Source: Candidatus Gastranaerophilales bacterium
GTDB lineage: Bacteria > Cyanobacteriota > Vampirovibrionia > Gastranaerophilales > Gastranaerophilaceae
DNA length: 64,000 nt
Assembly: GCA_944322545.1 (NCBI GenBank)
Contig: CALUPF010000010.1
Location: forward strand, 1-64,000
Direction: 5' to 3'
Shown: one piece after another, positions 1 through 64,000 of the stretch
How positions within the stretch are numbered: position 1 is the first letter of the stretch
Layout of the letters: the number at the start of each line of letters is the position of its first letter
Translations under genes and position numbers: made by a program
Notes under the pieces: generated by a model
Databases searched by the model: none
Told to the model about the DNA's origin: nothing
The model's input: the letters and a program-made list of their open reading frames with translations, nothing else

Positions 1-634
1 CTTGTTTTTGTGCTGTTTGAGCAGCTGTTTCAGCTTTTGCTTCTGCTTTTTCAGCAGTTTTTTGTACTGTTTGCGAAGTTGTTTCAGCTTTTGCTTCTGC
101 TTTTTCAGCAGCTTTTTGTACTGTTTGAGCAGCTGTTTCAGCTTTTGCTTCTGTTTTGGCTACCACTTCTTGTGCTGTTTGTGCAGCTGTTTCTACTTTT
201 GCTTCTACTTTTTCACCAGCTTCTTGCGCAACTTTTTCAGCTTTTTTAGCTACATCATCCACTTTATCTTTCAATGCATCAACTGCATCATCAGCTTTCG
301 TTTTAACTTCTTCTTTTATATCATTTAAAACATTTGCTGCCACTTTGCCAGCTTTTTTGCTTAACATAGATTTGCCAATAAAAATCCCCATGCCAGCCAA
401 AACAATAGCACCTGCAACATAAGGCAGTTTATGATTTTGGAATGAGTTTTTAATTTTACTTGATTTTTTTTGTTCTCCATCACTAACAGATACAGTCGCT
501 TTAGCCTCTTGGACAACTGTTGTATTAACTTGTGCTGTATTAACACTTGGTTTGGCTGTTGAAACTGCAGCACTAGGAATTTGTTGATTCAATTCTTTTG
601 GAATTGTCAAACTGTTCATCAAACTTACTGGCAT
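1..634 (-). CDS. Single-helix membrane-anchored protein with Ala/Glu/Lys repeats (3' end off window)
   Basis: The reading frame is open from an ATG at 634 to the left edge, so the C-terminus is missing. A strong ribosome site (AGAGAGG) lies 5 bases before the ATG. The first 70 residues are polar and Ser/Thr/Val-rich. They are followed by one hydrophobic helix (LPYVAGAIVLAGMGIFIG, about residues 73-90) and a long Lys/Glu/Ala-rich segment. From about residue 134 that segment becomes an 18-residue repeat of the type TAAQTVQKAAEKAEAKAE. An 18-residue period suits an amphipathic helix or coiled coil. The LPYVA-type helix recurs in the neighbour at 1801-2496, suggesting paralogues. Function unknown; I infer a membrane-anchored filamentous or stalk-like protein. 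Confidence 0.8.
   Translation of the reverse strand, partial: MPVSLMNSLTIPKELNQQIPSAAVSTAKPSVNTAQVNTTVVQEAKATVSVSDGEQKKSSKIKNSFQNHKLPYVAGAIVLAGMGIFIGKSMLSKKAGKVAANVLNDIKEEVKTKADDAVDALKDKVDDVAKKAEKVAQEAGEKVEAKVETAAQTAQEVVAKTEAKAETAAQTVQKAAEKAEAKAETTSQTVQKTAEKAEAKAETAAQTAQKQ
19..234 (-). repeat. 54-bp tandem repeat inside the first gene
   Basis: Four consecutive units start at 19, 73, 127 and 181, an exact 54-base period. The first three are nearly identical and the fourth has diverged (TEAKAE/VEAKVE variants). Each encodes 18 residues of Ala/Glu/Lys/Gln-rich helix. The array probably continues past the left edge. Confidence 0.85.
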
Positions 635-833
635 ATAAACCTCTCTTTTTCTATTTTGTAAGACACAGTACCTCTTTTAGGTTTAAGTTTAAACAAATAT
701 TTTTTTGCTAGTAAAACTAAGAAATAAAAAGAAACAATGCTATATCAGGCTTTTAGGGATTAATATTTTGTAATAATTCAAATATAAATATAAAATTATT
801 GAAAACTTTGCACATGTTTCATAAGATAAAGGC

Positions 834-1751
834 ATGGAAATATTAACAGAATTAAACCACAATCCTAATTTATCAATTTGCTTAGGCTTTTTTGACGGAG
901 TTCATGAAGGACATAAAGTTGTATTAAAAAACGCGGTTAACCTTGCTCATCAAAATGGATTGAAATCAGCCGTTCTAACATTTAAAGAACACCCTCTTTG
1001 CTACCTGCAAAACAGAACTCCTCAATATATTGTTCCAATAGAAGAAAGACTTAATGTCATCGCAAAACAAGGAATTGATTTTGCCTATGTAATTGATTTT
1101 GATGAAAATATAGCTGATTTATTAGCATTAGACTACTTAAAAAATATAATCATAAAAAATTTCTCACCTAAATTCATAACAACAGGATTTAATCATTACT
1201 TTGGTGCTAACAAAAACGGTGATTCAACGTTTCTTAGAGCTTATGAAAAAGAATTTGGTTATAAGTTTTTTGAAATCCCGCCTATAACATACAACAATAC
1301 TTTAATTAGCAGTTCAAAAATAAGACAAATGGTTAAAGATGGAAATCTTGAAAACATACCACATCTTCTTGGTGAAAGCTTTTATATAAAAGGAAGGGTT
1401 ATTACTGGTAACAGAATAGGAAGAACCATATCTTTCCCAACAGCTAACATAAAGTATCCTAAAGACATTATTCGTCCACCTAAAGGAGTATACGTAGCAA
1501 GAGTAAGCTATGATGACTGTGAATTCAATGCTATGGTTAATCTAGGAACAAGACCAACAATAGGACAAAGCCATGGTCTTTTACTCGAAGCACATGTGCT
1601 TGATTTTCAAGATAATCTATATGATAAAGATATAAAAGTTTCTTTCATAAAAAAAGTTAGGGATGAAAGAAAATTTGAATCTTTACCTGATTTAAAATCA
1701 CAACTAGTAAAAGATGAAAAAACTATTCGAGAATTTTTTTCAAATTACTAA
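834..1751 (+). CDS. ribF: Bifunctional riboflavin kinase / FAD synthetase RibF
   Basis: This cytoplasmic enzyme phosphorylates riboflavin to FMN and then adenylylates FMN to FAD. At 305 residues it has the usual family length. The N-terminal nucleotidyltransferase domain shows GFFDGVHEGH at residues 18-27, the GxFDGxHxGH nucleotide-binding motif, and SSSKIR near residue 160. The C-terminal kinase domain begins near residue 180 with GRVITGNRIGRTISFPTANI, the riboflavin kinase signature. The ribosome site before the ATG is weak (AAAGG). The gene stands alone between two divergent or convergent membrane-protein genes, but ribH lies 1.2 kb downstream. No FMN riboswitch is visible upstream. Confidence 0.97.
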   Translation: MEILTELNHNPNLSICLGFFDGVHEGHKVVLKNAVNLAHQNGLKSAVLTFKEHPLCYLQNRTPQYIVPIEERLNVIAKQGIDFAYVIDFDENIADLLALDYLKNIIIKNFSPKFITTGFNHYFGANKNGDSTFLRAYEKEFGYKFFEIPPITYNNTLISSSKIRQMVKDGNLENIPHLLGESFYIKGRVITGNRIGRTISFPTANIKYPKDIIRPPKGVYVARVSYDDCEFNAMVNLGTRPTIGQSHGLLLEAHVLDFQDNLYDKDIKVSFIKKVRDERKFESLPDLKSQLVKDEKTIREFFSNY

Positions 1752-1781
1752 AAAGCTGACTGTAAAAACAATCAGCTTTTT
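1751..1781. terminator. Bidirectional Rho-independent terminator, ribF / 1801 gene
   Basis: A 9-bp stem AAAAGCTGA / TCAGCTTTT (1751-1759 with 1772-1780) has A and T runs on the two sides. It sits between the convergent 3' ends of ribF and the gene at 1801-2496, so it can act in both directions. Confidence 0.85.
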
Positions 1782-1800
1782 GATGAATAAAAAGATTTGC

Positions 1801-2496
1801 TTATTTTCTTTTTGTCCTAATCATTTCTAAAACATCATTTACAAATTTAGATTTTGACATACCTTGCTCTTTTTTTGCAGAACTTAAAGAAGCAAGATCT
1901 TTAGAAAATAAACTCAACCTCAATGTCGAATCTTTATCAGGCATTTCTGAATATACCTGAACTAAAGCATCACTTTCATTTTTCAACCTATTCATAATTT
2001 TATCAAATATGTTTAAACCTTGTTGAGGCTTAGATCTATCATAGGCCTTTTTATATGACTCTTCAATCATATCAGCTGCTTCATACAAATAATTTGGCCT
2101 TGTTTTATCTTTCGCTCTCAACAAAGCAGCCGCATCCATACCTTCTAAACGAATAATATCTCCGGAAGAATTTTCCTGTATTATACGGTTAATTTCAGGG
2201 AAGGAATCATTTTTAACCTTTTTTATCTTATTTAAAATATTTTTATGCTCAGGGTTAATAAATTTATCCGCTAATTCTTTGATAAATTTTTTAACCTGTG
2301 GATAATTTCTGTGCAACAAATATCCACCTATTGCAAGAACTGCTATACCAGCTGCAACATAGGGTAGTTTATTATTTTCTGAAGTAACTAGATTTGAAGA
2401 AAAAGAAGTATTTGATGCAGAGTTTTGATTTCCTGACATACTAACTTTTTTTGACACACTCGCATTAGAAAATGCTTTAACTGCAGTAATAGACAT
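1801..2496 (-). CDS. Single-helix membrane protein of unknown function
   Basis: The protein has 231 residues. I chose the ATG at 2496 because GAGGAGA lies 4 bases before it; an upstream in-frame ATG at 2529 has no ribosome site. A Ser/Asn-rich N-terminus of about 45 residues precedes one hydrophobic helix (KLPYVAAGIAVLAIGGYLL). A charged, largely helical domain of about 165 residues follows. The N-terminal layout and the LPYVA helix match the partial gene at the left edge, so the two are probably members of one lineage-specific family with different C-terminal domains. I recognise no catalytic motif. The helix may be a membrane anchor, with the C-terminal part in the cytoplasm or outside; the orientation cannot be decided. 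Confidence 0.85.
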   Translation of the reverse strand: MSITAVKAFSNASVSKKVSMSGNQNSASNTSFSSNLVTSENNKLPYVAAGIAVLAIGGYLLHRNYPQVKKFIKELADKFINPEHKNILNKIKKVKNDSFPEINRIIQENSSGDIIRLEGMDAAALLRAKDKTRPNYLYEAADMIEESYKKAYDRSKPQQGLNIFDKIMNRLKNESDALVQVYSEMPDKDSTLRLSLFSKDLASLSSAKKEQGMSKSKFVNDVLEMIRTKRK

Positions 2497-2923
2497 AATC
2501 TCTCCTCGAATATATTTTATAGTGACCATTAAACACTTTGCACAATTATATTAAATGACAAAACGAAAAAATTAGCCAGCATCTGACACAAAAAAGCTGC
2601 ACAGCTACGCCACTCAAGCTTTTGATATAATTCATTTTTCTTAACAATTAAAGCATACGAGTAACGCAAAATATCAAAATACAATAAACAAAAGAAATAT
2701 AAGCAGCACTAAAAATAAATCTAGAATTTTTCTTTATATAAGACATTATAAACAAACTCTCCATTCCTCTGTATTTCAAAATGATTTTGACTCAACAATA
2801 AAAATAAAAAAATTACCCAAATAGAAACAAGTAGGCTAAATTTGTAAAAAAGAGGTAACAATAGTTTTAAACAAATATTTTATATTGTAAAATTAAACTA
2901 AGATTACATTTTAGGAGAAAAAT
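2497..2923. other. Long AT-rich intergenic region before ribH
   Basis: This stretch of about 430 bases carries no supported gene. It holds a 7-bp stem AAAAGCT / AGCTTTT (2592-2598 with 2617-2623) whose T run reads on the minus strand, so it looks like a terminator for an unseen minus-strand transcript. It also holds an AAACAAATATTTT element (2869-2881) resembling one upstream of ribF. No FMN riboswitch core is visible. Confidence 0.5.
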
Positions 2924-3388
2924 ATGGCAAATATAATACAAGGTAATTACACAACTAGTTCTGAAAAATTCTGTATCGTAATATCAAGATTTAATGAATT
3001 TATTGGATCAAAACTATTGTCAGGTGCGATAGATGAACTTGTTCGTCATGGCGTTGATGAAAAAACAATTGACGTAATATGGACACCAGGAGCTTTTGAA
3101 ATACCTTTGATTGCTAAAAAAGCAGCACAATCAAAAAAATATGACGCAATTATTACACTAGGCGCTGTGATAAAAGGATCAACTGGTCACTATGATTTTG
3201 TTGCAGCAGAAGTTTCAAAAGGAATTGCGCATGTTTCACTAGAAACAGGAATACCTGTAATATTTGGTGTTTTAACAACAGACAATTTAGAACAAGCTAT
3301 TGAAAGAGCTGGAACTAAAGCAGGAAACAAAGGTTCAGAAGCTGCAAAAACAGCAATAGAGATGGCGAACTTGACAAAACAACTCTAA
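2924..3388 (+). CDS. ribH: 6,7-dimethyl-8-ribityllumazine synthase RibH
   Basis: RibH condenses 5-amino-6-ribitylaminouracil with 3,4-dihydroxybutanone phosphate to give the riboflavin precursor lumazine. Family members assemble into pentamers or 60-mer shells. The 154 residues are full length. Visible motifs are RFN at 22-24, PGAFEIP at 55-61, [14 protein letters not shown] with the catalytic His at 89, and [17 protein letters not shown] near the C-terminus. A good ribosome site (AGGAG) precedes the ATG. The other riboflavin synthesis genes (ribA/B, ribD, ribE) are not in the window, so the pathway genes are dispersed. Confidence 0.97.
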
Positions 3389-3431
3389 ATCTATACGATA
3401 AACCCTTGTAAGATAGTATAGGAGTTTACGT

Positions 3432-4064
3432 ATGAGTTTAGATTTTACAAAAGCATTGAAAGCACCAATATCTACAGATGGGTGGATTGGAAAGATACTT
3501 GTTGGTGGCATTTTGTTGTGCATTCCAATAGTGAATCTTATCGTTTTTGGTTACATAATAAAATATTTAACACAAGTTATTAACAAAGATGAAAGATTAC
3601 CTGAATTTTCTAATATAGGAAATTTATTTGTGACAGGATTGAAAGCAGCAATAGGATCAATTCTGTTAAGTATCCCAATGATTCTTATTACAGTTATTAT
3701 ATCAATACTTTCAGACGGCTTTTCATCAGCAACAACACTTATCATATACTTACTTGAAATAATATATGGACTCATTTCTTTAATTATGATTAGCAACTTT
3801 GCAATAGATCACAAAATACTATCAATGATTGGCTTTAATAGGGCAGCTTTATTAGTAAAAGACAATTCTAGTTTAGTTCCATTTATTTTGTATTTGATAA
3901 TTCTTAACATATTATATGGAGTTATTTTGACAGTTTGTGCTGTTACTATAATTGGAATAATTCTTGTACCATTTGGTGCTTTGGCAATGTTCCTTTCTTT
4001 ATACAATCTTGTTGGTCAGTTTATACAAAATGCACCACATTTAGAAGAAGCAAAATCATTATAA
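3432..4064 (+). CDS. DUF4013-type integral membrane protein
   Basis: This 210-residue protein has about five hydrophobic segments (roughly 22-46, 68-94, 100-122, 145-168 and 172-198). The loop after the first helix has the GYxIKxLxxVINxDERLPEF pattern typical of DUF4013 membrane proteins, whose function is unknown. AGGAG lies 7 bases before the ATG. The next gene encodes a second protein of the same type, so the pair probably arose by duplication and may form a complex. No signal peptide or catalytic motif was seen. Confidence 0.85.
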   Translation: MSLDFTKALKAPISTDGWIGKILVGGILLCIPIVNLIVFGYIIKYLTQVINKDERLPEFSNIGNLFVTGLKAAIGSILLSIPMILITVIISILSDGFSSATTLIIYLLEIIYGLISLIMISNFAIDHKILSMIGFNRAALLVKDNSSLVPFILYLIILNILYGVILTVCAVTIIGIILVPFGALAMFLSLYNLVGQFIQNAPHLEEAKSL

Positions 4065-4092
4065 ATATAAAAATAATTCAAGAAAAAATCAC

Positions 4093-4139
4093 AACACACT
4101 ATCATTTTTCGCAAAAAAGTGCTACAATGATAGTGTGTT
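4093..4139 (+). promoter_or_regulatory. 13-bp perfect inverted repeat around an extended -10 promoter
   Basis: Arms AACACACTATCAT (4093-4105) and ATGATAGTGTGTT (4127-4139) are exact reverse complements around a 21-base centre. The centre ends in GTGCTACAAT, an extended -10 element (TGnTACAAT). The right arm overlaps the -10 and the start region. This could be a repressor operator for the 4164 gene, or a hairpin ending the 3432 transcript, although it lacks a clean T tract. Confidence 0.55.
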
Positions 4140-4163
4140 TATTATTTAGTCTGGAGCGTGCTA

Positions 4164-4913
4164 ATGGGTATTAGTCTGAAACAGGCATTCATGTTCGTGC
4201 CAAATGATTCTCAATGGTTAAGAAAAATTTTTATTGGAGGTTTATTACTATTTTTCCCAGCATTTATATATGTTTTTCCAGGGATAAAAAAACTTCTTTT
4301 TAACCCAGTTAACTACTATTGGATTAGTATCTTTGCTATATTTGCTCTAACAATATTCCTTGCTGTAAGCGGTTACTTTTTCAAAGCAGTTCATAATAGA
4401 ATTGTCCATTCAAAAGAAGGTTTACCGGAATGGAAATATTTTAGCTACTACGTTTATGTTGGACTAAAATCATACGTTGGCGGATTTTTATTCTCACTTC
4501 CTTTTTTAGCATTATTTTTACTTTTGGCTATTACAGCCCCAATGACCGCATCAATTGAACTTATTCCATTTATAATAGCCGGTGCAATTTTGCATGTTTT
4601 ATATACAGCTTTTTATATAATGATGGCAATAAACTTCTCTCTTGATTTCAAAATAACATCTTTCTTCAATGTCGAAAAAGCATTTGAATTTATAAAAGGC
4701 AATGTTTTAAATTACGTTTTATTAGTATTTTATTGTTTATTATTAGCAATGATAAATATAGTTGTAAACGCAATTTTAATAAACGGACAAATTTTCTCAC
4801 TATTCATTCCGTTTGTAACTTTCTATGTATATCTTGTTTACACTGATTTGTTTGCACAATTTGCCTTAAATAAACCGGAGATAGAGTGTCATGAGCAAAA
4901 ATGTTTCATCTAA
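4164..4913 (+). CDS. Second DUF4013-type integral membrane protein
   Basis: I chose the ATG at 4164 because GGAG at 4153-4156 is 7 bases upstream. A GTG at 4158, in the same frame, is only 1 base from that site. The 249-residue product is strongly hydrophobic, with five or six membrane segments. It shares with its upstream neighbour the start, first hydrophobic segments and the charged loop pattern KExLPEWKYF. It is DUF4013-like and of unknown function. The gene may be transcribed from the promoter embedded in the inverted repeat just upstream. Confidence 0.85.
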   Translation: MGISLKQAFMFVPNDSQWLRKIFIGGLLLFFPAFIYVFPGIKKLLFNPVNYYWISIFAIFALTIFLAVSGYFFKAVHNRIVHSKEGLPEWKYFSYYVYVGLKSYVGGFLFSLPFLALFLLLAITAPMTASIELIPFIIAGAILHVLYTAFYIMMAINFSLDFKITSFFNVEKAFEFIKGNVLNYVLLVFYCLLLAMINIVVNAILINGQIFSLFIPFVTFYVYLVYTDLFAQFALNKPEIECHEQKCFI

Positions 4914-4995
4914 ACTAAAAAGAAAAAAATTCTTTCACTTTCCATTTTCACTTCACTTAATGGATTATTGGGCAAAATTTATGATATTTTGCTAA
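4891..4995 (+). CDS. Possible small basic ORF overlapping the DUF4013 gene
   Basis: An ATG at 4891, inside the end of the preceding gene, opens a 34-codon frame. The product starts MSKNVSSKLKRKK and is Phe/His-rich afterwards. GGAG lies 10 bases upstream and the frame ends one base before the convergent cupin gene. The overlap of 23 bases would allow translational coupling. It may equally be a chance frame or the remnant of a longer gene. Confidence 0.22.
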   Translation: MSKNVSSKLKRKKFFHFPFSLHLMDYWAKFMIFC

Positions 4996-5301
4996 CTACA
5001 TCCTAAAAGAAAGAAATTTTGTGTTTTCAATAATTTTAAGAGTATAAGCAGTTTGCTTTGGAACGATAAGAAGCTGACCTTCTGTTAGGTTGAAAGTTTT
5101 ATCGTCTAAAACGATGTCCATTTTGCCTTCAATTATATAAAACCCAACTTCTTGTGAACTAATTTGAGCAGGAATTTCTTGATTATGACATATTGCAAAC
5201 ATCCCCAAAGACTTAGAACCTTCATTAATTAGATATCTATTATCAAAACCATCTTTTCTGAATTGGATCTCTTCTTTTGGGGTGATTATTTTTTTTAGCA
5301 T
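4996..5301 (-). CDS. Small cupin-fold protein
   Basis: The product has 101 residues. Two adjacent ATGs exist (5304 and 5301); the second is better spaced (6 bases) from AAGGAG. The sequence has the alternating strand pattern of a single cupin barrel, with GFYIIEGKMDIVLDDKTFNL followed by EGQLLIVPKQTAYTL. These correspond to the two conserved cupin motifs. The metal-binding His residues of motif 1 are replaced (QISSQE), so a typical mononuclear metal site is unlikely. It may be a ligand-binding or structural cupin. Function unknown. Confidence 0.8.
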   Translation of the reverse strand: MLKKIITPKEEIQFRKDGFDNRYLINEGSKSLGMFAICHNQEIPAQISSQEVGFYIIEGKMDIVLDDKTFNLTEGQLLIVPKQTAYTLKIIENTKFLSFRM

Positions 5302-5465
5302 CATTGACTCCTTTTATATGTGATTTTCACCACATTTGTTAACTTTTTCAATGCCCTTTTAGGCTAATGCTAAAAATTTATAAAATTATGTTTCGGTATA
5401 TTAAAATTAGCTGTATAAAAACTCATGTTTAAATATAATATTAGTAAAGAATATGGAAGGTATAA

Positions 5466-6830
5466 GTGGCAAATAGTATAATGAAAACAACTGATGGCAA
5501 AATTCAAAAATTGCCTCCTCAAAATATAGACGCTGAAGAAGCGATTCTTGGTGCTGTTTTGACAAACCCTGTATCCTTGAACAAGGTTGTTGATTTGATT
5601 AAACCGGAAAGCTTTTATAAACCAGCAAACAAAGTTATTTTTGATGCTATTTTGTACCTATTTGGAAAAAACCAAGCAATCGATATTGTAACTGTTTCTG
5701 AACGACTTAATGAAACCGACAAACTAGAACTTGTAGGCGGTAGAGCTTATATAAATGATCTTGCTTTGAATGTTGTAACAACTGCAAACGTTGAATATTA
5801 CGCAAAAATAGTCCAAGAAAAAGCAATAAAAAGAGAATTAATAAATGCAGGCTCTGAAATTGTTTCTATGGCTTATGATAATTACTCGACAGAAGCAACC
5901 TTAGACAACGCTGAAAAATTAATATTCAATATAGCTCAACAAAAAACATCAACAGATTTGGTCCATGTTAAAGATTTGGTTCTATCTAGCTATGAACAAA
6001 TCGAATATAGATACAACCACAGAGGTGAGACAATTGGAGTTCCTACAGGATTTTATGACTTGGATGGAATGACATCAGGACTTCAAAAATCCGACTTAAT
6101 TATTCTAGCAGCACGTCCTTCTATGGGGAAAACAGCTTTTGCATTAAATATTGCTCAAAATGTCGGACTAAGAGCTAAAAAGGGTGTAGCAATCTTTTCT
6201 TTAGAGATGCCTAAAGAACAACTGGTTCAACGTATGCTATGTTCTGAAGCAGAAGTTGATTCACAAAGACTCAAAACAGGGAATATGCAAGCTCAAGATT
6301 GGGAAAAACTAACAACAGCTATGAACCTTTTTGCTGATGCACCAATTTACATAGATGATACAGCAGGTGCGACAGTAATGGATTTAAGAGCAAAATGCAG
6401 ACGTCTTGCAATGGAAGAAAAAGAACTAGGCTTAATTGTTATTGACTACCTTCAATTAATGGAAGGTTCAGGCAGCAGTGACGACAGAAACCAACAAATT
6501 TCCGGAATATCAAGAGGCCTAAAAGGTCTAGCAAGAGAACTTGGAGTTCCTGTCATAGCACTTTCTCAGCTATCACGTGCCGTTGAACAGCGTTCAGATA
6601 AAAAACCAATGCTTTCAGACTTGAGAGAATCTGGCGCAATTGAGCAAGACGCAGACTTAGTTATGTTCATTTACAGAGATGAATACTACAACGGAGAAAG
6701 TAGTGAAACAAGAGGTATAGCAGAGATTATTCTAGCAAAACACAGAAATGGCCCTGTTGGAAGTGTTGAACTGTTATTCCAAAACAATATTACAAAGTTC
6801 AAAAATAAAGCTAAAACAGCAGTATTTTAA
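5466..6830 (+). CDS. dnaB: Replicative DNA helicase DnaB
   Basis: DnaB is the hexameric 5'-3' helicase at the replication fork, which binds DnaG primase. The 454 residues are full length. The start is a GTG with GGAAGG 5 bases upstream. The N-terminal domain begins with LPPQNIDAEEAILGAVL. The RecA-like domain has Walker A RPSMGKTA near 216-223, Walker B LIVIDYLQLM, then SQLSRAVEQR and LSDLRESGAIEQDAD, all typical of the family. No intein is present. The neighbours are not replication genes. Confidence 0.98.
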   Translation: MANSIMKTTDGKIQKLPPQNIDAEEAILGAVLTNPVSLNKVVDLIKPESFYKPANKVIFDAILYLFGKNQAIDIVTVSERLNETDKLELVGGRAYINDLALNVVTTANVEYYAKIVQEKAIKRELINAGSEIVSMAYDNYSTEATLDNAEKLIFNIAQQKTSTDLVHVKDLVLSSYEQIEYRYNHRGETIGVPTGFYDLDGMTSGLQKSDLIILAARPSMGKTAFALNIAQNVGLRAKKGVAIFSLEMPKEQLVQRMLCSEAEVDSQRLKTGNMQAQDWEKLTTAMNLFADAPIYIDDTAGATVMDLRAKCRRLAMEEKELGLIVIDYLQLMEGSGSSDDRNQQISGISRGLKGLARELGVPVIALSQLSRAVEQRSDKKPMLSDLRESGAIEQDADLVMFIYRDEYYNGESSETRGIAEIILAKHRNGPVGSVELLFQNNITKFKNKAKTAVF

Positions 6831-6862
6831 TAGTTAACTATTGTAAAACATTTTCAAATAGA

Positions 6863-6899
6863 CGCAATTTTTATTCTTTACAAACATTGTAAAATTGCG
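6863..6899 (+). promoter_or_regulatory. Nested hairpin/dyad after dnaB
   Basis: CGCAATTTT (6863-6871) pairs exactly with AAAATTGCG (6891-6899). Inside lies the dyad TTTACAAACATTGTAAA (6877-6893). There is no T tract (AATAAAAAGG follows), so it is a weak candidate as a terminator for dnaB. It could be an operator or a 5' structure of the next gene, whose ribosome site follows directly. Confidence 0.4.
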
Positions 6900-6917
6900 A
6901 ATAAAAAGGAAATTACA

Positions 6918-7481
6918 ATGGAACTAACACCTAACAAATCTTTTCTAAATACAATTAGATATGGTATGTGGGGATACGACTCATATACAACTCCTACTGG
7001 TACAACAATTTGGGCTAAAAAAGGTCAAGGAAAATTTGAAGTCAACGACAAAGATGTGGTTATAATCACAGGTGCTAAAGATGTTTGTGTCAAAGGAACA
7101 AACGAAGATGATAAAATATATATAAAAGATTCAAAAGTGTTACATATTACCCCAAAAGGCGGAAATAATGAAATATTTTTAGATAATTGCAAATATTATT
7201 ACAACAAGTTTTGGGGAACTGGTAGCACAATCAAAACAGGTACAGCGTTCAGTACAAAAAAAGGAAGCGATGTTATCAAAATCAATGGAAATTTTGAAGG
7301 AAGAATACTTGCCCAACAAGGTGCTGGACGGGGATATGGTGATGACAAAAAAGCACATAAAGACACCATTTTAATCAATGGAAACAACAATGGTTATATC
7401 AACATTGATACTCACGACAAAGTTGCAATAAAAGGCAAAGAAAAAGGCAGAATTGTCAATAATACAACCTACTATATTTAA
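6918..7481 (+). CDS. Beta-strand-rich (solenoid-like) protein of unknown function
   Basis: This 187-residue protein is Gly/Asn/Asp/Lys-rich. It has recurring short strands of the form I-x-I-x-G/D (DDKIYIKDSKVLHITPKG, SDVIKINGNFEGRIL, KDTILINGNNNGYINID). This resembles a parallel beta-solenoid, distantly like RTX or filamentous-adhesin repeats, but canonical GGxGxDxUx calcium nonapeptides are absent. No signal peptide or hydrophobic helix is seen. AAAAAGGAAA precedes the ATG and a strong terminator follows. I do not recognise the family. Confidence 0.75.
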   Translation: MELTPNKSFLNTIRYGMWGYDSYTTPTGTTIWAKKGQGKFEVNDKDVVIITGAKDVCVKGTNEDDKIYIKDSKVLHITPKGGNNEIFLDNCKYYYNKFWGTGSTIKTGTAFSTKKGSDVIKINGNFEGRILAQQGAGRGYGDDKKAHKDTILINGNNNGYINIDTHDKVAIKGKEKGRIVNNTTYYI

Positions 7482-7499
7482 AAAATTCAATACAAAAAC

Positions 7500-7528
7500 A
7501 AAAAGCCCTCAATATTTGAGGGCTTTTT
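7500..7528. terminator. Bidirectional terminator, 6918 gene / dnaK
   Basis: A 13-bp perfect stem AAAAAGCCCTCAA / TTGAGGGCTTTTT with a 3-base loop lies between the convergent ends of the 6918 gene and dnaK. T runs occur on both strands. Confidence 0.95.
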
Positions 7529-7556
7529 GAATGAAATAATTATATTAACTAAATAA

Positions 7557-9401
<1,845 letters not shown>

Positions 9402-9450
9402 TTATCTCTCCTTTGATTATTAAAATCATGACCTATTTTTTCATACTTAT

Positions 9451-9460
9451 TTTATACCAC
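9451..9460 (-). promoter_or_regulatory. Extended -10 promoter of dnaK
   Basis: On the minus strand GTGGTATAAA (TGnTATAAA) lies about 55 bases before the dnaK start. I see no good -35, as expected for an extended -10 promoter. Confidence 0.5.
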
Positions 9461-9635
9461 TGAATTTTTTGAAAAATAAAAAAATAAACAAAAAATTAAT
9501 ATTTCAAAATCAAATGAAAAATATTACAAATTATTAACATTCTGATTTATAAAATAAGCAATTTTTATATACAAAATGTTTTTATATAAACAAGGGATAA
9601 AAGAGATTTATTTTTTTTTCGGGAAAGAGGAACAT

Positions 9636-11615
9636 ATGGGAATTCCAATGACAGGTTTACCAATCAATTACACAAGTAACAATTTATATTGGCAATACAT
9701 TGCTATGATTATGCAACAAGCTCAACAACAGCAACAAATTCAAATGCAAAATCTTCAAGCAATGATGCAAGCTCAAGCACAAGCACAAGCACAAGCACAA
9801 GCTCAAGCAATGGCTCAAGCACAAGCTCAACAAGCTCAAGCTCAAGCAATAGCTGATGCTCAAGCTCAACAACTTGCACAACAACAATCTATTCCACAAC
9901 AACCTAAAGTTGAAGACGGAAAAGATGATGGAAAAATCAGCTGGAAATCAAAAATCAAAAACTTTGGAAAAGGTATCGGTAACTTCTTCAAAGGAATGGT
10001 TTGTGATGAAACAGGAAAGTTCAGCATTAAAAGAACTTTAACAACAGTTGGTGTAGCAGCTGGTGCAGTTGCATTGACAGTTGCAACAGGTGGCGCAGCA
10101 ACTCCATTTTTAATTGCAGCCGGCGCAACAATGGGCGCAGTTCAAGTTGGAAAAGGTGCTTATAAAGCAGCAACTGCAAAAACTGATGCTGAAGCAGAAA
10201 GAGCATGGCAAGACATTGGCTGCGGAACTACAGCTGTTGTTACATCAATTGCTGGTGCAAAAGGTGCAATGAAAGCAGCTGGCAAATTCAAAGCTCCAAC
10301 TTCTACACCTACAACACCAGCTCCAACAACTCCAGCTCCTGTAAATGCAACAAGTGTTACAACTTACACAGGCACAGCTCAATCAGCAGCTGCAAACGTA
10401 GCATCTGCAGCTTCAAAATCAGGAAAATTTGCATCAGCAATCAACAATGTAAAAGGATCATTAAAAGCAACTTGGGATTGTTTCAAAATCAGAGGAAACG
10501 GTGCAAAATCTGCAATGAAAGGATTGGCTCACCCAATAAAAAGCGCAAGAAGCATAAGAGCTTACTACAGAAATACAATGAGACCAAATCTTGCTCAAGC
10601 ATTCTCTTACAAAAACGGTCACAAAAATTATACAAACGCAATGGATCAAAAAATTAATAAAAACATCGACAAAATTGATGCACAAATCAAAGCATTAAAC
10701 GAAGAATTAGCATCTAATCCAAAAGCATCAAGAATCCAAGAAATAGAATCAAAACTTACTGAATTAAACAATCAAAAAGCAAACGAAATTGCGAAACTAA
10801 ACTTCAACAACGGCAAAAACAAGGGTATGGAATTTATAGAAAAACAAATCACTGAAGTAGAAGCAAAAATTGCAGACCCAAGCACAAGTGCAGCAGAAAA
10901 AGCAATACTTAACGCAAAACGTAATCAATTATATGAAATGGCAAATATAGTTGATACAAAATACAAAACATTTGTAAACCAGAATGTAAAAGCACAAGAA
11001 AAATACATTGCACAATTAAAAGAACAACTAAAAACAGCATCTAAAGATGAAGCAGCTAACATTAAGGCACAAATTAAAACTCAAGAAACATACTTAAAAG
11101 CAATCAAATCACAAAAAACAGTAGAAATAGCACAACACAACGTACAAAAAGCAGAAGCTGAAATCACAAAATTAAATCTTGAACTTAAAAAAGCAGGCAT
11201 CACAGATGCACAAAAAGAAGCAATCTCTTCAAGAATTAAATTAATCGAAAATGCAATCAAAACAGACAAAAAAATCTTAAGAAACGCAAACTACAAAGTA
11301 GCAGCTCAAGCTACATTACCAAAAGTAGGACTAGCTTATGGTTCTTACTACCTAGGTGGAAGATCTTACATCCCAGAAGGCATTTCACAAGAAGAATTAG
11401 AAGCATTCTATCAAGCACAACAACAAGCAATGGCTGAAGCACAAGCTCAAGCACAAGCTCAACAATATCAAAATCAAATGACAGCTCAAAATGCATACGG
11501 ATACAATCAAGCTCCTCAATACAATGCTTCATTGTTTACAATGCAACCTCCAATGGGAACAGGTCTTGGTTTTGAAGACTTATACAGATCACCATATCCA
11601 GAAATGTTATTCTAA
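9636..11615 (+). CDS. Large Gln/Ala-rich coiled-coil protein of unknown function
   Basis: I chose the ATG at 9636, preceded by AAAGAGGAAC; an in-frame ATG at 9576 lacks a ribosome site. The 659-residue product begins with a Gln/Ala-rich stretch with many AQ dipeptides (about 24-98). A hydrophobic Gly/Ala segment follows (about 135-165, TTVGVAAGAVALTVATGG). Next come a Thr/Pro linker (PTTPAPTTPAP), a long charged helical region (about 336-551) that looks like coiled coil, and a second short Gln/Ala repeat (about 594-617). No enzyme motif is visible. It is probably a lineage-specific structural or surface-associated protein. It has its own terminator. Confidence 0.85.
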   Translation: MGIPMTGLPINYTSNNLYWQYIAMIMQQAQQQQQIQMQNLQAMMQAQAQAQAQAQAQAMAQAQAQQAQAQAIADAQAQQLAQQQSIPQQPKVEDGKDDGKISWKSKIKNFGKGIGNFFKGMVCDETGKFSIKRTLTTVGVAAGAVALTVATGGAATPFLIAAGATMGAVQVGKGAYKAATAKTDAEAERAWQDIGCGTTAVVTSIAGAKGAMKAAGKFKAPTSTPTTPAPTTPAPVNATSVTTYTGTAQSAAANVASAASKSGKFASAINNVKGSLKATWDCFKIRGNGAKSAMKGLAHPIKSARSIRAYYRNTMRPNLAQAFSYKNGHKNYTNAMDQKINKNIDKIDAQIKALNEELASNPKASRIQEIESKLTELNNQKANEIAKLNFNNGKNKGMEFIEKQITEVEAKIADPSTSAAEKAILNAKRNQLYEMANIVDTKYKTFVNQNVKAQEKYIAQLKEQLKTASKDEAANIKAQIKTQETYLKAIKSQKTVEIAQHNVQKAEAEITKLNLELKKAGITDAQKEAISSRIKLIENAIKTDKKILRNANYKVAAQATLPKVGLAYGSYYLGGRSYIPEGISQEELEAFYQAQQQAMAEAQAQAQAQQYQNQMTAQNAYGYNQAPQYNASLFTMQPPMGTGLGFEDLYRSPYPEMLF

Positions 11616-11646
11616 TAAATCATAAATAAACATCATATTACACATA

Positions 11647-11674
11647 AAAAGGTAAGAATTAAATCTTACCTTTT
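11647..11674. terminator. Bidirectional terminator, 9636 gene / lgt
   Basis: An 11-bp stem AAAAGGTAAGA / TCTTACCTTTT with a 6-base loop overlaps the stop codon of lgt and lies just after the 9636 gene. It can serve both convergent genes. Confidence 0.85.
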
Positions 11675-12453
11675 CTTTTATATAAAGCTGTTAGAATACC
11701 AATAGATATAAAAATAACAAAGAAACTTACTATTTGAGCTATTGCTACTCCTGCAATATTTAAAACACTATCTAATCTGCACCATTCAATCAATATTCTT
11801 CCTAATGAATACAAAATTAAATAAGAACAAAAAATCGTACCATCTTTAAGACCAGACAGACGTCTTATGACAAAAAATAAAATTAAAAACACAAATATGT
11901 CCCAAATGGATTCATATAAAAATGTTGGGTGAAAAAATGAGATATCTTCCATACCAAAAGGCCTGTGTTCAGGAGGAATATACAAACCTAAATAAGGAAT
12001 ATTACAAGGTTTCCCAAAAGCTTCACAGTTAAAGTAATTTCCAAATCGTCCAATAGCCTGACCTAAGACCAACCCAAAGGAAAAGACATCTGCATACTTT
12101 AAAAAATCAATTTTTTTGATTTTAGAAACAACAAGACCAGAAATAATACCACCAAAGATCCCACCATGAATAGACATACCACCGTGCCATACGGCAAAAA
12201 TCTCTGATAAGTGCTTTGAATAATAATTCCAATCTAGCAATACATAATAAAATCTTGCTCCTAAAATAGAAAAAATTATAACAACTGGCAATATATCTAA
12301 AATCAAATCTGTATCAACATCTTTAAAATATTTTTTTGATACAAAACAAATTACCAAAACGGCTGTTAATATTGCAAAAAACATTATTAAACCGTAATAG
12401 TGAATACTAAACCCATTAATAGAAATTAAAATAGAAGATGTTGGTGAAATCAT
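11659..12453 (-). CDS. lgt: Prolipoprotein diacylglyceryl transferase Lgt
   Basis: Lgt transfers diacylglyceryl from phosphatidylglycerol to the lipobox cysteine of prolipoproteins in the cytoplasmic membrane. The 264 residues are full length, with about seven hydrophobic segments. Signatures are HGGMSIHGG near residues 90-98, GQAIGRFGNYFNCE near 130-143 with the key Arg, and HPTFLYES. The start overlaps the stop of the upstream TPR lipoprotein gene (TAATG), so the two are translationally coupled. Confidence 0.97.
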   Translation of the reverse strand: MISPTSSILISINGFSIHYYGLIMFFAILTAVLVICFVSKKYFKDVDTDLILDILPVVIIFSILGARFYYVLLDWNYYSKHLSEIFAVWHGGMSIHGGIFGGIISGLVVSKIKKIDFLKYADVFSFGLVLGQAIGRFGNYFNCEAFGKPCNIPYLGLYIPPEHRPFGMEDISFFHPTFLYESIWDIFVFLILFFVIRRLSGLKDGTIFCSYLILYSLGRILIEWCRLDSVLNIAGVAIAQIVSFFVIFISIGILTALYKRKGKI

Positions 12454-13088
12454 TACTCTTCTTCACTGCTAGGGCTAGAAGACGCACTAGACAAATCCGT
12501 ATTTCTTTCTGTATTATATTTTGAAATTTGACTATTTATATAATCAATTTGAGTTGTAATTTTGTCTTTATCTTCTGCATTTGGATTTTTAGCCAAATAT
12601 TTATTATAGTTGTCAACAGCTAAGTTATATTTTTCAACTATTTTAGATTTTTCTTCATCTGACAACTCTTTATTCTCTTTTTTTACGGTCGTTTCATTTT
12701 CTGATGAAACTTTATCAACATCTTCACTATCTGCGCTAGCTTCATTTTTATTGATTAACTCATCTGCTTCACTTTCATAAGCCATAGCCAATGAATAATA
12801 AGAATCTGCAAAATCAGGTTTCAATTTAATTGCATTTTCTAAAGACTTTTGAGCCTCTTCATATTTTTTATCAGTAATCAAAGCAACGCCCAAATTATAA
12901 TGAGTTTCAAAAATACTATCATCTAAATCAATGCTTGAGCGTAAACGACAAATAGCTTTTTCTGTTTCACCATTTGCCATATATTCTTTAGCTTTAGAAT
13001 TCAACTCTTGAACAGCAAGGTTGTTTATACAAGCAGTACTAATTACGGATACAAATAATATAGTGATTAATAAAACGACTTTTCTCAT
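12453..13088 (-). CDS. TPR-repeat putative lipoprotein
   Basis: This 211-residue protein has an N-terminal signal (MRKVVLLITILFVSVISTAC). A Cys at position 20 could be lipidated, although the -3 residue is Ser rather than the usual Leu, so the lipobox is imperfect. Two TPR-type helix pairs follow (about 27-95: ETHYNLGVALITDKKYEEA, DSYYSLAMAYESEADE). After them come a Glu/Ser-rich linker, another helical pair and a Ser/Glu tail. It shares TAATG coupling with lgt, which supports lipidation. No clear ribosome site is present. It is probably a scaffold for protein contacts at the membrane surface. Confidence 0.85.
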   Translation of the reverse strand: MRKVVLLITILFVSVISTACINNLAVQELNSKAKEYMANGETEKAICRLRSSIDLDDSIFETHYNLGVALITDKKYEEAQKSLENAIKLKPDFADSYYSLAMAYESEADELINKNEASADSEDVDKVSSENETTVKKENKELSDEEKSKIVEKYNLAVDNYNKYLAKNPNAEDKDKITTQIDYINSQISKYNTERNTDLSSASSSPSSEEE

Positions 13089-13144
13089 AACAAAAGATAA
13101 AAACTCTATAATACCTTATAACATAATAAACAAAATTTAAAGAT

Positions 13145-13173
13145 TTGGCAACTAAACCAAAATAAGATACAAT
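13145..13173 (+). promoter_or_regulatory. Sigma-70 type promoter of the zinc finger-ruvX operon
   Basis: TTGGCA (13145-13150), a 17-base spacer and TACAAT (13168-13173) form a near-consensus housekeeping promoter. It lies about 28 bases before the first ATG of the operon at 13202, with AAGGAAG between. Confidence 0.7.
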
Positions 13174-13201
13174 AAACGAAGTAGATTAAGGAAGTAGTAT
13201 A

Positions 13202-13480
13202 ATGTCTAACGATGAAAAAGTAGTTTCACTAAGCAAAGCTAAACACGATAACGAAAGCAGACAAAAAAAAGAAGAACAAACTGAACAGTTTGAACCAGTA
13301 TATTGTAGCTTTTGTGGAAGACCAAATACTCAGGTTGTAAAAATGGTTAAAGGTCCTGGCGTAAATATATGTTCAGAATGTACAATGATTGCTGTTCAGT
13401 ATTTAATTTTGGAAAATCAAATGCCTTCAGGCGAAGCTCAAAAAATTCTTGATGCTTTTTGGAACAAATTGGAGCATTAA
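13202..13480 (+). CDS. Stand-alone ClpX-type zinc finger protein
   Basis: This 92-residue protein has a charged N-terminus, then a C4 zinc-binding domain of the ClpX type. Cys35 and Cys38 (CSFC) and Cys57 and Cys60 (CSEC) surround the GRPxxxVxxxVKGPGVxICSEC pattern that begins ClpX. The AAA+ ATPase domain is absent and the frame ends with a stop, not an obvious frameshift, since the next frame encodes an unrelated protein. In ClpX this domain dimerises and binds adaptors and substrates. A free copy could act as an adaptor or competitor; this is inference. It heads an operon with ruvX. Confidence 0.85.
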   Translation: MSNDEKVVSLSKAKHDNESRQKKEEQTEQFEPVYCSFCGRPNTQVVKMVKGPGVNICSECTMIAVQYLILENQMPSGEAQKILDAFWNKLEH

Positions 13481-13483
13481 TAG

Positions 13484-15103
13484 ATGACAGAAAACAAGCT
13501 TCAAATAAGAGCCAAAGTTCTATCTGCCATTGTAGGACTACAGAACAATTCACAAAATGTAGATTTTATAAAACAAACAATCAAAGACTTATCTGAAATT
13601 TCAGACAAGTCAACATTGTTGTCTGTATTATCAAAAGAATTTATAAAAGAAAATTCTGAAATTAAAGATTACACTATTGCTTTTCTTATGAACGAACTCA
13701 TAAACAAAGAAGCACTTGAACTACATTTATTTGAATTACTTGCTAATCCTAAAATAAAAGATTCAATCAAAGCCAAAGTTGTTTCTGTTTTAAGAGAAAA
13801 CGGAAAACACGTAAACTATGAACAATACGTTAATTACTTTGAAAATCCTGATGAAATAATTGACGCAGATACAGCAAAACTTCTAGAAAACGCAAGAGTA
13901 AACCCTGAATCACAAATTGATTTTTTGGATTTTATGAATGCTTTGCCTGATGAAGAAAAAGAAATGCTAGTGACCTCCCTAGCGGATGACTATGACGGTG
14001 ACAACCTTGCAAATATCCTAATACCGATTATTTTATCTCAGCCATACTCGGATATTTCTCAAATTGCAATAAAATCAATTGGTGAAACAAAATCACACCT
14101 TGCTTATCCAGTGTTAAAATGGCTAGAAGAAAATATTGATGAACTAAGCGTAAAAGCAAATATCCAAAAAAGTTTAAGTCTTTTAAAACTTTCAGGTGTT
14201 AAAGAAGATATAACAAAAGAATATTATAAAAAACTTCTAGAAAATTCACCCGTATACAAATGTTTAATGAACTATCCTGACGGACACGGAAATAACGGAA
14301 TTATATTTTCAAGAAAAAATGAAGCAGGCTTTATTCAAATGTTTGCACTTGTCATAAATGACATAGACGGAATAATTGATTGCTTTGGATTCAATGAAAT
14401 CTCTGAAGGTGAATTCAACAGAATTTTAAAAAAATTCTACCTTAATGAAAACATAGTTGAAATTTCACCTGAAATTTGTAAATATTTCATTTGCAATGCA
14501 GAAAAAATCTCAAGATTAAAATTCAAAGAAATTTCATACGAATACATAGCTTGGAAAAGTATAATAAACGATATTGATTACAACGAAATTGATTTAACTC
14601 AAAATCTAAAAAAAGTTAACTTAGACGAAAAGTTACTAAAAAAACTATATGAAAAAAGCTATTTTGATAAATGGTTTATAACAACAAGTGATAATGAAGA
14701 ATTTGATAAATTAACTGATACTTTGGTAGAAAAGAAATCTGTTTCAGCAGAGTTATTCCTCGAAGAAGCAAAAAAAGTAAAAGATCAAATCTTCACTCCA
14801 GTGTTTTTGCAACATCTAAACAGAAGACTTGTAGTGTCTTCTTACCTAGATAGCATTTCATTTAATGAGTTTGAATCTTCATTATTGTATTCACTTACTG
14901 ATAATACAGAAATAAAGGAAATATTTTTAACAGATATTTTGAAAAAAAGTATTTATGAATTCTTTTTAAATGAAAAAGAAAGATATGAAAGCCTACAAAA
15001 GGCTACTACAATCTTTGCTCAAAAAGCAAATAAGGATTCAGCAAAAATTGACATAGACTTTGTGAAAAATTCTATAAAAGAAATAGAAGAAAAGTGGGCA
15101 TAA
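13484..15103 (+). CDS. Alpha-helical repeat (HEAT-like) protein of unknown function
   Basis: This 539-residue protein starts 3 bases after the zinc finger gene, with GGAG 9 bases before the ATG. The N-terminal half consists of regularly spaced helix pairs (for example KAKVVSVLRENGKHVNYEQ, QIAIKSIGETKSHLAYPVL), suggesting a HEAT-like alpha-solenoid. The C-terminal half is mixed and highly charged. There is no signal peptide, membrane helix or catalytic motif. Its stop codon abuts the ruvX start, so the genes form one operon. I infer a protein-interaction scaffold and do not recognise the family. Confidence 0.8.
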   Translation: MTENKLQIRAKVLSAIVGLQNNSQNVDFIKQTIKDLSEISDKSTLLSVLSKEFIKENSEIKDYTIAFLMNELINKEALELHLFELLANPKIKDSIKAKVVSVLRENGKHVNYEQYVNYFENPDEIIDADTAKLLENARVNPESQIDFLDFMNALPDEEKEMLVTSLADDYDGDNLANILIPIILSQPYSDISQIAIKSIGETKSHLAYPVLKWLEENIDELSVKANIQKSLSLLKLSGVKEDITKEYYKKLLENSPVYKCLMNYPDGHGNNGIIFSRKNEAGFIQMFALVINDIDGIIDCFGFNEISEGEFNRILKKFYLNENIVEISPEICKYFICNAEKISRLKFKEISYEYIAWKSIINDIDYNEIDLTQNLKKVNLDEKLLKKLYEKSYFDKWFITTSDNEEFDKLTDTLVEKKSVSAELFLEEAKKVKDQIFTPVFLQHLNRRLVVSSYLDSISFNEFESSLLYSLTDNTEIKEIFLTDILKKSIYEFFLNEKERYESLQKATTIFAQKANKDSAKIDIDFVKNSIKEIEEKWA

Positions 15104-15520
15104 ATGTATAAAATTATGGGACTAGATGTAGGAACAAAAAGAATAGGGATCGCTTTAAGCGACTTTTTGCTTTTGACTGCACAACCCTGTGAGACAATAA
15201 ACAGAGAGCCAGAAGAATCGGCAATACAAAAAATAACTAATATCATAAAAGAAAACTCAGTAAAAAAAATTATAATTGGCCTACCTAAAAACATGAACGG
15301 AACAATTGGATCACAAGCTGAGGATTGCATGAATTTTTCAAATCTGTTAAAAAAGAATTTAGAAGATATTGAAGTAATCTTTGAAGATGAAAGACTCACA
15401 AGCAGACAAGCTGAAAATATTTTAGCTTTGCAAGGTAAGAAATACACAAAAAACAAAGGACTTGTTGACCTTAAAAGCGCTTGTATAATATTACAACAAT
15501 ACTTAGATAGAAATAACTAG
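15104..15520 (+). CDS. ruvX: RuvX/YqgF family nuclease
   Basis: This RNase H-fold protein is required for 16S rRNA 5'-end processing and is annotated as a putative Holliday junction resolvase. At 138 residues it is full length. Active-site residues are visible: Asp8 in GLDVGTKRIGIALSD, Glu96 in EDERLTSRQAE, and Asp122 in VDLKSACIILQQYLD. IIGLPKNMNGTIGSQA at about 58-71 is the conserved central motif. The ATG follows the upstream stop directly, so translation is probably coupled. Confidence 0.95.
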   Translation: MYKIMGLDVGTKRIGIALSDFLLLTAQPCETINREPEESAIQKITNIIKENSVKKIIIGLPKNMNGTIGSQAEDCMNFSNLLKKNLEDIEVIFEDERLTSRQAENILALQGKKYTKNKGLVDLKSACIILQQYLDRNN

Positions 15521-15543
15521 ACAATAAAGAAAAGGAACAAAAA

Positions 15544-15828
15544 ATGTCAAAACCAGAAGAAATGGAAGAACAACTTATTGAAACTGTTGATGAAGAAGGC
15601 AATGTAATCAACTTTGAATTAATCGATATTATCGAAATGGATGGAAAAGAATATGGCTTACTACTTCCACAAGATAATGAAGATAAAGAAGAAGAAAAAG
15701 AAGTAGTTCTAATGCGTTTAACAAAAGACGGAGAAGAATACGTTTTTGAAATGATCGAAGATGATGAAGAATTCAACAAAGTCGTTGATTACATTGACAC
15801 ATTAGACGAAATAGGCGAAGCTGAATAA
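15544..15828 (+). CDS. DUF1292 family protein
   Basis: This acidic 94-residue protein has the DUF1292 (YrzB) pattern: VDEEGNVINFELIDIIEMDGKEYGLL, then VVLMRLTKDGEEYVFEMIEDDEEFNKVVD (shown here in two parts separated by an acidic insert). GAAAAGGAAC precedes the ATG. In many Firmicutes the same family sits beside ruvX, so the ruvX-DUF1292 pairing is a conserved neighbourhood. Its function is unknown. No partner enzyme is evident beyond the operon. Confidence 0.85.
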   Translation: MSKPEEMEEQLIETVDEEGNVINFELIDIIEMDGKEYGLLLPQDNEDKEEEKEVVLMRLTKDGEEYVFEMIEDDEEFNKVVDYIDTLDEIGEAE

Positions 15829-15882
15829 TTAGCTTAATATTTCTTAACAATATATCCTTGATATGGCAATTATTTTCTTTTT

Positions 15883-15957
15883 CTATACTTTATATATATA
15901 CGAGGAATAAATTAGAGAAAGAGAAATCTACCACACACGAGGAATACACACAATATT
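15883..15957 (+). promoter_or_regulatory. Promoter-like AT element and direct repeat before a terminator
   Basis: TATACTTTATATATATA (15884-15900) closely resembles the promoter-like element before the 32442 gene. ACGAGGAATA then occurs twice (15900-15909 and 15938-15947). A hairpin with a T9 tract follows at once. The layout would fit a small RNA of roughly 70-80 nt, or simply the 3' untranslated region of the DUF1292 operon. Confidence 0.3.
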
Positions 15958-15981
15958 TAAGGCCGTAAGGTCTTTTTTTTT
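15958..15981 (+). terminator. Rho-independent terminator of the ruvX operon
   Basis: AAGGCC GTAA GGTCTT forms a 6-bp stem with one G-T pair and a tetraloop, directly followed by a run of T. Confidence 0.75.
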
Positions 15982-16003
15982 GCCTAAAATAAGTTAGAAA
16001 TAC

Positions 16004-16468
16004 TTAAACGGCGAAGGACAAACTAGAAGACATTGACAAAGTAGAGTCTAAAGCTGACTGCATACTAGAATATGTCCCTGATGCCTGTTTCATTTTTAAA
16101 TCATCTAAACTATTTATATTATTTGAACCTGAACCCATTTGCTGTTGGGACATTTGAGGATTTGAATCAGATTGAGCGCCCATATCAGAAGCCATATTTT
16201 CAAGCATTTGCATTTGCATGTACATTAAAGCTTCTTCAGCTGTAACAGTGCCATCTTTATTCAAATCTGCTGGATCATAGTTTTGAGAGGCGGACGATTC
16301 TGATGAAGACGAAATTGAATCAGAAGATGAATCATCAGTCAGCCCGCTGTCATCTGCAGCAGAAATAAGTTCTTCAAAATCAGTTGAATTAACAGATGAT
16401 GAGCTTTGCGCCTGTATCATCTCATATAAAGATAAACCGCTTTGAACTGAACCTATCGCTGAAACCAT
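16004..16468 (-). CDS. Ser-rich protein with one EF-hand-like loop
   Basis: This 154-residue protein is Ser/Gln/Met-rich and of low complexity. Residues 68-79 (DLNKDGTVTAEE) fit a 12-residue EF-hand loop, with Asp68, Asn70, Asp72, Thr74 and Glu79 as calcium ligands, preceded by DPA. No signal peptide or membrane helix is visible. The start MVSAIGSVQSGLSLYEMIQAQ is amphipathic. GAGAGG precedes the ATG. A single EF-hand or dockerin-type loop in a disordered protein suggests calcium binding, but no function can be assigned. Confidence 0.75.
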   Translation of the reverse strand: MVSAIGSVQSGLSLYEMIQAQSSSSVNSTDFEELISAADDSGLTDDSSSDSISSSSESSASQNYDPADLNKDGTVTAEEALMYMQMQMLENMASDMGAQSDSNPQMSQQQMGSGSNNINSLDDLKMKQASGTYSSMQSALDSTLSMSSSLSFAV

Positions 16469-16559
16469 AACAAACCTCTCTCAACCTAAGTCATCTATTA
16501 CATTTTAAAAATTTAGCTAAAGTCTTCAATCATGCAAAAAGATGATTTGTTAAGTTTTG

Positions 16560-17405
16560 TTAAGCAAAGAATTTGAAAAACACAAACATTGAAGCCCCTG
16601 CTATCCAACAATAATAAGCAAATATCTTCATTGAATGTTTGCCTAAAAATTTCAAGAAATATTTGATACAAAAATAACCTGAAACAAATGAGACTAAAAA
16701 ACCAACAACAAAAGCTATCCAGTTATAATTCAAAAACTCTTGGAAATTCACTTCTAATATAGGATAAAAAATTGAAGCTCCAACTATTATAGGAATACTC
16801 AAAAGAAAAGAATATCTAGCACAAGCAACTCTATCTAAGCCTAGGAAAATACCTGTTGAAATAGTAGAACCAGAACGAGAAATCCCAGGAATAGAAGCTA
16901 TACCTTGAGCAAGACCTATGATAATAGCTGTTTTTAAATCAACTTTATCAGTTTTTACAGCTTTCTTTTCTGAAGCCCATTCACCAAGATATAAAATACA
17001 TCCAGTTATAAAAATAAATATACCAACAATATAAGGAAGATTAATAAGACTTTCTGAAACTATTTTCAAAGGAAAAGCAACAAAAACAGTAAATACTGTA
17101 CCTAATAAAATAAAAGCAGCTAGCTTCGCTTCTGGATCAGAAAAATCTTTTTTCAAACAAGCTTGAATAAAAGCCTTGGCAATTTTAATAATATCGTCTT
17201 TAAAAAATAAAAATACAGCCAACAATGTTCCTAAATGAAGGATTATATCAAAAACAACTTCCTCAGAGCTGCCTGTGACAAACTCTTTATTTGTAAAGTA
17301 TTTATATAAACTAGACGTCAAAACAAGATGTCCTGAACTAGAAACAGGAAGGAACTCTGTCAAACCTTGAATCAACCCCATAATTATTGCCTGTATTAAA
17401 TTCAT
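16560..17405 (-). CDS. uppP: Undecaprenyl-diphosphate phosphatase UppP/BacA
   Basis: UppP is an integral membrane enzyme that recycles undecaprenyl diphosphate to the monophosphate carrier used for peptidoglycan and surface glycans, and it can confer bacitracin tolerance. The 281 residues are full length, with about eight hydrophobic segments. Signatures are GLIQGLTEFLPVSSSGHL near residues 11-28 and the second repeat GLAQGIASIPGISRSGSTIS, which contribute the catalytic Glu, Ser, His and Arg residues. AAGGGTAG precedes the ATG. queD lies 35 bases upstream in the same direction. Confidence 0.97.
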   Translation of the reverse strand: MNLIQAIIMGLIQGLTEFLPVSSSGHLVLTSSLYKYFTNKEFVTGSSEEVVFDIILHLGTLLAVFLFFKDDIIKIAKAFIQACLKKDFSDPEAKLAAFILLGTVFTVFVAFPLKIVSESLINLPYIVGIFIFITGCILYLGEWASEKKAVKTDKVDLKTAIIIGLAQGIASIPGISRSGSTISTGIFLGLDRVACARYSFLLSIPIIVGASIFYPILEVNFQEFLNYNWIAFVVGFLVSFVSGYFCIKYFLKFLGKHSMKIFAYYCWIAGASMFVFFKFFA

Positions 17406-17439
17406 TTTTCTACCCTTAATAAACTATTTTAAATTCTAA

Positions 17440-17805
17440 CTAATCCCATTGTTCAAAATACATTGAACAAGAATTTTCATTTTCCCAAACACCCACTTTA
17501 GACACTTGTGGAAAAATCTTATTCATTTCATCATATATAAATTTTGCAAGAACTTCACTGCTAGGACTTATACCCTTAAACTCAGGAAGCTCATTGATAT
17601 CTTTGTGATCGAGTTTATCTAATACTTTTTTTAATTCTTTTTTCAAAACTTTAAAATCAACTAAAATATTAGATTTATCAAGATTTTCACCTTTTACATA
17701 GACTTCAACCTTCCAATTGTGTCCGTGTTGATTTTCACATTCACCTTCATAATTTAAAAGATGGTGAGCAGCTGAAAATGAGCTTATAACTTTCAATTCG
17801 TACAT
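17440..17805 (-). CDS. queD: 6-carboxytetrahydropterin synthase QueD
   Basis: QueD converts dihydroneopterin triphosphate to 6-carboxy-5,6,7,8-tetrahydropterin, an early step to the tRNA base queuosine. The 121 residues match the 6-pyruvoyltetrahydropterin synthase fold. Zinc ligands are in the HH at 14-15 (FSAAHHL) and in CENQHGHNW (His27, His29). Cys23 is the catalytic-type Cys, and LDHKDIN carries the conserved Asp-His. The start overlaps the stop of the TPR gene (TAATG). queC and queE are not in the window. A pterin-synthase-only role cannot be excluded. Confidence 0.92.
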   Translation of the reverse strand: MYELKVISSFSAAHHLLNYEGECENQHGHNWKVEVYVKGENLDKSNILVDFKVLKKELKKVLDKLDHKDINELPEFKGISPSSEVLAKFIYDEMNKIFPQVSKVGVWENENSCSMYFEQWD

Positions 17806-19589
17806 TAATTAACTCCCTTAATTTTTTCATACAATTCTTTTGCTTCAGGCTGCTCTGGAAAAATTTCCATAATTTTTTCAAGATATTTTACAGAATTTTC
17901 ACTGTCACCTAATTCAATTGATGCTTTAGCTAGTAGCAATAAAACATTAATATTATCAGGATATTGAGCAATCAATTTCAAAGCAAGATTTCTTGCGTTT
18001 TCATATTCTTTAATTTCAAAAAATGATAACGCCAAAAGATTCATAGTTTCTGCATCTTGATACAAACTATATGAATCAGATAAAAACTCTTTTGCTAAAT
18101 CATAATTACCTTTGTTGAAATAAATCAAACCTAGATTAAATAACACTAGATGCTGTCCAGGGAATTTCTTGTTGCACTCTAAAAACACATCTAACGCATT
18201 ATCTAACTGATTCATTGCAACAAGGTTTATCCCTTTAAAAACATTTATTTCCATATCATCAGGAAGAACTTCCAAAGCTTTGCCATACAACTCAGAAGCT
18301 TTGTTATGATCTTTTATTGCATAATAGAAATTTGCAACTTCAAAAATAACTTTGCCATCATCAGGAGCAAGTTCATAAGCCTTTTCAAACTCATCTTTAG
18401 CATAGTCAAATAATCTTTGAGATAAATAAACAACTCCAAGATCTTTATGGGCATAAGCATTAGTTGGCTCTAATTGAATAACCTTTTTGAAGATTGTTTC
18501 TGCTTTATCTTTATCATCAGTTTTCATACACAAAATAGCGTATTTATAATAAATAGCAGCAGGAACTTTCCCCAACCTGATTATATTCGCCATTACATTT
18601 TTAGCTTCTGTTAATTTGCCAACTTTTTCATAACACTCACATAATCTTTGACCCATTGCGATAGATTTAGGATTCAATGCAACTAACTGTAAAAGAATGT
18701 TTATTGCTTGTGTATAATGACCAACCTCTTGAAAAGCGCAAGCTAAATTATATTGAAAATTCTGTTTTTCAGGATGTAACACAATCAACTTTTGATAATA
18801 AGTTATTGCATCAATCCATTGTTCAGCATTAATAGATCCTAAAGCAACAGCAGTCAAATAAAACTCTGAATTTTCTAGCTCGTAAGCCTTTTTCAAATTC
18901 TCATAAGCTTCACCATGTTTTTGTTGTAACTGCAAAGAAGTTCCTAAATTATAAAAACTAGTAGCATTTTCAGGGTTCAATTCAACAGACTTTTCAAAAG
19001 CTTTTTGAGCAGCTTTGACATCTTTTAACGCTAAATAACAAGAACCCAAATTATTATATAAAAGGGCGTGCTCTGGATTCAATTCAATAGCTTTTGTTAG
19101 ATATTCAATAGCTTTTTCATATTCCTTTTTCGCTGTAAAAGCAGTTCCAGCAATGTAATATGATTGATAATCTTCCCTATCTAACTCTATTGCCTTTTCA
19201 GCTTGTTTAATAGCTTCATCATAATCTTGTTTTTTTAAAGATAAAACACCTAAATTTTTATATGCATCTTTATAATCTTCTCTTAAAGCAATTACCTTTT
19301 CATAGGCATCCTTAGCTTTTGACAAATCATCTAAAGATTCATATATCATTCCTAAATAAAACCAAGATGTTGCATCAGCATCATCAACAGCTATCACGCG
19401 TTCAAAATTATCTTTTGCTTCAGACATATTCTCAATGTTTACATTACAAAGCCCTAAAGTCTTTTGTATTTCTATTGAATCGTCATCTTTTGAAACATCT
19501 AAATATTCAAGCAATACCTTTTTTGCTTCATCAAAATTCTTTTCTGTTAAAAATTCATTAGCTTTATTTAATACTTGTTCTTTATCCAA
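17805..19589 (-). CDS. Large TPR-repeat protein
   Basis: I prefer the TTG at 19589 (MDKEQVLNKANEF) because GAGAGG is 8 bases upstream. A GTG at 19598 overlaps the ribosome site itself and cannot use it. The 594 residues are almost entirely TPR units of 34 residues, with patterns such as ATSWFYLGMIYESLDDLSKA, KNLGVLSLKKQDYDEAI and YNNLGSCYLALKDVKAAQKA; about sixteen units. No signal peptide or enzyme domain is seen. It overlaps queD by one base. TPR superhelices bind partner proteins; the partner is unknown. Confidence 0.92.
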   Translation of the reverse strand: MDKEQVLNKANEFLTEKNFDEAKKVLLEYLDVSKDDDSIEIQKTLGLCNVNIENMSEAKDNFERVIAVDDADATSWFYLGMIYESLDDLSKAKDAYEKVIALREDYKDAYKNLGVLSLKKQDYDEAIKQAEKAIELDREDYQSYYIAGTAFTAKKEYEKAIEYLTKAIELNPEHALLYNNLGSCYLALKDVKAAQKAFEKSVELNPENATSFYNLGTSLQLQQKHGEAYENLKKAYELENSEFYLTAVALGSINAEQWIDAITYYQKLIVLHPEKQNFQYNLACAFQEVGHYTQAINILLQLVALNPKSIAMGQRLCECYEKVGKLTEAKNVMANIIRLGKVPAAIYYKYAILCMKTDDKDKAETIFKKVIQLEPTNAYAHKDLGVVYLSQRLFDYAKDEFEKAYELAPDDGKVIFEVANFYYAIKDHNKASELYGKALEVLPDDMEINVFKGINLVAMNQLDNALDVFLECNKKFPGQHLVLFNLGLIYFNKGNYDLAKEFLSDSYSLYQDAETMNLLALSFFEIKEYENARNLALKLIAQYPDNINVLLLLAKASIELGDSENSVKYLEKIMEIFPEQPEAKELYEKIKGVN

Positions 19590-19683
19590 AATTAACACCT
19601 CTCAATTACAATCTATATTTTACTATAAAAATGAGTTTTTAAGCGGGACTTTACTTAATCAAAAAAAACATTATCATAGAATT

Positions 19684-20250
19684 ATGAAAAAGATATTTTT
19701 ATTAATCGCAATTTTTTGTATTTTCTGTCCAGTTTTGCCATCATTTGCTGATGATGGAGACTTTTGGGATGAACCAATGAAAATTGATGAAGCTGCAAAA
19801 AGTCAACAAAAAGCAGTAACAGATCAAGAATTTGAAAAAGTCTTGAAAATGTTTAAAAAGAAAACTAAAGACAAAAAAAAGCCACAAGGTCAGCCAATTG
19901 GCCCACAGCTTCAAGAAAATCAAACTCCGCCTGATGCTAATGCATTCAAAGTAACATATGAATCATATCCTACAGTAATGATTCCGGTTACTTTACTTAC
20001 TGATAACGACACAGAAATCCCACCAGGGTATTATAGAATTTTGTCTGTTAAAAACGGTAATGAATATTATCTGAATTTTTATCAAGGAAGCTCAATTATC
20101 GCAAAAATAAAAGCACATAATACAGGAAACGATCATAACCAAAAATCATTAAACTACACAAAAGTAATCCCCGTAAACGACGAATATATGAACGTAATTT
20201 ATGGTGACATTGACTGTAATTTAGAAACAAGAATTAGAATAAAACAATAA
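19684..20250 (+). CDS. Secreted/periplasmic protein of unknown function
   Basis: The ATG at 19684 gives a 188-residue protein with a classical signal peptide, MKKIFLLIAIFCIFCPVLPSFA, and a probable cleavage after Ala22. The longer in-frame extension upstream is antisense to the TPR gene and unlikely. The mature part has a Lys/Gln/Pro-rich region (about 30-85), then a beta-rich domain (TYESYPTVMIPVTLLTDND, GYYRILSVKNGNEYYLNFYQ). The ribosome site is poor. It diverges from the TPR gene and converges with rpoD. Family not recognised. Confidence 0.8.
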   Translation: MKKIFLLIAIFCIFCPVLPSFADDGDFWDEPMKIDEAAKSQQKAVTDQEFEKVLKMFKKKTKDKKKPQGQPIGPQLQENQTPPDANAFKVTYESYPTVMIPVTLLTDNDTEIPPGYYRILSVKNGNEYYLNFYQGSSIIAKIKAHNTGNDHNQKSLNYTKVIPVNDEYMNVIYGDIDCNLETRIRIKQ

Positions 20251-20283
20251 AAAAGAAGAGGTTTAAAAACCCCTTCTTTTTTT
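20251..20283. terminator. Bidirectional terminator, secreted protein / rpoD
   Basis: AAAAGAAGAGGTT pairs with AACCCCTTCTTTT with one mismatch around a short A loop, between two convergent genes. Confidence 0.8.
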
Positions 20284-20297
20284 ATTTATAAAATAAA

Positions 20298-21374
20298 TTA
20301 AACTTCAACGTATTCTCTTAAACGTTTACTTCTGTTTGGATGTCTCAATTTTCTTAAAGCTTTAGCTTCAATTTGTCTGATACGTTCACGAGTAACACCG
20401 AATAGTTGACCAACTTCTTCTAATGTTCTTTGACGACCATCATCCATACCGAAACGCAATCTCAATACATCTCTTTCACGAGGAGATAAACCACTTAATA
20501 CTTCAGCTAAATCTTCTCTTAAAAGTTCATGCGCAACAGTTTTCACAGGAGCATCTGCATCTTTATCTTCGATGAAATCACCCAATCTAGAATCTTCTTC
20601 TTTACCAATTGGAGTTTCTAAAGAAAGAGGCTCTTGAGCAACTTTGATGATTTCTCTCAATTTTGAAATAGAAATATTCATTTCTTGAGCTAATTCATCT
20701 TCAGTTGGTTTTCTAGAAAGCTCTTGAGCAAGTTTTCTAGTAACTTTTTTCAATTTATTGATAGTTTCTACCATATGAACAGGGATACGAATTGTACGCG
20801 CCTGATCAGCAATAGCTCTTGTAATAGCCTGACGAATCCACCATGTTGCATAAGTAGAAAATTTATAACCTCTTTCATGGTCGAATTTTTCAGCTGCACG
20901 AATAAGACCCAAATTTCCTTCTTGGATAAGATCTAGGAATAACATACCTCTGCCAACATATTTTTTAGCAATAGAAACAACCAATCTCAAGTTAGCTTGA
21001 ACAAGTTTTCTTTTAGCAATAGCGCCAACATTACCACCTTGGATAATTTTTCTAGCTAAATCAATTTCTTCATCAGCAGTTAAAAGTTTGATTCTTCCGA
21101 TTTCTCTTAAATACATTCTTACAGGATCATCTAATGAAACACCACGTGGCACTGCAATAGACTGATCATCTTCAGAATCCATATCATCAGAAGACTGCAT
21201 ATATATTTCATCTGCGGCAACAGAGCCGGATTTACCAATAATTACATCGATACTATCTGTTGTAATAGTTTCTGGTTCGCTGAACAAATCATCACCAGTA
21301 GTATCGTCATCATGAAGTTCATCTTCGTCTATAATACTTACAAGTGATTTGTCTGACATTCTTTTTCTGCTCAT
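20298..21374 (-). CDS. rpoD: Primary sigma factor RpoD/SigA
   Basis: This is the housekeeping sigma factor that directs RNA polymerase to -10/-35 promoters. The 358 residues have an acidic N-terminus of about 80 residues, then region 1.2 ([11 protein letters not shown]), region 2 ([50 protein letters not shown]), region 3 and region 4 ([35 protein letters not shown]). There is no large non-conserved insert. GGAG is 8 bases before the ATG. The start overlaps the dnaG stop by one base (TAATG), giving a dnaG-rpoD operon as in many bacteria. Confidence 0.98.
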
Positions 21375-23281
21375 TAATTGTCTCCAGTTCTTAGCTTGTT
21401 TTTTATATTTTCTCTTAGTTGCATTTGGATTTGAATTGCCTGAATCTCGTCATCATTTAATTGCTTATATTGAGACCGTAAATGACTCTGGACTTCCTTT
21501 TCCTTAAAAGCTCTAATTGTATCAATATTTTCATCTATTGCTACTTTAAAGTCTTTTTCCGATAAATTCTTAAAACTATCGGATAAATATATCAAATCTG
21601 TGATTAAATCTTTGACTTCATAGTCCTCGGCAAATTCTGTGTACAGGGCTTCTATTAATTCTTTAACATTATTTACCCGTTGGACCAATTTGTCAATTGT
21701 ATTTTTTACAATTATTAACGTATTATTTGTATATTCAACTTCCTTTAAAATATCATTTAATGTTTGGATACTGTAAGAACTTTCATTTATTAAATACATC
21801 GACAATAAATTTTTTTGCGCTTTTTCTGATTTATTTAACGATTTCTTTACATTTGAAACCAACTGATTATTTTTAGAGCTTTCTTTTACAGCAGGTGGTG
21901 AAAATACACTTGTTGATGAGATTTTTTTCAACTGATTTCTCAAAGAATTTTCTTCAATATCTAATGAAGTTGCAACAATTTTAATATACTCATCTTTAAT
22001 GATGTTATTATTAATTTCCTGTAAATATGGAATAAGCTGATTAATCAAATTATTTTTTTCGATAGGAGACATGCCGGCTTTTTTATTTTTCAAAACGCTG
22101 TTTATTTGAAAATCGATAAGCAATGGAGCATCTTCTAAGACTTTTTTGTAAGCTTCAGCTCCGTTTTCCCTGATGAATTCATCAGGATCTTTTCCTTCTG
22201 GAGGAACAACAACTCTCAATTCACAAGAATATCTGTCATTAGAAACAGAAGCAAAATTTTCATCGAATTGTTTTATATTGCCTAATCCAACGAAAGCTTC
22301 TTTTATAACATCAGCGCCTCTTTGTGTTGCCATTTGACCGGCTTTATCAGTGTCAAAAGCGAGATAAATTTTTCTAGATTGTGTATATCTTGAAATAAGT
22401 TTCACATGACTTTCTGTTAAAGCTGTACCACAAGCCCCAACTGCATTTTTCACCCCATTAACCTGAGCAGAAATTACGTCAAAATACCCTTCCATAATAA
22501 CAATGGAATCATTTTCCTTTATAGCTTCTTTAGCTTGATATAAACCATATAAAATATGACTTTTGTTATAAACAAGCGTATCAGGAGAATTCAAATACTT
22601 AGGATTTTGACCTTGTTCAATAGCTCTCGCACCAAATGCAACAACATTTCCTTTATCATCAAAAATAGGAATAGTTATTCTGTTTCTGAATCTGTCTATA
22701 TACCCTGGAGCATTTTCACGCTTTATTATAAGCCCAGCTTTTTCTAAAATTTCATCTTTATATTTTGACTTTAAAGCTTTTTGCAAATCATCAAAAGAAT
22801 TTGGTGCATAACCTAGTAAATATGTTTCGATATTTTCATCAGTCAAATCTCGATTTGACAAATAGGAATACGCAGCAGAATTTTTATCCTTTAGCAACTG
22901 ACCTTTATAAAAAATAGCAGCATCTTTTAAACATGCACATAGTTCTTCTTTTAAACTTTTGTTATCATTTGTCTTTTCAAATGAGCTTGGAAGTTCAATC
23001 CCTAAAATCTCAGCTTGTTCTTTAACAACTTCAGCGAAAGACTGGTTATTAATCTTCATTAAAAAGCTTAAAACATCTCCACCTTCGCCACAGCCAAAGC
23101 ACTTATAAATCTGTTTAGCAGGACTGACACTAAATGAAGGAGTTTTTTCGTTATGAAAAGGACAACGGCCCCAGTAATTGCCTCCCGATTTTTTTAAAAT
23201 GACATGCTTTGATATGACATCAACGATGTCTAGTCTGTCTTTTATTTGTGCAACTACGTCTTGATAAGTATTTCCTGTCAT
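21374..23281 (-). CDS. dnaG: DNA primase DnaG
   Basis: DnaG makes the RNA primers for replication with DnaB. I use the ATG at 23281 ([10 protein letters not shown]), giving 635 residues; the longer frame begins with a TTG inside the promoter. The zinc finger is Cys40, His43, Cys61, Cys64 (CPFH...CFGC). The catalytic Toprim core has [13 protein letters not shown] and [11 protein letters not shown] divergent C-terminal helicase-binding region follows. No ribosome site is visible, but an extended -10 promoter lies about 10 bases upstream, suggesting a nearly leaderless transcript. The gene is coupled to rpoD. Confidence 0.97.
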
Positions 23282-23290
23282 TTCAACAAC

Positions 23291-23300
23291 AGTATAACAC
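23291..23300 (-). promoter_or_regulatory. Extended -10 promoter immediately before dnaG
   Basis: The minus strand reads GTGTTATACT (TGnTATACT). The dnaG ATG begins 10 bases after the -10 hexamer, so transcription would start about 2 bases before the ATG. The upstream gene ends at its own terminator, so the operon needs a promoter here. Confidence 0.55.
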
Positions 23301-23330
23301 AACAAGAATATCCTACAGTCTATACGTAAA

Positions 23331-23362
23331 AAAAAAGAGCCTTAAAAACTAAGGCCCTTTTT
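23331..23362 (-). terminator. Terminator after the 23384 gene
   Basis: On the minus strand GCCTTA and TAAGGC pair around a short loop, flanked by a run of T. It lies between the 23384 gene and dnaG. Confidence 0.8.
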
Positions 23363-23383
23363 TATAGCAGTAATATTAAAATA

Positions 23384-23890
23384 TTAGCTATTTTTACCAC
23401 CTTTATATGCATCAACAACTGAATGAACCCAGTTAGCTACAGTACCAAGACCGGCTAAAGCAGCAACGCCCATTGCAGCATAGAATCCATAAGGAGTTTT
23501 TGTTACACCAGATTTTGCACCAGCTTCAACAGCTTTAGCAAAGTTAGCAACTCCTAAATAAGTAACAACAGTCGCGAGTGTTGGTAAGCCAACATGAGCA
23601 GCCATATCTTTTATACCGTCTTTTGTTCTACCATCGAACATCTGTCCTAAACCTGGTAAAAACGCTGATGCTAATGCTTTTCCTGCACTACCTTTTTTCT
23701 TTGGTGCTTCAGCCTCTTTTTTATGTGAAAATTCAACTTTATCTTCTTTTAGCTGTTCTTTAAATCTTAATTCTTCAACTCCGGCTTTGTCAGTTACGTA
23801 AGCACCTAAATTTCCATTGTTTAATGAAACAGCATATTTGTCTTTGCCAATTTGGGTAACATTGTAATTACCAATCACTTCCATACTCAT
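23384..23890 (-). CDS. Small membrane protein with TM2-like segment
   Basis: This 168-residue protein starts with about 65 polar residues containing short beta-like motifs (YNVTQIGKDKYAVSL) and a Lys-rich stretch (EAPKKKGSAGK). Then comes ALASAFLPGLGQMFDGRTKDG, which resembles the first part of TM2-domain proteins. Two or three further Gly/Ala-rich hydrophobic segments follow (about 95-115 and 133-160). AAAGGAA lies 9 bases before the ATG. The next in-frame ATG (codon 3) is also possible. The gene has its own terminator. Function unknown. Confidence 0.8.
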   Translation of the reverse strand: MSMEVIGNYNVTQIGKDKYAVSLNNGNLGAYVTDKAGVEELRFKEQLKEDKVEFSHKKEAEAPKKKGSAGKALASAFLPGLGQMFDGRTKDGIKDMAAHVGLPTLATVVTYLGVANFAKAVEAGAKSGVTKTPYGFYAAMGVAALAGLGTVANWVHSVVDAYKGGKNS

Positions 23891-24068
23891 AGTCGCAAAT
23901 TCCTTTCACACTTTTACACTTATTTTAATAAAGTAAAAAAAAGCCTAAATTATTGATAAACAAAATTGTTGTATTAATATTTTGTTACATTTTCAAAAAG
24001 ACAGTTATTATCTATTATCACAACATCTTTTTCATGTTTTAATTAGATAAGTAGATGAGAGGGTTAAA

Positions 24069-25337
24069 ATGAATAAAGTAAAAATAGGTCTTATTGGTTT
24101 AGGTACAGTTGGTTCAGGAGTTGTGAAAGTATTAAAAGATTATCCTGAAGTCGAAATAAAAAAAATTGCTGTAAAAAACATTAACAAAAAAAGAAACATT
24201 GAAAATCTTGATACATCAATATTAACAACAGATCCATTTGAAATTGTTAATGATAAAGATATAGACATTGTTGTTGAAGTCATAGGCGGAACAACGCCTG
24301 CTTTTGAATTATTAAAAACAGCAATAAATAACGGCAAACACATAGTTACAGCAAACAAAGAACTTCTTGCAAAAAACGGTCAAGAACTATTTAATTTAGC
24401 AAATGAAAAAAACACAGCTATTTTGTATGAAGCAGCAATTGCTGGAGGCATTCCAATAATTATGCCAATAAAAACAACACTTGCAGGTAACAAAATTAAT
24501 AAAATTGAAGCTATCTTGAATGGAACGACAAATTATATCCTCACAAAAATGGAAGAAGATGGCGTTTCTTATGAAGAAGTTCTTAAAGAAGCACAAGCTT
24601 TGGGCTACGCAGAAACTGATCCTACTGGGGATGTTGAGGGATATGATTCAGCTTACAAAATAGCAACCCTAGCTACAATTGCTCTTAACAGAAGAGTTGA
24701 TATAAACAAAATTTACAGAGAAGGTATAACTCAAATCAGCGCAAACGACATGAAATTTGCAAAAGAATTAGGTTACAAAATAAAACTAATTGCACAAGCA
24801 CTACTAAAAGAAAATAACAAAGTTGATGTTAGAGTTCATCCAATGTTGGTTCCATTGAAAGATTGTTTAGCAAGCATTAATGGTGTAACAAACAGCGTTG
24901 TATTAGAAGGTTTCCCTGTTGGAAGAGTTATGATGGCAGGTCCTGGAGCTGGTGAATTTCCTACAGCTAGTTCTGTTGTTGGTGATATTCTTGCGATTGT
25001 AAGAAGTCTTGGTGCCAAAGATATTTTACCCTTAATGAAATGCCATCATGAAATTAATGCTGAGCAAATAGATATAAAAGAAACAGAAAACAAATATTAC
25101 ATTTCAATTACAGCAATGAACACACCTGGGGTAATAGGCTGTATTGGCGAGATTTGTGGAAAACATCATATCAGCCTAGCTAGTGTTCTTCAAAAAGGAA
25201 TTGAAGAAGGTAACACAGCTCAAATTGTAATAATCACAGAAAAGAGCATAGAAGCTAATGTGTTAGATGCAATTGATGAATTGAAAAACAATAAAAACAT
25301 AGTAAAAATCAATAATTTGATAAGAGTAATGGAGTAA
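24069..25337 (+). CDS. hom: Homoserine dehydrogenase
   Basis: The enzyme reduces aspartate semialdehyde to homoserine, a branch point for threonine and methionine. At 422 residues it is the monofunctional form. It has an N-terminal NAD(P) motif ([13 protein letters not shown]), the catalytic region with [13 protein letters not shown] and [19 protein letters not shown], and a C-terminal ACT domain (about 345-422, [19 protein letters not shown]) for amino-acid feedback. GAGAGGG precedes the ATG. thrC follows after 7 bases, so this is a threonine operon. No T-box or leader peptide is visible. Confidence 0.97.
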
Positions 25338-25344
25338 AAAAAGA

Positions 25345-26433
25345 ATGATAAATTTTGAACAAAAAGGTCACTACCAAGGTCTTATTAACAGATATAAAGA
25401 ATATCTCCCTGTAACAGATACTACACCAATCGTTACACTAAATGAAGGCAACACTCCATTAATAAAAGCAGATAATCTTGCAAAAAAAATCGGCTTGGAT
25501 GAAATGAATTGCGAAATATACCTAAAATTTGAAGGAGCAAACCCAACTGGCAGCTTCAAAGACAGAGGTATGACAATGGCTGTTACAAAAGCCAAAGAAG
25601 CAGGCGCAAAGGCCGTAATTTGCGCATCAACTGGGAACACCTCAGCTGCTGCAGCTGCCTATGCAGCAAAAGCTGGAATGAAAGCCTACGTATTGATTCC
25701 TGACGGATACATAGCTTTAGGTAAGCTATCTCAAGCTATGATGTACGGAGCAGAAATTATTGCCATCAAAGGAAACTTTGATGAAGCGCTAGAAAGAGTA
25801 ATTGAAATTTCTGAAAAATACCCAATTACTTTAGTAAACTCAGTTAACCCATATAGAATTGAAGGACAAAAAACCGGCGCATTTGAAATTTGTGAAGCAC
25901 TAGGAGATGCTCCTGATTATCATTTCATTCCTGTAGGAAATGCAGGAAACATCACAGCTTACTTCAAAGGCTATGAAGAATTTTTAGCACTTGGCAAAAC
26001 ATCTCATCTTCCTAAAATGATGGGCTTTGAAGCTGAAGTAGCAGCCGCAATAGTTAAAGGTGAAAGAATCATGAAACCTGAAACAATAGCTACTGCTATT
26101 AGAATTGGAAACCCAGCAAGCTGGAAACAAGCTGAAAACGCAAGAGATAAATCTGGTGGAATAATTAACTACGTAACAGATGAAGAAATCGTTGAAGCAT
26201 ACAAACTAATTGCAGCAAATGAAGGTATTTTATGTGAGCCAGCTAGTGCTGCATCTGTTGCAGGAGTGATAAAAGCTAAAAAACTCGGACTAATTGAAGA
26301 AAACAAAAACATGGTATGTATTTTAACAGGAAATGGTCTAAAAGACCCTGATTCTGCTATAAAATACTCAGGATGCGAAGTTAAAAAGACATCCGCAGAA
26401 TTGAATGATATTTTAAAAGTAATGGATTTATAA
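25345..26433 (+). CDS. thrC: Threonine synthase
   Basis: ThrC is a PLP enzyme that converts O-phosphohomoserine to threonine. The 362 residues match the shorter class. PLP lysine is Lys72 in [31 protein letters not shown] binds the cofactor phosphate. GGAG from the end of hom serves as ribosome site. The 3' end overlaps the convergent gene at 26428 by 6 bases. Kinase thrB is not present in the window. Confidence 0.96.
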
Positions 26434-27891
26434 TAAATTTCCGTTTATATCAAAAATTTTCACATCTAGCCCTCGTTGATTAATGAGGGCTTTCATATGT
26501 TGAATTTTATCACTAGACAAATCAGGATGTACTATTATTTTTTCAATAGTTTGAGGAGCAACTCCCATTGGTATTGCCCAATGAGTCGGATTTTGTATTT
26601 GATTACCGTGGAACACCATTGATTTTGCAAGATCCTCAGTTATACTATTTGCGTCTAAAATAAAAGTTATTGTTTCTTCTTTACCTTTTTGGGGCAACCA
26701 ACCTTTTTCATACACCGAACGATTAGATAATTTAAAATAATCAGCTATTTTTTGCTCGTTATCTACTTTGAACAAGTCTAACTCTGCTGGTGTAGATGTA
26801 TAATTACCACCAACAGAAGAGCCATTTACTTTTTTACCGATATTAATTTGACCTGAAAACAAGCCATGTTCAATAATTTCATCAAAATTTTGATATGGCG
26901 TATTATGAATATATGAATTTTTATGCATTATCGAATCAGCATTATGCATAACTTTTTGAGAAAGCATACTTTTATAAATCTGATAGTTTTTTTCTAACAC
27001 ATCCTTTTGTGACTTCGTTAATGTCATCATCAAATGATCATTCATCGGACATTCATAAGCTTTAGGTTTTGGCATTAAATTTTCAATTCGAACTAAATAA
27101 TCATATAATGATTCACCTAACTTTTGAGGTTCAGATATCATTTTTTCTTTGAAAGATTTTAAGTAGTCTTTACGAAGCTGAAGTGTTTCTGAAATGAAAT
27201 TATAATTATCACCATTTACATCATATGTCCCAATTTTTAAATTCTCAGGTTTTATTTTTTCAAGCTCATCAAATGATTTTATCAAATCATCTTTTGTCAT
27301 ATTTTTCAAAAGTTCTGCAGATTCACCATCTTTGAAATAAGATGAAACTTTAACTGTTTCTTGAAGCTGCTTTTGTGGATTTATTTTGTTAAACTGCCAT
27401 TCATATGGTGTTAAGCCGTGTGTTTTTCTAATTACACCTGTATTTGTTACAAGAAGATTTTTAGAATCAAGACTCGTTTCTAAAAGACAATCTAGTCCAA
27501 ATCCTTTATACAAAGATTCAGGATTATCAGCAATTTTGCCATTAGTTTGAACGAATCTAAAACCTTTTATTGTATCATCAGCAAAAGATATTCCTTTTGA
27601 ATTTTTTGAAAATTTACCCAAATCAACAAACTCTCTATTTGCGCCTGTAACTAGACCATAAAGATCATCAGATATTTTCATTAATGGTGATTCTTTTTTT
27701 TGAGGTACATAATATAACTCATCTTTTATTTTTAGCCAATATCCTTGATCACCTTGTTTTGAGTATTTTTCAACCTGCTCACAGACGGTTTTTAAAGATT
27801 TTGGTCCATTTGGAACTTTGTACAAAACCTCTTTTTTATAGTTATTTTCAAGATGTGTAATTTGCTCAGTTAAAGTCCGACCTGGAGTCAA
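26428..27891 (-). CDS. Second half of HD-locus: kinase-like and ADP-ribosyltransferase-like region
   Basis: This 487-codon frame has no ATG near its start; the first possible start is a TTG at 27891 without a ribosome site, overlapping the stop of the HD gene. I infer expression by a -1 frameshift or transcript slippage at a nine-A run just upstream. About residues 50-190 resemble atypical HipA/PI3K-like kinase regions: ELYYVPQK, a segment with [18 protein letters not shown], and [20 protein letters not shown]. The C-terminal 150 residues resemble ADP-ribosyltransferase folds: [34 protein letters not shown], and [19 protein letters not shown]. The usual catalytic Glu is not evident. All domain calls are pattern recognition only. 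Confidence 0.6.
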
Positions 27892-29288
27892 ACTTTTTTT
27901 TTACCAATTTGACTAATTTTCATTGCAAATTCATCATCAAATTGAGACTGTGTTAAAAACTTAAAAGGATCCATAATTTCAAGATGGAATGTAGGATTTA
28001 CAGACTCAAAATCTGCTTTTGCTAAAATCTTAGCAATATCGAGATCCTCACCATTTCCAAATATTTTCACAACGTCATCAGCACTGTATTGACCTTTGTT
28101 AAAATACTCAAACCAATGATGATTATCAACCTGATTTAAGATTCTATTTTTCACATCTTGTGGAATATTAATATCTTTCAATAATTCTTGAGCTAAAACC
28201 TTACTTTGGGCCGCGTGACCTTTTGTCACAAGATTTTCCATTTTTCCAAAATCGTGCAAAAATGCAGTCATTTTTAAAACCAATTTTGACTCGTCACTAA
28301 GTTTTGCATAAGAACCATTGTTCATTGCTTTTTGCAGAACTAATAAAGAATGGATATCAACTGAGTATTGGTGGGTTCCATGTTGTCTTTTACCAATCAT
28401 CATAGCAAATTCAGGAAGACCTTTAATCAAAGAATCTACGACTTGTTTTGCTTGAGGATTTTGAATTGTAGATTCATTTTCAATTGTGAATTTTTTCAAA
28501 ATAGCTAAAACATCATCGAATTCTTTGGTTCCATCTGGTTTTGCATTGAAAACAGGAACGCCATTAATTCCGCCATAAAGACCTTTTTCTAGTCCAAATT
28601 TTTTCAATAAAGCTTCCTGTTTGGAGCTATCTAGTCTTGATATCGCATTGTTTAAATCATTAACAAAATCGTTTCTAGAGTATTTTAAAGGAATACCCTT
28701 TTGTGCAAATTGAGCAAAATCAAATTTTGACAATACAGCTTCTGTGTTTTTATCAGAATGAACAAGAATTTTATTTAACAAAGCTGATCTGTTTTTAGAA
28801 ATTGTATTTTTTACAGTCGAAATAGCAGATGATACTGTTTTTTTCACTGTAGATGTTGTATTAGAAGCAACTGTTTGAGTTGTAGCATTTGGATTATTAA
28901 CTGTTTTTTGTGGCGCAGAATGCTTAACTGGATTTGATTGATTAGCGACATTTGTCGCTGTACTATTCACAGAAGCAGAATGATTACCAACATTTGCTGT
29001 TGAATGTCCCACTGAAGCAGTATTTTTTGAAATATTTTTAGCGCTATTTGGTATTTTAATTTTAGCAATATTTTTTTGAGTAAGTTTTGATAATTTACCC
29101 TTACTTAAAATATAACCACCAGTTAAAGCAGCAATAGCAATAGCAGAAGTTACAAATGTTTTTGTTGCAGCAGAAACATTTGTTTCTTTTTTCTCTTTGG
29201 GTTCTTCATCAAGAGGTTTATCTTGCTTTGAGCCAAAATTCAAAGATTTATAATTTATTTTATTTATGTCTGTACTATTTAACTTCAA
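27888..29288 (-). CDS. Membrane-anchored HD-domain protein
   Basis: The start is a TTG at 29288 with AAAGG 8 bases upstream; the only nearby ATG is out of frame. The 466-residue product has a polar N-terminus containing NFGSKQD, one hydrophobic helix (SAIAIAALTGGYILSKG, about 50-67), and a Ser/Thr/Asn/Val-rich linker (about 80-165). A helical domain and an HD phosphohydrolase domain follow (HQYSVDIHSLLVLQ, then LKMTAFLHDFGKMENL with the paired HD, then ILAKADFESV). It ends QIGKKKV at the A9 run and may continue by frameshift into the next frame. The substrate is unknown; HD enzymes usually act on nucleotides or phosphoesters. Confidence 0.8.
   Translation of the reverse strand: MKLNSTDINKINYKSLNFGSKQDKPLDEEPKEKKETNVSAATKTFVTSAIAIAALTGGYILSKGKLSKLTQKNIAKIKIPNSAKNISKNTASVGHSTANVGNHSASVNSTATNVANQSNPVKHSAPQKTVNNPNATTQTVASNTTSTVKKTVSSAISTVKNTISKNRSALLNKILVHSDKNTEAVLSKFDFAQFAQKGIPLKYSRNDFVNDLNNAISRLDSSKQEALLKKFGLEKGLYGGINGVPVFNAKPDGTKEFDDVLAILKKFTIENESTIQNPQAKQVVDSLIKGLPEFAMMIGKRQHGTHQYSVDIHSLLVLQKAMNNGSYAKLSDESKLVLKMTAFLHDFGKMENLVTKGHAAQSKVLAQELLKDINIPQDVKNRILNQVDNHHWFEYFNKGQYSADDVVKIFGNGEDLDIAKILAKADFESVNPTFHLEIMDPFKFLTQSQFDDEFAMKISQIGKKKV
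27894..27902 (-). other. A9 homopolymer, candidate slippery site
   Basis: On the minus strand the HD frame reads GGT AAA AAA AAA GTT TGA. Slipping back one base within the A run continues as AGT TTG ACT CCA into the 26428-27891 frame. This would join the two frames into one protein of about 950 residues. Confidence 0.55.
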
Positions 29289-29436
29289 AATAAAAACCTT
29301 TCATAAATAATAAAAAACATATAAATATAAAAAATTGCTATTAACAAACAGCTATAAGATTCATACATATACTTGATTTTAAATAATACATATTTTCATA
29401 TACTAAAGTTGTATATAAATTATAGAGGATATGATC

Positions 29437-30321
29437 TTGGCAGTAAAAAAAAGTAACTTAAAAACAAAACCACAGGTAACAAAGCCTGATTTACGTGTTG
29501 CAGAGGTTCCTAAAAAACCCTTAACAAAACCATATAACGATATTGATTTGAATAACTGGAAAGACTATTCTCATATAAAAACAGACACATTATGGGAATT
29601 TCCAAACAGAGATAAATCTAATGGTCATTCCTATGACTACCACGGAAACTATATTCCACAAATCGCTCAACAGTTATATGAACGTTTTACTAAAAAAGGT
29701 GATATTGTACTTGATATGTTTTTTGGTTCAGGCACCTCTGGTATTGAAGCGATCAATATGAACAGAAGATGTATAGGTGTTGAACTAAAACAAGAATTAG
29801 TTGATTATGTAAGTCAAAAGTTTGACCCTAAAACATTAGTTACAGATGTGAATATAATTTGTGGTGATAGTGCATCTTCTGATATCGGATATAAAATCCA
29901 AGACAGATTAGAAGTTATGGGTCGTGACAAAGCTCAATTTTTAGTGCTACATCCACCTTATGATGATATTATTAAATTCTCTGATAAAAAAGAAGATTTA
30001 TCTAACTGTGCAACAACAGAAGAATTCTATGATTTGTTTGAAGAAGTTGCAAGAAATGGCTACGAAAAATTAGAAAAAGGCAGATTCGCTGCACTTATCA
30101 TCGGAGATAAATATGCAAAAGGACAATACTATCCATTAAGTTTTGGATGTATGGAAAGAATGAATCGCGCTGGTTTTATAACAAAAGCTATCATCGTAAA
30201 AGACATACAAGGCAATGAAAAAGCTAAAGGCAAACAAGCTAACCTTTGGAGATATAGAGCTTTATATGGTGGTTTTTACATCTTCAAACATGAATATGTT
30301 ATGGTGTTCCAAAAACCTTAA
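29437..30321 (+). CDS. DNA methyltransferase of the N4-cytosine/N6-adenine type
   Basis: GAGG at 29425-29428 is 8 bases from the TTG at 29437 but only 2 from the in-frame ATG at 29431, so I prefer TTG; the product has 294 residues. The AdoMet motif I is DMFFGSGTSGIEA and the catalytic motif IV appears as LHPPYDD, where His replaces the usual Asp, Asn or Ser. YHGNYIPQIAQQL just before motif I fits motif X. No restriction endonuclease is adjacent, so it may be solitary and regulatory, or a tRNA/rRNA enzyme of the same fold. It ends exactly where convergent csaB ends. Confidence 0.8.
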   Translation: MAVKKSNLKTKPQVTKPDLRVAEVPKKPLTKPYNDIDLNNWKDYSHIKTDTLWEFPNRDKSNGHSYDYHGNYIPQIAQQLYERFTKKGDIVLDMFFGSGTSGIEAINMNRRCIGVELKQELVDYVSQKFDPKTLVTDVNIICGDSASSDIGYKIQDRLEVMGRDKAQFLVLHPPYDDIIKFSDKKEDLSNCATTEEFYDLFEEVARNGYEKLEKGRFAALIIGDKYAKGQYYPLSFGCMERMNRAGFITKAIIVKDIQGNEKAKGKQANLWRYRALYGGFYIFKHEYVMVFQKP

Positions 30322-31362
30322 TTATTCATTAATAGCTTTTAAAATATTCGTAAAATCAAATCTGCAAGCTTTAACTTTATCCATTATCTTTGAAGTTTGC
30401 AGATTTTTTAATTCATTAAATAACTCATCAAACTTATCTGCATCTTCTAAATTTGAACAAGGTATTTCAAAACGCTTCGCAATTTTATCAACTTTCTCAT
30501 CATAGCTTAAAGCTAATGTCGGAATACCATATTTCAATGCTAAAAGACAAGCGTGATATCTCATCCCTATTAAATAATCTAAATTAGAAAAAGATTGAAC
30601 AGTCTGATCAATAGTTAGACTATTTAATAAAGTCGTTTTTATATCAGGATTAACTAATTTGAGCTGCGCTTCGAAATGCTTACACAATTCTAAATCCAAA
30701 GCATCTTGAAAAGAATAAATATATATCTCTTTGTCAGCAAAATTAGCTGAAATTTGTCTAGCTAAAGCAAAAAGATACTTTTGAGATAGCCCTTTCCAAG
30801 AACGAAGCTGAACCCCAACTCTGTTCATCGGAAGCTTTTCTTTTACAGCTAAATTCCACACTGGATCGGAAACTAAATCCGGTTTTAAATCCCATCCTCT
30901 TAATCTAAAAAGACTTTTTTCGTCACGAACAGTTATATATGTACATTTTTTTAAAAGCCTTTTGGTGATAAAACGTCCAATTGGATTTCTAATAGGACCA
31001 ATACCTTGAGCAAAAATTATAACCTTCTTTTTATAACGAAGAGCATTATAAATAACAAACAAATAATACAAAAGACTTTTTAAACTTGTTGAATCCTGTA
31101 AAAGACTACCGCCACCGCTAATTAGGACATCAACGTTTTTTAAAGTATTAACAACTTTTTTAATATCGAAAGTATAAACAGAATTTACACCAAGTCTTAA
31201 CCCAGTTTTCTCAGGGCTTTTTGAAAATACAGTGACGTGAAAATTATTTGCTTTCAATTCCTTAGCTAATACATCTAAAATAGCTTCATCACCAAAATTA
31301 TCAAAACCATAGTAACCAGATACGGCTATACTTTTATAGTTATTTTCCATTACTTTATCCAT
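30322..31362 (-). CDS. csaB: Polysaccharide pyruvyl transferase CsaB family
   Basis: CsaB-type enzymes add pyruvate ketals to cell-wall-linked glycans, in some bacteria to anchor SLH-domain surface proteins. The 346 residues show the family start SGYYGFDNFGDEAIL and the GGGSLLQDSTS motif near residue 82. They also show IIFAQGIGPI and, near the C-terminus, YLIGMRYHACLLALKYGIP, which is the conserved RxH region. The frame overlaps the upstream sugar kinase gene by 8 bases. A second in-frame ATG (codon 5) is possible. The substrate glycan is unknown, and no SLH protein is in the window. Confidence 0.88.
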   Translation of the reverse strand: MDKVMENNYKSIAVSGYYGFDNFGDEAILDVLAKELKANNFHVTVFSKSPEKTGLRLGVNSVYTFDIKKVVNTLKNVDVLISGGGSLLQDSTSLKSLLYYLFVIYNALRYKKKVIIFAQGIGPIRNPIGRFITKRLLKKCTYITVRDEKSLFRLRGWDLKPDLVSDPVWNLAVKEKLPMNRVGVQLRSWKGLSQKYLFALARQISANFADKEIYIYSFQDALDLELCKHFEAQLKLVNPDIKTTLLNSLTIDQTVQSFSNLDYLIGMRYHACLLALKYGIPTLALSYDEKVDKIAKRFEIPCSNLEDADKFDELFNELKNLQTSKIMDKVKACRFDFTNILKAINE

Positions 31363-32290
31363 AATAAGCTGAATACACTTGATCTTTGTGTGGTGCAGAC
31401 TTTATCGAACCTAAACCATGGCATTGTAAACCTGCATCAATAGAAGCTAACTTTGCAGCCTCAAAAGGAGTCATCCCTGAATTAACACCATGTAAAAACG
31501 CACCGTTAAATGCATCGCCTGAACCAGTTGAATCAACAATTTCATCCGTCCAGAATTTAACAAAAGTTATATCACCCTCAAAGCCAACAAAATATCCCTT
31601 ATCTTTTGCAGATTTAACAATAATTGTTTTCACACCTTTATCCCAAAAATATTTGATACATTTATCAGGTGAGTCTAATTCAAATAATTTTATAGCATCG
31701 TGTTCAAGACTTAAAAATAGAATATCTACATATGATTCTATTTCAGAAAAAGCATCTTTCGCATCTTCTACACTCCAAAGCCTTGGATCGTAATTTGGAT
31801 CATATGCAGTTATCATTTGATTTTCATTAGCAATTTTAAAAGCTTTTTTGACAGCCTCTTTCGCAGCCAAAGACAAGGACTGAGTAATACCAGTAGAATA
31901 GACAACATCTGCTGATAAGATATAATCAGGATTTATATCATCAATCGAAAGCTTTGTAGCTGCTGTTTTTTTTCTGTAATATACAAACTCTTTTTGTTCA
32001 AACTCTGGATGACCAATAAAATAAACACCATTAAAACCATCAATAAGCTTAACCTGAGATATGTCCAAGCCCTCTAGTTGCCAACTATCCATTAAAAATT
32101 CCCTAAATGGGTCATTACCAACTCTTGTAATATATCCTGCTTTCGAACCCAATCTCATTGCAGCAACAGCAGTACATAAAGTATCACCACCGTAATACTT
32201 CTCTAACGTCTGTGCATAAGCAAGACTTTGATTACTGGAAAGTTCAATAAGACTTTCACCAATTGTAATAATATCTAATTTATCGCCCAT
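31355..32290 (-). CDS. PfkB-family sugar kinase, probably 2-keto-3-deoxygluconate kinase
   Basis: This 311-residue kinase has the PfkB/ribokinase layout: N-terminal GESLIELSSN, the GG motif with YYGGDTLCTAVAAMRLGS, and the C-terminal DSTGSGDAFNGAFLHG with catalytic Asp and anion hole. The N-terminal pattern and YFIGHPEFEQKEFVYYRKKTA (split region near residues 90-110) resemble KdgK, which phosphorylates 2-keto-3-deoxygluconate. A KDPG aldolase gene at 61529 would take the product further, which supports but does not prove KdgK. Fructokinase is the alternative. It lies upstream of and overlaps csaB. Confidence 0.82.
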   Translation of the reverse strand: MGDKLDIITIGESLIELSSNQSLAYAQTLEKYYGGDTLCTAVAAMRLGSKAGYITRVGNDPFREFLMDSWQLEGLDISQVKLIDGFNGVYFIGHPEFEQKEFVYYRKKTAATKLSIDDINPDYILSADVVYSTGITQSLSLAAKEAVKKAFKIANENQMITAYDPNYDPRLWSVEDAKDAFSEIESYVDILFLSLEHDAIKLFELDSPDKCIKYFWDKGVKTIIVKSAKDKGYFVGFEGDITFVKFWTDEIVDSTGSGDAFNGAFLHGVNSGMTPFEAAKLASIDAGLQCHGLGSIKSAPHKDQVYSAYYG

Positions 32291-32341
32291 GACTTTTACC
32301 TATGATGAATCTAGCATAAATCATACAAAAGGGTCAAATTT

Positions 32342-32415
32342 TAATATTAAGAAATATTAAGAAAGTATATACTAATTTAGCAATTTTTATAAAAGTATAT
32401 ACTTTATATATACAA
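32342..32415 (+). promoter_or_regulatory. Palindrome pair and tandem repeats before the 32442 gene
   Basis: AATATTAAGA occurs twice in tandem (about 32343-32362). The perfect palindrome AGTATATACT then occurs at 32364-32373 and 32394-32403, exactly 30 bases apart. The second copy runs into ACTTTATATATAC, a promoter-like AT element. Two equal palindromes three helical turns apart next to a promoter suggest cooperative binding by a dimeric regulator. Confidence 0.5.
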
Positions 32416-32441
32416 GAGAGTAAAAAATAAGAGAGGCCACT

Positions 32442-33446
32442 ATGGGACTTGAAAGTTACAATCAAAAATTACCTCAACGCGGTGAAAACATAGATGTAAG
32501 CAATAATTTTTACAGACCACCAATAACGCCTAGTACTGGTAATACTAGTATGAACGGCTGGAGAGGTACAACAGACTTCGGTAACATTCTAAATGGCACA
32601 TCTGGAGTTGATTGGAACACTCAATACACAAATTGGTCTCTTGACTCAGGAACATCAAACGCAGCTGATGTAGCTACAATTTTTGGATATGTAACAGCTG
32701 GATTACCAATAGCAGTAGCTGTTGGAGGAGGCATTGCTGCTATCGTTCAAAATAATAAAGCACAAAAACAAGCAGCAGCTAAAGCTGGAGACCATTCAGC
32801 ACAAGCAGATGTCGCAATTAGCAACGCAAAAGAATTATCTAATTCTACTGATATAGATGCTCTTAGAACATCATCTGACGAATTAGGCAATCAAATCGAT
32901 TCACTAGAAAGCAGACAAAGTGAAATTGATATTCCTGCAGCTGAACAAAATGTAAAAAATTTAAAAACACAACAAAAAGAATACAAAAAACAAGAAAAAG
33001 CAGTAGAAAAAGCTGATGAAAAGTTTGCAGATGCAGTAAACAACTATACAGATTTAAAAAACAAACTTGATAAAATGTCACCTGATGACGAAGGCTATGC
33101 CCAAATGAAAACTCAAGTTGAACAAGCTGAAAAAACAATGCAAGAACTAAAAAAATCTTTAGATGAAGCAAAAGCAAAACTTGACGGAATGACAAATCCA
33201 TCAGATAAAGAAATATCAGATGCTGAAGCTGATTTAAGACAACAAAAATCAGATAAAAACAGCATACCTAAAAAGTTAGAACAATTAAAACAACAAAAAC
33301 AAAAAATTGATAACAGAATTAAAGCACTTGAAATCGCTGATGGTAATAAACAAGAAGAAACACAATCATCAACACCTGTAACTACGCCTGTTACTATAAC
33401 ACAACCTAATAGTTCAGGAAATGTATTTGGAAGATTTGCAAGATAA
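32442..33446 (+). CDS. Single-helix coiled-coil protein of unknown function
   Basis: This 334-residue protein starts with about 75 polar residues rich in Asn, Thr, Gly and Trp (WRGTTDFG, DWNTQYTNWSLDSG). One Gly/Ala/Val-rich hydrophobic helix follows (about 83-105, GYVTAGLPIAVAVGGG). Residues about 120-300 are strongly charged with heptad character and look like a long coiled coil. The tail is Thr/Pro-rich and ends GNVFGRFAR. GAGAGG is 5 bases before the ATG. It resembles in layout the membrane-anchored proteins at 1-634 and 1801-2496. No enzymatic motif was seen. Confidence 0.85.
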   Translation: MGLESYNQKLPQRGENIDVSNNFYRPPITPSTGNTSMNGWRGTTDFGNILNGTSGVDWNTQYTNWSLDSGTSNAADVATIFGYVTAGLPIAVAVGGGIAAIVQNNKAQKQAAAKAGDHSAQADVAISNAKELSNSTDIDALRTSSDELGNQIDSLESRQSEIDIPAAEQNVKNLKTQQKEYKKQEKAVEKADEKFADAVNNYTDLKNKLDKMSPDDEGYAQMKTQVEQAEKTMQELKKSLDEAKAKLDGMTNPSDKEISDAEADLRQQKSDKNSIPKKLEQLKQQKQKIDNRIKALEIADGNKQEETQSSTPVTTPVTITQPNSSGNVFGRFAR

Positions 33447-33555
33447 TAAAAATTTTATAACAAATTGAAACAATAGATTACAAATAATTGTATTTAATAA
33501 ATATTTAATATATCCTTTAAATACAGGCTAAACAAGCCCCAACTAGAATATACGG

Positions 33556-34704
33556 GTGTTAAAGGATATGGATTTAAATAAAAGATATATTATTGACTTG
33601 TCTCATGCACAGTCACCAGCTGACATTGTTTTTGAACTAAGCTCAATTATTGAAAAAGATGAAGCCTCTAACAAAAAAATCTGGCTAAAATTAGGAAATA
33701 TAACTCTTAATCAATCTCAATTATTGAGTATCAATTCGCTAATTAACAGCATTAATTCAACATTGTCTTTGATAGAATCAGAATCACAACAAACTGAACT
33801 TGCTGCTGCAACGCTTGGAATCAGCACAAAAGATGTTGAAGAAGAATTACAAGAAGAAATCCAACAAATGGAATCAGAGTCAGAAAAAACTGTCGAAGAC
33901 ACTCCTTCTGAACAATATATTCCAATGACAGATCATATTGATCAAGAAGATTCTGAAAAAGAACAAACAACTGAAGAAAACAATGTAATTCAAAATGAAA
34001 AACTTGAATTATCTGAAGATGCAAAAGAAGAAATAATAGAACAAAATGAAACTTCTGAACAACAAAAAAATGAAAGTACAGAAGAAAATAAAAATCAAGA
34101 ATTAGAAAATACAAATAACAATGTATCAACAGAACCTGAAGAACAAGAAGGAAATGAAGAAGAAACAGCACAAAACCAAGAAGAAATTCAAAATTCTTTA
34201 GACAGTATCTTCGATTCTGAAGCAAAACTCGAAAATATTTTAAACGAAGATAAAGACATTAATGAAATGAAAAACTGGCCACTAACAAAAGAAGTCGGTG
34301 AGTTTGAAATTCCTGAAGAAGAAATGACAGATGAAGATTATGAAATTCTTCAAATGAACACTCAATATCACAAACAAACTGTTCGTTCAGGTCAAGTTAT
34401 AAAATCTAACGGAAATGTCGTGATAATTGGAGACTGTCATCCTGGATGTGAAATCCATGCAGCAGGAGATATCACAGTTTGGGGTATTTTAGGCGGTATT
34501 GCACACGCTGGATGCAATGGCAATACAAAAGCAAGAATCAGAGCACTTAATTTGAATGCAATTCAATTAAGAATTGCTGATTCATACGCAAGAAGACCTG
34601 ATCATATAAAAAATATCTATGTTGAAAAATCTAATAACTTCACTCCTGAAGAAGCTAGAAACATAAATGGTAGCATAGTTATTTTAAAAATAAATGACAA
34701 ATAA
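33556..34704 (+). CDS. minC: Septum site-determining protein MinC with long acidic linker
   Basis: MinC inhibits FtsZ assembly away from midcell. The N-terminal domain (about 1-90) is followed by a Glu/Gln/Asn-rich acidic segment (about 95-245), then the C-terminal beta-helix domain: VRSGQVIKSNGNVVIIGD, AAGDITVWGILGGIAHAG, IRALNLNAIQLRIAD. The domain order is normal, but the linker makes the protein 382 residues, well above the usual 220-270. The annotated start is a GTG at 33556; an ATG at 33568 sits 2 bases after AAAGG and could also be used. minD and minE follow. Confidence 0.93.
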   Translation: MLKDMDLNKRYIIDLSHAQSPADIVFELSSIIEKDEASNKKIWLKLGNITLNQSQLLSINSLINSINSTLSLIESESQQTELAAATLGISTKDVEEELQEEIQQMESESEKTVEDTPSEQYIPMTDHIDQEDSEKEQTTEENNVIQNEKLELSEDAKEEIIEQNETSEQQKNESTEENKNQELENTNNNVSTEPEEQEGNEEETAQNQEEIQNSLDSIFDSEAKLENILNEDKDINEMKNWPLTKEVGEFEIPEEEMTDEDYEILQMNTQYHKQTVRSGQVIKSNGNVVIIGDCHPGCEIHAAGDITVWGILGGIAHAGCNGNTKARIRALNLNAIQLRIADSYARRPDHIKNIYVEKSNNFTPEEARNINGSIVILKINDK

Positions 34705-34741
34705 ATAATAAGACAAGAAAGAGAATAGGAGCAAATATAAA

Positions 34742-35554
34742 ATGACAGGGAGAGTAATTGTAATTACTTCTGGTAAAGGCGGTGTAGGTAAAACTACAAC
34801 TAGTGCCAATATCGGTACTGCTCTAGGAAAAAGCGGAGCTAGCGTAGTTTTAGTTGATACAGATATAGGACTAAGAAACTTAGATCTTCTTCTTGGTCTT
34901 GAAAATAGAATTGTATACACATTAGTGGATGTAGTAGAAGAAAGATGCAAGCTAAAACAAGCTTTAGTTAAAGACAAAAAAAATCCAAATCTTTGTCTTT
35001 TAGCAGCTGCTCAAACAAGAGACAAATCCGCTGTAACAGCTGATCAACTCAAAGAAATCTGTGAACAACTACAAGAAGATTTCGATTACATATTAGTAGA
35101 CTGTCCAGCTGGAATTGAGGATGGATTTAAAACTGCAATATCAGGTGCTTCTGAAGCAATTGTAGTTACAACTCCAGAAATGTCAGCAGTAAGAGATGCT
35201 GATAGAATCATCGGCCTTTTAGAAGCAAAAGAAGAAATAAAATCATATAAACTTCTAGTTAACAGAGTTAGACCTAATATGATTGAATCAAATGATATGA
35301 TGAGTGTCGAAGACGTTGTAGACATTCTTTCTTGTGATCTAATTGGTATAATCCCAGAAGATACTGGCATAATTACATCAACTAACAGAGGTGAACCTAT
35401 TGTTAATGATGAAAATTCATTAGCTGGTAAAGCTTATATGAATGTTGCAAAACGTATTCAAGGAGAAGACGTACCATTCCTTGATATTAATGAACCAAAA
35501 GGATTCGCTGGTTTTATAGCAAAAATAAAAAAGTTCTTTGGAGCTAAAGGGTAG
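34742..35554 (+). CDS. minD: Septum site-determining protein MinD
   Basis: MinD is a membrane-cycling ATPase that recruits MinC and is displaced by MinE. The 270 residues show the deviant Walker A GKGGVGKTTT at residues 11-20, switch I region DTDIGLRNLDLLLGLE, and Walker B YILVDCPAGIEDG. The C-terminal amphipathic membrane-binding helix is GFAGFIAKIKKFFGAKG. It follows minC by 37 bases with a GGAG ribosome site and precedes minE by 11 bases. Confidence 0.98.
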   Translation: MTGRVIVITSGKGGVGKTTTSANIGTALGKSGASVVLVDTDIGLRNLDLLLGLENRIVYTLVDVVEERCKLKQALVKDKKNPNLCLLAAAQTRDKSAVTADQLKEICEQLQEDFDYILVDCPAGIEDGFKTAISGASEAIVVTTPEMSAVRDADRIIGLLEAKEEIKSYKLLVNRVRPNMIESNDMMSVEDVVDILSCDLIGIIPEDTGIITSTNRGEPIVNDENSLAGKAYMNVAKRIQGEDVPFLDINEPKGFAGFIAKIKKFFGAKG

Positions 35555-35565
35555 GAGGGTGAAAA

Positions 35566-36159
35566 ATGAAAGATAATATTTTTAGTAACTTCTACTCAAA
35601 AGTTCTAAGCTTCTTTACATCAGGAAAAGAAGAAACTGAGTCAGCTAGAAACACAGCTTCAAATCGTCTGAAATTGGTTTTGATGCAAGACCGTTCAAAC
35701 CTTGACGGTGCAACAATGCAAAAAATGAGAGAACAACTTATTACAGTTATCTCTAGATATATAGAAATAGATACAGAAGCCCTAGACTTAAATCTTGAGG
35801 GAGACGGAGATGAAATCGCATTAATGCTTAATATTCCCGTAATTAGAGCTAGAACTCCAGAAGAAATTGCAGAAATAGAAGCTCAAGAAGAAGCTGAAAA
35901 ACAAAAAGCTATTGAAGCAAAAGAAGAAAATGAAAATGATTCTGAAGACGAAGAATCTCAAAATGAAAATTCTGATGAAATAGAAAAAGAAAATGATACA
36001 GAGTCAACAGAAGAAGAACAACAAGAAGAAAATTTAACTGATGACTCAGAACAAAAAGAAGAAACAAACGACGAAGATTCTGAACAAGGAACTGATGAAA
36101 ATCAAGATCAAGAAGATAGCCAAGAATCAAAAAAGTCTAAGAAAAACAAAAATAAATAA
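35566..36159 (+). CDS. minE: Cell division topological factor MinE with acidic tail
   Basis: MinE stimulates the MinD ATPase and gives the Min system its spatial pattern. Residues 1-96 fit MinE: the start MKDNIFSNFYSKVLSFF resembles the membrane-targeting/contact helix, SASNRLKLVLMQDR-type sequence the anti-MinCD helix, and EQLITVISRYIEID the dimer domain. A tail of about 100 residues rich in Glu, Asp, Ser and Gln follows and ends with Lys/Asn. Typical MinE has 80-100 residues, so the tail doubles it. AGGAGGG precedes the ATG, and a terminator ends the operon. Confidence 0.93.
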   Translation: MKDNIFSNFYSKVLSFFTSGKEETESARNTASNRLKLVLMQDRSNLDGATMQKMREQLITVISRYIEIDTEALDLNLEGDGDEIALMLNIPVIRARTPEEIAEIEAQEEAEKQKAIEAKEENENDSEDEESQNENSDEIEKENDTESTEEEQQEENLTDDSEQKEETNDEDSEQGTDENQDQEDSQESKKSKKNKNK

Positions 36160-36172
36160 TTGAATTCTAAAT

Positions 36173-36217
36173 AAAAACGAAGCTCCCGAAAAAACAACTC
36201 TCTGGGGCTTCGTTTTT
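36173..36217 (+). terminator. Terminator of the min operon
   Basis: A 14-bp stem AAAAACGAAGCTCC / GGGGCTTCGTTTTT (one G-T pair) encloses a 17-base loop and ends in T5, 13 bases after minE. Confidence 0.9.
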
Positions 36218-36267
36218 GCTTGAAAATTTGTTATACTGTTAAATTATAACGAATAAGGAAAAAACAA

Positions 36268-36789
36268 GTGTCTGATGAAAACAATAAACCACGAATAAAA
36301 AATGCAATGGACAACAAAAAAAGCGGCAACTATTATTCATCAAATGGCAATCTTGAGTTTTCATATAATACAGAAAAACTAAAAGAAGAAAATAAATACA
36401 AACTACAAGGCGAAGCATTCCCTAAAACAATAAACTGCTTTAACTGGGGAGCTTGTATTTTTCCTTACATATGGGGACCATTTAACAACAGCCCTATCGC
36501 TGTATTGAGCTTAGTTCTTTGCTTCATTCCATACATTGGATGGCTTCTTTCCATCGTCTTTTCAATATATTGCGGAGTAAAAGGTAACGAATGGGCCTGG
36601 GAAAACAAAGAGTGGAAAAGCCTTAATGAGTTTCATGCAACCCAAAGAAAATGGGCTGCTTGGTCTATTGGTATTGAAATGGCAGTAATCATAGGAATAT
36701 CAACATTTATATTTCTTGCCATTCAAATAATTGGCAATTATGGCTCTGATGAGCAACTATATCAATTGCAATCAATGCTTGGAATATAA
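36268..36789 (+). CDS. Integral membrane protein with NWGAxxxxxIWG motif
   Basis: The start is a GTG with AGGA 8 bases upstream. The 173-residue product has a polar N-terminus of about 50 residues, then NWGACIFPYIWGPFNN, two adjacent hydrophobic helices (about 72-98), the motif GVKGNEWAWENKEW, and a third helix (about 132-158). The combination of the NWGA...IWG and GNEWAWKNK-type motifs occurs in a widespread family of small membrane proteins without known function. It converges with the ribosomal cluster across a shared terminator. Confidence 0.8.
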   Translation: MSDENNKPRIKNAMDNKKSGNYYSSNGNLEFSYNTEKLKEENKYKLQGEAFPKTINCFNWGACIFPYIWGPFNNSPIAVLSLVLCFIPYIGWLLSIVFSIYCGVKGNEWAWENKEWKSLNEFHATQRKWAAWSIGIEMAVIIGISTFIFLAIQIIGNYGSDEQLYQLQSMLGI

Positions 36790-36824
36790 AAAAAAGACCT
36801 CTTAAAATTAAGAGGTCTTTTTTC
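36788..36824. terminator. Bidirectional terminator, 36268 gene / rplR
   Basis: A 15-bp perfect stem AAAAAAGACCTCTTA / TAAGAGGTCTTTTTT with a 4-base loop ends both the 36268 gene and the ribosomal protein cluster. Confidence 0.95.
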
Positions 36825-36841
36825 TTTCTCTATAACCTAAA

Positions 36842-37210
36842 TTAGAAGTTTAAGCCTGCTTCTCTAGCAGCATCAGCTAAAGCTGAAACTCTACCGTGAT
36901 AAAGGAATCCGCCTCTATCAAATACACAGTCTTTAACACCAGCTTTAAGAGCTTTTTGAGCAATAGCTTCACCAACAACTTTAGCAGCATCAATGTTACC
37001 ACCGTGAGCTAATTTTTCTCTTAAATCTTTATCGATAGAAGAAGCTGAACAGATAGTTACTTTATTTACATCGTCAATCAATTGAGCATAAATGTGTTTT
37101 GTACTTCTGTAAACAGCCAATCTTGGGCATTCAGGAACGCCACTGATTTTTTTTCTAACTCTGATGTGTCTTCTTCTGTTTTGTTCTTTTCTGTTTTTTA
37201 ATTTAATCAT
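36842..37210 (-). CDS. rplR: 50S ribosomal protein L18
   Basis: L18 binds 5S rRNA in the large subunit. The 122 residues are full length, with [19 protein letters not shown] (about 12-30) and the C-terminal [20 protein letters not shown] typical of the family. AAGGAAAG precedes the ATG. It is the last gene of the cluster: rpsE, rpmD, rplO and secY do not follow. A hairpin separates it from rplF, so it may have its own promoter. Confidence 0.98.
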
Positions 37211-37320
37211 TTTTCTTTCCTTTCACCGAAGCCTTCTTACTGAGAATTTTGATTTTATTCAAATGTTCTATAAGGGCTTATACCGGCTTTAATAAACTAT
37301 ACGTTTTTAAATTATTATAT

Positions 37321-37358
37321 AAAAGACCTCAGTTATCAAGTAACTGAGAGCCTTTTAT
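37321..37358 (-). terminator. Terminator-like hairpin between rplF and rplR
   Basis: On the minus strand CTCAGTTA / TAACTGAG forms a perfect 8-bp stem with a 5-base loop. It extends outward to AAAAGG / TCTTTT with a bulge and is followed by T-rich sequence. It sits in an unusual 154-base gap inside an otherwise tight cluster. Confidence 0.65.
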
Positions 37359-37364
37359 TAATTC

Positions 37365-37907
37365 CTATTTTTTACCAGTTTTACCAGCTTTACGTCTTAC
37401 GTATTCGCCTTCATATCTAACACCTTTTCCTTTGTAAACTTCAGGTGGACGTTTGCCTCTGATTTCAGCAGCAACATCGCCAACCATTTGTTTGTTAGAA
37501 CCAGTTACTGTGATTTTTGTGTTAGCTTCAACAGCAATTTTAATTCCTTCTGGAGGAGTGATTAAAATTGGGTGAGAATAACCTAATACTAAGTTAAGAT
37601 TAGAACCTTCCATGTTAGCTCTGTAACCAACACCTTGAATTTCTAATTTTTTAGTGAATCCGTTTTTAACACCTTCAACAGCATTGTGGATTAAAGTTCT
37701 AGACAATCCCCATAAAGCTCTAGCTTTTCTGTCGTTGTGATCAGCTATATCAACAATGATTTCATTTCCTTCAAGTTTTAAAATAATTTCAGGACGAACT
37801 TCAACTGTTTCTGTACCCAAAGGTCCTTTAGCTGTAACAACCTGACCGTCGATTTTAACTTCAACGCCGTCTGGTATTATAACAGGTTTTTTACCTATAC
37901 GTGACAT
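37365..37907 (-). CDS. rplF: 50S ribosomal protein L6
   Basis: L6 lies near the factor-binding site of the large subunit. The 180 residues begin MSRIGKKPVIIPDGVEVKI and end with RGKRPPEVYKGKGVRYEGEY, the family C-terminal signature. GGAG is 8 bases before the ATG. rpsH is 53 bases upstream. Confidence 0.98.
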   Translation of the reverse strand: MSRIGKKPVIIPDGVEVKIDGQVVTAKGPLGTETVEVRPEIILKLEGNEIIVDIADHNDRKARALWGLSRTLIHNAVEGVKNGFTKKLEIQGVGYRANMEGSNLNLVLGYSHPILITPPEGIKIAVEANTKITVTGSNKQMVGDVAAEIRGKRPPEVYKGKGVRYEGEYVRRKAGKTGKK

Positions 37908-37960
37908 TTCTTTATCTCCAATTAATTTATTAACTAATAATTTATAAAATAGCGACTAGA

Positions 37961-38356
37961 CTACCATACGTAACAAATAATTTCGCCGCCTAAATTTTCT
38001 TTTCTAGCTTTTCTGTCAGTCATAAGACCTTTGCTTGTAGAAATAATAGCAATACCTAAACCACCAAATACTTGAGGAAGGTCTTTTGCTTTAGAGTATA
38101 CTCTTAAACCAGTTTTAGAAATTCTTTTTAAGTTAGAAATAACAGGTTTATTAGCTTCATCATATTTCAAAGTGATTGAAAGAACTTTGAACTTTCCAAC
38201 TTCTTTTTCTGTGTAATCAGTGATGTAACCTTCTTCTTTCAAAACTTTAGCTAATTCAACTTTAAGTTTTGATGAAGGCATTTCAACTTCTTCATGAGAA
38301 ACGATATTAGCGTTTCTGATTCTAGTTAGCATATCTGCTATTGGATCTGTAAACAT
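37961..38356 (-). CDS. rpsH: 30S ribosomal protein S8
   Basis: S8 binds the central domain of 16S rRNA and in E. coli also represses its own operon. The 131 residues begin [17 protein letters not shown] and carry the C-terminal [29 protein letters not shown] precedes the ATG. A strongly structured non-coding segment lies just upstream, which could be an S8 or other control site. Confidence 0.98.
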
Positions 38357-38411
38357 AATATTTTCCTTTTCTTAGAAACAACAAAAGCATAAAATACTTT
38401 TGATGTTCCTT

Positions 38412-38479
38412 CTTTACTACTTACTTGAACATTACCCTGCTTCGATTGCTCGAAACTTCAGTCAGGCAGTATAGTAAAG
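38412..38479 (-). ncRNA. Structured mRNA element between rpsN and rpsH
   Basis: On the minus strand CTTTACTA (38472-38479) pairs exactly with TAGTAAAG (38412-38419). Inside, CCTG pairs with CAGG, and at the tip TTCGA pairs with TCGAA around GCAA, a GNRA tetraloop. A second short hairpin (CAAAAG / CTTTTG) follows before the rpsH ribosome site. The gap is 133 bases, long for this cluster. It is probably a cis-regulatory or processing site for rpsH. Confidence 0.6.
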
Positions 38480-38489
38480 CCTTTGGTTG

Positions 38490-38696
38490 TTACCAGCTGG
38501 CTTTTACTACACCGGGTAATAAACCTTCATGAGCCATTTTTCTCAAACAGATTCTACAAAGACCGAAGTCTCTGTGATATCCGTGAGGACGGCCGCATAC
38601 AGAACATCTATTATGAAGTCTTACTCTAGGATATTTTCCTTTAGAGACAAGATATTCTCTTTTTAGTTCTTTAGCTATCATTGATTTTTTAGCCAC
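38490..38696 (-). CDS. rpsN: 30S ribosomal protein S14, zinc-binding type
   Basis: S14 helps assemble the 30S head. This 68-residue protein is a zinc-binding (type Z) form: [20 protein letters not shown] supplies the four cysteines, and the C-terminus [10 protein letters not shown] is typical. It is slightly longer than the common 61-residue form through an N-terminal extension. AAAAAAGGAG precedes the ATG. It sits in the normal place between rplE and rpsH. Confidence 0.97.
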
Positions 38697-38754
38697 GATT
38701 TTCTCCTTTTTTATGCAAATTTTGCATTAACTTTTTATTTATTATATTCAAGCA

Positions 38755-39318
38755 TTAAGCTTGTGATTTCTTTTTAAATGGCATTCCTAATTCAGTTAAC
38801 AATGCTCTAGCTTCTTCATCAGTTTTAGCAGTTGTGATGATAGAAATGTTCATACCAAATACTGCATCAACTTCGTCGTAAGAAATTTCAGGGAACAATG
38901 TTTGTTCTTTTAAACCTAATGTATAGTTACCTCTGCCATCAAAACTTTTAGAAGAAATACCTCTAAAGTCACGGATTCTTGGAAGAACTACACAAATAAG
39001 TTTTTGCAAGAAATCATACATTCTTTCGCCTCTGAGAGTAACCATACAACCAACTGGCATACCTTCTCTCAATTTGAAAGATGAAATTGATTGTTTTGCT
39101 TTTGTAATAACTGCTTTTTGCCCAGCTATTTTTGTTAATTGTTTTACAATTGTTTCAGCTAATTTAGAGTTATGACAAGCTTCACCAACACCCATATTGA
39201 TAACAATTTTGTTCAATCTTGGGATTTGGTTAACATTTTCATAACCAAACTGAGATTTTAAAGATTCTTTTACTTCTTCTTCGTATCTTACTTTTAAGTC
39301 TTTAGTTAATGTTGTCAT
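38755..39318 (-). CDS. rplE: 50S ribosomal protein L5
   Basis: L5 binds 5S rRNA and contacts the P-site tRNA. I place the start at the ATG 39318 ([16 protein letters not shown]), 5-6 bases after AAGGAAAG; an in-frame ATG at 39351 has no ribosome site. The 187 residues include the motifs [18 protein letters not shown] and [14 protein letters not shown]. Confidence 0.97.
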
Positions 39319-39400
39319 TTTTTCTTTCCTTTTCGTAGAATGTACCTTCATTATTGCACAAACATAATATTAATGAATAACAAGGCACCCATACTCAATA

Positions 39401-39751
39401 CTATGCGTCTAATTGTTCACCGCATTTTTTACAAACACGTACTTTCTTGCCATCAACAATTTCATGTTTGATTCTTGTTGCTTTTTCGCAAGAAGAACAA
39501 TATACCATTACCTTAGAAGAATCTACAGGAGCTTCGATTTTATTCAAACCACCTTGGATTCCTGCCATAGGGTTAGGTTTTTGTGCTTTTGTTACCATAT
39601 TTGCACCTTCAACGATTACTTTGTTTTCTGATGCAATGATTTTTTTAACGTTACCGATTTTACCTTTATCTTTACCGGAAGTAAGGATAACTCTGTCACC
39701 GGTTTTGATATGCAAATCGTGTTTTTCTACTGGTTTTTTATTATTTTTCAT
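39401..39751 (-). CDS. rplX: 50S ribosomal protein L24
   Basis: L24 starts assembly of the large subunit. The 116 residues have the KOW motif HIKTGDRVILTSGKDKGKIG near the N-terminus. A C-terminal zinc ribbon is formed by CSSC and CKKC. AAGGAAAG precedes the ATG. It is 82 bases upstream of rplE. Confidence 0.97.
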   Translation of the reverse strand: MKNNKKPVEKHDLHIKTGDRVILTSGKDKGKIGNVKKIIASENKVIVEGANMVTKAQKPNPMAGIQGGLNKIEAPVDSSKVMVYCSSCEKATRIKHEIVDGKKVRVCKKCGEQLDA

Positions 39752-39761
39752 CGTTCTTTCC

Positions 39762-40130
39762 TTATATAACTTCCGGAGCTAAAGAAACAATCTTCATGAA
39801 GTTTTTGTCTCTCAACTCTCTGGCAACCGGTCCAAATACACGAGTACCTCTTGGGTTACCGTCTTTGTTAATAATTACAGCTGCGTTTTCGTCAAATCTG
39901 ATTACAGAGCCGTCAGCACGTTTGATGTCAGCTTTTGTTCTAACAACAACTGCTTTAACAACGTCAGATTTTTTAACAGCCATGTTAGGAGTAGCATCTT
40001 TAACTGTAGCTACTATTACATCGCCAACGTGAGCAAACTTTTTATTAGAACTGCCCATTACACGGATACAAAGAAGTTCTTTTGCACCTGTGTTGTCAGC
40101 TACGACTAATCTAGTTTCTTGTTGTATCAT
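39762..40130 (-). CDS. rplN: 50S ribosomal protein L14
   Basis: L14 lies at the subunit interface. The 122 residues begin [21 protein letters not shown], and the C-terminal signature [20 protein letters not shown] is clear. AAAGGAT lies upstream of the ATG. rplX starts 10 bases after its stop. Confidence 0.98.
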
Positions 40131-40166
40131 TGTTTTAGTATCCTTTTACTTATTCTTTTGAAAAAA

Positions 40167-40412
40167 CTATCTAGCTTTTTCAACTACTTCAGCAATTGTC
40201 CAACGTTTGTCACCAGAAATAGGTTTAGACTCAACGATTCTAACCACATCACCTTCATTGCAAACATTTTCAGCATCATGTGCTTTATATTTTTTGTGAG
40301 TTTCAATGATTTTGTGATATTTCGGGTGTTTGTTATATTCAGCTACGTTTACAACAGCTGTTTTATCCATTTTGTTGCTTACTACAACACCTGTTTTTTC
40401 TTTCTTCGGCAT
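40167..40412 (-). CDS. rpsQ: 30S ribosomal protein S17
   Basis: S17 binds the 5' domain of 16S rRNA. The 81 residues show TGVVVSNKMDKTAVVNV and the family signature EGDVVRIVESKPISGDKRW. The start lies one base after the rpmC stop, so the two are translationally coupled. Confidence 0.98.
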   Translation of the reverse strand: MPKKEKTGVVVSNKMDKTAVVNVAEYNKHPKYHKIIETHKKYKAHDAENVCNEGDVVRIVESKPISGDKRWTIAEVVEKAR

Positions 40413-40413
40413 C

Positions 40414-40608
40414 TTACTTTACCTCTGACTTTTCTTTAATAACTGTCTTAGCTTGAGCGATAACAGTTTTTAGTTGACGTATTTGAGCAGTGTTTTCAAG
40501 TTTTTGCAAAGATTTTTGCAATCTCAAATCAAACAATTGCTTTTTAGTTTCAACTATCAACTCTTTAAGCTCATCTATTGATTTTTCTTTGATTTCTTGT
40601 AATTTCAT
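40414..40608 (-). CDS. rpmC: 50S ribosomal protein L29
   Basis: L29 lies near the peptide exit tunnel. The 64 residues form the typical two-helix hairpin, with KSIDELKELIVETKKQLFDL and NTAQIRQLKTVIAQAKT. AAAGGAAAA precedes the ATG. It lies between rplP and rpsQ as in most bacteria. Confidence 0.97.
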   Translation of the reverse strand: MKLQEIKEKSIDELKELIVETKKQLFDLRLQKSLQKLENTAQIRQLKTVIAQAKTVIKEKSEVK

Positions 40609-40647
40609 TTGTTTTTCCTTTAATTACGATTGGTAATTATGCTTAAA

Positions 40648-41067
40648 CTAAGCTTCTTGAGCTTCTTTTTCAATGATTTTAACGTTGATTGGAAGCTTCT
40701 GAGCTGCTAATTGAAGTGATTCAATAGCAACATCTCTTTGAGGGAATTCAAGTTCAAAGAGAACTCTGCCCGGTTTAACAACAGCTACCCAATATTCTGG
40801 GTTACCTTTACCTTTACCCATACGAGTTTCAGCAGGTTTTGCTGTAATAGGTTTATCCGGGAATATTTTAATCCAAACATTACCGCCTCTTTTGATGTTA
40901 CGAGTCATCGCACGTCTTGCGGCTTCTATTTGTCTTGATGTAATCCAAGCAGGATCGCAAGCTACTAGACCAAAGTTACCAAACTCAAGTTTTGTTCCTC
41001 TAGTTTCGTGGCCTTTCATTCTGCCTTTCATTTTTTTACGATATTTTGTCTTTTTGGGCATTAACAT
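40648..41067 (-). CDS. rplP: 50S ribosomal protein L16
   Basis: L16 is close to the A-site and peptidyl transferase centre. The 139 residues show [20 protein letters not shown] and the C-terminal signature [25 protein letters not shown] is about 10 bases before the ATG at 41067; a second in-frame ATG (codon 3) is too far from it. Confidence 0.98.
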
Positions 41068-41109
41068 TTTAGTGTCGCTCCTAATTATTGTTTTGTATTA
41101 ATTTACTAC

Positions 41110-41844
41110 TTATTCGGCAGCAGCTTCAGAATTTCTTTTTCTTCTTCTTCCGCCTAATTGTTTTTCTTCATGGTTGTTAGCTTTTTTAGCTTTGATGTTC
41201 ATATCTGCTTTTTCACCAGGCATTAAGTTACCTTTGAAAATCCAAACTTTAACACCGATTTTACCCATGATTGTATCAGCTTCTGCGAAACCATAATCAA
41301 CATCAGCTCTAAGAGTTTGAAGAGGTATTCTACCTTCTTTAACCCATTCGCTTCTAGCGATTTCAGCACCACCCAAACGACCTGATACCATGATTTTGAT
41401 ACCTTGAACACCAGATCTCATTGTTCTTTGGATAGCTTGTTTCATAGCTCTTCTGAATGCGATACGTTTTTCTAATTGAAGAGCAATGTTTTCTGATACT
41501 AATTGAGCATCTGCATCAGCTCTTGCTACTTCAACAACGTCGATAGAAACTGTTCTGTTAACAAGTTTTGCAACATCAGCTCTCAATTCTTCGATACCTT
41601 GACCGCCTCTACCAACAACAATACCAGGTTTAGCTGTTACTACTGTGATGTTAACGTTTTGAGCTTTTCTATCAATTAATATCTTAGAAATGCCAGCTGC
41701 ATACAATCTTTTCTTGATGTATTTTCTTAATTTATCGTCTTCTTTAACGAATACAGGATAATCTTTTCTTTTAGCATACCATGTGCTTTCCCAAGGTTCG
41801 ATTATACCTACTCTGAATCCTTTTGGATGTGTCTTTTGTCCCAA
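41110..41844 (-). CDS. rpsC: 30S ribosomal protein S3
   Basis: S3 lines the mRNA entry path. The 244 residues begin [20 protein letters not shown] after the start codon. A KH domain with [17 protein letters not shown] and the C-terminal domain ([14 protein letters not shown]) follow, then a basic tail. The start codon is TTG, 6 bases after a strong AAGGAGG. No ATG is available near that site, so TTG is real. Confidence 0.97.
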
Positions 41845-41855
41845 GGTCAGCCTCC

Positions 41856-42197
41856 TTAATTCTTACTACTTGCTAATTTAACTGTTAAATGAGAAGTTCT
41901 TTTGAGTCTTCTGTAGATTCTGCCTTGAGCTCTCGGTTTACCTCTCTTATATGTCCTGCTTTCATCAGCATAGATTTCTGAAATTTTTAAGTCTTCAGCG
42001 TTTGCACCAAACTTTTCATTGGCATTTGCAATAGCTGCAACCAAGTTTTTTTCAACAACTCTTGCTGCGAAGTAAGGCATAAATTTTAAGATTTTAGCTG
42101 CTTCTAAAGCAGTTTTGCCTCTTAACTCGTTGATTACACGACGCAATTTACGAGCTGGCATACTTATATTTGTTTGTTTTGCCATTGATTCTTGCAT
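41856..42197 (-). CDS. rplV: 50S ribosomal protein L22
   Basis: L22 lines the peptide exit tunnel. The 113 residues have [19 protein letters not shown] near the N-terminus and [17 protein letters not shown] near the C-terminus, including the tunnel-lining loop. AAGGAAG precedes the ATG; the stop of rpsS is 4 bases away. Confidence 0.98.
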
Positions 42198-42200
42198 AAT

Positions 42201-42482
42201 TTACTTCCTTTTAGCTGTTTTATCTTGACCTGCATGGCCTCTGAATAACCTTGTAGGTGCAAATTCACCTAATTTATGACCAACCATTTGTTCTGTAATG
42301 TAAACTGGTACATGGCTTTTACCATTGTGAACAGCAATTGTGTGACCTAACATATCTGGTACAATCATTGATGCTCTTGACCAAGTTTTTATTACTTTTT
42401 TCTCTCCAGCTTCGTTCATCTTAGCGATTTTCTTCTGAAGTGATTCTTGTACAAATGGACCTTTTTTTAGCGAACGAGCCAT
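42201..42482 (-). CDS. rpsS: 30S ribosomal protein S19
   Basis: S19 lies in the 30S head near the A-site finger. The 93 residues begin [15 protein letters not shown] and contain [20 protein letters not shown] and [15 protein letters not shown], the family signature. AAGGAG precedes the ATG. Confidence 0.98.
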
Positions 42483-42493
42483 TCATTATCTCC

Positions 42494-43327
42494 TTACTTA
42501 TTACGTTTTCTGCCTCTTACAATATACTTGTCAGAGTGTTTATTATTTTTTCTAGTCTTATAACCAAGAGCCGGTTTACCCCATGGAGTTTTTGGGTGTC
42601 CGCCGGGACCTGTTTTACCTTCACCACCACCGTGTGGGTGATCGCAAGGGTTCATAGTAACACCACGAACTGTAGGTCTGATACCTAAGTATCTTGTACG
42701 ACCAGCTTTACCAATTTTCATGTTTTTGAACTCAGCGTTACCTAAAACACCAACAGTTGCTAAACATTCTTTTCTGATCATTCTCATTTCAGAACTTGGT
42801 AATTTGATTGTTACGTAGTTGCCTTCTTTAGCCATTAACTGTGCAGCAGCACCTGCTGTTCTAACTAATTTAGCACCACGACCAGGTATCATTTCAACGT
42901 TGTGTACCATTGTACCTAATGGAATCATTTCTAAAGGTAAAGCATTACCTGTAATGATATCAGCGTTAGGACCAGAAACGATAGTATCACCAACATTCAA
43001 ACCTTGAGGTGTTAAGATATATCTTTTTTCACCATCAGCGTAGAACACTAATGAAATTCTTACGTTTCTGTTTGGATCGTATTCAATAGTTTTAACTACA
43101 CCGGGTACACCGAATTTTTCACGTTTAAAATCGATTACACGGTAAGCTTTTTTAACCCCGCCGCCTTTATGACGACAAGTAATTCTACCGGTATTGTTTC
43201 TACCAGCTTTAGATTTCATTGGCTTCAACAAGGATTTTTCAGGAGTTGAAGTTGTGATTTCAGCGAAATCACATTTTGTCATTCCTCTTTGTCCTGGAGA
43301 AGTCGGATTTATTGTTTTAATACCCAT
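42494..43327 (-). CDS. rplB: 50S ribosomal protein L2
   Basis: L2 is needed for subunit association and peptide bond formation. The start is the ATG at 43327 ([16 protein letters not shown]), preceded by ACAGGAG. The in-frame start at 43357 has no ribosome site and overlaps the gap after rplW. The 277 residues include [16 protein letters not shown] and the C-terminal [15 protein letters not shown] with the functionally important His. Confidence 0.98.
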
Positions 43328-43382
43328 TTTCTTTTGCTCCTGTTTCTTGGGATTCACATAGTCATCGGCATTTCAGCCACCA

Positions 43383-43691
43383 CTATGCTCCTATTAATTC
43401 TTCTATTGGTTCACCCTCAATAGACACGATTGCTTTTTTGCCTGATTGAGTTCTTCCTGCGCTATAACCAACTCTTTTCTCGTGAGAAGGCATATACACA
43501 GTTCTTACTTTTTTAACTTTTCTTCCTGGAAAAGCTAATTCGACAGCTTGAGCTATTTCAACTTTTGTTGCATCTTTTACAACTTCAAAAGTGTATTGTT
43601 GCAAAGTTGTAGCTTCCATAGACTTTTCAGTAATGATAGGTCTTTTAATGATGTCGTATAGTCTTTCTGTATTGTTTTTCAAGTTGCTCAT
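43383..43691 (-). CDS. rplW: 50S ribosomal protein L23
   Basis: L23 surrounds the exit tunnel and is the docking site for trigger factor and SRP. The 102 residues contain LYDIIKRPIITEKSME and the family pattern FEVVKDATKVEIAQAVEL. Its ATG overlaps the rplD stop by one base (TAATG), giving translational coupling. Confidence 0.98.
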   Translation of the reverse strand: MSNLKNNTERLYDIIKRPIITEKSMEATTLQQYTFEVVKDATKVEIAQAVELAFPGRKVKKVRTVYMPSHEKRVGYSAGRTQSGKKAIVSIEGEPIEELIGA

Positions 43692-44326
43692 TATTTCGAC
43701 AACCTTTCTGTAATTTCATTAATTGCTGCTTCTGTAATAATTACGTTATCTGCTTCTAACAAATCTTTTACGTTTAAGTTAGAAGGAAGAATAATTTTAA
43801 CGTTTGGCAAGTTTCTTGCGCTTAGTTCTAAGTAAGCATTTTCAGCTGCTTTTACGTCAGCGATGATAAGAACTTTACCTTCAACTTTAAGAGCCTTCAA
43901 AGTTTCGACCATCAACTTTGTTTTAGGTTCGTTAATTTCTGAGAAATCTTTAACCAAAACAGTATTTTCGATTCTAGCAGATAAAGCTGATTTAAGAGCT
44001 AATCTTCTAGCTTTTGTAGGCATAGAGAAAGAATAATCTCTTGGTTTTGGTCCAAAGATTACGCCACCACCTGCGAATAAAGGTGATCTCAATGAACCAG
44101 CTCTAGCTCTACCAGTACCTTTTTGTTTCCAAGGTTTTCTACCACCACCAGAAACTTCTGCTCTGGTTTTTGCACATGCTGTGCCAGCTCTTCCGTTGTT
44201 TAATTGACGTCTGAGGGCAAGGTGCATTACATGCAAGTTAGGTTCTACGCCGAAGACTTTTTCGTCAAGGGCAATTTGTCCTACTGCACTTCCTTTTGTA
44301 TTTAGTATTGAAACTTCTTTTGTCAT
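43691..44326 (-). CDS. rplD: 50S ribosomal protein L4
   Basis: L4 lines the exit tunnel and in E. coli represses the S10 operon. The 211 residues contain RAEVSGGGRKPWKQKGTGRA (the tunnel loop) and GGGVIFGPKPRDYSFSMP. GAGG lies 10 bases before the ATG. The two structured segments flanking rpsJ could be its targets, but this is inference. Confidence 0.98.
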   Translation of the reverse strand: MTKEVSILNTKGSAVGQIALDEKVFGVEPNLHVMHLALRRQLNNGRAGTACAKTRAEVSGGGRKPWKQKGTGRARAGSLRSPLFAGGGVIFGPKPRDYSFSMPTKARRLALKSALSARIENTVLVKDFSEINEPKTKLMVETLKALKVEGKVLIIADVKAAENAYLELSARNLPNVKIILPSNLNVKDLLEADNVIITEAAINEITERLSK

Positions 44327-44377
44327 TTTTCTTTAACCTCAATTAAATTTTGTGTAATCCTTAAGAGTTTATCTCGA

Positions 44378-45043
44378 CTAGTTCCATTTAACTCTTGAAG
44401 GAACTACTGTAACCATTTTGCCTTCAGGTCCTGGAACAGAACCTTTAACTAATAACAAGTTGCTGTCTTTATCAACTTGAACAACTGTTAATTTAGTAAT
44501 AGTTACTTTTTCATTTCCCATGTTTCCAGCCATTCTTTTACCTTTAATTACACGGCTTGGAGTAGTACCTGCACCGATAGAACCAGGTTCTCTGTGGTTT
44601 TTAGAACCGTGACCCATAGGTCCTCTTGAGAAGTTCCATCTTTTTACTGTACCTTGGAAACCTTTACCAATTGATTTGCCAGTAACGTCAACTTTTTCAA
44701 CGTTTTCTAAAATAGACAAATCAATTTGTTGTCCAACTTTATATTCTGCTGAGTTTTCTACTCTGAATTCCTGTAAATTTCTGAAGTTATCCAATCCGTT
44801 TTTAGCGAAGTGACCGATTTGAGCCTTTGAAAGATGTTTTTCTTTAGCAGGTTCAAAACCAACTTGGATTGCATTGTATCCATCTGTATCAACAGTTTTA
44901 ACTTGAGTAACTGTTAAAGGATCAACTTTGATAACTGTGACAGGAATTGCTAGTCCTTGTTCATCAAAGACTTGTGTCATTCCTAATTTTTTACCAATAA
45001 CGCCTAATCTATTTTTAGACGCTGCTTTAGCGTTTGTAGTCAT
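44378..45043 (-). CDS. rplC: 50S ribosomal protein L3
   Basis: L3 helps start large-subunit assembly. The 221 residues contain GVIGKKLGMTQVFDEQG near the N-terminus and FSRGPMGHGSKNHREPGSIG in the central loop with the methylatable Gln region. AAGGAG precedes the ATG. A structured gap of 126 bases separates it from rpsJ. Confidence 0.98.
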   Translation of the reverse strand: MTTNAKAASKNRLGVIGKKLGMTQVFDEQGLAIPVTVIKVDPLTVTQVKTVDTDGYNAIQVGFEPAKEKHLSKAQIGHFAKNGLDNFRNLQEFRVENSAEYKVGQQIDLSILENVEKVDVTGKSIGKGFQGTVKRWNFSRGPMGHGSKNHREPGSIGAGTTPSRVIKGKRMAGNMGNEKVTITKLTVVQVDKDSNLLLVKGSVPGPEGKMVTVVPSRVKWN

Positions 45044-45169
45044 TTTCTACCTTTCTCCTTGTGAGCGCTACCTTGTGTTACTTTTGGGCGGATGTCCCTG
45101 CCGCCTCCTTTTTGTTGCGGACCCGTAGATCACATTAAATCATATTCAATTGTAATGTGTTAATGTTTC
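45044..45169 (-). promoter_or_regulatory. GC-rich structured gap between rpsJ and rplC
   Basis: This gap is much richer in G and C than the surrounding DNA. On the minus strand GGCGG (45101-45105) pairs with CCGCC (45087-45091) around 9 bases. A preceding CCGC could alternatively pair with the same GCGG, so two exclusive structures are possible. It ends with the AAGGAG of rplC. It looks like a cis-regulatory segment. Confidence 0.45.
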
Positions 45170-45490
45170 TTATAATTTTACTTCAATATCTACACCAGCT
45201 GGCAAGTCCATTCTGCTCAACTCTTCTGTTGTTTGTTGAGTTGGATCATAGATATCGATAATTCTTTTGTGAGTGCGCATTTCGAAATGCTCTCTTGATT
45301 TCTTATCTACGTGAGGTGATCTTAAAACGCAATATAATCTTCTTTTTGTAGGAAGAGGAATAGGACCTGCAACCTTTGCATCAGTTCTTTTTGCTGTTTC
45401 TACGATTTTTTCTGCAGAAACATCAATAAGTTTATGATCATATGCTTTTAAGCAAACTCTGATTCTTTGTCTTTTTTGAGCTGTACTCAT
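45170..45490 (-). CDS. rpsJ: 30S ribosomal protein S10
   Basis: S10 is a 30S head protein and, as NusE, a transcription antitermination factor. The 106 residues show [20 protein letters not shown] and the family signature [28 protein letters not shown] precedes the ATG. It is the first gene of the cluster; rpsL, rpsG, fusA and tuf are not upstream. Confidence 0.98.
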
Positions 45491-45629
45491 CTGTCGTTCT
45501 TCCTTTGCTTTTACTTGTGTCAGGGTTTTCCCCGACCAGACATCTACTTTTTGTTGGGGTTTCGCACATAAAAACGCGGCACCCGACTAGTGTATTAACT
45601 AACTTATATTAAACAAAATTGCACGTCAA
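45491..45629 (-). promoter_or_regulatory. Promoter and structured leader of the S10 cluster
   Basis: On the minus strand TTGACG (45624-45629) and TATAAG (45603-45608), 15 bases apart, form a likely promoter. The leader of about 105 bases is GC-rich for this genome and holds a 7-bp stem GTCGGGG AAAA CCCTGAC (45519-45536). This fits a ribosomal-protein autoregulatory leader. The remaining stretch to 45778 is AT-rich and I see no gene in it. Confidence 0.5.
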
Positions 45630-45778
45630 CAGTATTTTTACGATTTTTTTTCAAATTTGAAAAAATTTACAAAAGTTTATAAAAACAGATGATTTTTCTT
45701 AATTTTTACCAATCAAGAAAAAAGAATTTGTAACAAAATATTTTTTTATCATTATAAACATTATCAACAACCCAATAA

Positions 45779-45807
45779 TTGCACTAATAAGATTTATTAA
45801 TTATAAT
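45779..45807 (+). promoter_or_regulatory. Promoter placed for a leaderless transcript
   Basis: TTGCAC (45779-45784), a 17-base spacer and a perfect TATAAT (45802-45807) precede the ATG at 45815 by 7 bases. Transcription would begin at or within a base or two of the A of the ATG. No ribosome site exists. Confidence 0.65.
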
Positions 45808-45814
45808 AATTTGT

Positions 45815-47986
45815 ATGAATTTTAAAGTTGAGTATATAAATAAACTAAAAATTACAATTACAATATTTTTAATAATATTAATTTCTGTTTTTGCATATTT
45901 TTTCAAAGATATTTTTAATTATGCTGAAGAAAGGTTTATCGATTTAAGAAGTTTTGTCAGTGTAGACAATGGTCTGTTTGCACCAAAGTTCAAAGCTGCA
46001 TCTGATGATATTGTAATAATTTCAGTCAATGATTTGACCCAGTACGAAGCAGCTAGATCTTCAGAGTTAAACCTAACTCATTGGCCTTGGTCTAGAGAAG
46101 TTTGGGCAAAAGTTATTAATTTTTTGGAAGCCCAAAATCCAAAAGTTTTGATTGTTGATTTAAATTTCTCAAACTACGAAGATCTTTCTAGAAATTACAC
46201 ATCGCCAGATATGGTTTTAGCTAACACCCTTGGCTATTACGACAATATCGTTTTAGCTACCGCTTTAAGAACCCCATATTCTGAAACACAAAACATAGAT
46301 CAAGCAAAAATCTTTGACAATTTTGCAAATCCATATTCCCCATCTAGTGACTCATTGAATATGTACATAGACAACGACAACATTGACAATTACATTTCGT
46401 ACTATTCACATACTCCAATCCCAAATATTTTTACAAACTCGACAACAATGGGAGTAACTAATTTAGTCACAGGCAAAAACAAAGATGACATTGTAAGATA
46501 TTCACAACCTGTATACAAACTAATAAAAGGGAATAAAGAATACTACATACCATCATTAGGCTTAGCGACTCTTTTAAAATACGAAAAAATTGGAAAGCTA
46601 GCAGAAGAAATACCAATTGAAAACAACTTTTTAAAAGCTGGTAAACACATTATAAGAGTGAATGATAAAGGCCAAACTCTGATTAATTGGCACGGTTCTG
46701 GAAACACATATCTTGATATCCCTGTAACCTCAATATTATTGAGTATGGTAAGAGGCACAAAATATTTTGAATATGACAAAGTAAAATATCCACTAAGCTT
46801 TTTCAAAGACAAAATTATCATAATTGCTCAAACTCACATCAATTCAGAAACGCATAATACACCTGTTGCAAAAGATATGACAGATGCACAAATAAAAGCG
46901 ACAATTATAGATAACTATATTAACGATTCAGATTTAACAAACAAATGCAAACGACCTTTTGCTAAAAAAATCACACCATATAAGGGCTTAATAATAACAG
47001 TATTTTTCTGTTTATCGATAATCTTTGTTATATTAATTGCAACGAATCTTATTCTTGCATTATTCAACAGCTCATTAATCATTTTGGGCTATGTAATTTT
47101 AAGTGTAATTTTATTTGCGCATCCTAAATTTAGAATTATTCTTGATATGGCAATGCCATTATATTTTATGGTTTCAACATTTTTAATTGCTTATTCATTA
47201 AAAGTTCATCATGAAATCAAAAAACGAAGAAAAATCGAAACTATCTTTGGAAATTTAGTTTCAGAAAAAGTATTAAAACAACTTGTTGATAAACCACACC
47301 GACTCAATTTAAAGTCGAGCGTACAAAAAGTGACAGTTATGTCTTGTGACATATTCAATAATCTTCAAATTTCAGATGAAATACCACCTGAAAAATATGT
47401 AGAATTAATCAACAAAGCATTTAATACGATTGAACAAGTAATTTTTAAATACAATGGAACAATAAACAGATTTGTTGGTAATTCAGTTTTGGTTTATTGG
47501 GGATATCCTATCCATTCAAGAAAAGATAGTGAAAATGCAATTAAAGCCGCAATTGAAATCCAAGAAAAAATTGAAGAATTTAATGAAACTCAAATAAACA
47601 TAACAGACTGGGATAGAATTGATGAAAATGACAATTTGAAAGAAATCCCTGATGAAATTAAACAATACTTTGTTAATGTGAAAATTGCAATCAATACAGG
47701 TAACGCATTGATTGGTCAAATAGGATCTTCAAATGTTTCTGATTTCACTGTTTTAGGAGAAACAGTTGATGTAACAGAAAAAATGAAAGAAATTTGTTCT
47801 GAATTTGACAAAGATATATTAGTCACAGAAAATACACTAGAACAACTCGATGAAAAAATTCCAACTAAATATGCTGGACAAGTGAGATTGAAAAACAGTG
47901 ATGAAAAAGTTAAAATTTACGAGATAAATCAACTATACGACTACACAGACGAAAACTATAACGGCGGAGAAAATGATTCATATTGA
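45815..47986 (+). CDS. CHASE2-domain adenylate/guanylate cyclase-like protein, probably inactive
   Basis: The 723-residue protein has an N-terminal membrane helix (about 12-31), an extracytoplasmic CHASE2 sensor (about 40-385), three membrane helices (about 390-460) and a C-terminal class III cyclase domain (about 500-715). In the cyclase domain the first metal Asp is kept (Asp512 in SCDIF) and Asp643 of SDFTVLG is kept. The second metal Asp is Asn556 (FVGN), the substrate Lys is Arg552, and the transition-state Asn and Arg are Asp652 and Lys656. So it is probably a non-catalytic receptor or nucleotide sensor. The start appears leaderless. It overlaps the NFACT gene by 14 bases. Confidence 0.9.
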   Translation: MNFKVEYINKLKITITIFLIILISVFAYFFKDIFNYAEERFIDLRSFVSVDNGLFAPKFKAASDDIVIISVNDLTQYEAARSSELNLTHWPWSREVWAKVINFLEAQNPKVLIVDLNFSNYEDLSRNYTSPDMVLANTLGYYDNIVLATALRTPYSETQNIDQAKIFDNFANPYSPSSDSLNMYIDNDNIDNYISYYSHTPIPNIFTNSTTMGVTNLVTGKNKDDIVRYSQPVYKLIKGNKEYYIPSLGLATLLKYEKIGKLAEEIPIENNFLKAGKHIIRVNDKGQTLINWHGSGNTYLDIPVTSILLSMVRGTKYFEYDKVKYPLSFFKDKIIIIAQTHINSETHNTPVAKDMTDAQIKATIIDNYINDSDLTNKCKRPFAKKITPYKGLIITVFFCLSIIFVILIATNLILALFNSSLIILGYVILSVILFAHPKFRIILDMAMPLYFMVSTFLIAYSLKVHHEIKKRRKIETIFGNLVSEKVLKQLVDKPHRLNLKSSVQKVTVMSCDIFNNLQISDEIPPEKYVELINKAFNTIEQVIFKYNGTINRFVGNSVLVYWGYPIHSRKDSENAIKAAIEIQEKIEEFNETQINITDWDRIDENDNLKEIPDEIKQYFVNVKIAINTGNALIGQIGSSNVSDFTVLGETVDVTEKMKEICSEFDKDILVTENTLEQLDEKIPTKYAGQVRLKNSDEKVKIYEINQLYDYTDENYNGGENDSY

Positions 47987-49676
47987 TTCTTTAATTCTTG
48001 AAGAATTTTATAACGAAAATAAAGATTTTTTTGAAAATGCAAAAGTACAAAAAATACAACAGCCCACCAGAAAAGAAATAATTCTTCAACTTAGAAAGAA
48101 TGCACAAACTGGTGGAGAAACAAAGAAATTCTATATAAACATAAATCCTGAATATCACCACATTTGTTTTATGTCCAAAGACAACGAAAAAAGACGTTGT
48201 CTAGAAATTCCAAAACAGCCTCCTATGTTTTGTATGTTGCTTAGAAAACATATGGAAGGAGCCAAAATATTAAAAATAAACAAACCAGAAAATGAAAGAA
48301 TTTTAGAGCTGTTTTTTGAAAATTATAATGAATTAGGAGATAGAATTGAAGAGTGTTTGAGCATAGAACTAATGGGCAAACACAGTAACATAGTTCTTTA
48401 CAACACAGATAACAATATAATTTTAGGATGTGCTCACAACATAGGATCAGAAAAAAGTAAAGAAAGAGAATTAGCTGGCGGATTACCATATATTTACCCA
48501 CCCAAACAAAACAAAAAAAACTTGCTGATGACAAGATTTGACTGGTTTGAAAGTGCACTTTTAAAATCTAATGATTCCATCAAAAAATCAATATCATCAA
48601 GATATTTCTCCCTTTCACAAATAATGATTGAAGACATTTGCAAACAAATAGATGTAAATGCAGATGAAATAGCTAAGGACATAAAAAAAGAAGATGCACA
48701 AAAACTTTTTGTTGCTTTACATGAATTTTTTGAAAAACAAAATAAAAATTACACAGTATCAAAAGACTATGAAAAATATTCTTGTGTGATTGAGCTTGAA
48801 AAAAAATATGATTCTATAAATGAATTGCTTGATGATTACTTTTCTTTTCATATTGAAAAAAATATTGTTTTGAGTATGAAAACAAGTCTTAATACTAAAA
48901 TAAACAAAGAGCTAAAAAAACTAAACAACACTTTAAAAAACCAACAAAAACAACTAGAAAAAGAAGAAAAAGCAAAATTATATATGCTAAAAGGAAATCT
49001 TTTGACTGCTAATGCATATCAATTAAAAAAAGGTGAAAAAATAACTGTTTTAAAAGACTATGAAACAGAAGAAATGATTGAGATTGAACTCGATGAAAAT
49101 ATGACACCAATAGAAAATGCAAATAGATATTTTGCTTTGTACAACAAGACAAAAAAAGCCTGTCAAATAGCAAAGAAAATGTCAGATGAAACTTTGACAG
49201 AAATAAATTACTATAAAGAAATTCTATACAGCATTGAAGAAGCCAACACACCAGAAGAATTAAAGGAAATCACGGAAGAATTTGAACCAGAATCAAAACA
49301 AATACAAAATAAGAAAAACAAATCAGACGCTCAAATTAGTATAGAAAAAAAAGAAATTAATAGTTTTACAATATACGTTGGAAAAAACCACAAACAAAAT
49401 GACTATTTATACTCAAAAATATCATCTCCTAATGATATGTGGTTCCATGTACTAAACACACCAGGTTCACACGTTATTATAAAAAGCCAAAACAAAACAA
49501 CTCCTGATGACAATACAATTTTAGAAGCAGCAAAACTTGCAAAACAATACTCGACAGCAAAAAACTCTTCGAAAGTCTCTGTTGTTTATACACTAAGAAA
49601 ATATATAAAACGTCCACAAAACACAAAAAGTGGATTTGTTGTGTACAAAAACGAAACTGAAATAGTAGTTAACTAA
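47973..49676 (+). CDS. rqcH: NFACT-family protein, RqcH/Rqc2 homologue
   Basis: RqcH binds stalled 50S-peptidyl-tRNA complexes and adds Ala tails; older annotations call it fibronectin-binding protein FbpA. The 567 residues fit: NFACT-N (about 1-240, GGLPYIYPP), a coiled-coil middle (about 300-345 and 410-450), and the C-terminal NFACT-R domain with GKNHKQNDYLYSKIS and MWFHVLNTPGSHVII. The tRNA-contacting Asp-Arg pair of the family appears as Glu108-Arg109. GGCGGAG precedes the ATG, which lies inside the end of the cyclase-like gene. Confidence 0.92.
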   Translation: MIHIDSLILEEFYNENKDFFENAKVQKIQQPTRKEIILQLRKNAQTGGETKKFYININPEYHHICFMSKDNEKRRCLEIPKQPPMFCMLLRKHMEGAKILKINKPENERILELFFENYNELGDRIEECLSIELMGKHSNIVLYNTDNNIILGCAHNIGSEKSKERELAGGLPYIYPPKQNKKNLLMTRFDWFESALLKSNDSIKKSISSRYFSLSQIMIEDICKQIDVNADEIAKDIKKEDAQKLFVALHEFFEKQNKNYTVSKDYEKYSCVIELEKKYDSINELLDDYFSFHIEKNIVLSMKTSLNTKINKELKKLNNTLKNQQKQLEKEEKAKLYMLKGNLLTANAYQLKKGEKITVLKDYETEEMIEIELDENMTPIENANRYFALYNKTKKACQIAKKMSDETLTEINYYKEILYSIEEANTPEELKEITEEFEPESKQIQNKKNKSDAQISIEKKEINSFTIYVGKNHKQNDYLYSKISSPNDMWFHVLNTPGSHVIIKSQNKTTPDDNTILEAAKLAKQYSTAKNSSKVSVVYTLRKYIKRPQNTKSGFVVYKNETEIVVN

Positions 49677-50140
49677 ACTTTTCTATTAACGAAAAGCCCT
49701 GGGATTTTACTCAAACTAACAAGAGCTTTTGAAGCATCTTCTGGTGAAATTGTTTTTATTACTTCATTTTTCTCTGAATCGTAGATTTCAATCATTTCAT
49801 CCTTGTTAAACCTAAAATGATATTTGGAGTATTCTTCATCTGAATCGTCATCATTTTCCTCAAGCATTTCCTGAGAATCATTGTTTTGTGATTCTTCTTG
49901 TTTGTCTTCAGAATCTTCTTCATTTTCCTTTTGATCATCTGGGATAAAAGGAATTGTGCCATTAAACGCAGCATCAGGATCTTTTCTTCCAGCCTTTTCA
50001 ATTTTACCGACACCATCCGCATCAGCAATCTGATTTTCAAGACTTTGTCTTGCTGTTCTTTCTACTTCATTTGCTAGTTGAGCAGATGACAAGTTTTTAT
50101 TAAGACCTAAATTAGCAAGTGAAAATCCATCAATACCCAC
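49673..50140 (-). CDS. FlaG-like protein with acidic middle
   Basis: The start is a GTG with GAGG 5 bases upstream. The 155-residue protein has a helical N-terminus (about 15-50), a disordered Asp/Glu/Gln/Asn-rich stretch (about 68-105), and a C-terminal domain with YHFRFNKDEMIEIYD and NEVIKTISPEDASKALVSLS. The last part resembles FlaG, whose pattern is F-x-x-D-x-x-x-x-v-x-v-x-D and geVIRqIPpEe. No flagellar genes are in the window, so the link to flagella is only by similarity. Its 3' end overlaps rqcH by 4 bases. Confidence 0.7.
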   Translation of the reverse strand: MGIDGFSLANLGLNKNLSSAQLANEVERTARQSLENQIADADGVGKIEKAGRKDPDAAFNGTIPFIPDDQKENEEDSEDKQEESQNNDSQEMLEENDDDSDEEYSKYHFRFNKDEMIEIYDSEKNEVIKTISPEDASKALVSLSKIPGLFVNRKV

Positions 50141-50231
50141 AATTACCTCAATTCAAAGCTTTTCAAAAAATTAATCAATATGTTATTATATTATATAATA
50201 TGTAGTTGAATTTAGAAATAGCGGAGTTTCC

Positions 50232-50987
50232 ATGGCACAGAATAATCTTGGTATTTTGGTTGAGACAATATTTAATGCACCTTTGTGGGTTCAAGAGGTT
50301 ATTTTTGTTGATTTAAGAAGAAATCTTGAAGAAAAACTAAAAGGTGTTACAAACTCAGCAGAAGATGAAATATATCCTACATACATACCGCAATTAACTT
50401 TCAAAGGGAAAAAAGAACTTGAAACTCACGACCACAATCTCGATTTCAATATTTATAAATACCTTACTGCTGTGACACAAGGTTTAAGAGTTATCGATAT
50501 TACATTAAACAATTTTTGGACACTAGAAGAATCATCAAAATATTTGGCAGAATGTATAAAAATGGAATATATTAAAACACCAGAGAGTCCTATTTTGTGC
50601 GCAGGGATATTTTACATAGGCGGTGAAATAAGACTAGGTGAATATATAAAAAGACTAAACATGATTAATATAGAACAACTTGATGACGTATTAAGAAAGC
50701 AAAAGCAATACAACGAAGAACACCCAGAAGCACCTAAAAAAATAGGTGAAATGCTTTTATCTATGGGATATGTCGCAAATAAAGACATAGACAAAATTTT
50801 ATATATAAAAAATGAAGCTAAAAAACGCTTTATTCTATCAAATGATTTTCGTTCACCAGCCAAAGCTGAAAGTGTTGATTATAGTGAGCTTCAACAAAAA
50901 ATACAAAAACTTACACAAGAAAATAATCTTTTAAAAGATAAACTAAGAGCTATATTTAATATCCAAAATAAAAAGCAACAAAACTAA
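50232..50987 (+). CDS. Protein with MshEN-like repeats and coiled-coil tail
   Basis: The 251-residue protein has an uncharacterised N-terminal domain (about 1-130). Then come two helical half-repeats: RLGEYIKRLNMINIEQLDDV and KIGEMLLSMGYVANKDIDKI (about 137-185). This is the RLGxxL...GxIxxxqLxxxL pattern of MshEN domains, which in type II secretion and pilus ATPases can bind cyclic di-GMP. The C-terminus is a short coiled coil (ELQQKIQKLTQENNLLKDK). There is no ATPase domain. GCGGAG precedes the ATG. It diverges from the FlaG-like gene. Confidence 0.7.
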   Translation: MAQNNLGILVETIFNAPLWVQEVIFVDLRRNLEEKLKGVTNSAEDEIYPTYIPQLTFKGKKELETHDHNLDFNIYKYLTAVTQGLRVIDITLNNFWTLEESSKYLAECIKMEYIKTPESPILCAGIFYIGGEIRLGEYIKRLNMINIEQLDDVLRKQKQYNEEHPEAPKKIGEMLLSMGYVANKDIDKILYIKNEAKKRFILSNDFRSPAKAESVDYSELQQKIQKLTQENNLLKDKLRAIFNIQNKKQQN

Positions 50988-50989
50988 AT

Positions 50990-51139
50990 CTAAGCAATTA
51001 CTGCTTCGAGATTGTTAGAAAATAGTACGTTTTGTGCAAAATTTATCAATTTTAATGTAATAAAAGCCAAGCACAATGAAGATATACAAACAAATAGTTG
51101 TATGTCAATGTTGATTAATAAATTTAAGAAAAACTCCAT
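50990..51139 (-). CDS. Small single-helix membrane protein (49 residues)
   Basis: AAGGAG lies 5 bases before an ATG at 51139, one of the best ribosome sites in the window. The 49-codon frame starts MEFFLNLLINIDIQLF and contains one hydrophobic helix (about 12-33, with two Cys). It lies 54 bases downstream of the 51194 gene on the same strand and stops 2 bases from the convergent 50232 gene. Function unknown; conservation would decide whether it is real. Confidence 0.5.
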   Translation of the reverse strand: MEFFLNLLINIDIQLFVCISSLCLAFITLKLINFAQNVLFSNNLEAVIA

Positions 51140-51193
51140 AAAAACTCCTTGAAAACTTTATGTAAAAGTTAAACAGTTACCAATTTATCAGAA

Positions 51194-51868
51194 TTATCCG
51201 AAAGTTTTGAATGTTTCTTCAATGTTTTTATCGATAACCTTTTTAACAGAATCCATTTCAGTCTCAATAGCTTGCTGTTCAGCAGCTAATTGTTGAATTC
51301 TCATATCGAATTTTTTATCTATACGTTGAAGCTTAGCAACTTTTTCATCATATTCGTTGTTAGCTTCTTCATAGTCACCTGAATCAACACCTTGATAAAT
51401 GAAAGTTGAACCTTCGATTGACTCATCTGTCCAACCGTCTCTTGTTTCTCTTTGTATAACCCAGTTACCAGTTTTTAAGTTAGTTTCAAAGTAATCTGCC
51501 TGATTGCAATATGGTTCTACAGCATAATCAGCAACAGTCTTGTCATCAGGCATTGGATCTGGAAGTTCAGGTACAATAAGTCTACCAAATGAATCTCTGA
51601 CTTGCATACCTAAGCCGCCATCTTCTGTTGATCCTGTAACAAGCTGATAAGAAAGTCTAGGTAAATCATCCGTACGTGAAGCATTGCAACCATCTTTTGA
51701 ATAGTAAAGATGTTGAATATTCATACCGTCACTCCACAAGGTTGCTTCTTCGTCCATTTCGTTAGCCAAAAGCATTTTTGCTTGTGTTGTTTGTTGGATT
51801 TGATATTCGATGTTGTTCTTTCTGGCAGTCAATGTTAACAATCTGCCTTGAGATGCGGACAATCCCAT
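51194..51868 (-). CDS. Protein with SASQxRLLxLTARKxxIEYQIQ start, function unknown
   Basis: This 224-residue protein starts MGLSASQGRLLTLTARKNN, then a helical stretch (about 1-40). A mixed central region (about 45-165) is rich in Asp, Gly and Tyr. It ends with a C-terminal coiled coil (about 168-222). The N- and C-terminal helices could pair, as in flagellar rod/hook-type or secreted filament proteins, but I see no specific family motif. No signal peptide or membrane helix is present. The upstream gap to gatA holds an AAACAAATATTT-like element. Confidence 0.75.
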   Translation of the reverse strand: MGLSASQGRLLTLTARKNNIEYQIQQTTQAKMLLANEMDEEATLWSDGMNIQHLYYSKDGCNASRTDDLPRLSYQLVTGSTEDGGLGMQVRDSFGRLIVPELPDPMPDDKTVADYAVEPYCNQADYFETNLKTGNWVIQRETRDGWTDESIEGSTFIYQGVDSGDYEEANNEYDEKVAKLQRIDKKFDMRIQQLAAEQQAIETEMDSVKKVIDKNIEETFKTFG

Positions 51869-52052
51869 ATTTCTTATACTCCTTTATACATTAGAGTTAT
51901 CGACTGTTAATAAAACAAACTTTAAACTTTGAAAAAGAGTTTTAACAAATATTTACATTTACACACTAATTTAACCTTCACGTTAAACAATAAGATGTTT
52001 TTCGATTATAATTTAACTATAATAATAGTTTACGGAGAGGCAAGAAAACAAA

Positions 52053-53525
52053 GTGAGTATTAAAGAATTACTGAAAAAAACAGCAACTGAGCAAAAAAAA
52101 GCTCTTTTAAATAAAGAAGTTTCAGCTGTTGAACTTGTAAATGCTGAATATGAAAGAATTGAAGCTGTCGATGAAAAACTAGGTGCATTCAATTCATTAT
52201 GTAAAGAACAAGCACTTGAAACAGCAAAAGAAGTTGATAAAAAAATAGCAAACAATGAAGAATTACCGCCATTAGCTGGTATTCCATTGGCATTGAAAGA
52301 TAACATCAACCTTAAAGATACAAAAACTACTGCATCAAGCAAAATCTTAGAAAATTTTGTATCTCCATATGATGCAACAGTTGTGAAAAAACTAAAAGAA
52401 AATATGATTCCTATTTTAGGAAAAGTAAACCTAGACGAATTTGCGATGGGTTCATCAACAGAAAACTCTGCATTTAAAATAACAAGAAACCCTTGGGATT
52501 TAAACAAAGTTCCAGGAGGCAGTTCTGGCGGTTCGGCTGCATCTGTTGCAGGTTTTGAAGCAACAATTTCATTAGGTTCAGACACAGGCGGAAGTATTCG
52601 TCTTCCAGCTAGCTTCTGTGGTATTGTCGGTATGAAACCCACATACGGAAGAGTTTCAAGATATGGACTTATTGCTTTTGCTTCATCATTAGACCAAATT
52701 GGACCTTTTGCAAGAAGTGTTGAAGACGCAGCTCTTCTTTTAGAAGCAATAAGCGGACATGACACACACGATTCAACATCATTAAACATGCCTGTTCCTG
52801 CTTTTAGCAAAGCTTTGACAAAGGATATCAAAGGTTCTCGTGTTGGTGTAATAAAAGAATTGTTAGGTGATGGTGTTTCAGCTGATGTAAAAAAAGCAGT
52901 TGAAGCAGCAATTCAAAAATACAAAGACCTAGGTGCTGAAATTGTTGAAGTTTCATTGCCATTGCTTGAACACTCAATTGGAGTTTATTACATTCTTGCA
53001 ACAGCAGAAGCAAGCTCAAACCTAGCAAGATTTGATGGTGTTAAATATGGACACAGAACAAAAGATCCTAAAAACCTTCTTGAAATGTACACTAAAACAA
53101 GAGCTGAAGGTTTTGGAGACGAAGTAAAAAGAAGAATAATGCTTGGAACATATGCATTAAGTGCTGGATATTATGATGCATATTATAAAAAGGCACAACA
53201 AATAAGAAGACTAATTAAAGAAGACTTTGATAGAGCCTTTGAAAAAGCAGACATACTTATTTCACCAACTTGTCCTAATACAGCTTTTGAAATTGGTTCA
53301 AAAATTTCTGATCCATTGAGCATGTATTTAACAGATATTGGCACAATCAGTGCAAACCTAGCTGGTATACCAGGTATGAGCTTACCTTGTGGTTACGACT
53401 CAGATGGAATGCCAATCGGTTTGCAAATTCTTGCTCCAGCTTTAGCAGAAGAAAAATTATTCAATATGGCTTATAATTTTGAGCAAGCAACTGAATTTCA
53501 TAAAAAACAACCTGATTTAAATTAA
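52053..53525 (+). CDS. gatA: Glutamyl-tRNA(Gln) amidotransferase subunit A
   Basis: GatA releases ammonia from glutamine and, with GatB and GatC, converts Glu-tRNA(Gln) or Asp-tRNA(Asn) to the amide forms. The 490 residues are full length. The Ser-cis-Ser-Lys triad is visible: Lys82 in LALKDNI, Ser157/158 in [10 protein letters not shown], and Ser181 in [13 protein letters not shown]. The start is a GTG, with GGAGAGG 12 bases upstream. gatB and gatC are not in the window. The TPR/NHL gene follows after 18 bases. Confidence 0.97.
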
Positions 53526-53543
53526 GAAAGAATTGGAGATAAA

Positions 53544-54389
53544 ATGAAAAAATTATTAGTTGTTCTGGGATTATCACTTTTCTTGGGTGCTAGTGCATCA
53601 AATATGGCACAAGCATATTCAACAGAAGGTGCAATGTACTACAATGAAGGCTTGGATCAATATTCAAGAGGTGAATACTCAAAAGCAATTCAATCATTTA
53701 AAAATGCAGTTGCAAAAGACCCGGATTTTGTAGATGCATATTATAATATGGGTGCTCTTTTTGAGTTCTTGAAAAGCTACAACTCTGCAATTGCGGCATA
53801 TTCAAAAATTAATCAGCTAGATCCAAACGATTCAGAAACAATTGTTAAATTGGCTGAGCTTTACTACAAAATAGGCAACTATGACAGAGCATTGTTTTAT
53901 GTAACTAAAATCAAAGAAAATGATGACTATTACGGTAAAGCTAGAAATCTTAAAAACCAAATAGTTGTTGCATCTCAAAAACAAGCAGCAAAAAGCTCAT
54001 TAACTAATGTTAATACAGCTAACGAAGTGAACAGAAGCGTTGTTGATAAATTCTCTGGTCCAACTGGTCTAGCTATGGATTCAAGAGGAATCTTATATGT
54101 TGCTAGTTACACAGACAACAGTATTTATAAAGTATTACCAAATGGTCAAACTCAACTATTCTCAAAAAGCCCTCTTCTTGGCGGGCCTATTGGTTTAGCA
54201 TTTGACTCAATGGATAACTTATACGTTGCTAACTATGCAAAAAATAATATCCTAAAAATCAACAAAGCAGGTCAAATTTATACATTCATGAGCAAAATTA
54301 CAAATCCTTATTATTTAATAATAAAAGGTAGCAATATGTACATTACAGAACAAGGAAACAACACTGTCGTAAGATATAAATTGTACTAA
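53544..54389 (+). CDS. Secreted TPR and NHL-type beta-propeller protein
   Basis: The 281-residue protein has a signal peptide (MKKLLVVLGLSLFLGASASN, cleavage probably after AQA near residue 24). Three TPR units follow (about 30-130, for example DAYYNMGALFEFLKSYNSAI), then a linker and two to three NHL-like strands sets (about 170-275: GPTGLAMDSRGILYVASY, GGPIGLAFDSMDNLYVANY). GGAG is 6 bases before the ATG. It probably acts outside the cytoplasmic membrane as a binding scaffold. The partner is unknown. Confidence 0.88.
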   Translation: MKKLLVVLGLSLFLGASASNMAQAYSTEGAMYYNEGLDQYSRGEYSKAIQSFKNAVAKDPDFVDAYYNMGALFEFLKSYNSAIAAYSKINQLDPNDSETIVKLAELYYKIGNYDRALFYVTKIKENDDYYGKARNLKNQIVVASQKQAAKSSLTNVNTANEVNRSVVDKFSGPTGLAMDSRGILYVASYTDNSIYKVLPNGQTQLFSKSPLLGGPIGLAFDSMDNLYVANYAKNNILKINKAGQIYTFMSKITNPYYLIIKGSNMYITEQGNNTVVRYKLY

Positions 54390-54400
54390 AAAGTATAACT

Positions 54401-54432
54401 AAAAAAGCGGTTCTAATAGAACCGCTTTTTTT
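54401..54432. terminator. Bidirectional terminator, 53544 gene / nifS
   Basis: A 14-bp perfect stem AAAAAAGCGGTTCT / AGAACCGCTTTTTT with a 3-base loop lies between two convergent genes. Confidence 0.95.
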
Positions 54433-54447
54433 ATGCAATTAATTTAC

Positions 54448-55650
54448 TTATTTATTATGTTTTGCTTCTAGTTCCTTTAATTCTCTTTGATATGGTGAGA
54501 TATTATTCAGTTTGAATATCACATCAGGAAGAACTTTTAAAACATAATCAATTTCTTCTTCTGTTGTAAATCTGCTTAAACTGAAACGAATGCTACCATG
54601 CAATGCTTCAAAAGGTACGCCCATTGATTTTAGAACGTGGCTAGGCTCTAAGCTACCTGATGTACACGCACTACCTGAGCTTGCACAGATACCTAAATCA
54701 CTTAAATGAAGAAGTATCAATTCTCCTTCAATATACTGAAAACCAATGTTTGTTGTATTAGGAACTCTATTTGTTGTTGATCCGTTTACTTTTGCATTAT
54801 ATATAGTTTTCAATATTCCATTTTCAAGCTTATCACGAAGTCTTTTCACTTCAGTCATTTCATAGTCCATAGCCTTTTGAGCAAGCTCACAAGCTTCACC
54901 CAAACCGATTATATAAGGAACATTTTCAGTACCTGCTCTTTTACCACGCTCCTGATGTCCACCAATTATGAATGCAGGCAATAGTGTTCCTGTTTTAACA
55001 AATAAAGCACCAATTCCCTTAGGTGCGTGTATTTTATGACCTGCAATAGTCATTAAATCGATATCTGTATTTTTAACATCCAGTGGAATTTTACCTGCAG
55101 CCTGTACTGCATCAACGTGGAATTTAATTTTAGGATTTTTTTGTTTAACAAGTCTAGCAGCCTTCTCAACAGGCAAAATGACACCTGTTTCGTTATTAGC
55201 GTACATCATTGAAACCAAGGCTGTGTCATCTGAAATAGCTTCACTTAATTCGTTCAAATCAAGATTACCCTTAGAATCAACGCTTAAATAAGTAACCGAA
55301 TAGCCTTGTTTTTCGAAGTATTTGAACAAATTTAAAACAGCAGGGTGTTCAATTTTTGTTGTAATAATATGCTTTTTATTTTTATTGGCTTCTAACACGC
55401 CGCGAATAGCCATATTATCGCCTTCTGAACCTGAGCCAGTAAAAATAATCTCTTTAGCATCGTTTGCACCAAAGAATTCTTTTACCTGCTCACGAGCTTT
55501 TGCAACTGCTTTTGAAACCTTTCCTCCAAATTCATGCATACTAGAAGGGTTTCCGTAATATTCGCAAAAATATGGTTTCATAACCTCAAATACTTTAGGA
55601 TCAACCATAGTTGTTGCATTATTATCTAAATAAACTACTTTTTCAGTCAT
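54448..55650 (-). CDS. nifS: Cysteine desulfurase NifS/IscS family
   Basis: This PLP enzyme removes sulfur from cysteine for Fe-S cluster assembly. The 400 residues fit. The PLP lysine is Lys206 (TIAGHKIHAPKG) and the catalytic Cys is Cys329 in SSGSACTSGSLEPSHVL. EHPAVLNLFKY and YANNETG are other family motifs. It starts 2 bases after the stop of nifU, so the two form an operon; sulfur passes to the scaffold. Confidence 0.97.
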   Translation of the reverse strand: MTEKVVYLDNNATTMVDPKVFEVMKPYFCEYYGNPSSMHEFGGKVSKAVAKAREQVKEFFGANDAKEIIFTGSGSEGDNMAIRGVLEANKNKKHIITTKIEHPAVLNLFKYFEKQGYSVTYLSVDSKGNLDLNELSEAISDDTALVSMMYANNETGVILPVEKAARLVKQKNPKIKFHVDAVQAAGKIPLDVKNTDIDLMTIAGHKIHAPKGIGALFVKTGTLLPAFIIGGHQERGKRAGTENVPYIIGLGEACELAQKAMDYEMTEVKRLRDKLENGILKTIYNAKVNGSTTNRVPNTTNIGFQYIEGELILLHLSDLGICASSGSACTSGSLEPSHVLKSMGVPFEALHGSIRFSLSRFTTEEEIDYVLKVLPDVIFKLNNISPYQRELKELEAKHNK

Positions 55651-55652
55651 AT

Positions 55653-56474
55653 TTATACCTCAACAACTTCAATATCAGGAGAAATATGCTCCTTCAATGA
55701 AGCTTCAACAAAATTTTTCAATGTATTAGATGAAAACTTACAAGACTTACACATTCCTTTTAAAGATACATAAATCTTGTTTTCTTTAACATCAACCAGT
55801 TCAATATCTCCACCATCTTTTCTTAATTCTGGAGCAATATGTTTTTCTATAACATTATTAACCTTTAAAACAAGTTGCGTTACAGACATGTTTTTAATAT
55901 CTACTTTTTCTTTTTTCTTTTGAATTTCATCAATAATTTTTTGAATAGCAACGTGACATTGACCGCACGCACCACCTGCTTTTGTATAATTCATAACATC
56001 TTCTAAATCAGTAAGATTGTTCTGCTCAATAGCTTCTCTCAATGTATTTTCAGTGACGTGATAACATTTGCATATGATTTTTTCGTCACAATGCATATTC
56101 ACATCTTCGCCTTTGTAATTAGCAATTGCTGCTTCTAAGGCTTCATGTCCCATAACAGAACAGTGCATTTTTTCAGGTGGCAAACCACCTAAAGCATCAG
56201 CAATATCTTGGTTCGAAATCTTTTGAGCTTCTTCTATTGTTTTGCCTTTTAACATCTCAGTTAAAATACTAGAAGATGCAACTGCAGAACCACAGCCGAA
56301 AGTCTGAAATTTTGCATCTGTGATTATGCCATTATCATCAACTTTTAAATATAATTTCAATGCATCACCACAAACCAAAGAACCTGCTTCACCAACAGCA
56401 GAAGGGTTTTCCATCTCACCAACATTTCTTGGATTTTTGTAATGATCCATTACTTTTTCTGTATATTCCCACAT
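55653..56474 (-). CDS. nifU: Fe-S cluster scaffold NifU
   Basis: The 273 residues have the full three-domain NifU layout. The IscU-like domain carries Cys35, Cys61 and Cys105. A central [2Fe-2S] ferredoxin/BFD-like domain has Cys135, Cys137, Cys170 and Cys173. The C-terminal Nfu domain has Cys242 and Cys245 (CKSC). AAGGAAATAG precedes the ATG. No nitrogenase genes are visible, so this is a general Fe-S system. Confidence 0.97.
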   Translation of the reverse strand: MWEYTEKVMDHYKNPRNVGEMENPSAVGEAGSLVCGDALKLYLKVDDNGIITDAKFQTFGCGSAVASSSILTEMLKGKTIEEAQKISNQDIADALGGLPPEKMHCSVMGHEALEAAIANYKGEDVNMHCDEKIICKCYHVTENTLREAIEQNNLTDLEDVMNYTKAGGACGQCHVAIQKIIDEIQKKKEKVDIKNMSVTQLVLKVNNVIEKHIAPELRKDGGDIELVDVKENKIYVSLKGMCKSCKFSSNTLKNFVEASLKEHISPDIEVVEV

Positions 56475-56596
56475 AGTCTATTTCCTTTTTAATTTATTTC
56501 GATACTCGTGTTTTTACACCAATATTTTAGCGCAAAGAATCAAAGATTTAAACAGAAAAAAGTATATCTATCAATTTATGCAAATATTAAATTAAA

Positions 56597-57652
56597 CTAT
56601 ATTCTTTTTTGTGTATCTACATCAAAAAACAAAAAGTCATTTGTATTAAAGCGTAGTATAATATTATCGTCAAACTGTTTTTGTGCATCCACTTTAGCTG
56701 AACATTTAGCATTATTAACGTTAAAATAAACTATTTTTTCACTGCCAAGCATTTCTGAAATATCAACAGGTACAGTAAATTCATAGTTATTATCCAATAA
56801 ATCCATCTTTTCAGGACGAATGCCAACAATAACTCTAGTTCTAGAGCCTATCAAAGCCTTTTGATTGTCAGAAAGAGATATTACATAATCATTAAATTTA
56901 ATGTTTCCATCTTCAACACTGCATTCTATGAAATTCATAGAAGGAGAACCTAAAAAACCACCAACGAAAACATTTGCAGGCTCATAATAAATTTTTTCAG
57001 GCTCATCTACCTGTTGAATAACTCCCTTATCTAATACGACGATTCTATCACCCATCGTAAGAGCTTCTGTTTGGTCGTGTGTTACATATATAAAAGTAGT
57101 CTGCAATTTTTCATGAAGTTTTTTGATTTCTGAGCGCATCTGAACCCTAAGTTTTGCATCCAAATTAGACAATGGCTCATCCATCAAAAACACTTTAGGA
57201 CTTCTTACAATTGCACGACCTAAAGCAACACGCTGTCTTTGACCGCCTGAAAGCTGTTTAGGTTTTCTATCTAAATACTCTGTAAGATTTAAAATCTCAG
57301 CAGCTTCTTTCACTTTTTTATCTATCTCATCCTTTTTGAAATTTCTCATTTTCAAAGGAAAAGCAATATTTTCATAAACTGACATGTGAGGGTATAAAGC
57401 ATAGCTTTGAAATACAAAAGCAATGTCTCTATCTTTTGGGTGAACATTATTTACACATTTATCGCCAATATAAATCTCTCCTGATGTTATATCTTCTAGA
57501 CCTGCAATCATTCTTAAAATTGTAGACTTACCACATCCAGAAGATCCGACTAAAACAAGAAACTCCTTGTCTTTAATTTCTAAAGACACGTCATTTATTA
57601 TTGTTTTTGAGTCATATTTTTTAACTACATTTTTAAGAGTTACATTAGCCAT
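56597..57652 (-). CDS. Sugar-type ABC transporter ATPase (MsmK/UgpC family), orphan
   Basis: This 351-residue cytoplasmic ATPase drives CUT1 carbohydrate importers in its family. It has Walker A GSSGCGKST (36-44), the Q-loop region AFVFQSYALYPHMSV, signature LSGGQRQRVALGRAI, and Walker B VFLMDEPLSNLDAKLR. A C-terminal OB/TOBE regulatory domain follows (about 240-350, VIVGIRPEKMDLL). AAGGG lies upstream of the ATG. No permease or binding protein is adjacent, so it may serve several importers elsewhere, as MsmK does. Confidence 0.94.
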   Translation of the reverse strand: MANVTLKNVVKKYDSKTIINDVSLEIKDKEFLVLVGSSGCGKSTILRMIAGLEDITSGEIYIGDKCVNNVHPKDRDIAFVFQSYALYPHMSVYENIAFPLKMRNFKKDEIDKKVKEAAEILNLTEYLDRKPKQLSGGQRQRVALGRAIVRSPKVFLMDEPLSNLDAKLRVQMRSEIKKLHEKLQTTFIYVTHDQTEALTMGDRIVVLDKGVIQQVDEPEKIYYEPANVFVGGFLGSPSMNFIECSVEDGNIKFNDYVISLSDNQKALIGSRTRVIVGIRPEKMDLLDNNYEFTVPVDISEMLGSEKIVYFNVNNAKCSAKVDAQKQFDDNIILRFNTNDFLFFDVDTQKRI

Positions 57653-57676
57653 CTAAATTCACACCCTTATCTCATA

Positions 57677-58825
57677 CTATAAACTAAATTTTTCAATAGG
57701 AATAATAAAGCAAAAACTGCTGCCTTTCATAGACTCTGATTCTACCCAAATTTTCCCTTTCAAAAGTCTAACTAGGTTGTAGACAATGCCTAAAGACAAG
57801 CTTTTAGGAGCAGCTTTTTTAGCAATATATTTTTCTATATTTGCATACGGATCAAAAATATTATTTAATTCAGGTTCAGGTATACCAGAACCTGTGTCAT
57901 TAACCTTAATCATGAGATAAGCTTTATCAGGAGTGTTTTCTGTAACATTGAATCCTGCAATTTCAAGATATTCTTTATCCGGATGACTAACAACAACCTG
58001 AACTGAACCTACATCTGTATTAGTGATAGCATTATCAACAAGAGTTTTTACAATCTGCTTCAAAACATTTTCATCTGAATACAATGTTCTTTTAGCAAGA
58101 CTATTTAAATCAAAATTCAAAATCAACTTTTTCTCATCTGCAACTGGTTTCATTTCATTAAATAATGAAGTCATTAAATTAACAAAATCAAAATTCTTAA
58201 ACTCATAGTCATACAAACCTGATTCCAATTTTGAATATTCAATCAATCCATTCACAAGCTCTAAAAGCTGCATTGAATTTTTGTTAATAATTTTCAAATA
58301 CTTTTCTTGCTTTTCATTAACGTCGCCGCCTAAACCTTCTAAAATAGCTTGAGAAAAGCCATTTATTGAGTGAATAGGCGAAGTTAATTCACCTGAGATT
58401 TTAGTCAAAAAAGTATTTTTGTTTTTAGTCAATTTATTCAAATACTCATGCTCAAACAAAAGCTTGTTAAGCATTTTTTGACTGTTAGTCACATCTCTTA
58501 TTGAAACAATTATTTTTTCTTCGTCATCATAATATTCTGATGCTTTAACTTCTAAGAACAAATCCTCATCAAGACTAAGCTTTGAACGAACAACAACCGA
58601 GTCTTTGGATTTAGAAAGTCCGCTAACTAAATTAAATCCACCATCAAAAATGTCCAGCAATTCAATATTATCTAACTCTTCGCCAGAAATTTTTAATAAA
58701 TTCAAAAGATTCTCATTTGCATAAAGAATCTCTCCAGTCATAGAAACAACTATCACAGCTTCAGGATAAGAATTTAATACATTACCTGACTGTTTCTTTT
58801 TAAATAAGAAAGAAAATATATTCAT
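57677..58825 (-). CDS. PAS-domain histidine-kinase-like protein lacking the phospho-acceptor His
   Basis: The 382 residues have a short hydrophobic/basic N-terminus, a PAS domain (about 15-115, AVIVVSMTGEILYANENLL), a dimerisation helix and a HATPase domain. The H-box reads KISGELTSPIHSI at 142-154, where the family has SHELRTPL; Gly145 stands where the phosphorylated His should be. The N-box (LVDNAITNT) and G1 box (VNDTGSGIPE) are kept, while the G2 region is altered (PKSLSLGIV). ATP binding is plausible but self-phosphorylation is not. No response regulator is adjacent. Confidence 0.9.
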   Translation of the reverse strand: MNIFSFLFKKKQSGNVLNSYPEAVIVVSMTGEILYANENLLNLLKISGEELDNIELLDIFDGGFNLVSGLSKSKDSVVVRSKLSLDEDLFLEVKASEYYDDEEKIIVSIRDVTNSQKMLNKLLFEHEYLNKLTKNKNTFLTKISGELTSPIHSINGFSQAILEGLGGDVNEKQEKYLKIINKNSMQLLELVNGLIEYSKLESGLYDYEFKNFDFVNLMTSLFNEMKPVADEKKLILNFDLNSLAKRTLYSDENVLKQIVKTLVDNAITNTDVGSVQVVVSHPDKEYLEIAGFNVTENTPDKAYLMIKVNDTGSGIPEPELNNIFDPYANIEKYIAKKAAPKSLSLGIVYNLVRLLKGKIWVESESMKGSSFCFIIPIEKFSL

Positions 58826-58900
58826 ACTCTATAAAGCTCCCAAGTTTTTTCTTAATATTATCATAATTCCGACTAAATAAACAGAATTTACAAAAATAAA

Positions 58901-58927
58901 ATGCGGTATCTGTTGAGAAAACCGCAT
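58901..58927. promoter_or_regulatory. 7-bp dyad in the divergent gap before tyrA
   Basis: ATGCGGT (58901-58907) pairs exactly with ACCGCAT (58921-58927) around 13 bases. There is no T tract. It lies between divergent genes and could be an operator for either. A TATAAT at 59020-59025 is the likely -10 of tyrA. Confidence 0.35.
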
Positions 58928-59044
58928 AAGTCAAGAAAGGAATGGTTAGACTATTAATATGTTTATTATTACAACTTTTTTTTACGCGTGCAAATTTATA
59001 AACAAATGTTAACTTCGTGTATAATAAAAAAAAATGGAGTAATT

Positions 59045-59854
59045 ATGAAAATAGGTATAATTTCGTTAGGTTTAATTGGTGGTTCTTTATTAAAAAGACT
59101 TTCAAAAACAGACATAGAATTATTTGCAGTAACAAGAAATCCACAAACAATAGAGAATGCAAAAAAATATACAAACAATGTGTCTGATGATATGAACACA
59201 TTAAAAAATTGTGATGTAGTTTTTGTCTGCTCACCAATGAATAAAACTATTGAAATATTACAAAAACTCGAACAAATATTACCTGAACAAAGTTTGGTAA
59301 CTGATGTATGCAGCCTGAAAAAATTTGTCACTCAAAAGCAGTATAAATTCAAATTTATTGGCTCACACCCTATGGCAGGAACTGAAAACAGTGGGTTTGA
59401 AGCATCCTTCGAAGACCTGTTCGAAGACGCAAAATGGATAATCACACCTGATGAATCAACAGACCCAAGTGATATAGAAAAATTAAAAAACATCATCAGT
59501 CTGACAGGAGCTACAACCCTTATAATGAATGCAGATGAACATGATGAAGCAGCAGCTTTAATTAGTCATATGCCAATGTTGATTGCTCAAGCGTTGATGA
59601 AAACAGCATTAGAAAATGAAAATGCACTAAAAATGGCGTCAAGTGGCTTTAGAGACATGACTAGACTAGCCCTTTCTAATACAGAAATGGCAAAAGACAT
59701 GATTGAGATGAATAGTGAGAATATATCTAACTGCACTATTGATTTAATGGAAACAGTTAAATCTTTGCTCAATAGCAGCTACGAAGAACAAATAAAAGTC
59801 ATAAAAAATTTCAGAAAAGACATGTACTCAAAAAATGGCAAAAACATCCTTTAA
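59045..59854 (+). CDS. tyrA: Prephenate/arogenate dehydrogenase TyrA
   Basis: TyrA oxidatively decarboxylates prephenate (or arogenate) in tyrosine synthesis. I chose the ATG at 59045, 5 bases after GGAG; the longer frame from 58988 crosses the promoter. The 269 residues show the NAD motif IGIISLGLIGGSLL, GSHPMAGTENSGF, the catalytic-His region DEHDEAAALISHMPMLIAQA, and SSGFRDMTRLA. There is no ACT or chorismate mutase domain. Substrate preference cannot be read from the sequence. Confidence 0.95.
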   Translation: MKIGIISLGLIGGSLLKRLSKTDIELFAVTRNPQTIENAKKYTNNVSDDMNTLKNCDVVFVCSPMNKTIEILQKLEQILPEQSLVTDVCSLKKFVTQKQYKFKFIGSHPMAGTENSGFEASFEDLFEDAKWIITPDESTDPSDIEKLKNIISLTGATTLIMNADEHDEAAALISHMPMLIAQALMKTALENENALKMASSGFRDMTRLALSNTEMAKDMIEMNSENISNCTIDLMETVKSLLNSSYEEQIKVIKNFRKDMYSKNGKNIL

Positions 59855-59969
59855 CATCTCAACCTAAAGTTTAATATAGAGACAACTTTATTATAGTTAA
59901 ATTCCTACCCACAACTGATATCATATAATTGTTAGGGACAACATTACAGTTTAACAGTCAGGGATGTAA

Positions 59970-60323
59970 ATGAAAATCAAGGATGTTGACAAAGTTTGCA
60001 TTGTTGATATAGCAGGGAACGCAATATCTAAAGCAGACCTCATAGAATTAAAAAAGCTTTTTGAAAAAAAAGCTTTCAAAAAGCGTATCGGAATAAATAT
60101 GAAAAACGTTTTAGAGATAGAACATAATTTCTTAGAATTTCTAGAACGTTGTAGCGAAAAACATAAGCTATCAATATACAACGTAAATAACGAAGTTTAT
60201 CTTATGTTGTTCATTTTGAGATATGACAAATATGTGAATATATATCTAAATGAAGAAGATTTTTACAACGATAAAAAATGCATAGTATACAGAAGACTTA
60301 AATTACTCAAAAAAGCTGCATAA
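59970..60323 (+). CDS. STAS-like domain protein
   Basis: The 117-residue protein has the alternating strand-helix pattern of a STAS fold: VCIVDIAGN, then ADLIELKKLFEKKA, GINMKNVLEIEHNFLEFLER, and KLSIYNVNNEVYLMLFILRY. STAS proteins such as anti-sigma antagonists are switched by Ser phosphorylation; the usual Asp-Ser in the switch loop is not present (MKNVLEIEH). AGGG is 6 bases before the ATG. A partner kinase is not adjacent, although a His-less kinase-like protein lies 1.1 kb upstream. Confidence 0.7.
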   Translation: MKIKDVDKVCIVDIAGNAISKADLIELKKLFEKKAFKKRIGINMKNVLEIEHNFLEFLERCSEKHKLSIYNVNNEVYLMLFILRYDKYVNIYLNEEDFYNDKKCIVYRRLKLLKKAA

Positions 60324-60410
60324 AATTCAATTATTAAAAAACATTTATTTCTCGACATTGCTCAAAAAATATAGGAATATATTTTAAGAGCTTTAGTTTT
60401 AGGAGAAAAT

Positions 60411-61532
60411 ATGAATAAAGAAAACTTAATAGTTGCAATCCATGGTGATAATAGCGAACTAGGTGGAAGATATAATGCATTAGCCAGTTTTAGCAAAGCA
60501 TTGCTAGAAGGCTTTAAACAAAATGGGATTAAAGCTCTTACAACTAAAGAGTGTTTTGAAAACAAAATAACTCCAGACTTGGCAATAGCTCTCAACGCAA
60601 CAGGTTTGCCAATTTGGAAGGACATACTAGAAGCAGGCATTCCTAATATAATGTGGAATACTGATTCAATCTTTTATCAGAACTTTGAAATTGTGCAGCA
60701 ATTCAGTTCTTATAAAAATTTTACGCTATTTAATTCTTCTTTTGAAGACACACCAGCAATACTTCACTATTTGCCAAACCTTGTGAATGGATATATTCCA
60801 GGAGGCACAGATCTTGATTTTTGGAAAAAGCAAGATGTCAAAAAAGAATATGACATAACATTTTTCGGATCTATAGACGACTACGACTCAAGAATTGCAC
60901 AATTAAAAGAATCTATGCCTGATCTAGTTTTTAAATTAATGATGGATTTTTGCGAAGTTGCTCTAAGCTATCCAGAGCTCTCATTATGGCAAATTTACCA
61001 ACTATTTAAAAAACAAATAGATTTAAATCTTGATGTAACGCAATATGTTTTATTATCAAAAAGCATTTCATACATAATCACATATAAACAAAGAGTCAAA
61101 ATGATTCAAGCACTAAAAGACTTTAACCTAACAATATTTGGAGAAGGTCCTTGGGAAAAATATATCTCAGGAAACATAAAACTCGTAAAAGGTGGAGATA
61201 TTAGAGAAACTGTTAACCTTATGAACAAATCAAAAATTACGCTCCACTCAAATCCATTCCACCTCGCAGGCGGGATTCATGATAGAGTCTTAAATGCAAG
61301 TGCTGTGGAAACTATGGTACTCACAGGACTTAACAGAACCCTTAAACGAGCATTTGGGGATTCTATTGTATTTTGTGATCCGGTTAATTATCAAGACATT
61401 GCAGAAAAGGCAGACTTTTTCTTAAAAAATGAAGATGCACGACAAGAAAAAGCACAAACCGCATCTAAAATAGTCAAAGAAAAACACAAATGGTCTGACA
61501 GAGCAAAAAGTATCTTGGAAATCATTGACTAA
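60411..61532 (+). CDS. Glycosyltransferase-like protein (CgeB/DUF3880 type)
   Basis: This 373-residue protein has the GT-B layout: an N-terminal Rossmann part (VAIHGDNSELGGRYNALAS) and a middle region with YDITFFGSIDDYDSRI. A C-terminal part has LTIFGEGPWEKYI, NLMNKSKITLHSNPFH and HDRVLNASAVETMVLTGLNR. These match the CgeB/DUF3880-like glycosyltransferases, where that C-terminal stretch binds the sugar nucleotide. AGGAG precedes the ATG. The glycan target is unknown. Its stop overlaps eda by 4 bases. Confidence 0.82.
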   Translation: MNKENLIVAIHGDNSELGGRYNALASFSKALLEGFKQNGIKALTTKECFENKITPDLAIALNATGLPIWKDILEAGIPNIMWNTDSIFYQNFEIVQQFSSYKNFTLFNSSFEDTPAILHYLPNLVNGYIPGGTDLDFWKKQDVKKEYDITFFGSIDDYDSRIAQLKESMPDLVFKLMMDFCEVALSYPELSLWQIYQLFKKQIDLNLDVTQYVLLSKSISYIITYKQRVKMIQALKDFNLTIFGEGPWEKYISGNIKLVKGGDIRETVNLMNKSKITLHSNPFHLAGGIHDRVLNASAVETMVLTGLNRTLKRAFGDSIVFCDPVNYQDIAEKADFFLKNEDARQEKAQTASKIVKEKHKWSDRAKSILEIID

Positions 61533-62143
61533 TTGAGCTTTTTCAACTGTTCAACAGCAAATCTAGCTCGTTCTTTAATTTCAGCCAAAGATGCATTTTT
61601 ATATAAGCATCTTCCAAGACCTACTGCAACAGCTCCTTCTTTTAAGTAGTCTGTAAAATCATCCAACCCAACACCACCAGATGGCATAAGGTTTAAAAAC
61701 GGCATAGGTCTTAACATATCTTCTAGATATTCTACACCGCCCATAGATTTAGCAGGGAAAATTTTAATCAAAGGAATTCTTGATTTCCAAGCATTATATG
61801 CTTCATTAGGCGTTGAAACAGTTGCAATATGAGGAACTTTATTGCCTAAGCAAAACTTCCACAAACTACCTTGAAAAACAGGTGCGACTATAATTTGAGC
61901 ACCCATATTAATTGCCTCTTGTGCTCTTGAAGCAGTAATTATTCCGCCTGCCATAACAGTAATATCATGGTTTTTTCTAAGCTCAATTATTGACTCTAAT
62001 ACAGAGCCTTTTTCAACTGTAATCTCAAAAACTCTGATACCACCATCTATCAAAGCTTTAGCCTTTTCTAAAGCTTCAGATGCTTCATCTGCCCTGATTA
62101 CGGCAACGATTTTATTTTTGTATATGCTTTCTATTGGATTCAC
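61529..62143 (-). CDS. eda: 2-keto-3-deoxy-6-phosphogluconate (KDPG/KHG) aldolase
   Basis: Eda cleaves KDPG to pyruvate and glyceraldehyde 3-phosphate. The 204 residues form a TIM barrel. The Schiff-base lysine is Lys127 in PLIKIFPAK; Glu44 in FEITVEKG is the likely proton carrier, and LMPSGGVGLDDFTDYLKEG is the phosphate site. It could act after the KDG-kinase-like enzyme at 31355. A 6-phosphogluconate dehydratase is not in the window. cdaA lies 17 bases upstream. Confidence 0.95.
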   Translation of the reverse strand: MNPIESIYKNKIVAVIRADEASEALEKAKALIDGGIRVFEITVEKGSVLESIIELRKNHDITVMAGGIITASRAQEAINMGAQIIVAPVFQGSLWKFCLGNKVPHIATVSTPNEAYNAWKSRIPLIKIFPAKSMGGVEYLEDMLRPMPFLNLMPSGGVGLDDFTDYLKEGAVAVGLGRCLYKNASLAEIKERARFAVEQLKKLN

Positions 62144-62160
62144 TTTTCTAATTCCACAAA

Positions 62161-63081
62161 CTATTTAGACATTTTATCATTTTTTTTATTGCTAACCTGT
62201 TTTTTAGTTTTTATTTTTATAAAATTAAAAACAGTTTTATTCTCTTCAACAAAATCCTCATCTTCATAGCCAAGAAGGATTTCTAAATCTTTTTTTAATA
62301 AAGTTATATCATCATACTTTTTCAATGAGCCATCCAACGCAATTGAAACATCACCAGTTTCTTCTGAAACAACAAGACAAGCTGAATCAGAAACCTCACT
62401 CATACCAATTGCAGCTCTATGACGAGTTCCATACTTCCAGCTCAATTTAGGGTCTTCTGTCAGCGGCAATAAAACACCTGCTGATCTAATCGTGTCACCT
62501 TCAATCACAACAGCGCCATCATGCAATGGCGTATTCGGATGAAATATAGTCAATAACAACTCAGTAGAAACTATAGCATCAAGCTGCGTTCCAACATCAG
62601 AATAGCTATTTACATCATCTTCTCTTTCTAGAACCATCAAAGCACCGGTTCTAGTTTTAGAAAGATATTTAACAGTTTCAATCAGTTCTTTTAAAACATT
62701 AACTTTTTGTGTTTCATTAGGACTTCTTTTACCAAAATGGTTATGAAAGAAATTTGACTGTCCTAAATATCCAAGAAATTTTCTTATTTCAGGCTGAAAA
62801 ATGATAACAGCACCAAACATTATGACACTGACCATTGTCCTTAAAAACACACCTAATATAAGTAAATTGAATTTAATTAATATTTCAGAGAATAACCAAG
62901 CCAAAAGTAAAATAAAAATACCTTTTACTAGCTTTTCTGACTGAGTTCCTTTGATAAATTTTTGATATATCAAAAGTAAAAAAGCAGCAATAATAAGGAC
63001 TTCCAAAACATTTACCCAAGTAAATGACCAATGAATAGCCTTTATTTGACTCAATAGTATGTCTTTTATTTCTCCTATCAC
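62161..63081 (-). CDS. cdaA: Diadenylate cyclase CdaA
   Basis: CdaA makes cyclic di-AMP, a signal for wall and ion balance. The start is a GTG at 63081 with AGGA upstream. The 306 residues have three membrane helices (about 21-40, 52-72, 75-96), then the DAC domain with DGA at 188-190 (LHDGAVVIEG) and RHR at 220-222 (GTRHRAAIGMSE), the two catalytic motifs. The C-terminal tail is long and basic. Upstream lies lysA in the same direction; cdaR and glmM, its usual neighbours in Firmicutes, are not present. Confidence 0.95.
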   Translation of the reverse strand: MIGEIKDILLSQIKAIHWSFTWVNVLEVLIIAAFLLLIYQKFIKGTQSEKLVKGIFILLLAWLFSEILIKFNLLILGVFLRTMVSVIMFGAVIIFQPEIRKFLGYLGQSNFFHNHFGKRSPNETQKVNVLKELIETVKYLSKTRTGALMVLEREDDVNSYSDVGTQLDAIVSTELLLTIFHPNTPLHDGAVVIEGDTIRSAGVLLPLTEDPKLSWKYGTRHRAAIGMSEVSDSACLVVSEETGDVSIALDGSLKKYDDITLLKKDLEILLGYEDEDFVEENKTVFNFIKIKTKKQVSNKKNDKMSK

Positions 63082-63107
63082 TTAATGTCCTTACTAATGC
63101 TATAAAT

Positions 63108-64000
63108 CTACTTTTTTAATCTATCCGGTATAACATCCAAAGAAACTAGATGCTCGTAACTTTCTCTATTTATAATAATATCAGATTGTGCGTTATTTAC
63201 AAGTACCGCAGCAGGTTTTAAAACCCTGTTATAGTTGCTAGACATAGAATATCCATAAGCTCCGGTGTCATAAAAACAAAGAATATCGCCTTCTTCTAGA
63301 CTAGGAAGTTTGACTTCTTTTATCAAAATATCACCTGACTCACAAAATCTTCCTGCAATTGTAACAGTCTCAGATAACTCAGCATCCGGCTTATTTGCAA
63401 CTTGTGCTGTATAAACAGCCTGATACAAACTAGGTCTTGGGTTATCAGCCATACCACCATCAACAGCTACATATTTTCTTCCTTTTGGAACTTGTTTTGA
63501 ACTTCCTACAGTGTATAAAGTTATCCCAGACTTGCCAATTATACTTCTACCTGGCTCAATATGAATTTCTGGTTCAGCAACATTATATTTTGAAGCATTA
63601 TCTTTTATAGATGTAATAATTTTTTCTGCAATTTCGTAAATAGATGGAGGTGCGTCATTTTCCGTATATTTAATACCTAAACCTCCACCAAGGTTTATAT
63701 GAGTCAATTCAACACCAAACTTATCTTTTAGTCGACCCATTTCTTTTAAAAGAACATCAACTTCATCATAATAAATAGAAGTTTCAAATATTTGAGAGCC
63801 GATATGTGCGTGCATTCCGACTAAATTGAGGTTAGTATACTCTTCTAAGATTAGCTCAACAGCTTCATCAACTTGCGTTAAATCAAAACCAAACTTAGAA
63901 TCCAAATGTCCAGTTTGGATGTACTCATGTGTATGACATTCAATACCAGGTGTAACTCTCAATAAAATATCAACTTTTTTGTCAGCAGCTTTAGCAGCGT
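63108..64000 (-). CDS. lysA: Diaminopimelate decarboxylase LysA (5' part off window)
   Basis: LysA is the PLP enzyme that forms lysine from meso-diaminopimelate. The frame is open to the right edge, so the N-terminus with the PLP lysine is missing. Visible are GMHAHIGSQIFE, INLGGGLGIKY, EPGRSIIG and the active-site Cys in GRFCESGDIL, all family motifs in order. It ends VIPDRLKK, 27 bases before the cdaA start. Confidence 0.95.
   Translation of the reverse strand, partial: AAKAADKKVDILLRVTPGIECHTHEYIQTGHLDSKFGFDLTQVDEAVELILEEYTNLNLVGMHAHIGSQIFETSIYYDEVDVLLKEMGRLKDKFGVELTHINLGGGLGIKYTENDAPPSIYEIAEKIITSIKDNASKYNVAEPEIHIEPGRSIIGKSGITLYTVGSSKQVPKGRKYVAVDGGMADNPRPSLYQAVYTAQVANKPDAELSETVTIAGRFCESGDILIKEVKLPSLEEGDILCFYDTGAYGYSMSSNYNRVLKPAAVLVNNAQSDIIINRESYEHLVSLDVIPDRLKK

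Follow-up and report, generated by a model that had tools for sequence, protein, structure and literature searches.

A gene on the minus strand of a Candidatus Gastranaerophilales contig (57677..58825) encodes a protein with the build of a sensor histidine kinase and with glycine in place of the phospho-acceptor histidine. This raises the question of how a protein predicted to lack self-phosphorylation at the usual site might still act, and on which partner. Positions given here are those of the 64,000 nt stretch analysed (the window), which comes from a genome of 1.92 Mb in 53 contigs that is 86.8 % complete. The original prediction, which gave no strand for the gene, was that the protein would work by another route, such as inhibiting or scaffolding a true kinase.

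Domain organization of the kinase-like protein

The reading frame, complement(57677..58825), is intact, with 382 codons and no internal stop, and the 382 aa product comprises PAS, DHp (HisKA) and CA (HATPase_c) domains. In Pfam searches HATPase_c (2.3e-16) and HisKA (3.3e-11) both exceeded their gathering cut-offs. The PAS_9 match (1.3e-4) fell under its cut-off in the window protein and above it in orthologue L093 (32.7 bits, cut-off 27). The AF2 model (mean pLDDT 88.8) has a PAS-like alpha/beta domain followed by a long two-helix DHp and then the CA domain. On the minus strand, the PAS domain (residues 14–115, from Pfam and the AF2 model) occupies 58481..58786, the DHp two-helix region (residues 133–203, from the AF2 model) 58217..58429 and the CA domain (residues 206–379, from Pfam) 57689..58210. 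The first 13 residues (MNIFSFLFKKKQS; 58787..58825, minus strand) form a short helix with a hydrophobic/basic pattern that most orthologues retain; this may be a peripheral membrane anchor, in a segment where model confidence is low.

The H-box reads K-I-S-G145-E-L-T-S-P, and an ungapped alignment to HK853 places Gly145 (codon 145, 58391..58393, minus strand) on the acceptor histidine, in agreement with the original prediction. As also predicted, the protein retains Asn265 of the N-box and D310-x-G312-x-G314 of the G1 motif, with the G2 region altered to SLSLG where 'GLGL' is expected. The closest compact structural match found with Foldseek was the kinase region of RetS (TM 0.85, normalised by target). 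The DHp and CA folds of a catalytic HisKA kinase are therefore present by Pfam, AF2 and Foldseek, but the acceptor histidine is absent. A kinase fold that lacks this residue and is conserved in that state is classed by sequence as a histidine pseudokinase, although profile-based annotation would label the protein as an ordinary sensor kinase.

Loss of the acceptor histidine across the family

The close relatives of the pseudokinase are encoded by metagenome-assembled Candidatus Gastranaerophilales. Of 191 Gastranaerophilaceae genomes, 178 (at least 93 %) contain an orthologue matched at E <= 1e-40, and six of the remaining 13 yielded one, complete or partial, in profile searches. Amongst 141 distinct orthologues with the acceptor column, the residue is Asn in 78, Gly in 35, Ser in 10, Thr in eight, His in five, Pro in two, and Ile, Asp and Glu in one each. 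Histidine is absent from 136 of the 141 and, at one sequence per genus, from 37 of 38 genera, whereas all 15 control histidine kinases (14 from the same family and one from Nitrospirae) possess it. The expectation of a conserved PAS-bearing, kinase-like protein that would not phosphorylate itself on the usual histidine was thus borne out by the alignment; the non-histidine state is what is conserved, rather than glycine itself, asparagine being commoner. A rare variant or a sequencing error can be dismissed, as independently assembled genomes show Gly, Asn, Ser or Thr at this position.

Orthologues with histidine at this site, which had been named as grounds for abandoning the prediction, number only five: L070, L117 and L118 (g10), L137 (g13) and L148 (g35). 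All five lack the N-box Asn, and they probably represent three independent late reversions. The ATP site has also degenerated. The N-box Asn is retained in 36 of 142 orthologues and lost in 106, and the G1 Asp is retained in 103; the combination of His, N-box Asn and three G1 residues occurs in none of the 142, compared with 15/15 control kinases. Because of these losses, ATP binding cannot be called conserved in the family, and this part of the original prediction applies to the window protein, with its intact N- and G1-boxes, but not to its orthologues generally.

Parsimony on the tree places Asn at the acceptor position of the root, with 25 changes; this ancestral state is to be taken with caution, since the sequences of the family form a clade with modest support (0.605). 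A His-bearing, ATPase-linked ancestor was not found outside the Gastranaerophilaceae, the best matches in the other families of the class being mostly large generic kinases. The Gastranaerophilaceae protein appears to be an ancient histidine pseudokinase, in which the acceptor histidine was lost early and the ATP site is eroding. To judge from its sequences, phosphotransfer has been lost.

Could the protein still be a kinase, through another residue or phosphorylated in trans by a partner? Genus g1 and its relatives do retain the N-box Asn and much of G1. However, the best histidine column anywhere in the orthologue alignment reaches 35 %, and hence no substitute acceptor histidine can be made out; glycine cannot accept phosphate, and the N-box Asn has also gone from most members of the family. 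Continued kinase activity is very improbable.

Selection and constraint

The erosion of catalytic residues, and a divergence faster than that of the neighbouring ABC ATPase (approximately 35–40 % identity against approximately 70 % at equal distance), might indicate a decaying pseudogene, or a neutral passenger ahead of an important ATPase gene. Against this, orthologue reading frames are full-length and open in nearly all cases, residues outside the catalytic set, N37 and Y176 for example, are invariant, and the median dN/dS over 16 independent close pairs is 0.055, indicative of purifying selection. These are simple Nei–Gojobori counts, with synonymous changes near saturation in several pairs; with this caveat, the pseudogene explanation was rejected on the ratio and is scarcely credible.

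Constraint is unevenly distributed. In the same 16 pairs, median dN/dS is 0.048 for PAS, 0.027 for DHp and 0.071 for CA, and conservation by entropy is likewise highest in the DHp (approximately 1.4 bits, compared with 2.2–2.4 elsewhere). Within it K175, Y176, G164, G167, I179 and E201 are almost fixed though the acceptor varies. Over 140 natural variants, whose acceptor drifts while the DHp helices are the most constrained part, are thus available from the family, and they suggest that the needs of docking are separable from those of catalysis.

The sites matching HK853 A268, A271, T275, V294 and D297, the positions substituted in 4jas, a structure with a rewired interface, have a mean entropy of 0.45 bits, compared with 1.37 for the DHp. 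Such conservation was equalled by 0.4 % of random draws, but two of 42 shifted DHp registers scored lower, and for this reason conservation of the receiver-docking face is suggestive only.

Linkage to a UgpC/MsmX-type ABC ATPase gene

Directly downstream of the pseudokinase gene, on the same strand, lies a gene for a 351 aa UgpC/MsmX-type ABC ATPase (56597..57652, minus strand), a linkage absent from the original prediction and near-universal in the family. In the window, 24 nt separate the pseudokinase stop codon from the ATPase gene, an AGGGTG Shine–Dalgarno-like run lies shortly 5' of the ATG, and no terminator-like site was found in the pseudokinase–ATPase region. The next same-strand gene is a UgpC/MsmX-type ATPase in 108 of 110 testable loci (those long enough to judge), and in 39 of the 41 larger loci. 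With starts picked mechanically, the ATPase mostly begins no more than 35 nt from the pseudokinase stop, and the two genes overlap by at least 8 nt in about one-third of the larger loci. Any other neighbour is shared by at most 14 of the 41. The two genes are co-inherited and probably co-transcribed; adjacency is no proof of contact between their products.

The ATPase scored 477 bits against the NCBIfam UgpC profile NF008653 (cut-off 432). MsmX of B. subtilis (PDB 6yir) is amongst its best solved relatives (392.7 bits over the full length), and alignment to 6yir reveals counterparts of all four residues, D77, R104, E110 and K154 (MsmX numbering), tied to multitask ATPases (PMC7658222). A UgpC-type ATPase was found once in each of the 159 high-quality genomes. 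In the window genome, a survey by profile located sugar-type permeases as a pair on contig 43 and singly on contigs 13 and 33; no ATPase adjoins them, the ATPase survey covering the UgpC type. Inspection of neighbouring ORFs in 20 other genomes recognised no UgpC-like gene beside contig-43-type permeases. One UgpC-type ATPase was thus found per genome, alongside two sugar-type permease sets that lack an ATPase of their own. This suggests that the ATPase is probably the motor common to several sugar (CUT1) importers. It resembles MsmX in its full-length match, in the four signature residues and in being a single copy away from the permeases, but no pseudokinase partner is described for MsmX (PMC7658222).

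Within the Gastranaerophilaceae, the ATPase tree fits vertical inheritance, and in the examined genomes of the class's other families UgpC has no pseudokinase-like neighbour. The two genomes of genus g8 (98–99 % complete) encode the UgpC-type ATPase and lack the pseudokinase by profile search. This reflects either gene loss or branching before the gene's origin, and the ATPase tree (support 0.48) favours neither. The ATPase therefore has no strict need of the pseudokinase. At the two g8 loci (L202 and L203) the ATPase gene sits behind a DnaE-like gene.

A putative docking regulator of sugar import

Since the histidine has been lost family-wide, and yet selection is strong and the ATPase gene adjacent, regulation by binding rather than by phosphorylation is most likely. 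We propose, with a probability of approximately 55 %, that the pseudokinase is a docking regulator linking a two-component pathway to the motor of sugar import; we are much less sure of any single partner. The pseudokinase would be co-expressed with what is apparently the sole MsmX/UgpC-type ATPase of the cell. Its PAS domain may respond to the importer's state or to a signal in the cytosol or membrane. The DHp/CA dimer could then bind another protein and alter the state of that protein without transferring phosphate, which would coordinate sugar import with a two-component pathway. The pseudokinase could dock onto a receiver domain, onto a true kinase or onto the ATPase. On the signalling side a receiver is the likeliest, because the DHp docking face is among the most conserved parts of the protein; on the transport side the likeliest candidate is the MsmX-type ATPase, which the operon offers as an immediate candidate partner. 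A mechanism such as this would suggest that uncultured gut bacteria control sugar import via a phosphotransfer-dead sensor.

In a more specific form, put forward tentatively, the dead kinase would, throughout the family, regulate the ABC motor that the sugar importers share. Its PAS/DHp portion would read or control the ATPase and relay the state of sugar import to a response regulator purely by docking, with neither a PhoU-like adaptor nor phosphotransfer by the sensor. Signalling from a transporter ATPase to a PAS kinase has a precedent in PstB–PhoU–PhoR (PMC9239213), and docking of a receiver has one in DivL (PMC4211667), for which we propose a parallel here.

The pseudokinase might instead regulate the ABC ATPase alone, as a brake or activator of transport with no two-component partner. 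The ATPase is indeed its sole consistent genomic partner. This simpler arrangement does not by itself explain a conserved DHp face matching the receiver-docking surface, however, and g8 keeps the ATPase without the pseudokinase; we consider it unlikely.

The two-component genes of the source genome name no obvious partner. None of its 23 receiver matches is linked to the pseudokinase gene as a cognate response regulator, and no response regulator is consistently linked to the pseudokinase across the family. What looks like a single operon on contig 43 of the window genome (L220, 13786–18793) encodes a hybrid receiver–PAS–kinase and a LuxR-type response regulator, followed by a 332 aa protein with no match in Pfam and a permease pair resembling MalF/MalG. 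This order was found only in g1 and g19 amongst 20 other genomes, and two-component genes beside sugar permeases were accordingly rejected as a general link.

DHp heterodimers usually require close paralogy. This bears on whether the pseudokinase modulates a true histidine kinase by heterodimerization, in the manner of RetS, RocA or ChrS and as originally predicted. The approximately 10 other kinase matches in the genome provide potential partners, but no true kinase gene is linked and the nearest is just 31 % identical over the core. RetS is the best compact structural match, the RocA pseudokinase works through CovS (PMC7028121), and an evolved ChrS variant heterodimerizes with HrrS (PMC9491836). 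On balance, heterodimerization is rather unlikely.

The same docking surface could serve a dedicated response-regulator phosphatase, in which kinase activity has been lost, the DHp docks a phospho-receiver and the H+4 side chain hydrolyses the phosphate. At H+4, all 38 genera (33 Ser, three Thr and two Asn) and 137 of 141 sequences have one of Ser, Thr and Asn. CrdS H371A is kinase-dead yet phosphatase-active, H+4 alone being strictly needed (PMC3510030), and transmitter phosphatase activity is found in RetS (PMC5992135). Serine, however, lies outside the set tested in CrdS, where Asn is fully active, Thr partially so, and Gln, Asp and Ala are dead, and H+4 is Thr in the 15 control kinases. 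In CrdS the H+1 acid contributes to kinase but not to phosphatase activity, and its retention in 124 of 141 sequences is therefore no evidence for a phosphatase. The phosphatase activity of DrBphP requires ATP (PMC8292422), whereas ATP-site residues decay in the Gastranaerophilaceae orthologues. DivL does not accelerate phospho-receiver decay (PMC4211667). A phosphatase role seems doubtful, and docking without catalysis is preferred.

Comparison with known systems

Few histidine pseudokinases have been characterized, mostly as single cases. DivL of Caulobacter (PDB 4q20) shares the PAS–DHp–CA order, the absence of an acceptor histidine and a poor ATP site, but belongs to another phylum, has Tyr rather than Asn or Gly at the acceptor position and has no ABC ATPase partner. 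The match to the DivL chain (6.9e-6) ranks below many catalytic kinases, indicating that the two are not orthologous. RetS (Pseudomonas), RocA (Streptococcus) and the ChrS variant (Corynebacterium) are likewise kinase-like proteins, with other kinases or their receivers as targets; they differ in having a known partner kinase and no linked ABC ATPase gene, and RocA and RetS retain a putative acceptor histidine, unlike the Gastranaerophilaceae pseudokinase.

The best full-length profile matches were to PnpS (8.7e-48) and PhoR (1.8e-34). Both fall far short of the NCBIfam equivalog cut-offs (163 bits against 400 for PnpS and 119 against 334 for PhoR), and the protein is not assigned to either. 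PhoR/PnpS with PstB–PhoU is alike in its PAS–HisKA–HATPase order and in that a PAS kinase reads the ATPase of an ABC importer; PhoR is catalytic, however, pairs with PhoB and has PhoU as a go-between. Judged from these matches, the pseudokinase appears similar in kind to known histidine pseudokinases, yet an orthologue of none of those found here. The literature searched, with most subscription papers outside its scope, held no description of the Gastranaerophilaceae pseudokinase or of any pseudokinase joined to an MsmX-type ATPase.

Other genes in the window

A gene at 59970–60323 (plus strand) encodes a 117 aa protein with no Pfam or NCBIfam match, STAS-like by eye, with a counterpart at the corresponding position only in near relatives. 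Further along, 62161–63081 (minus strand) encodes a CdaA-type diadenylate cyclase with DAC and CdaA_N domains. At 54448–56474 (minus strand), a cysteine desulfurase gene adjoins one for a three-domain NifU, comprising NifU_N, a BFD-like 2Fe-2S domain and the NifU C-terminal domain.
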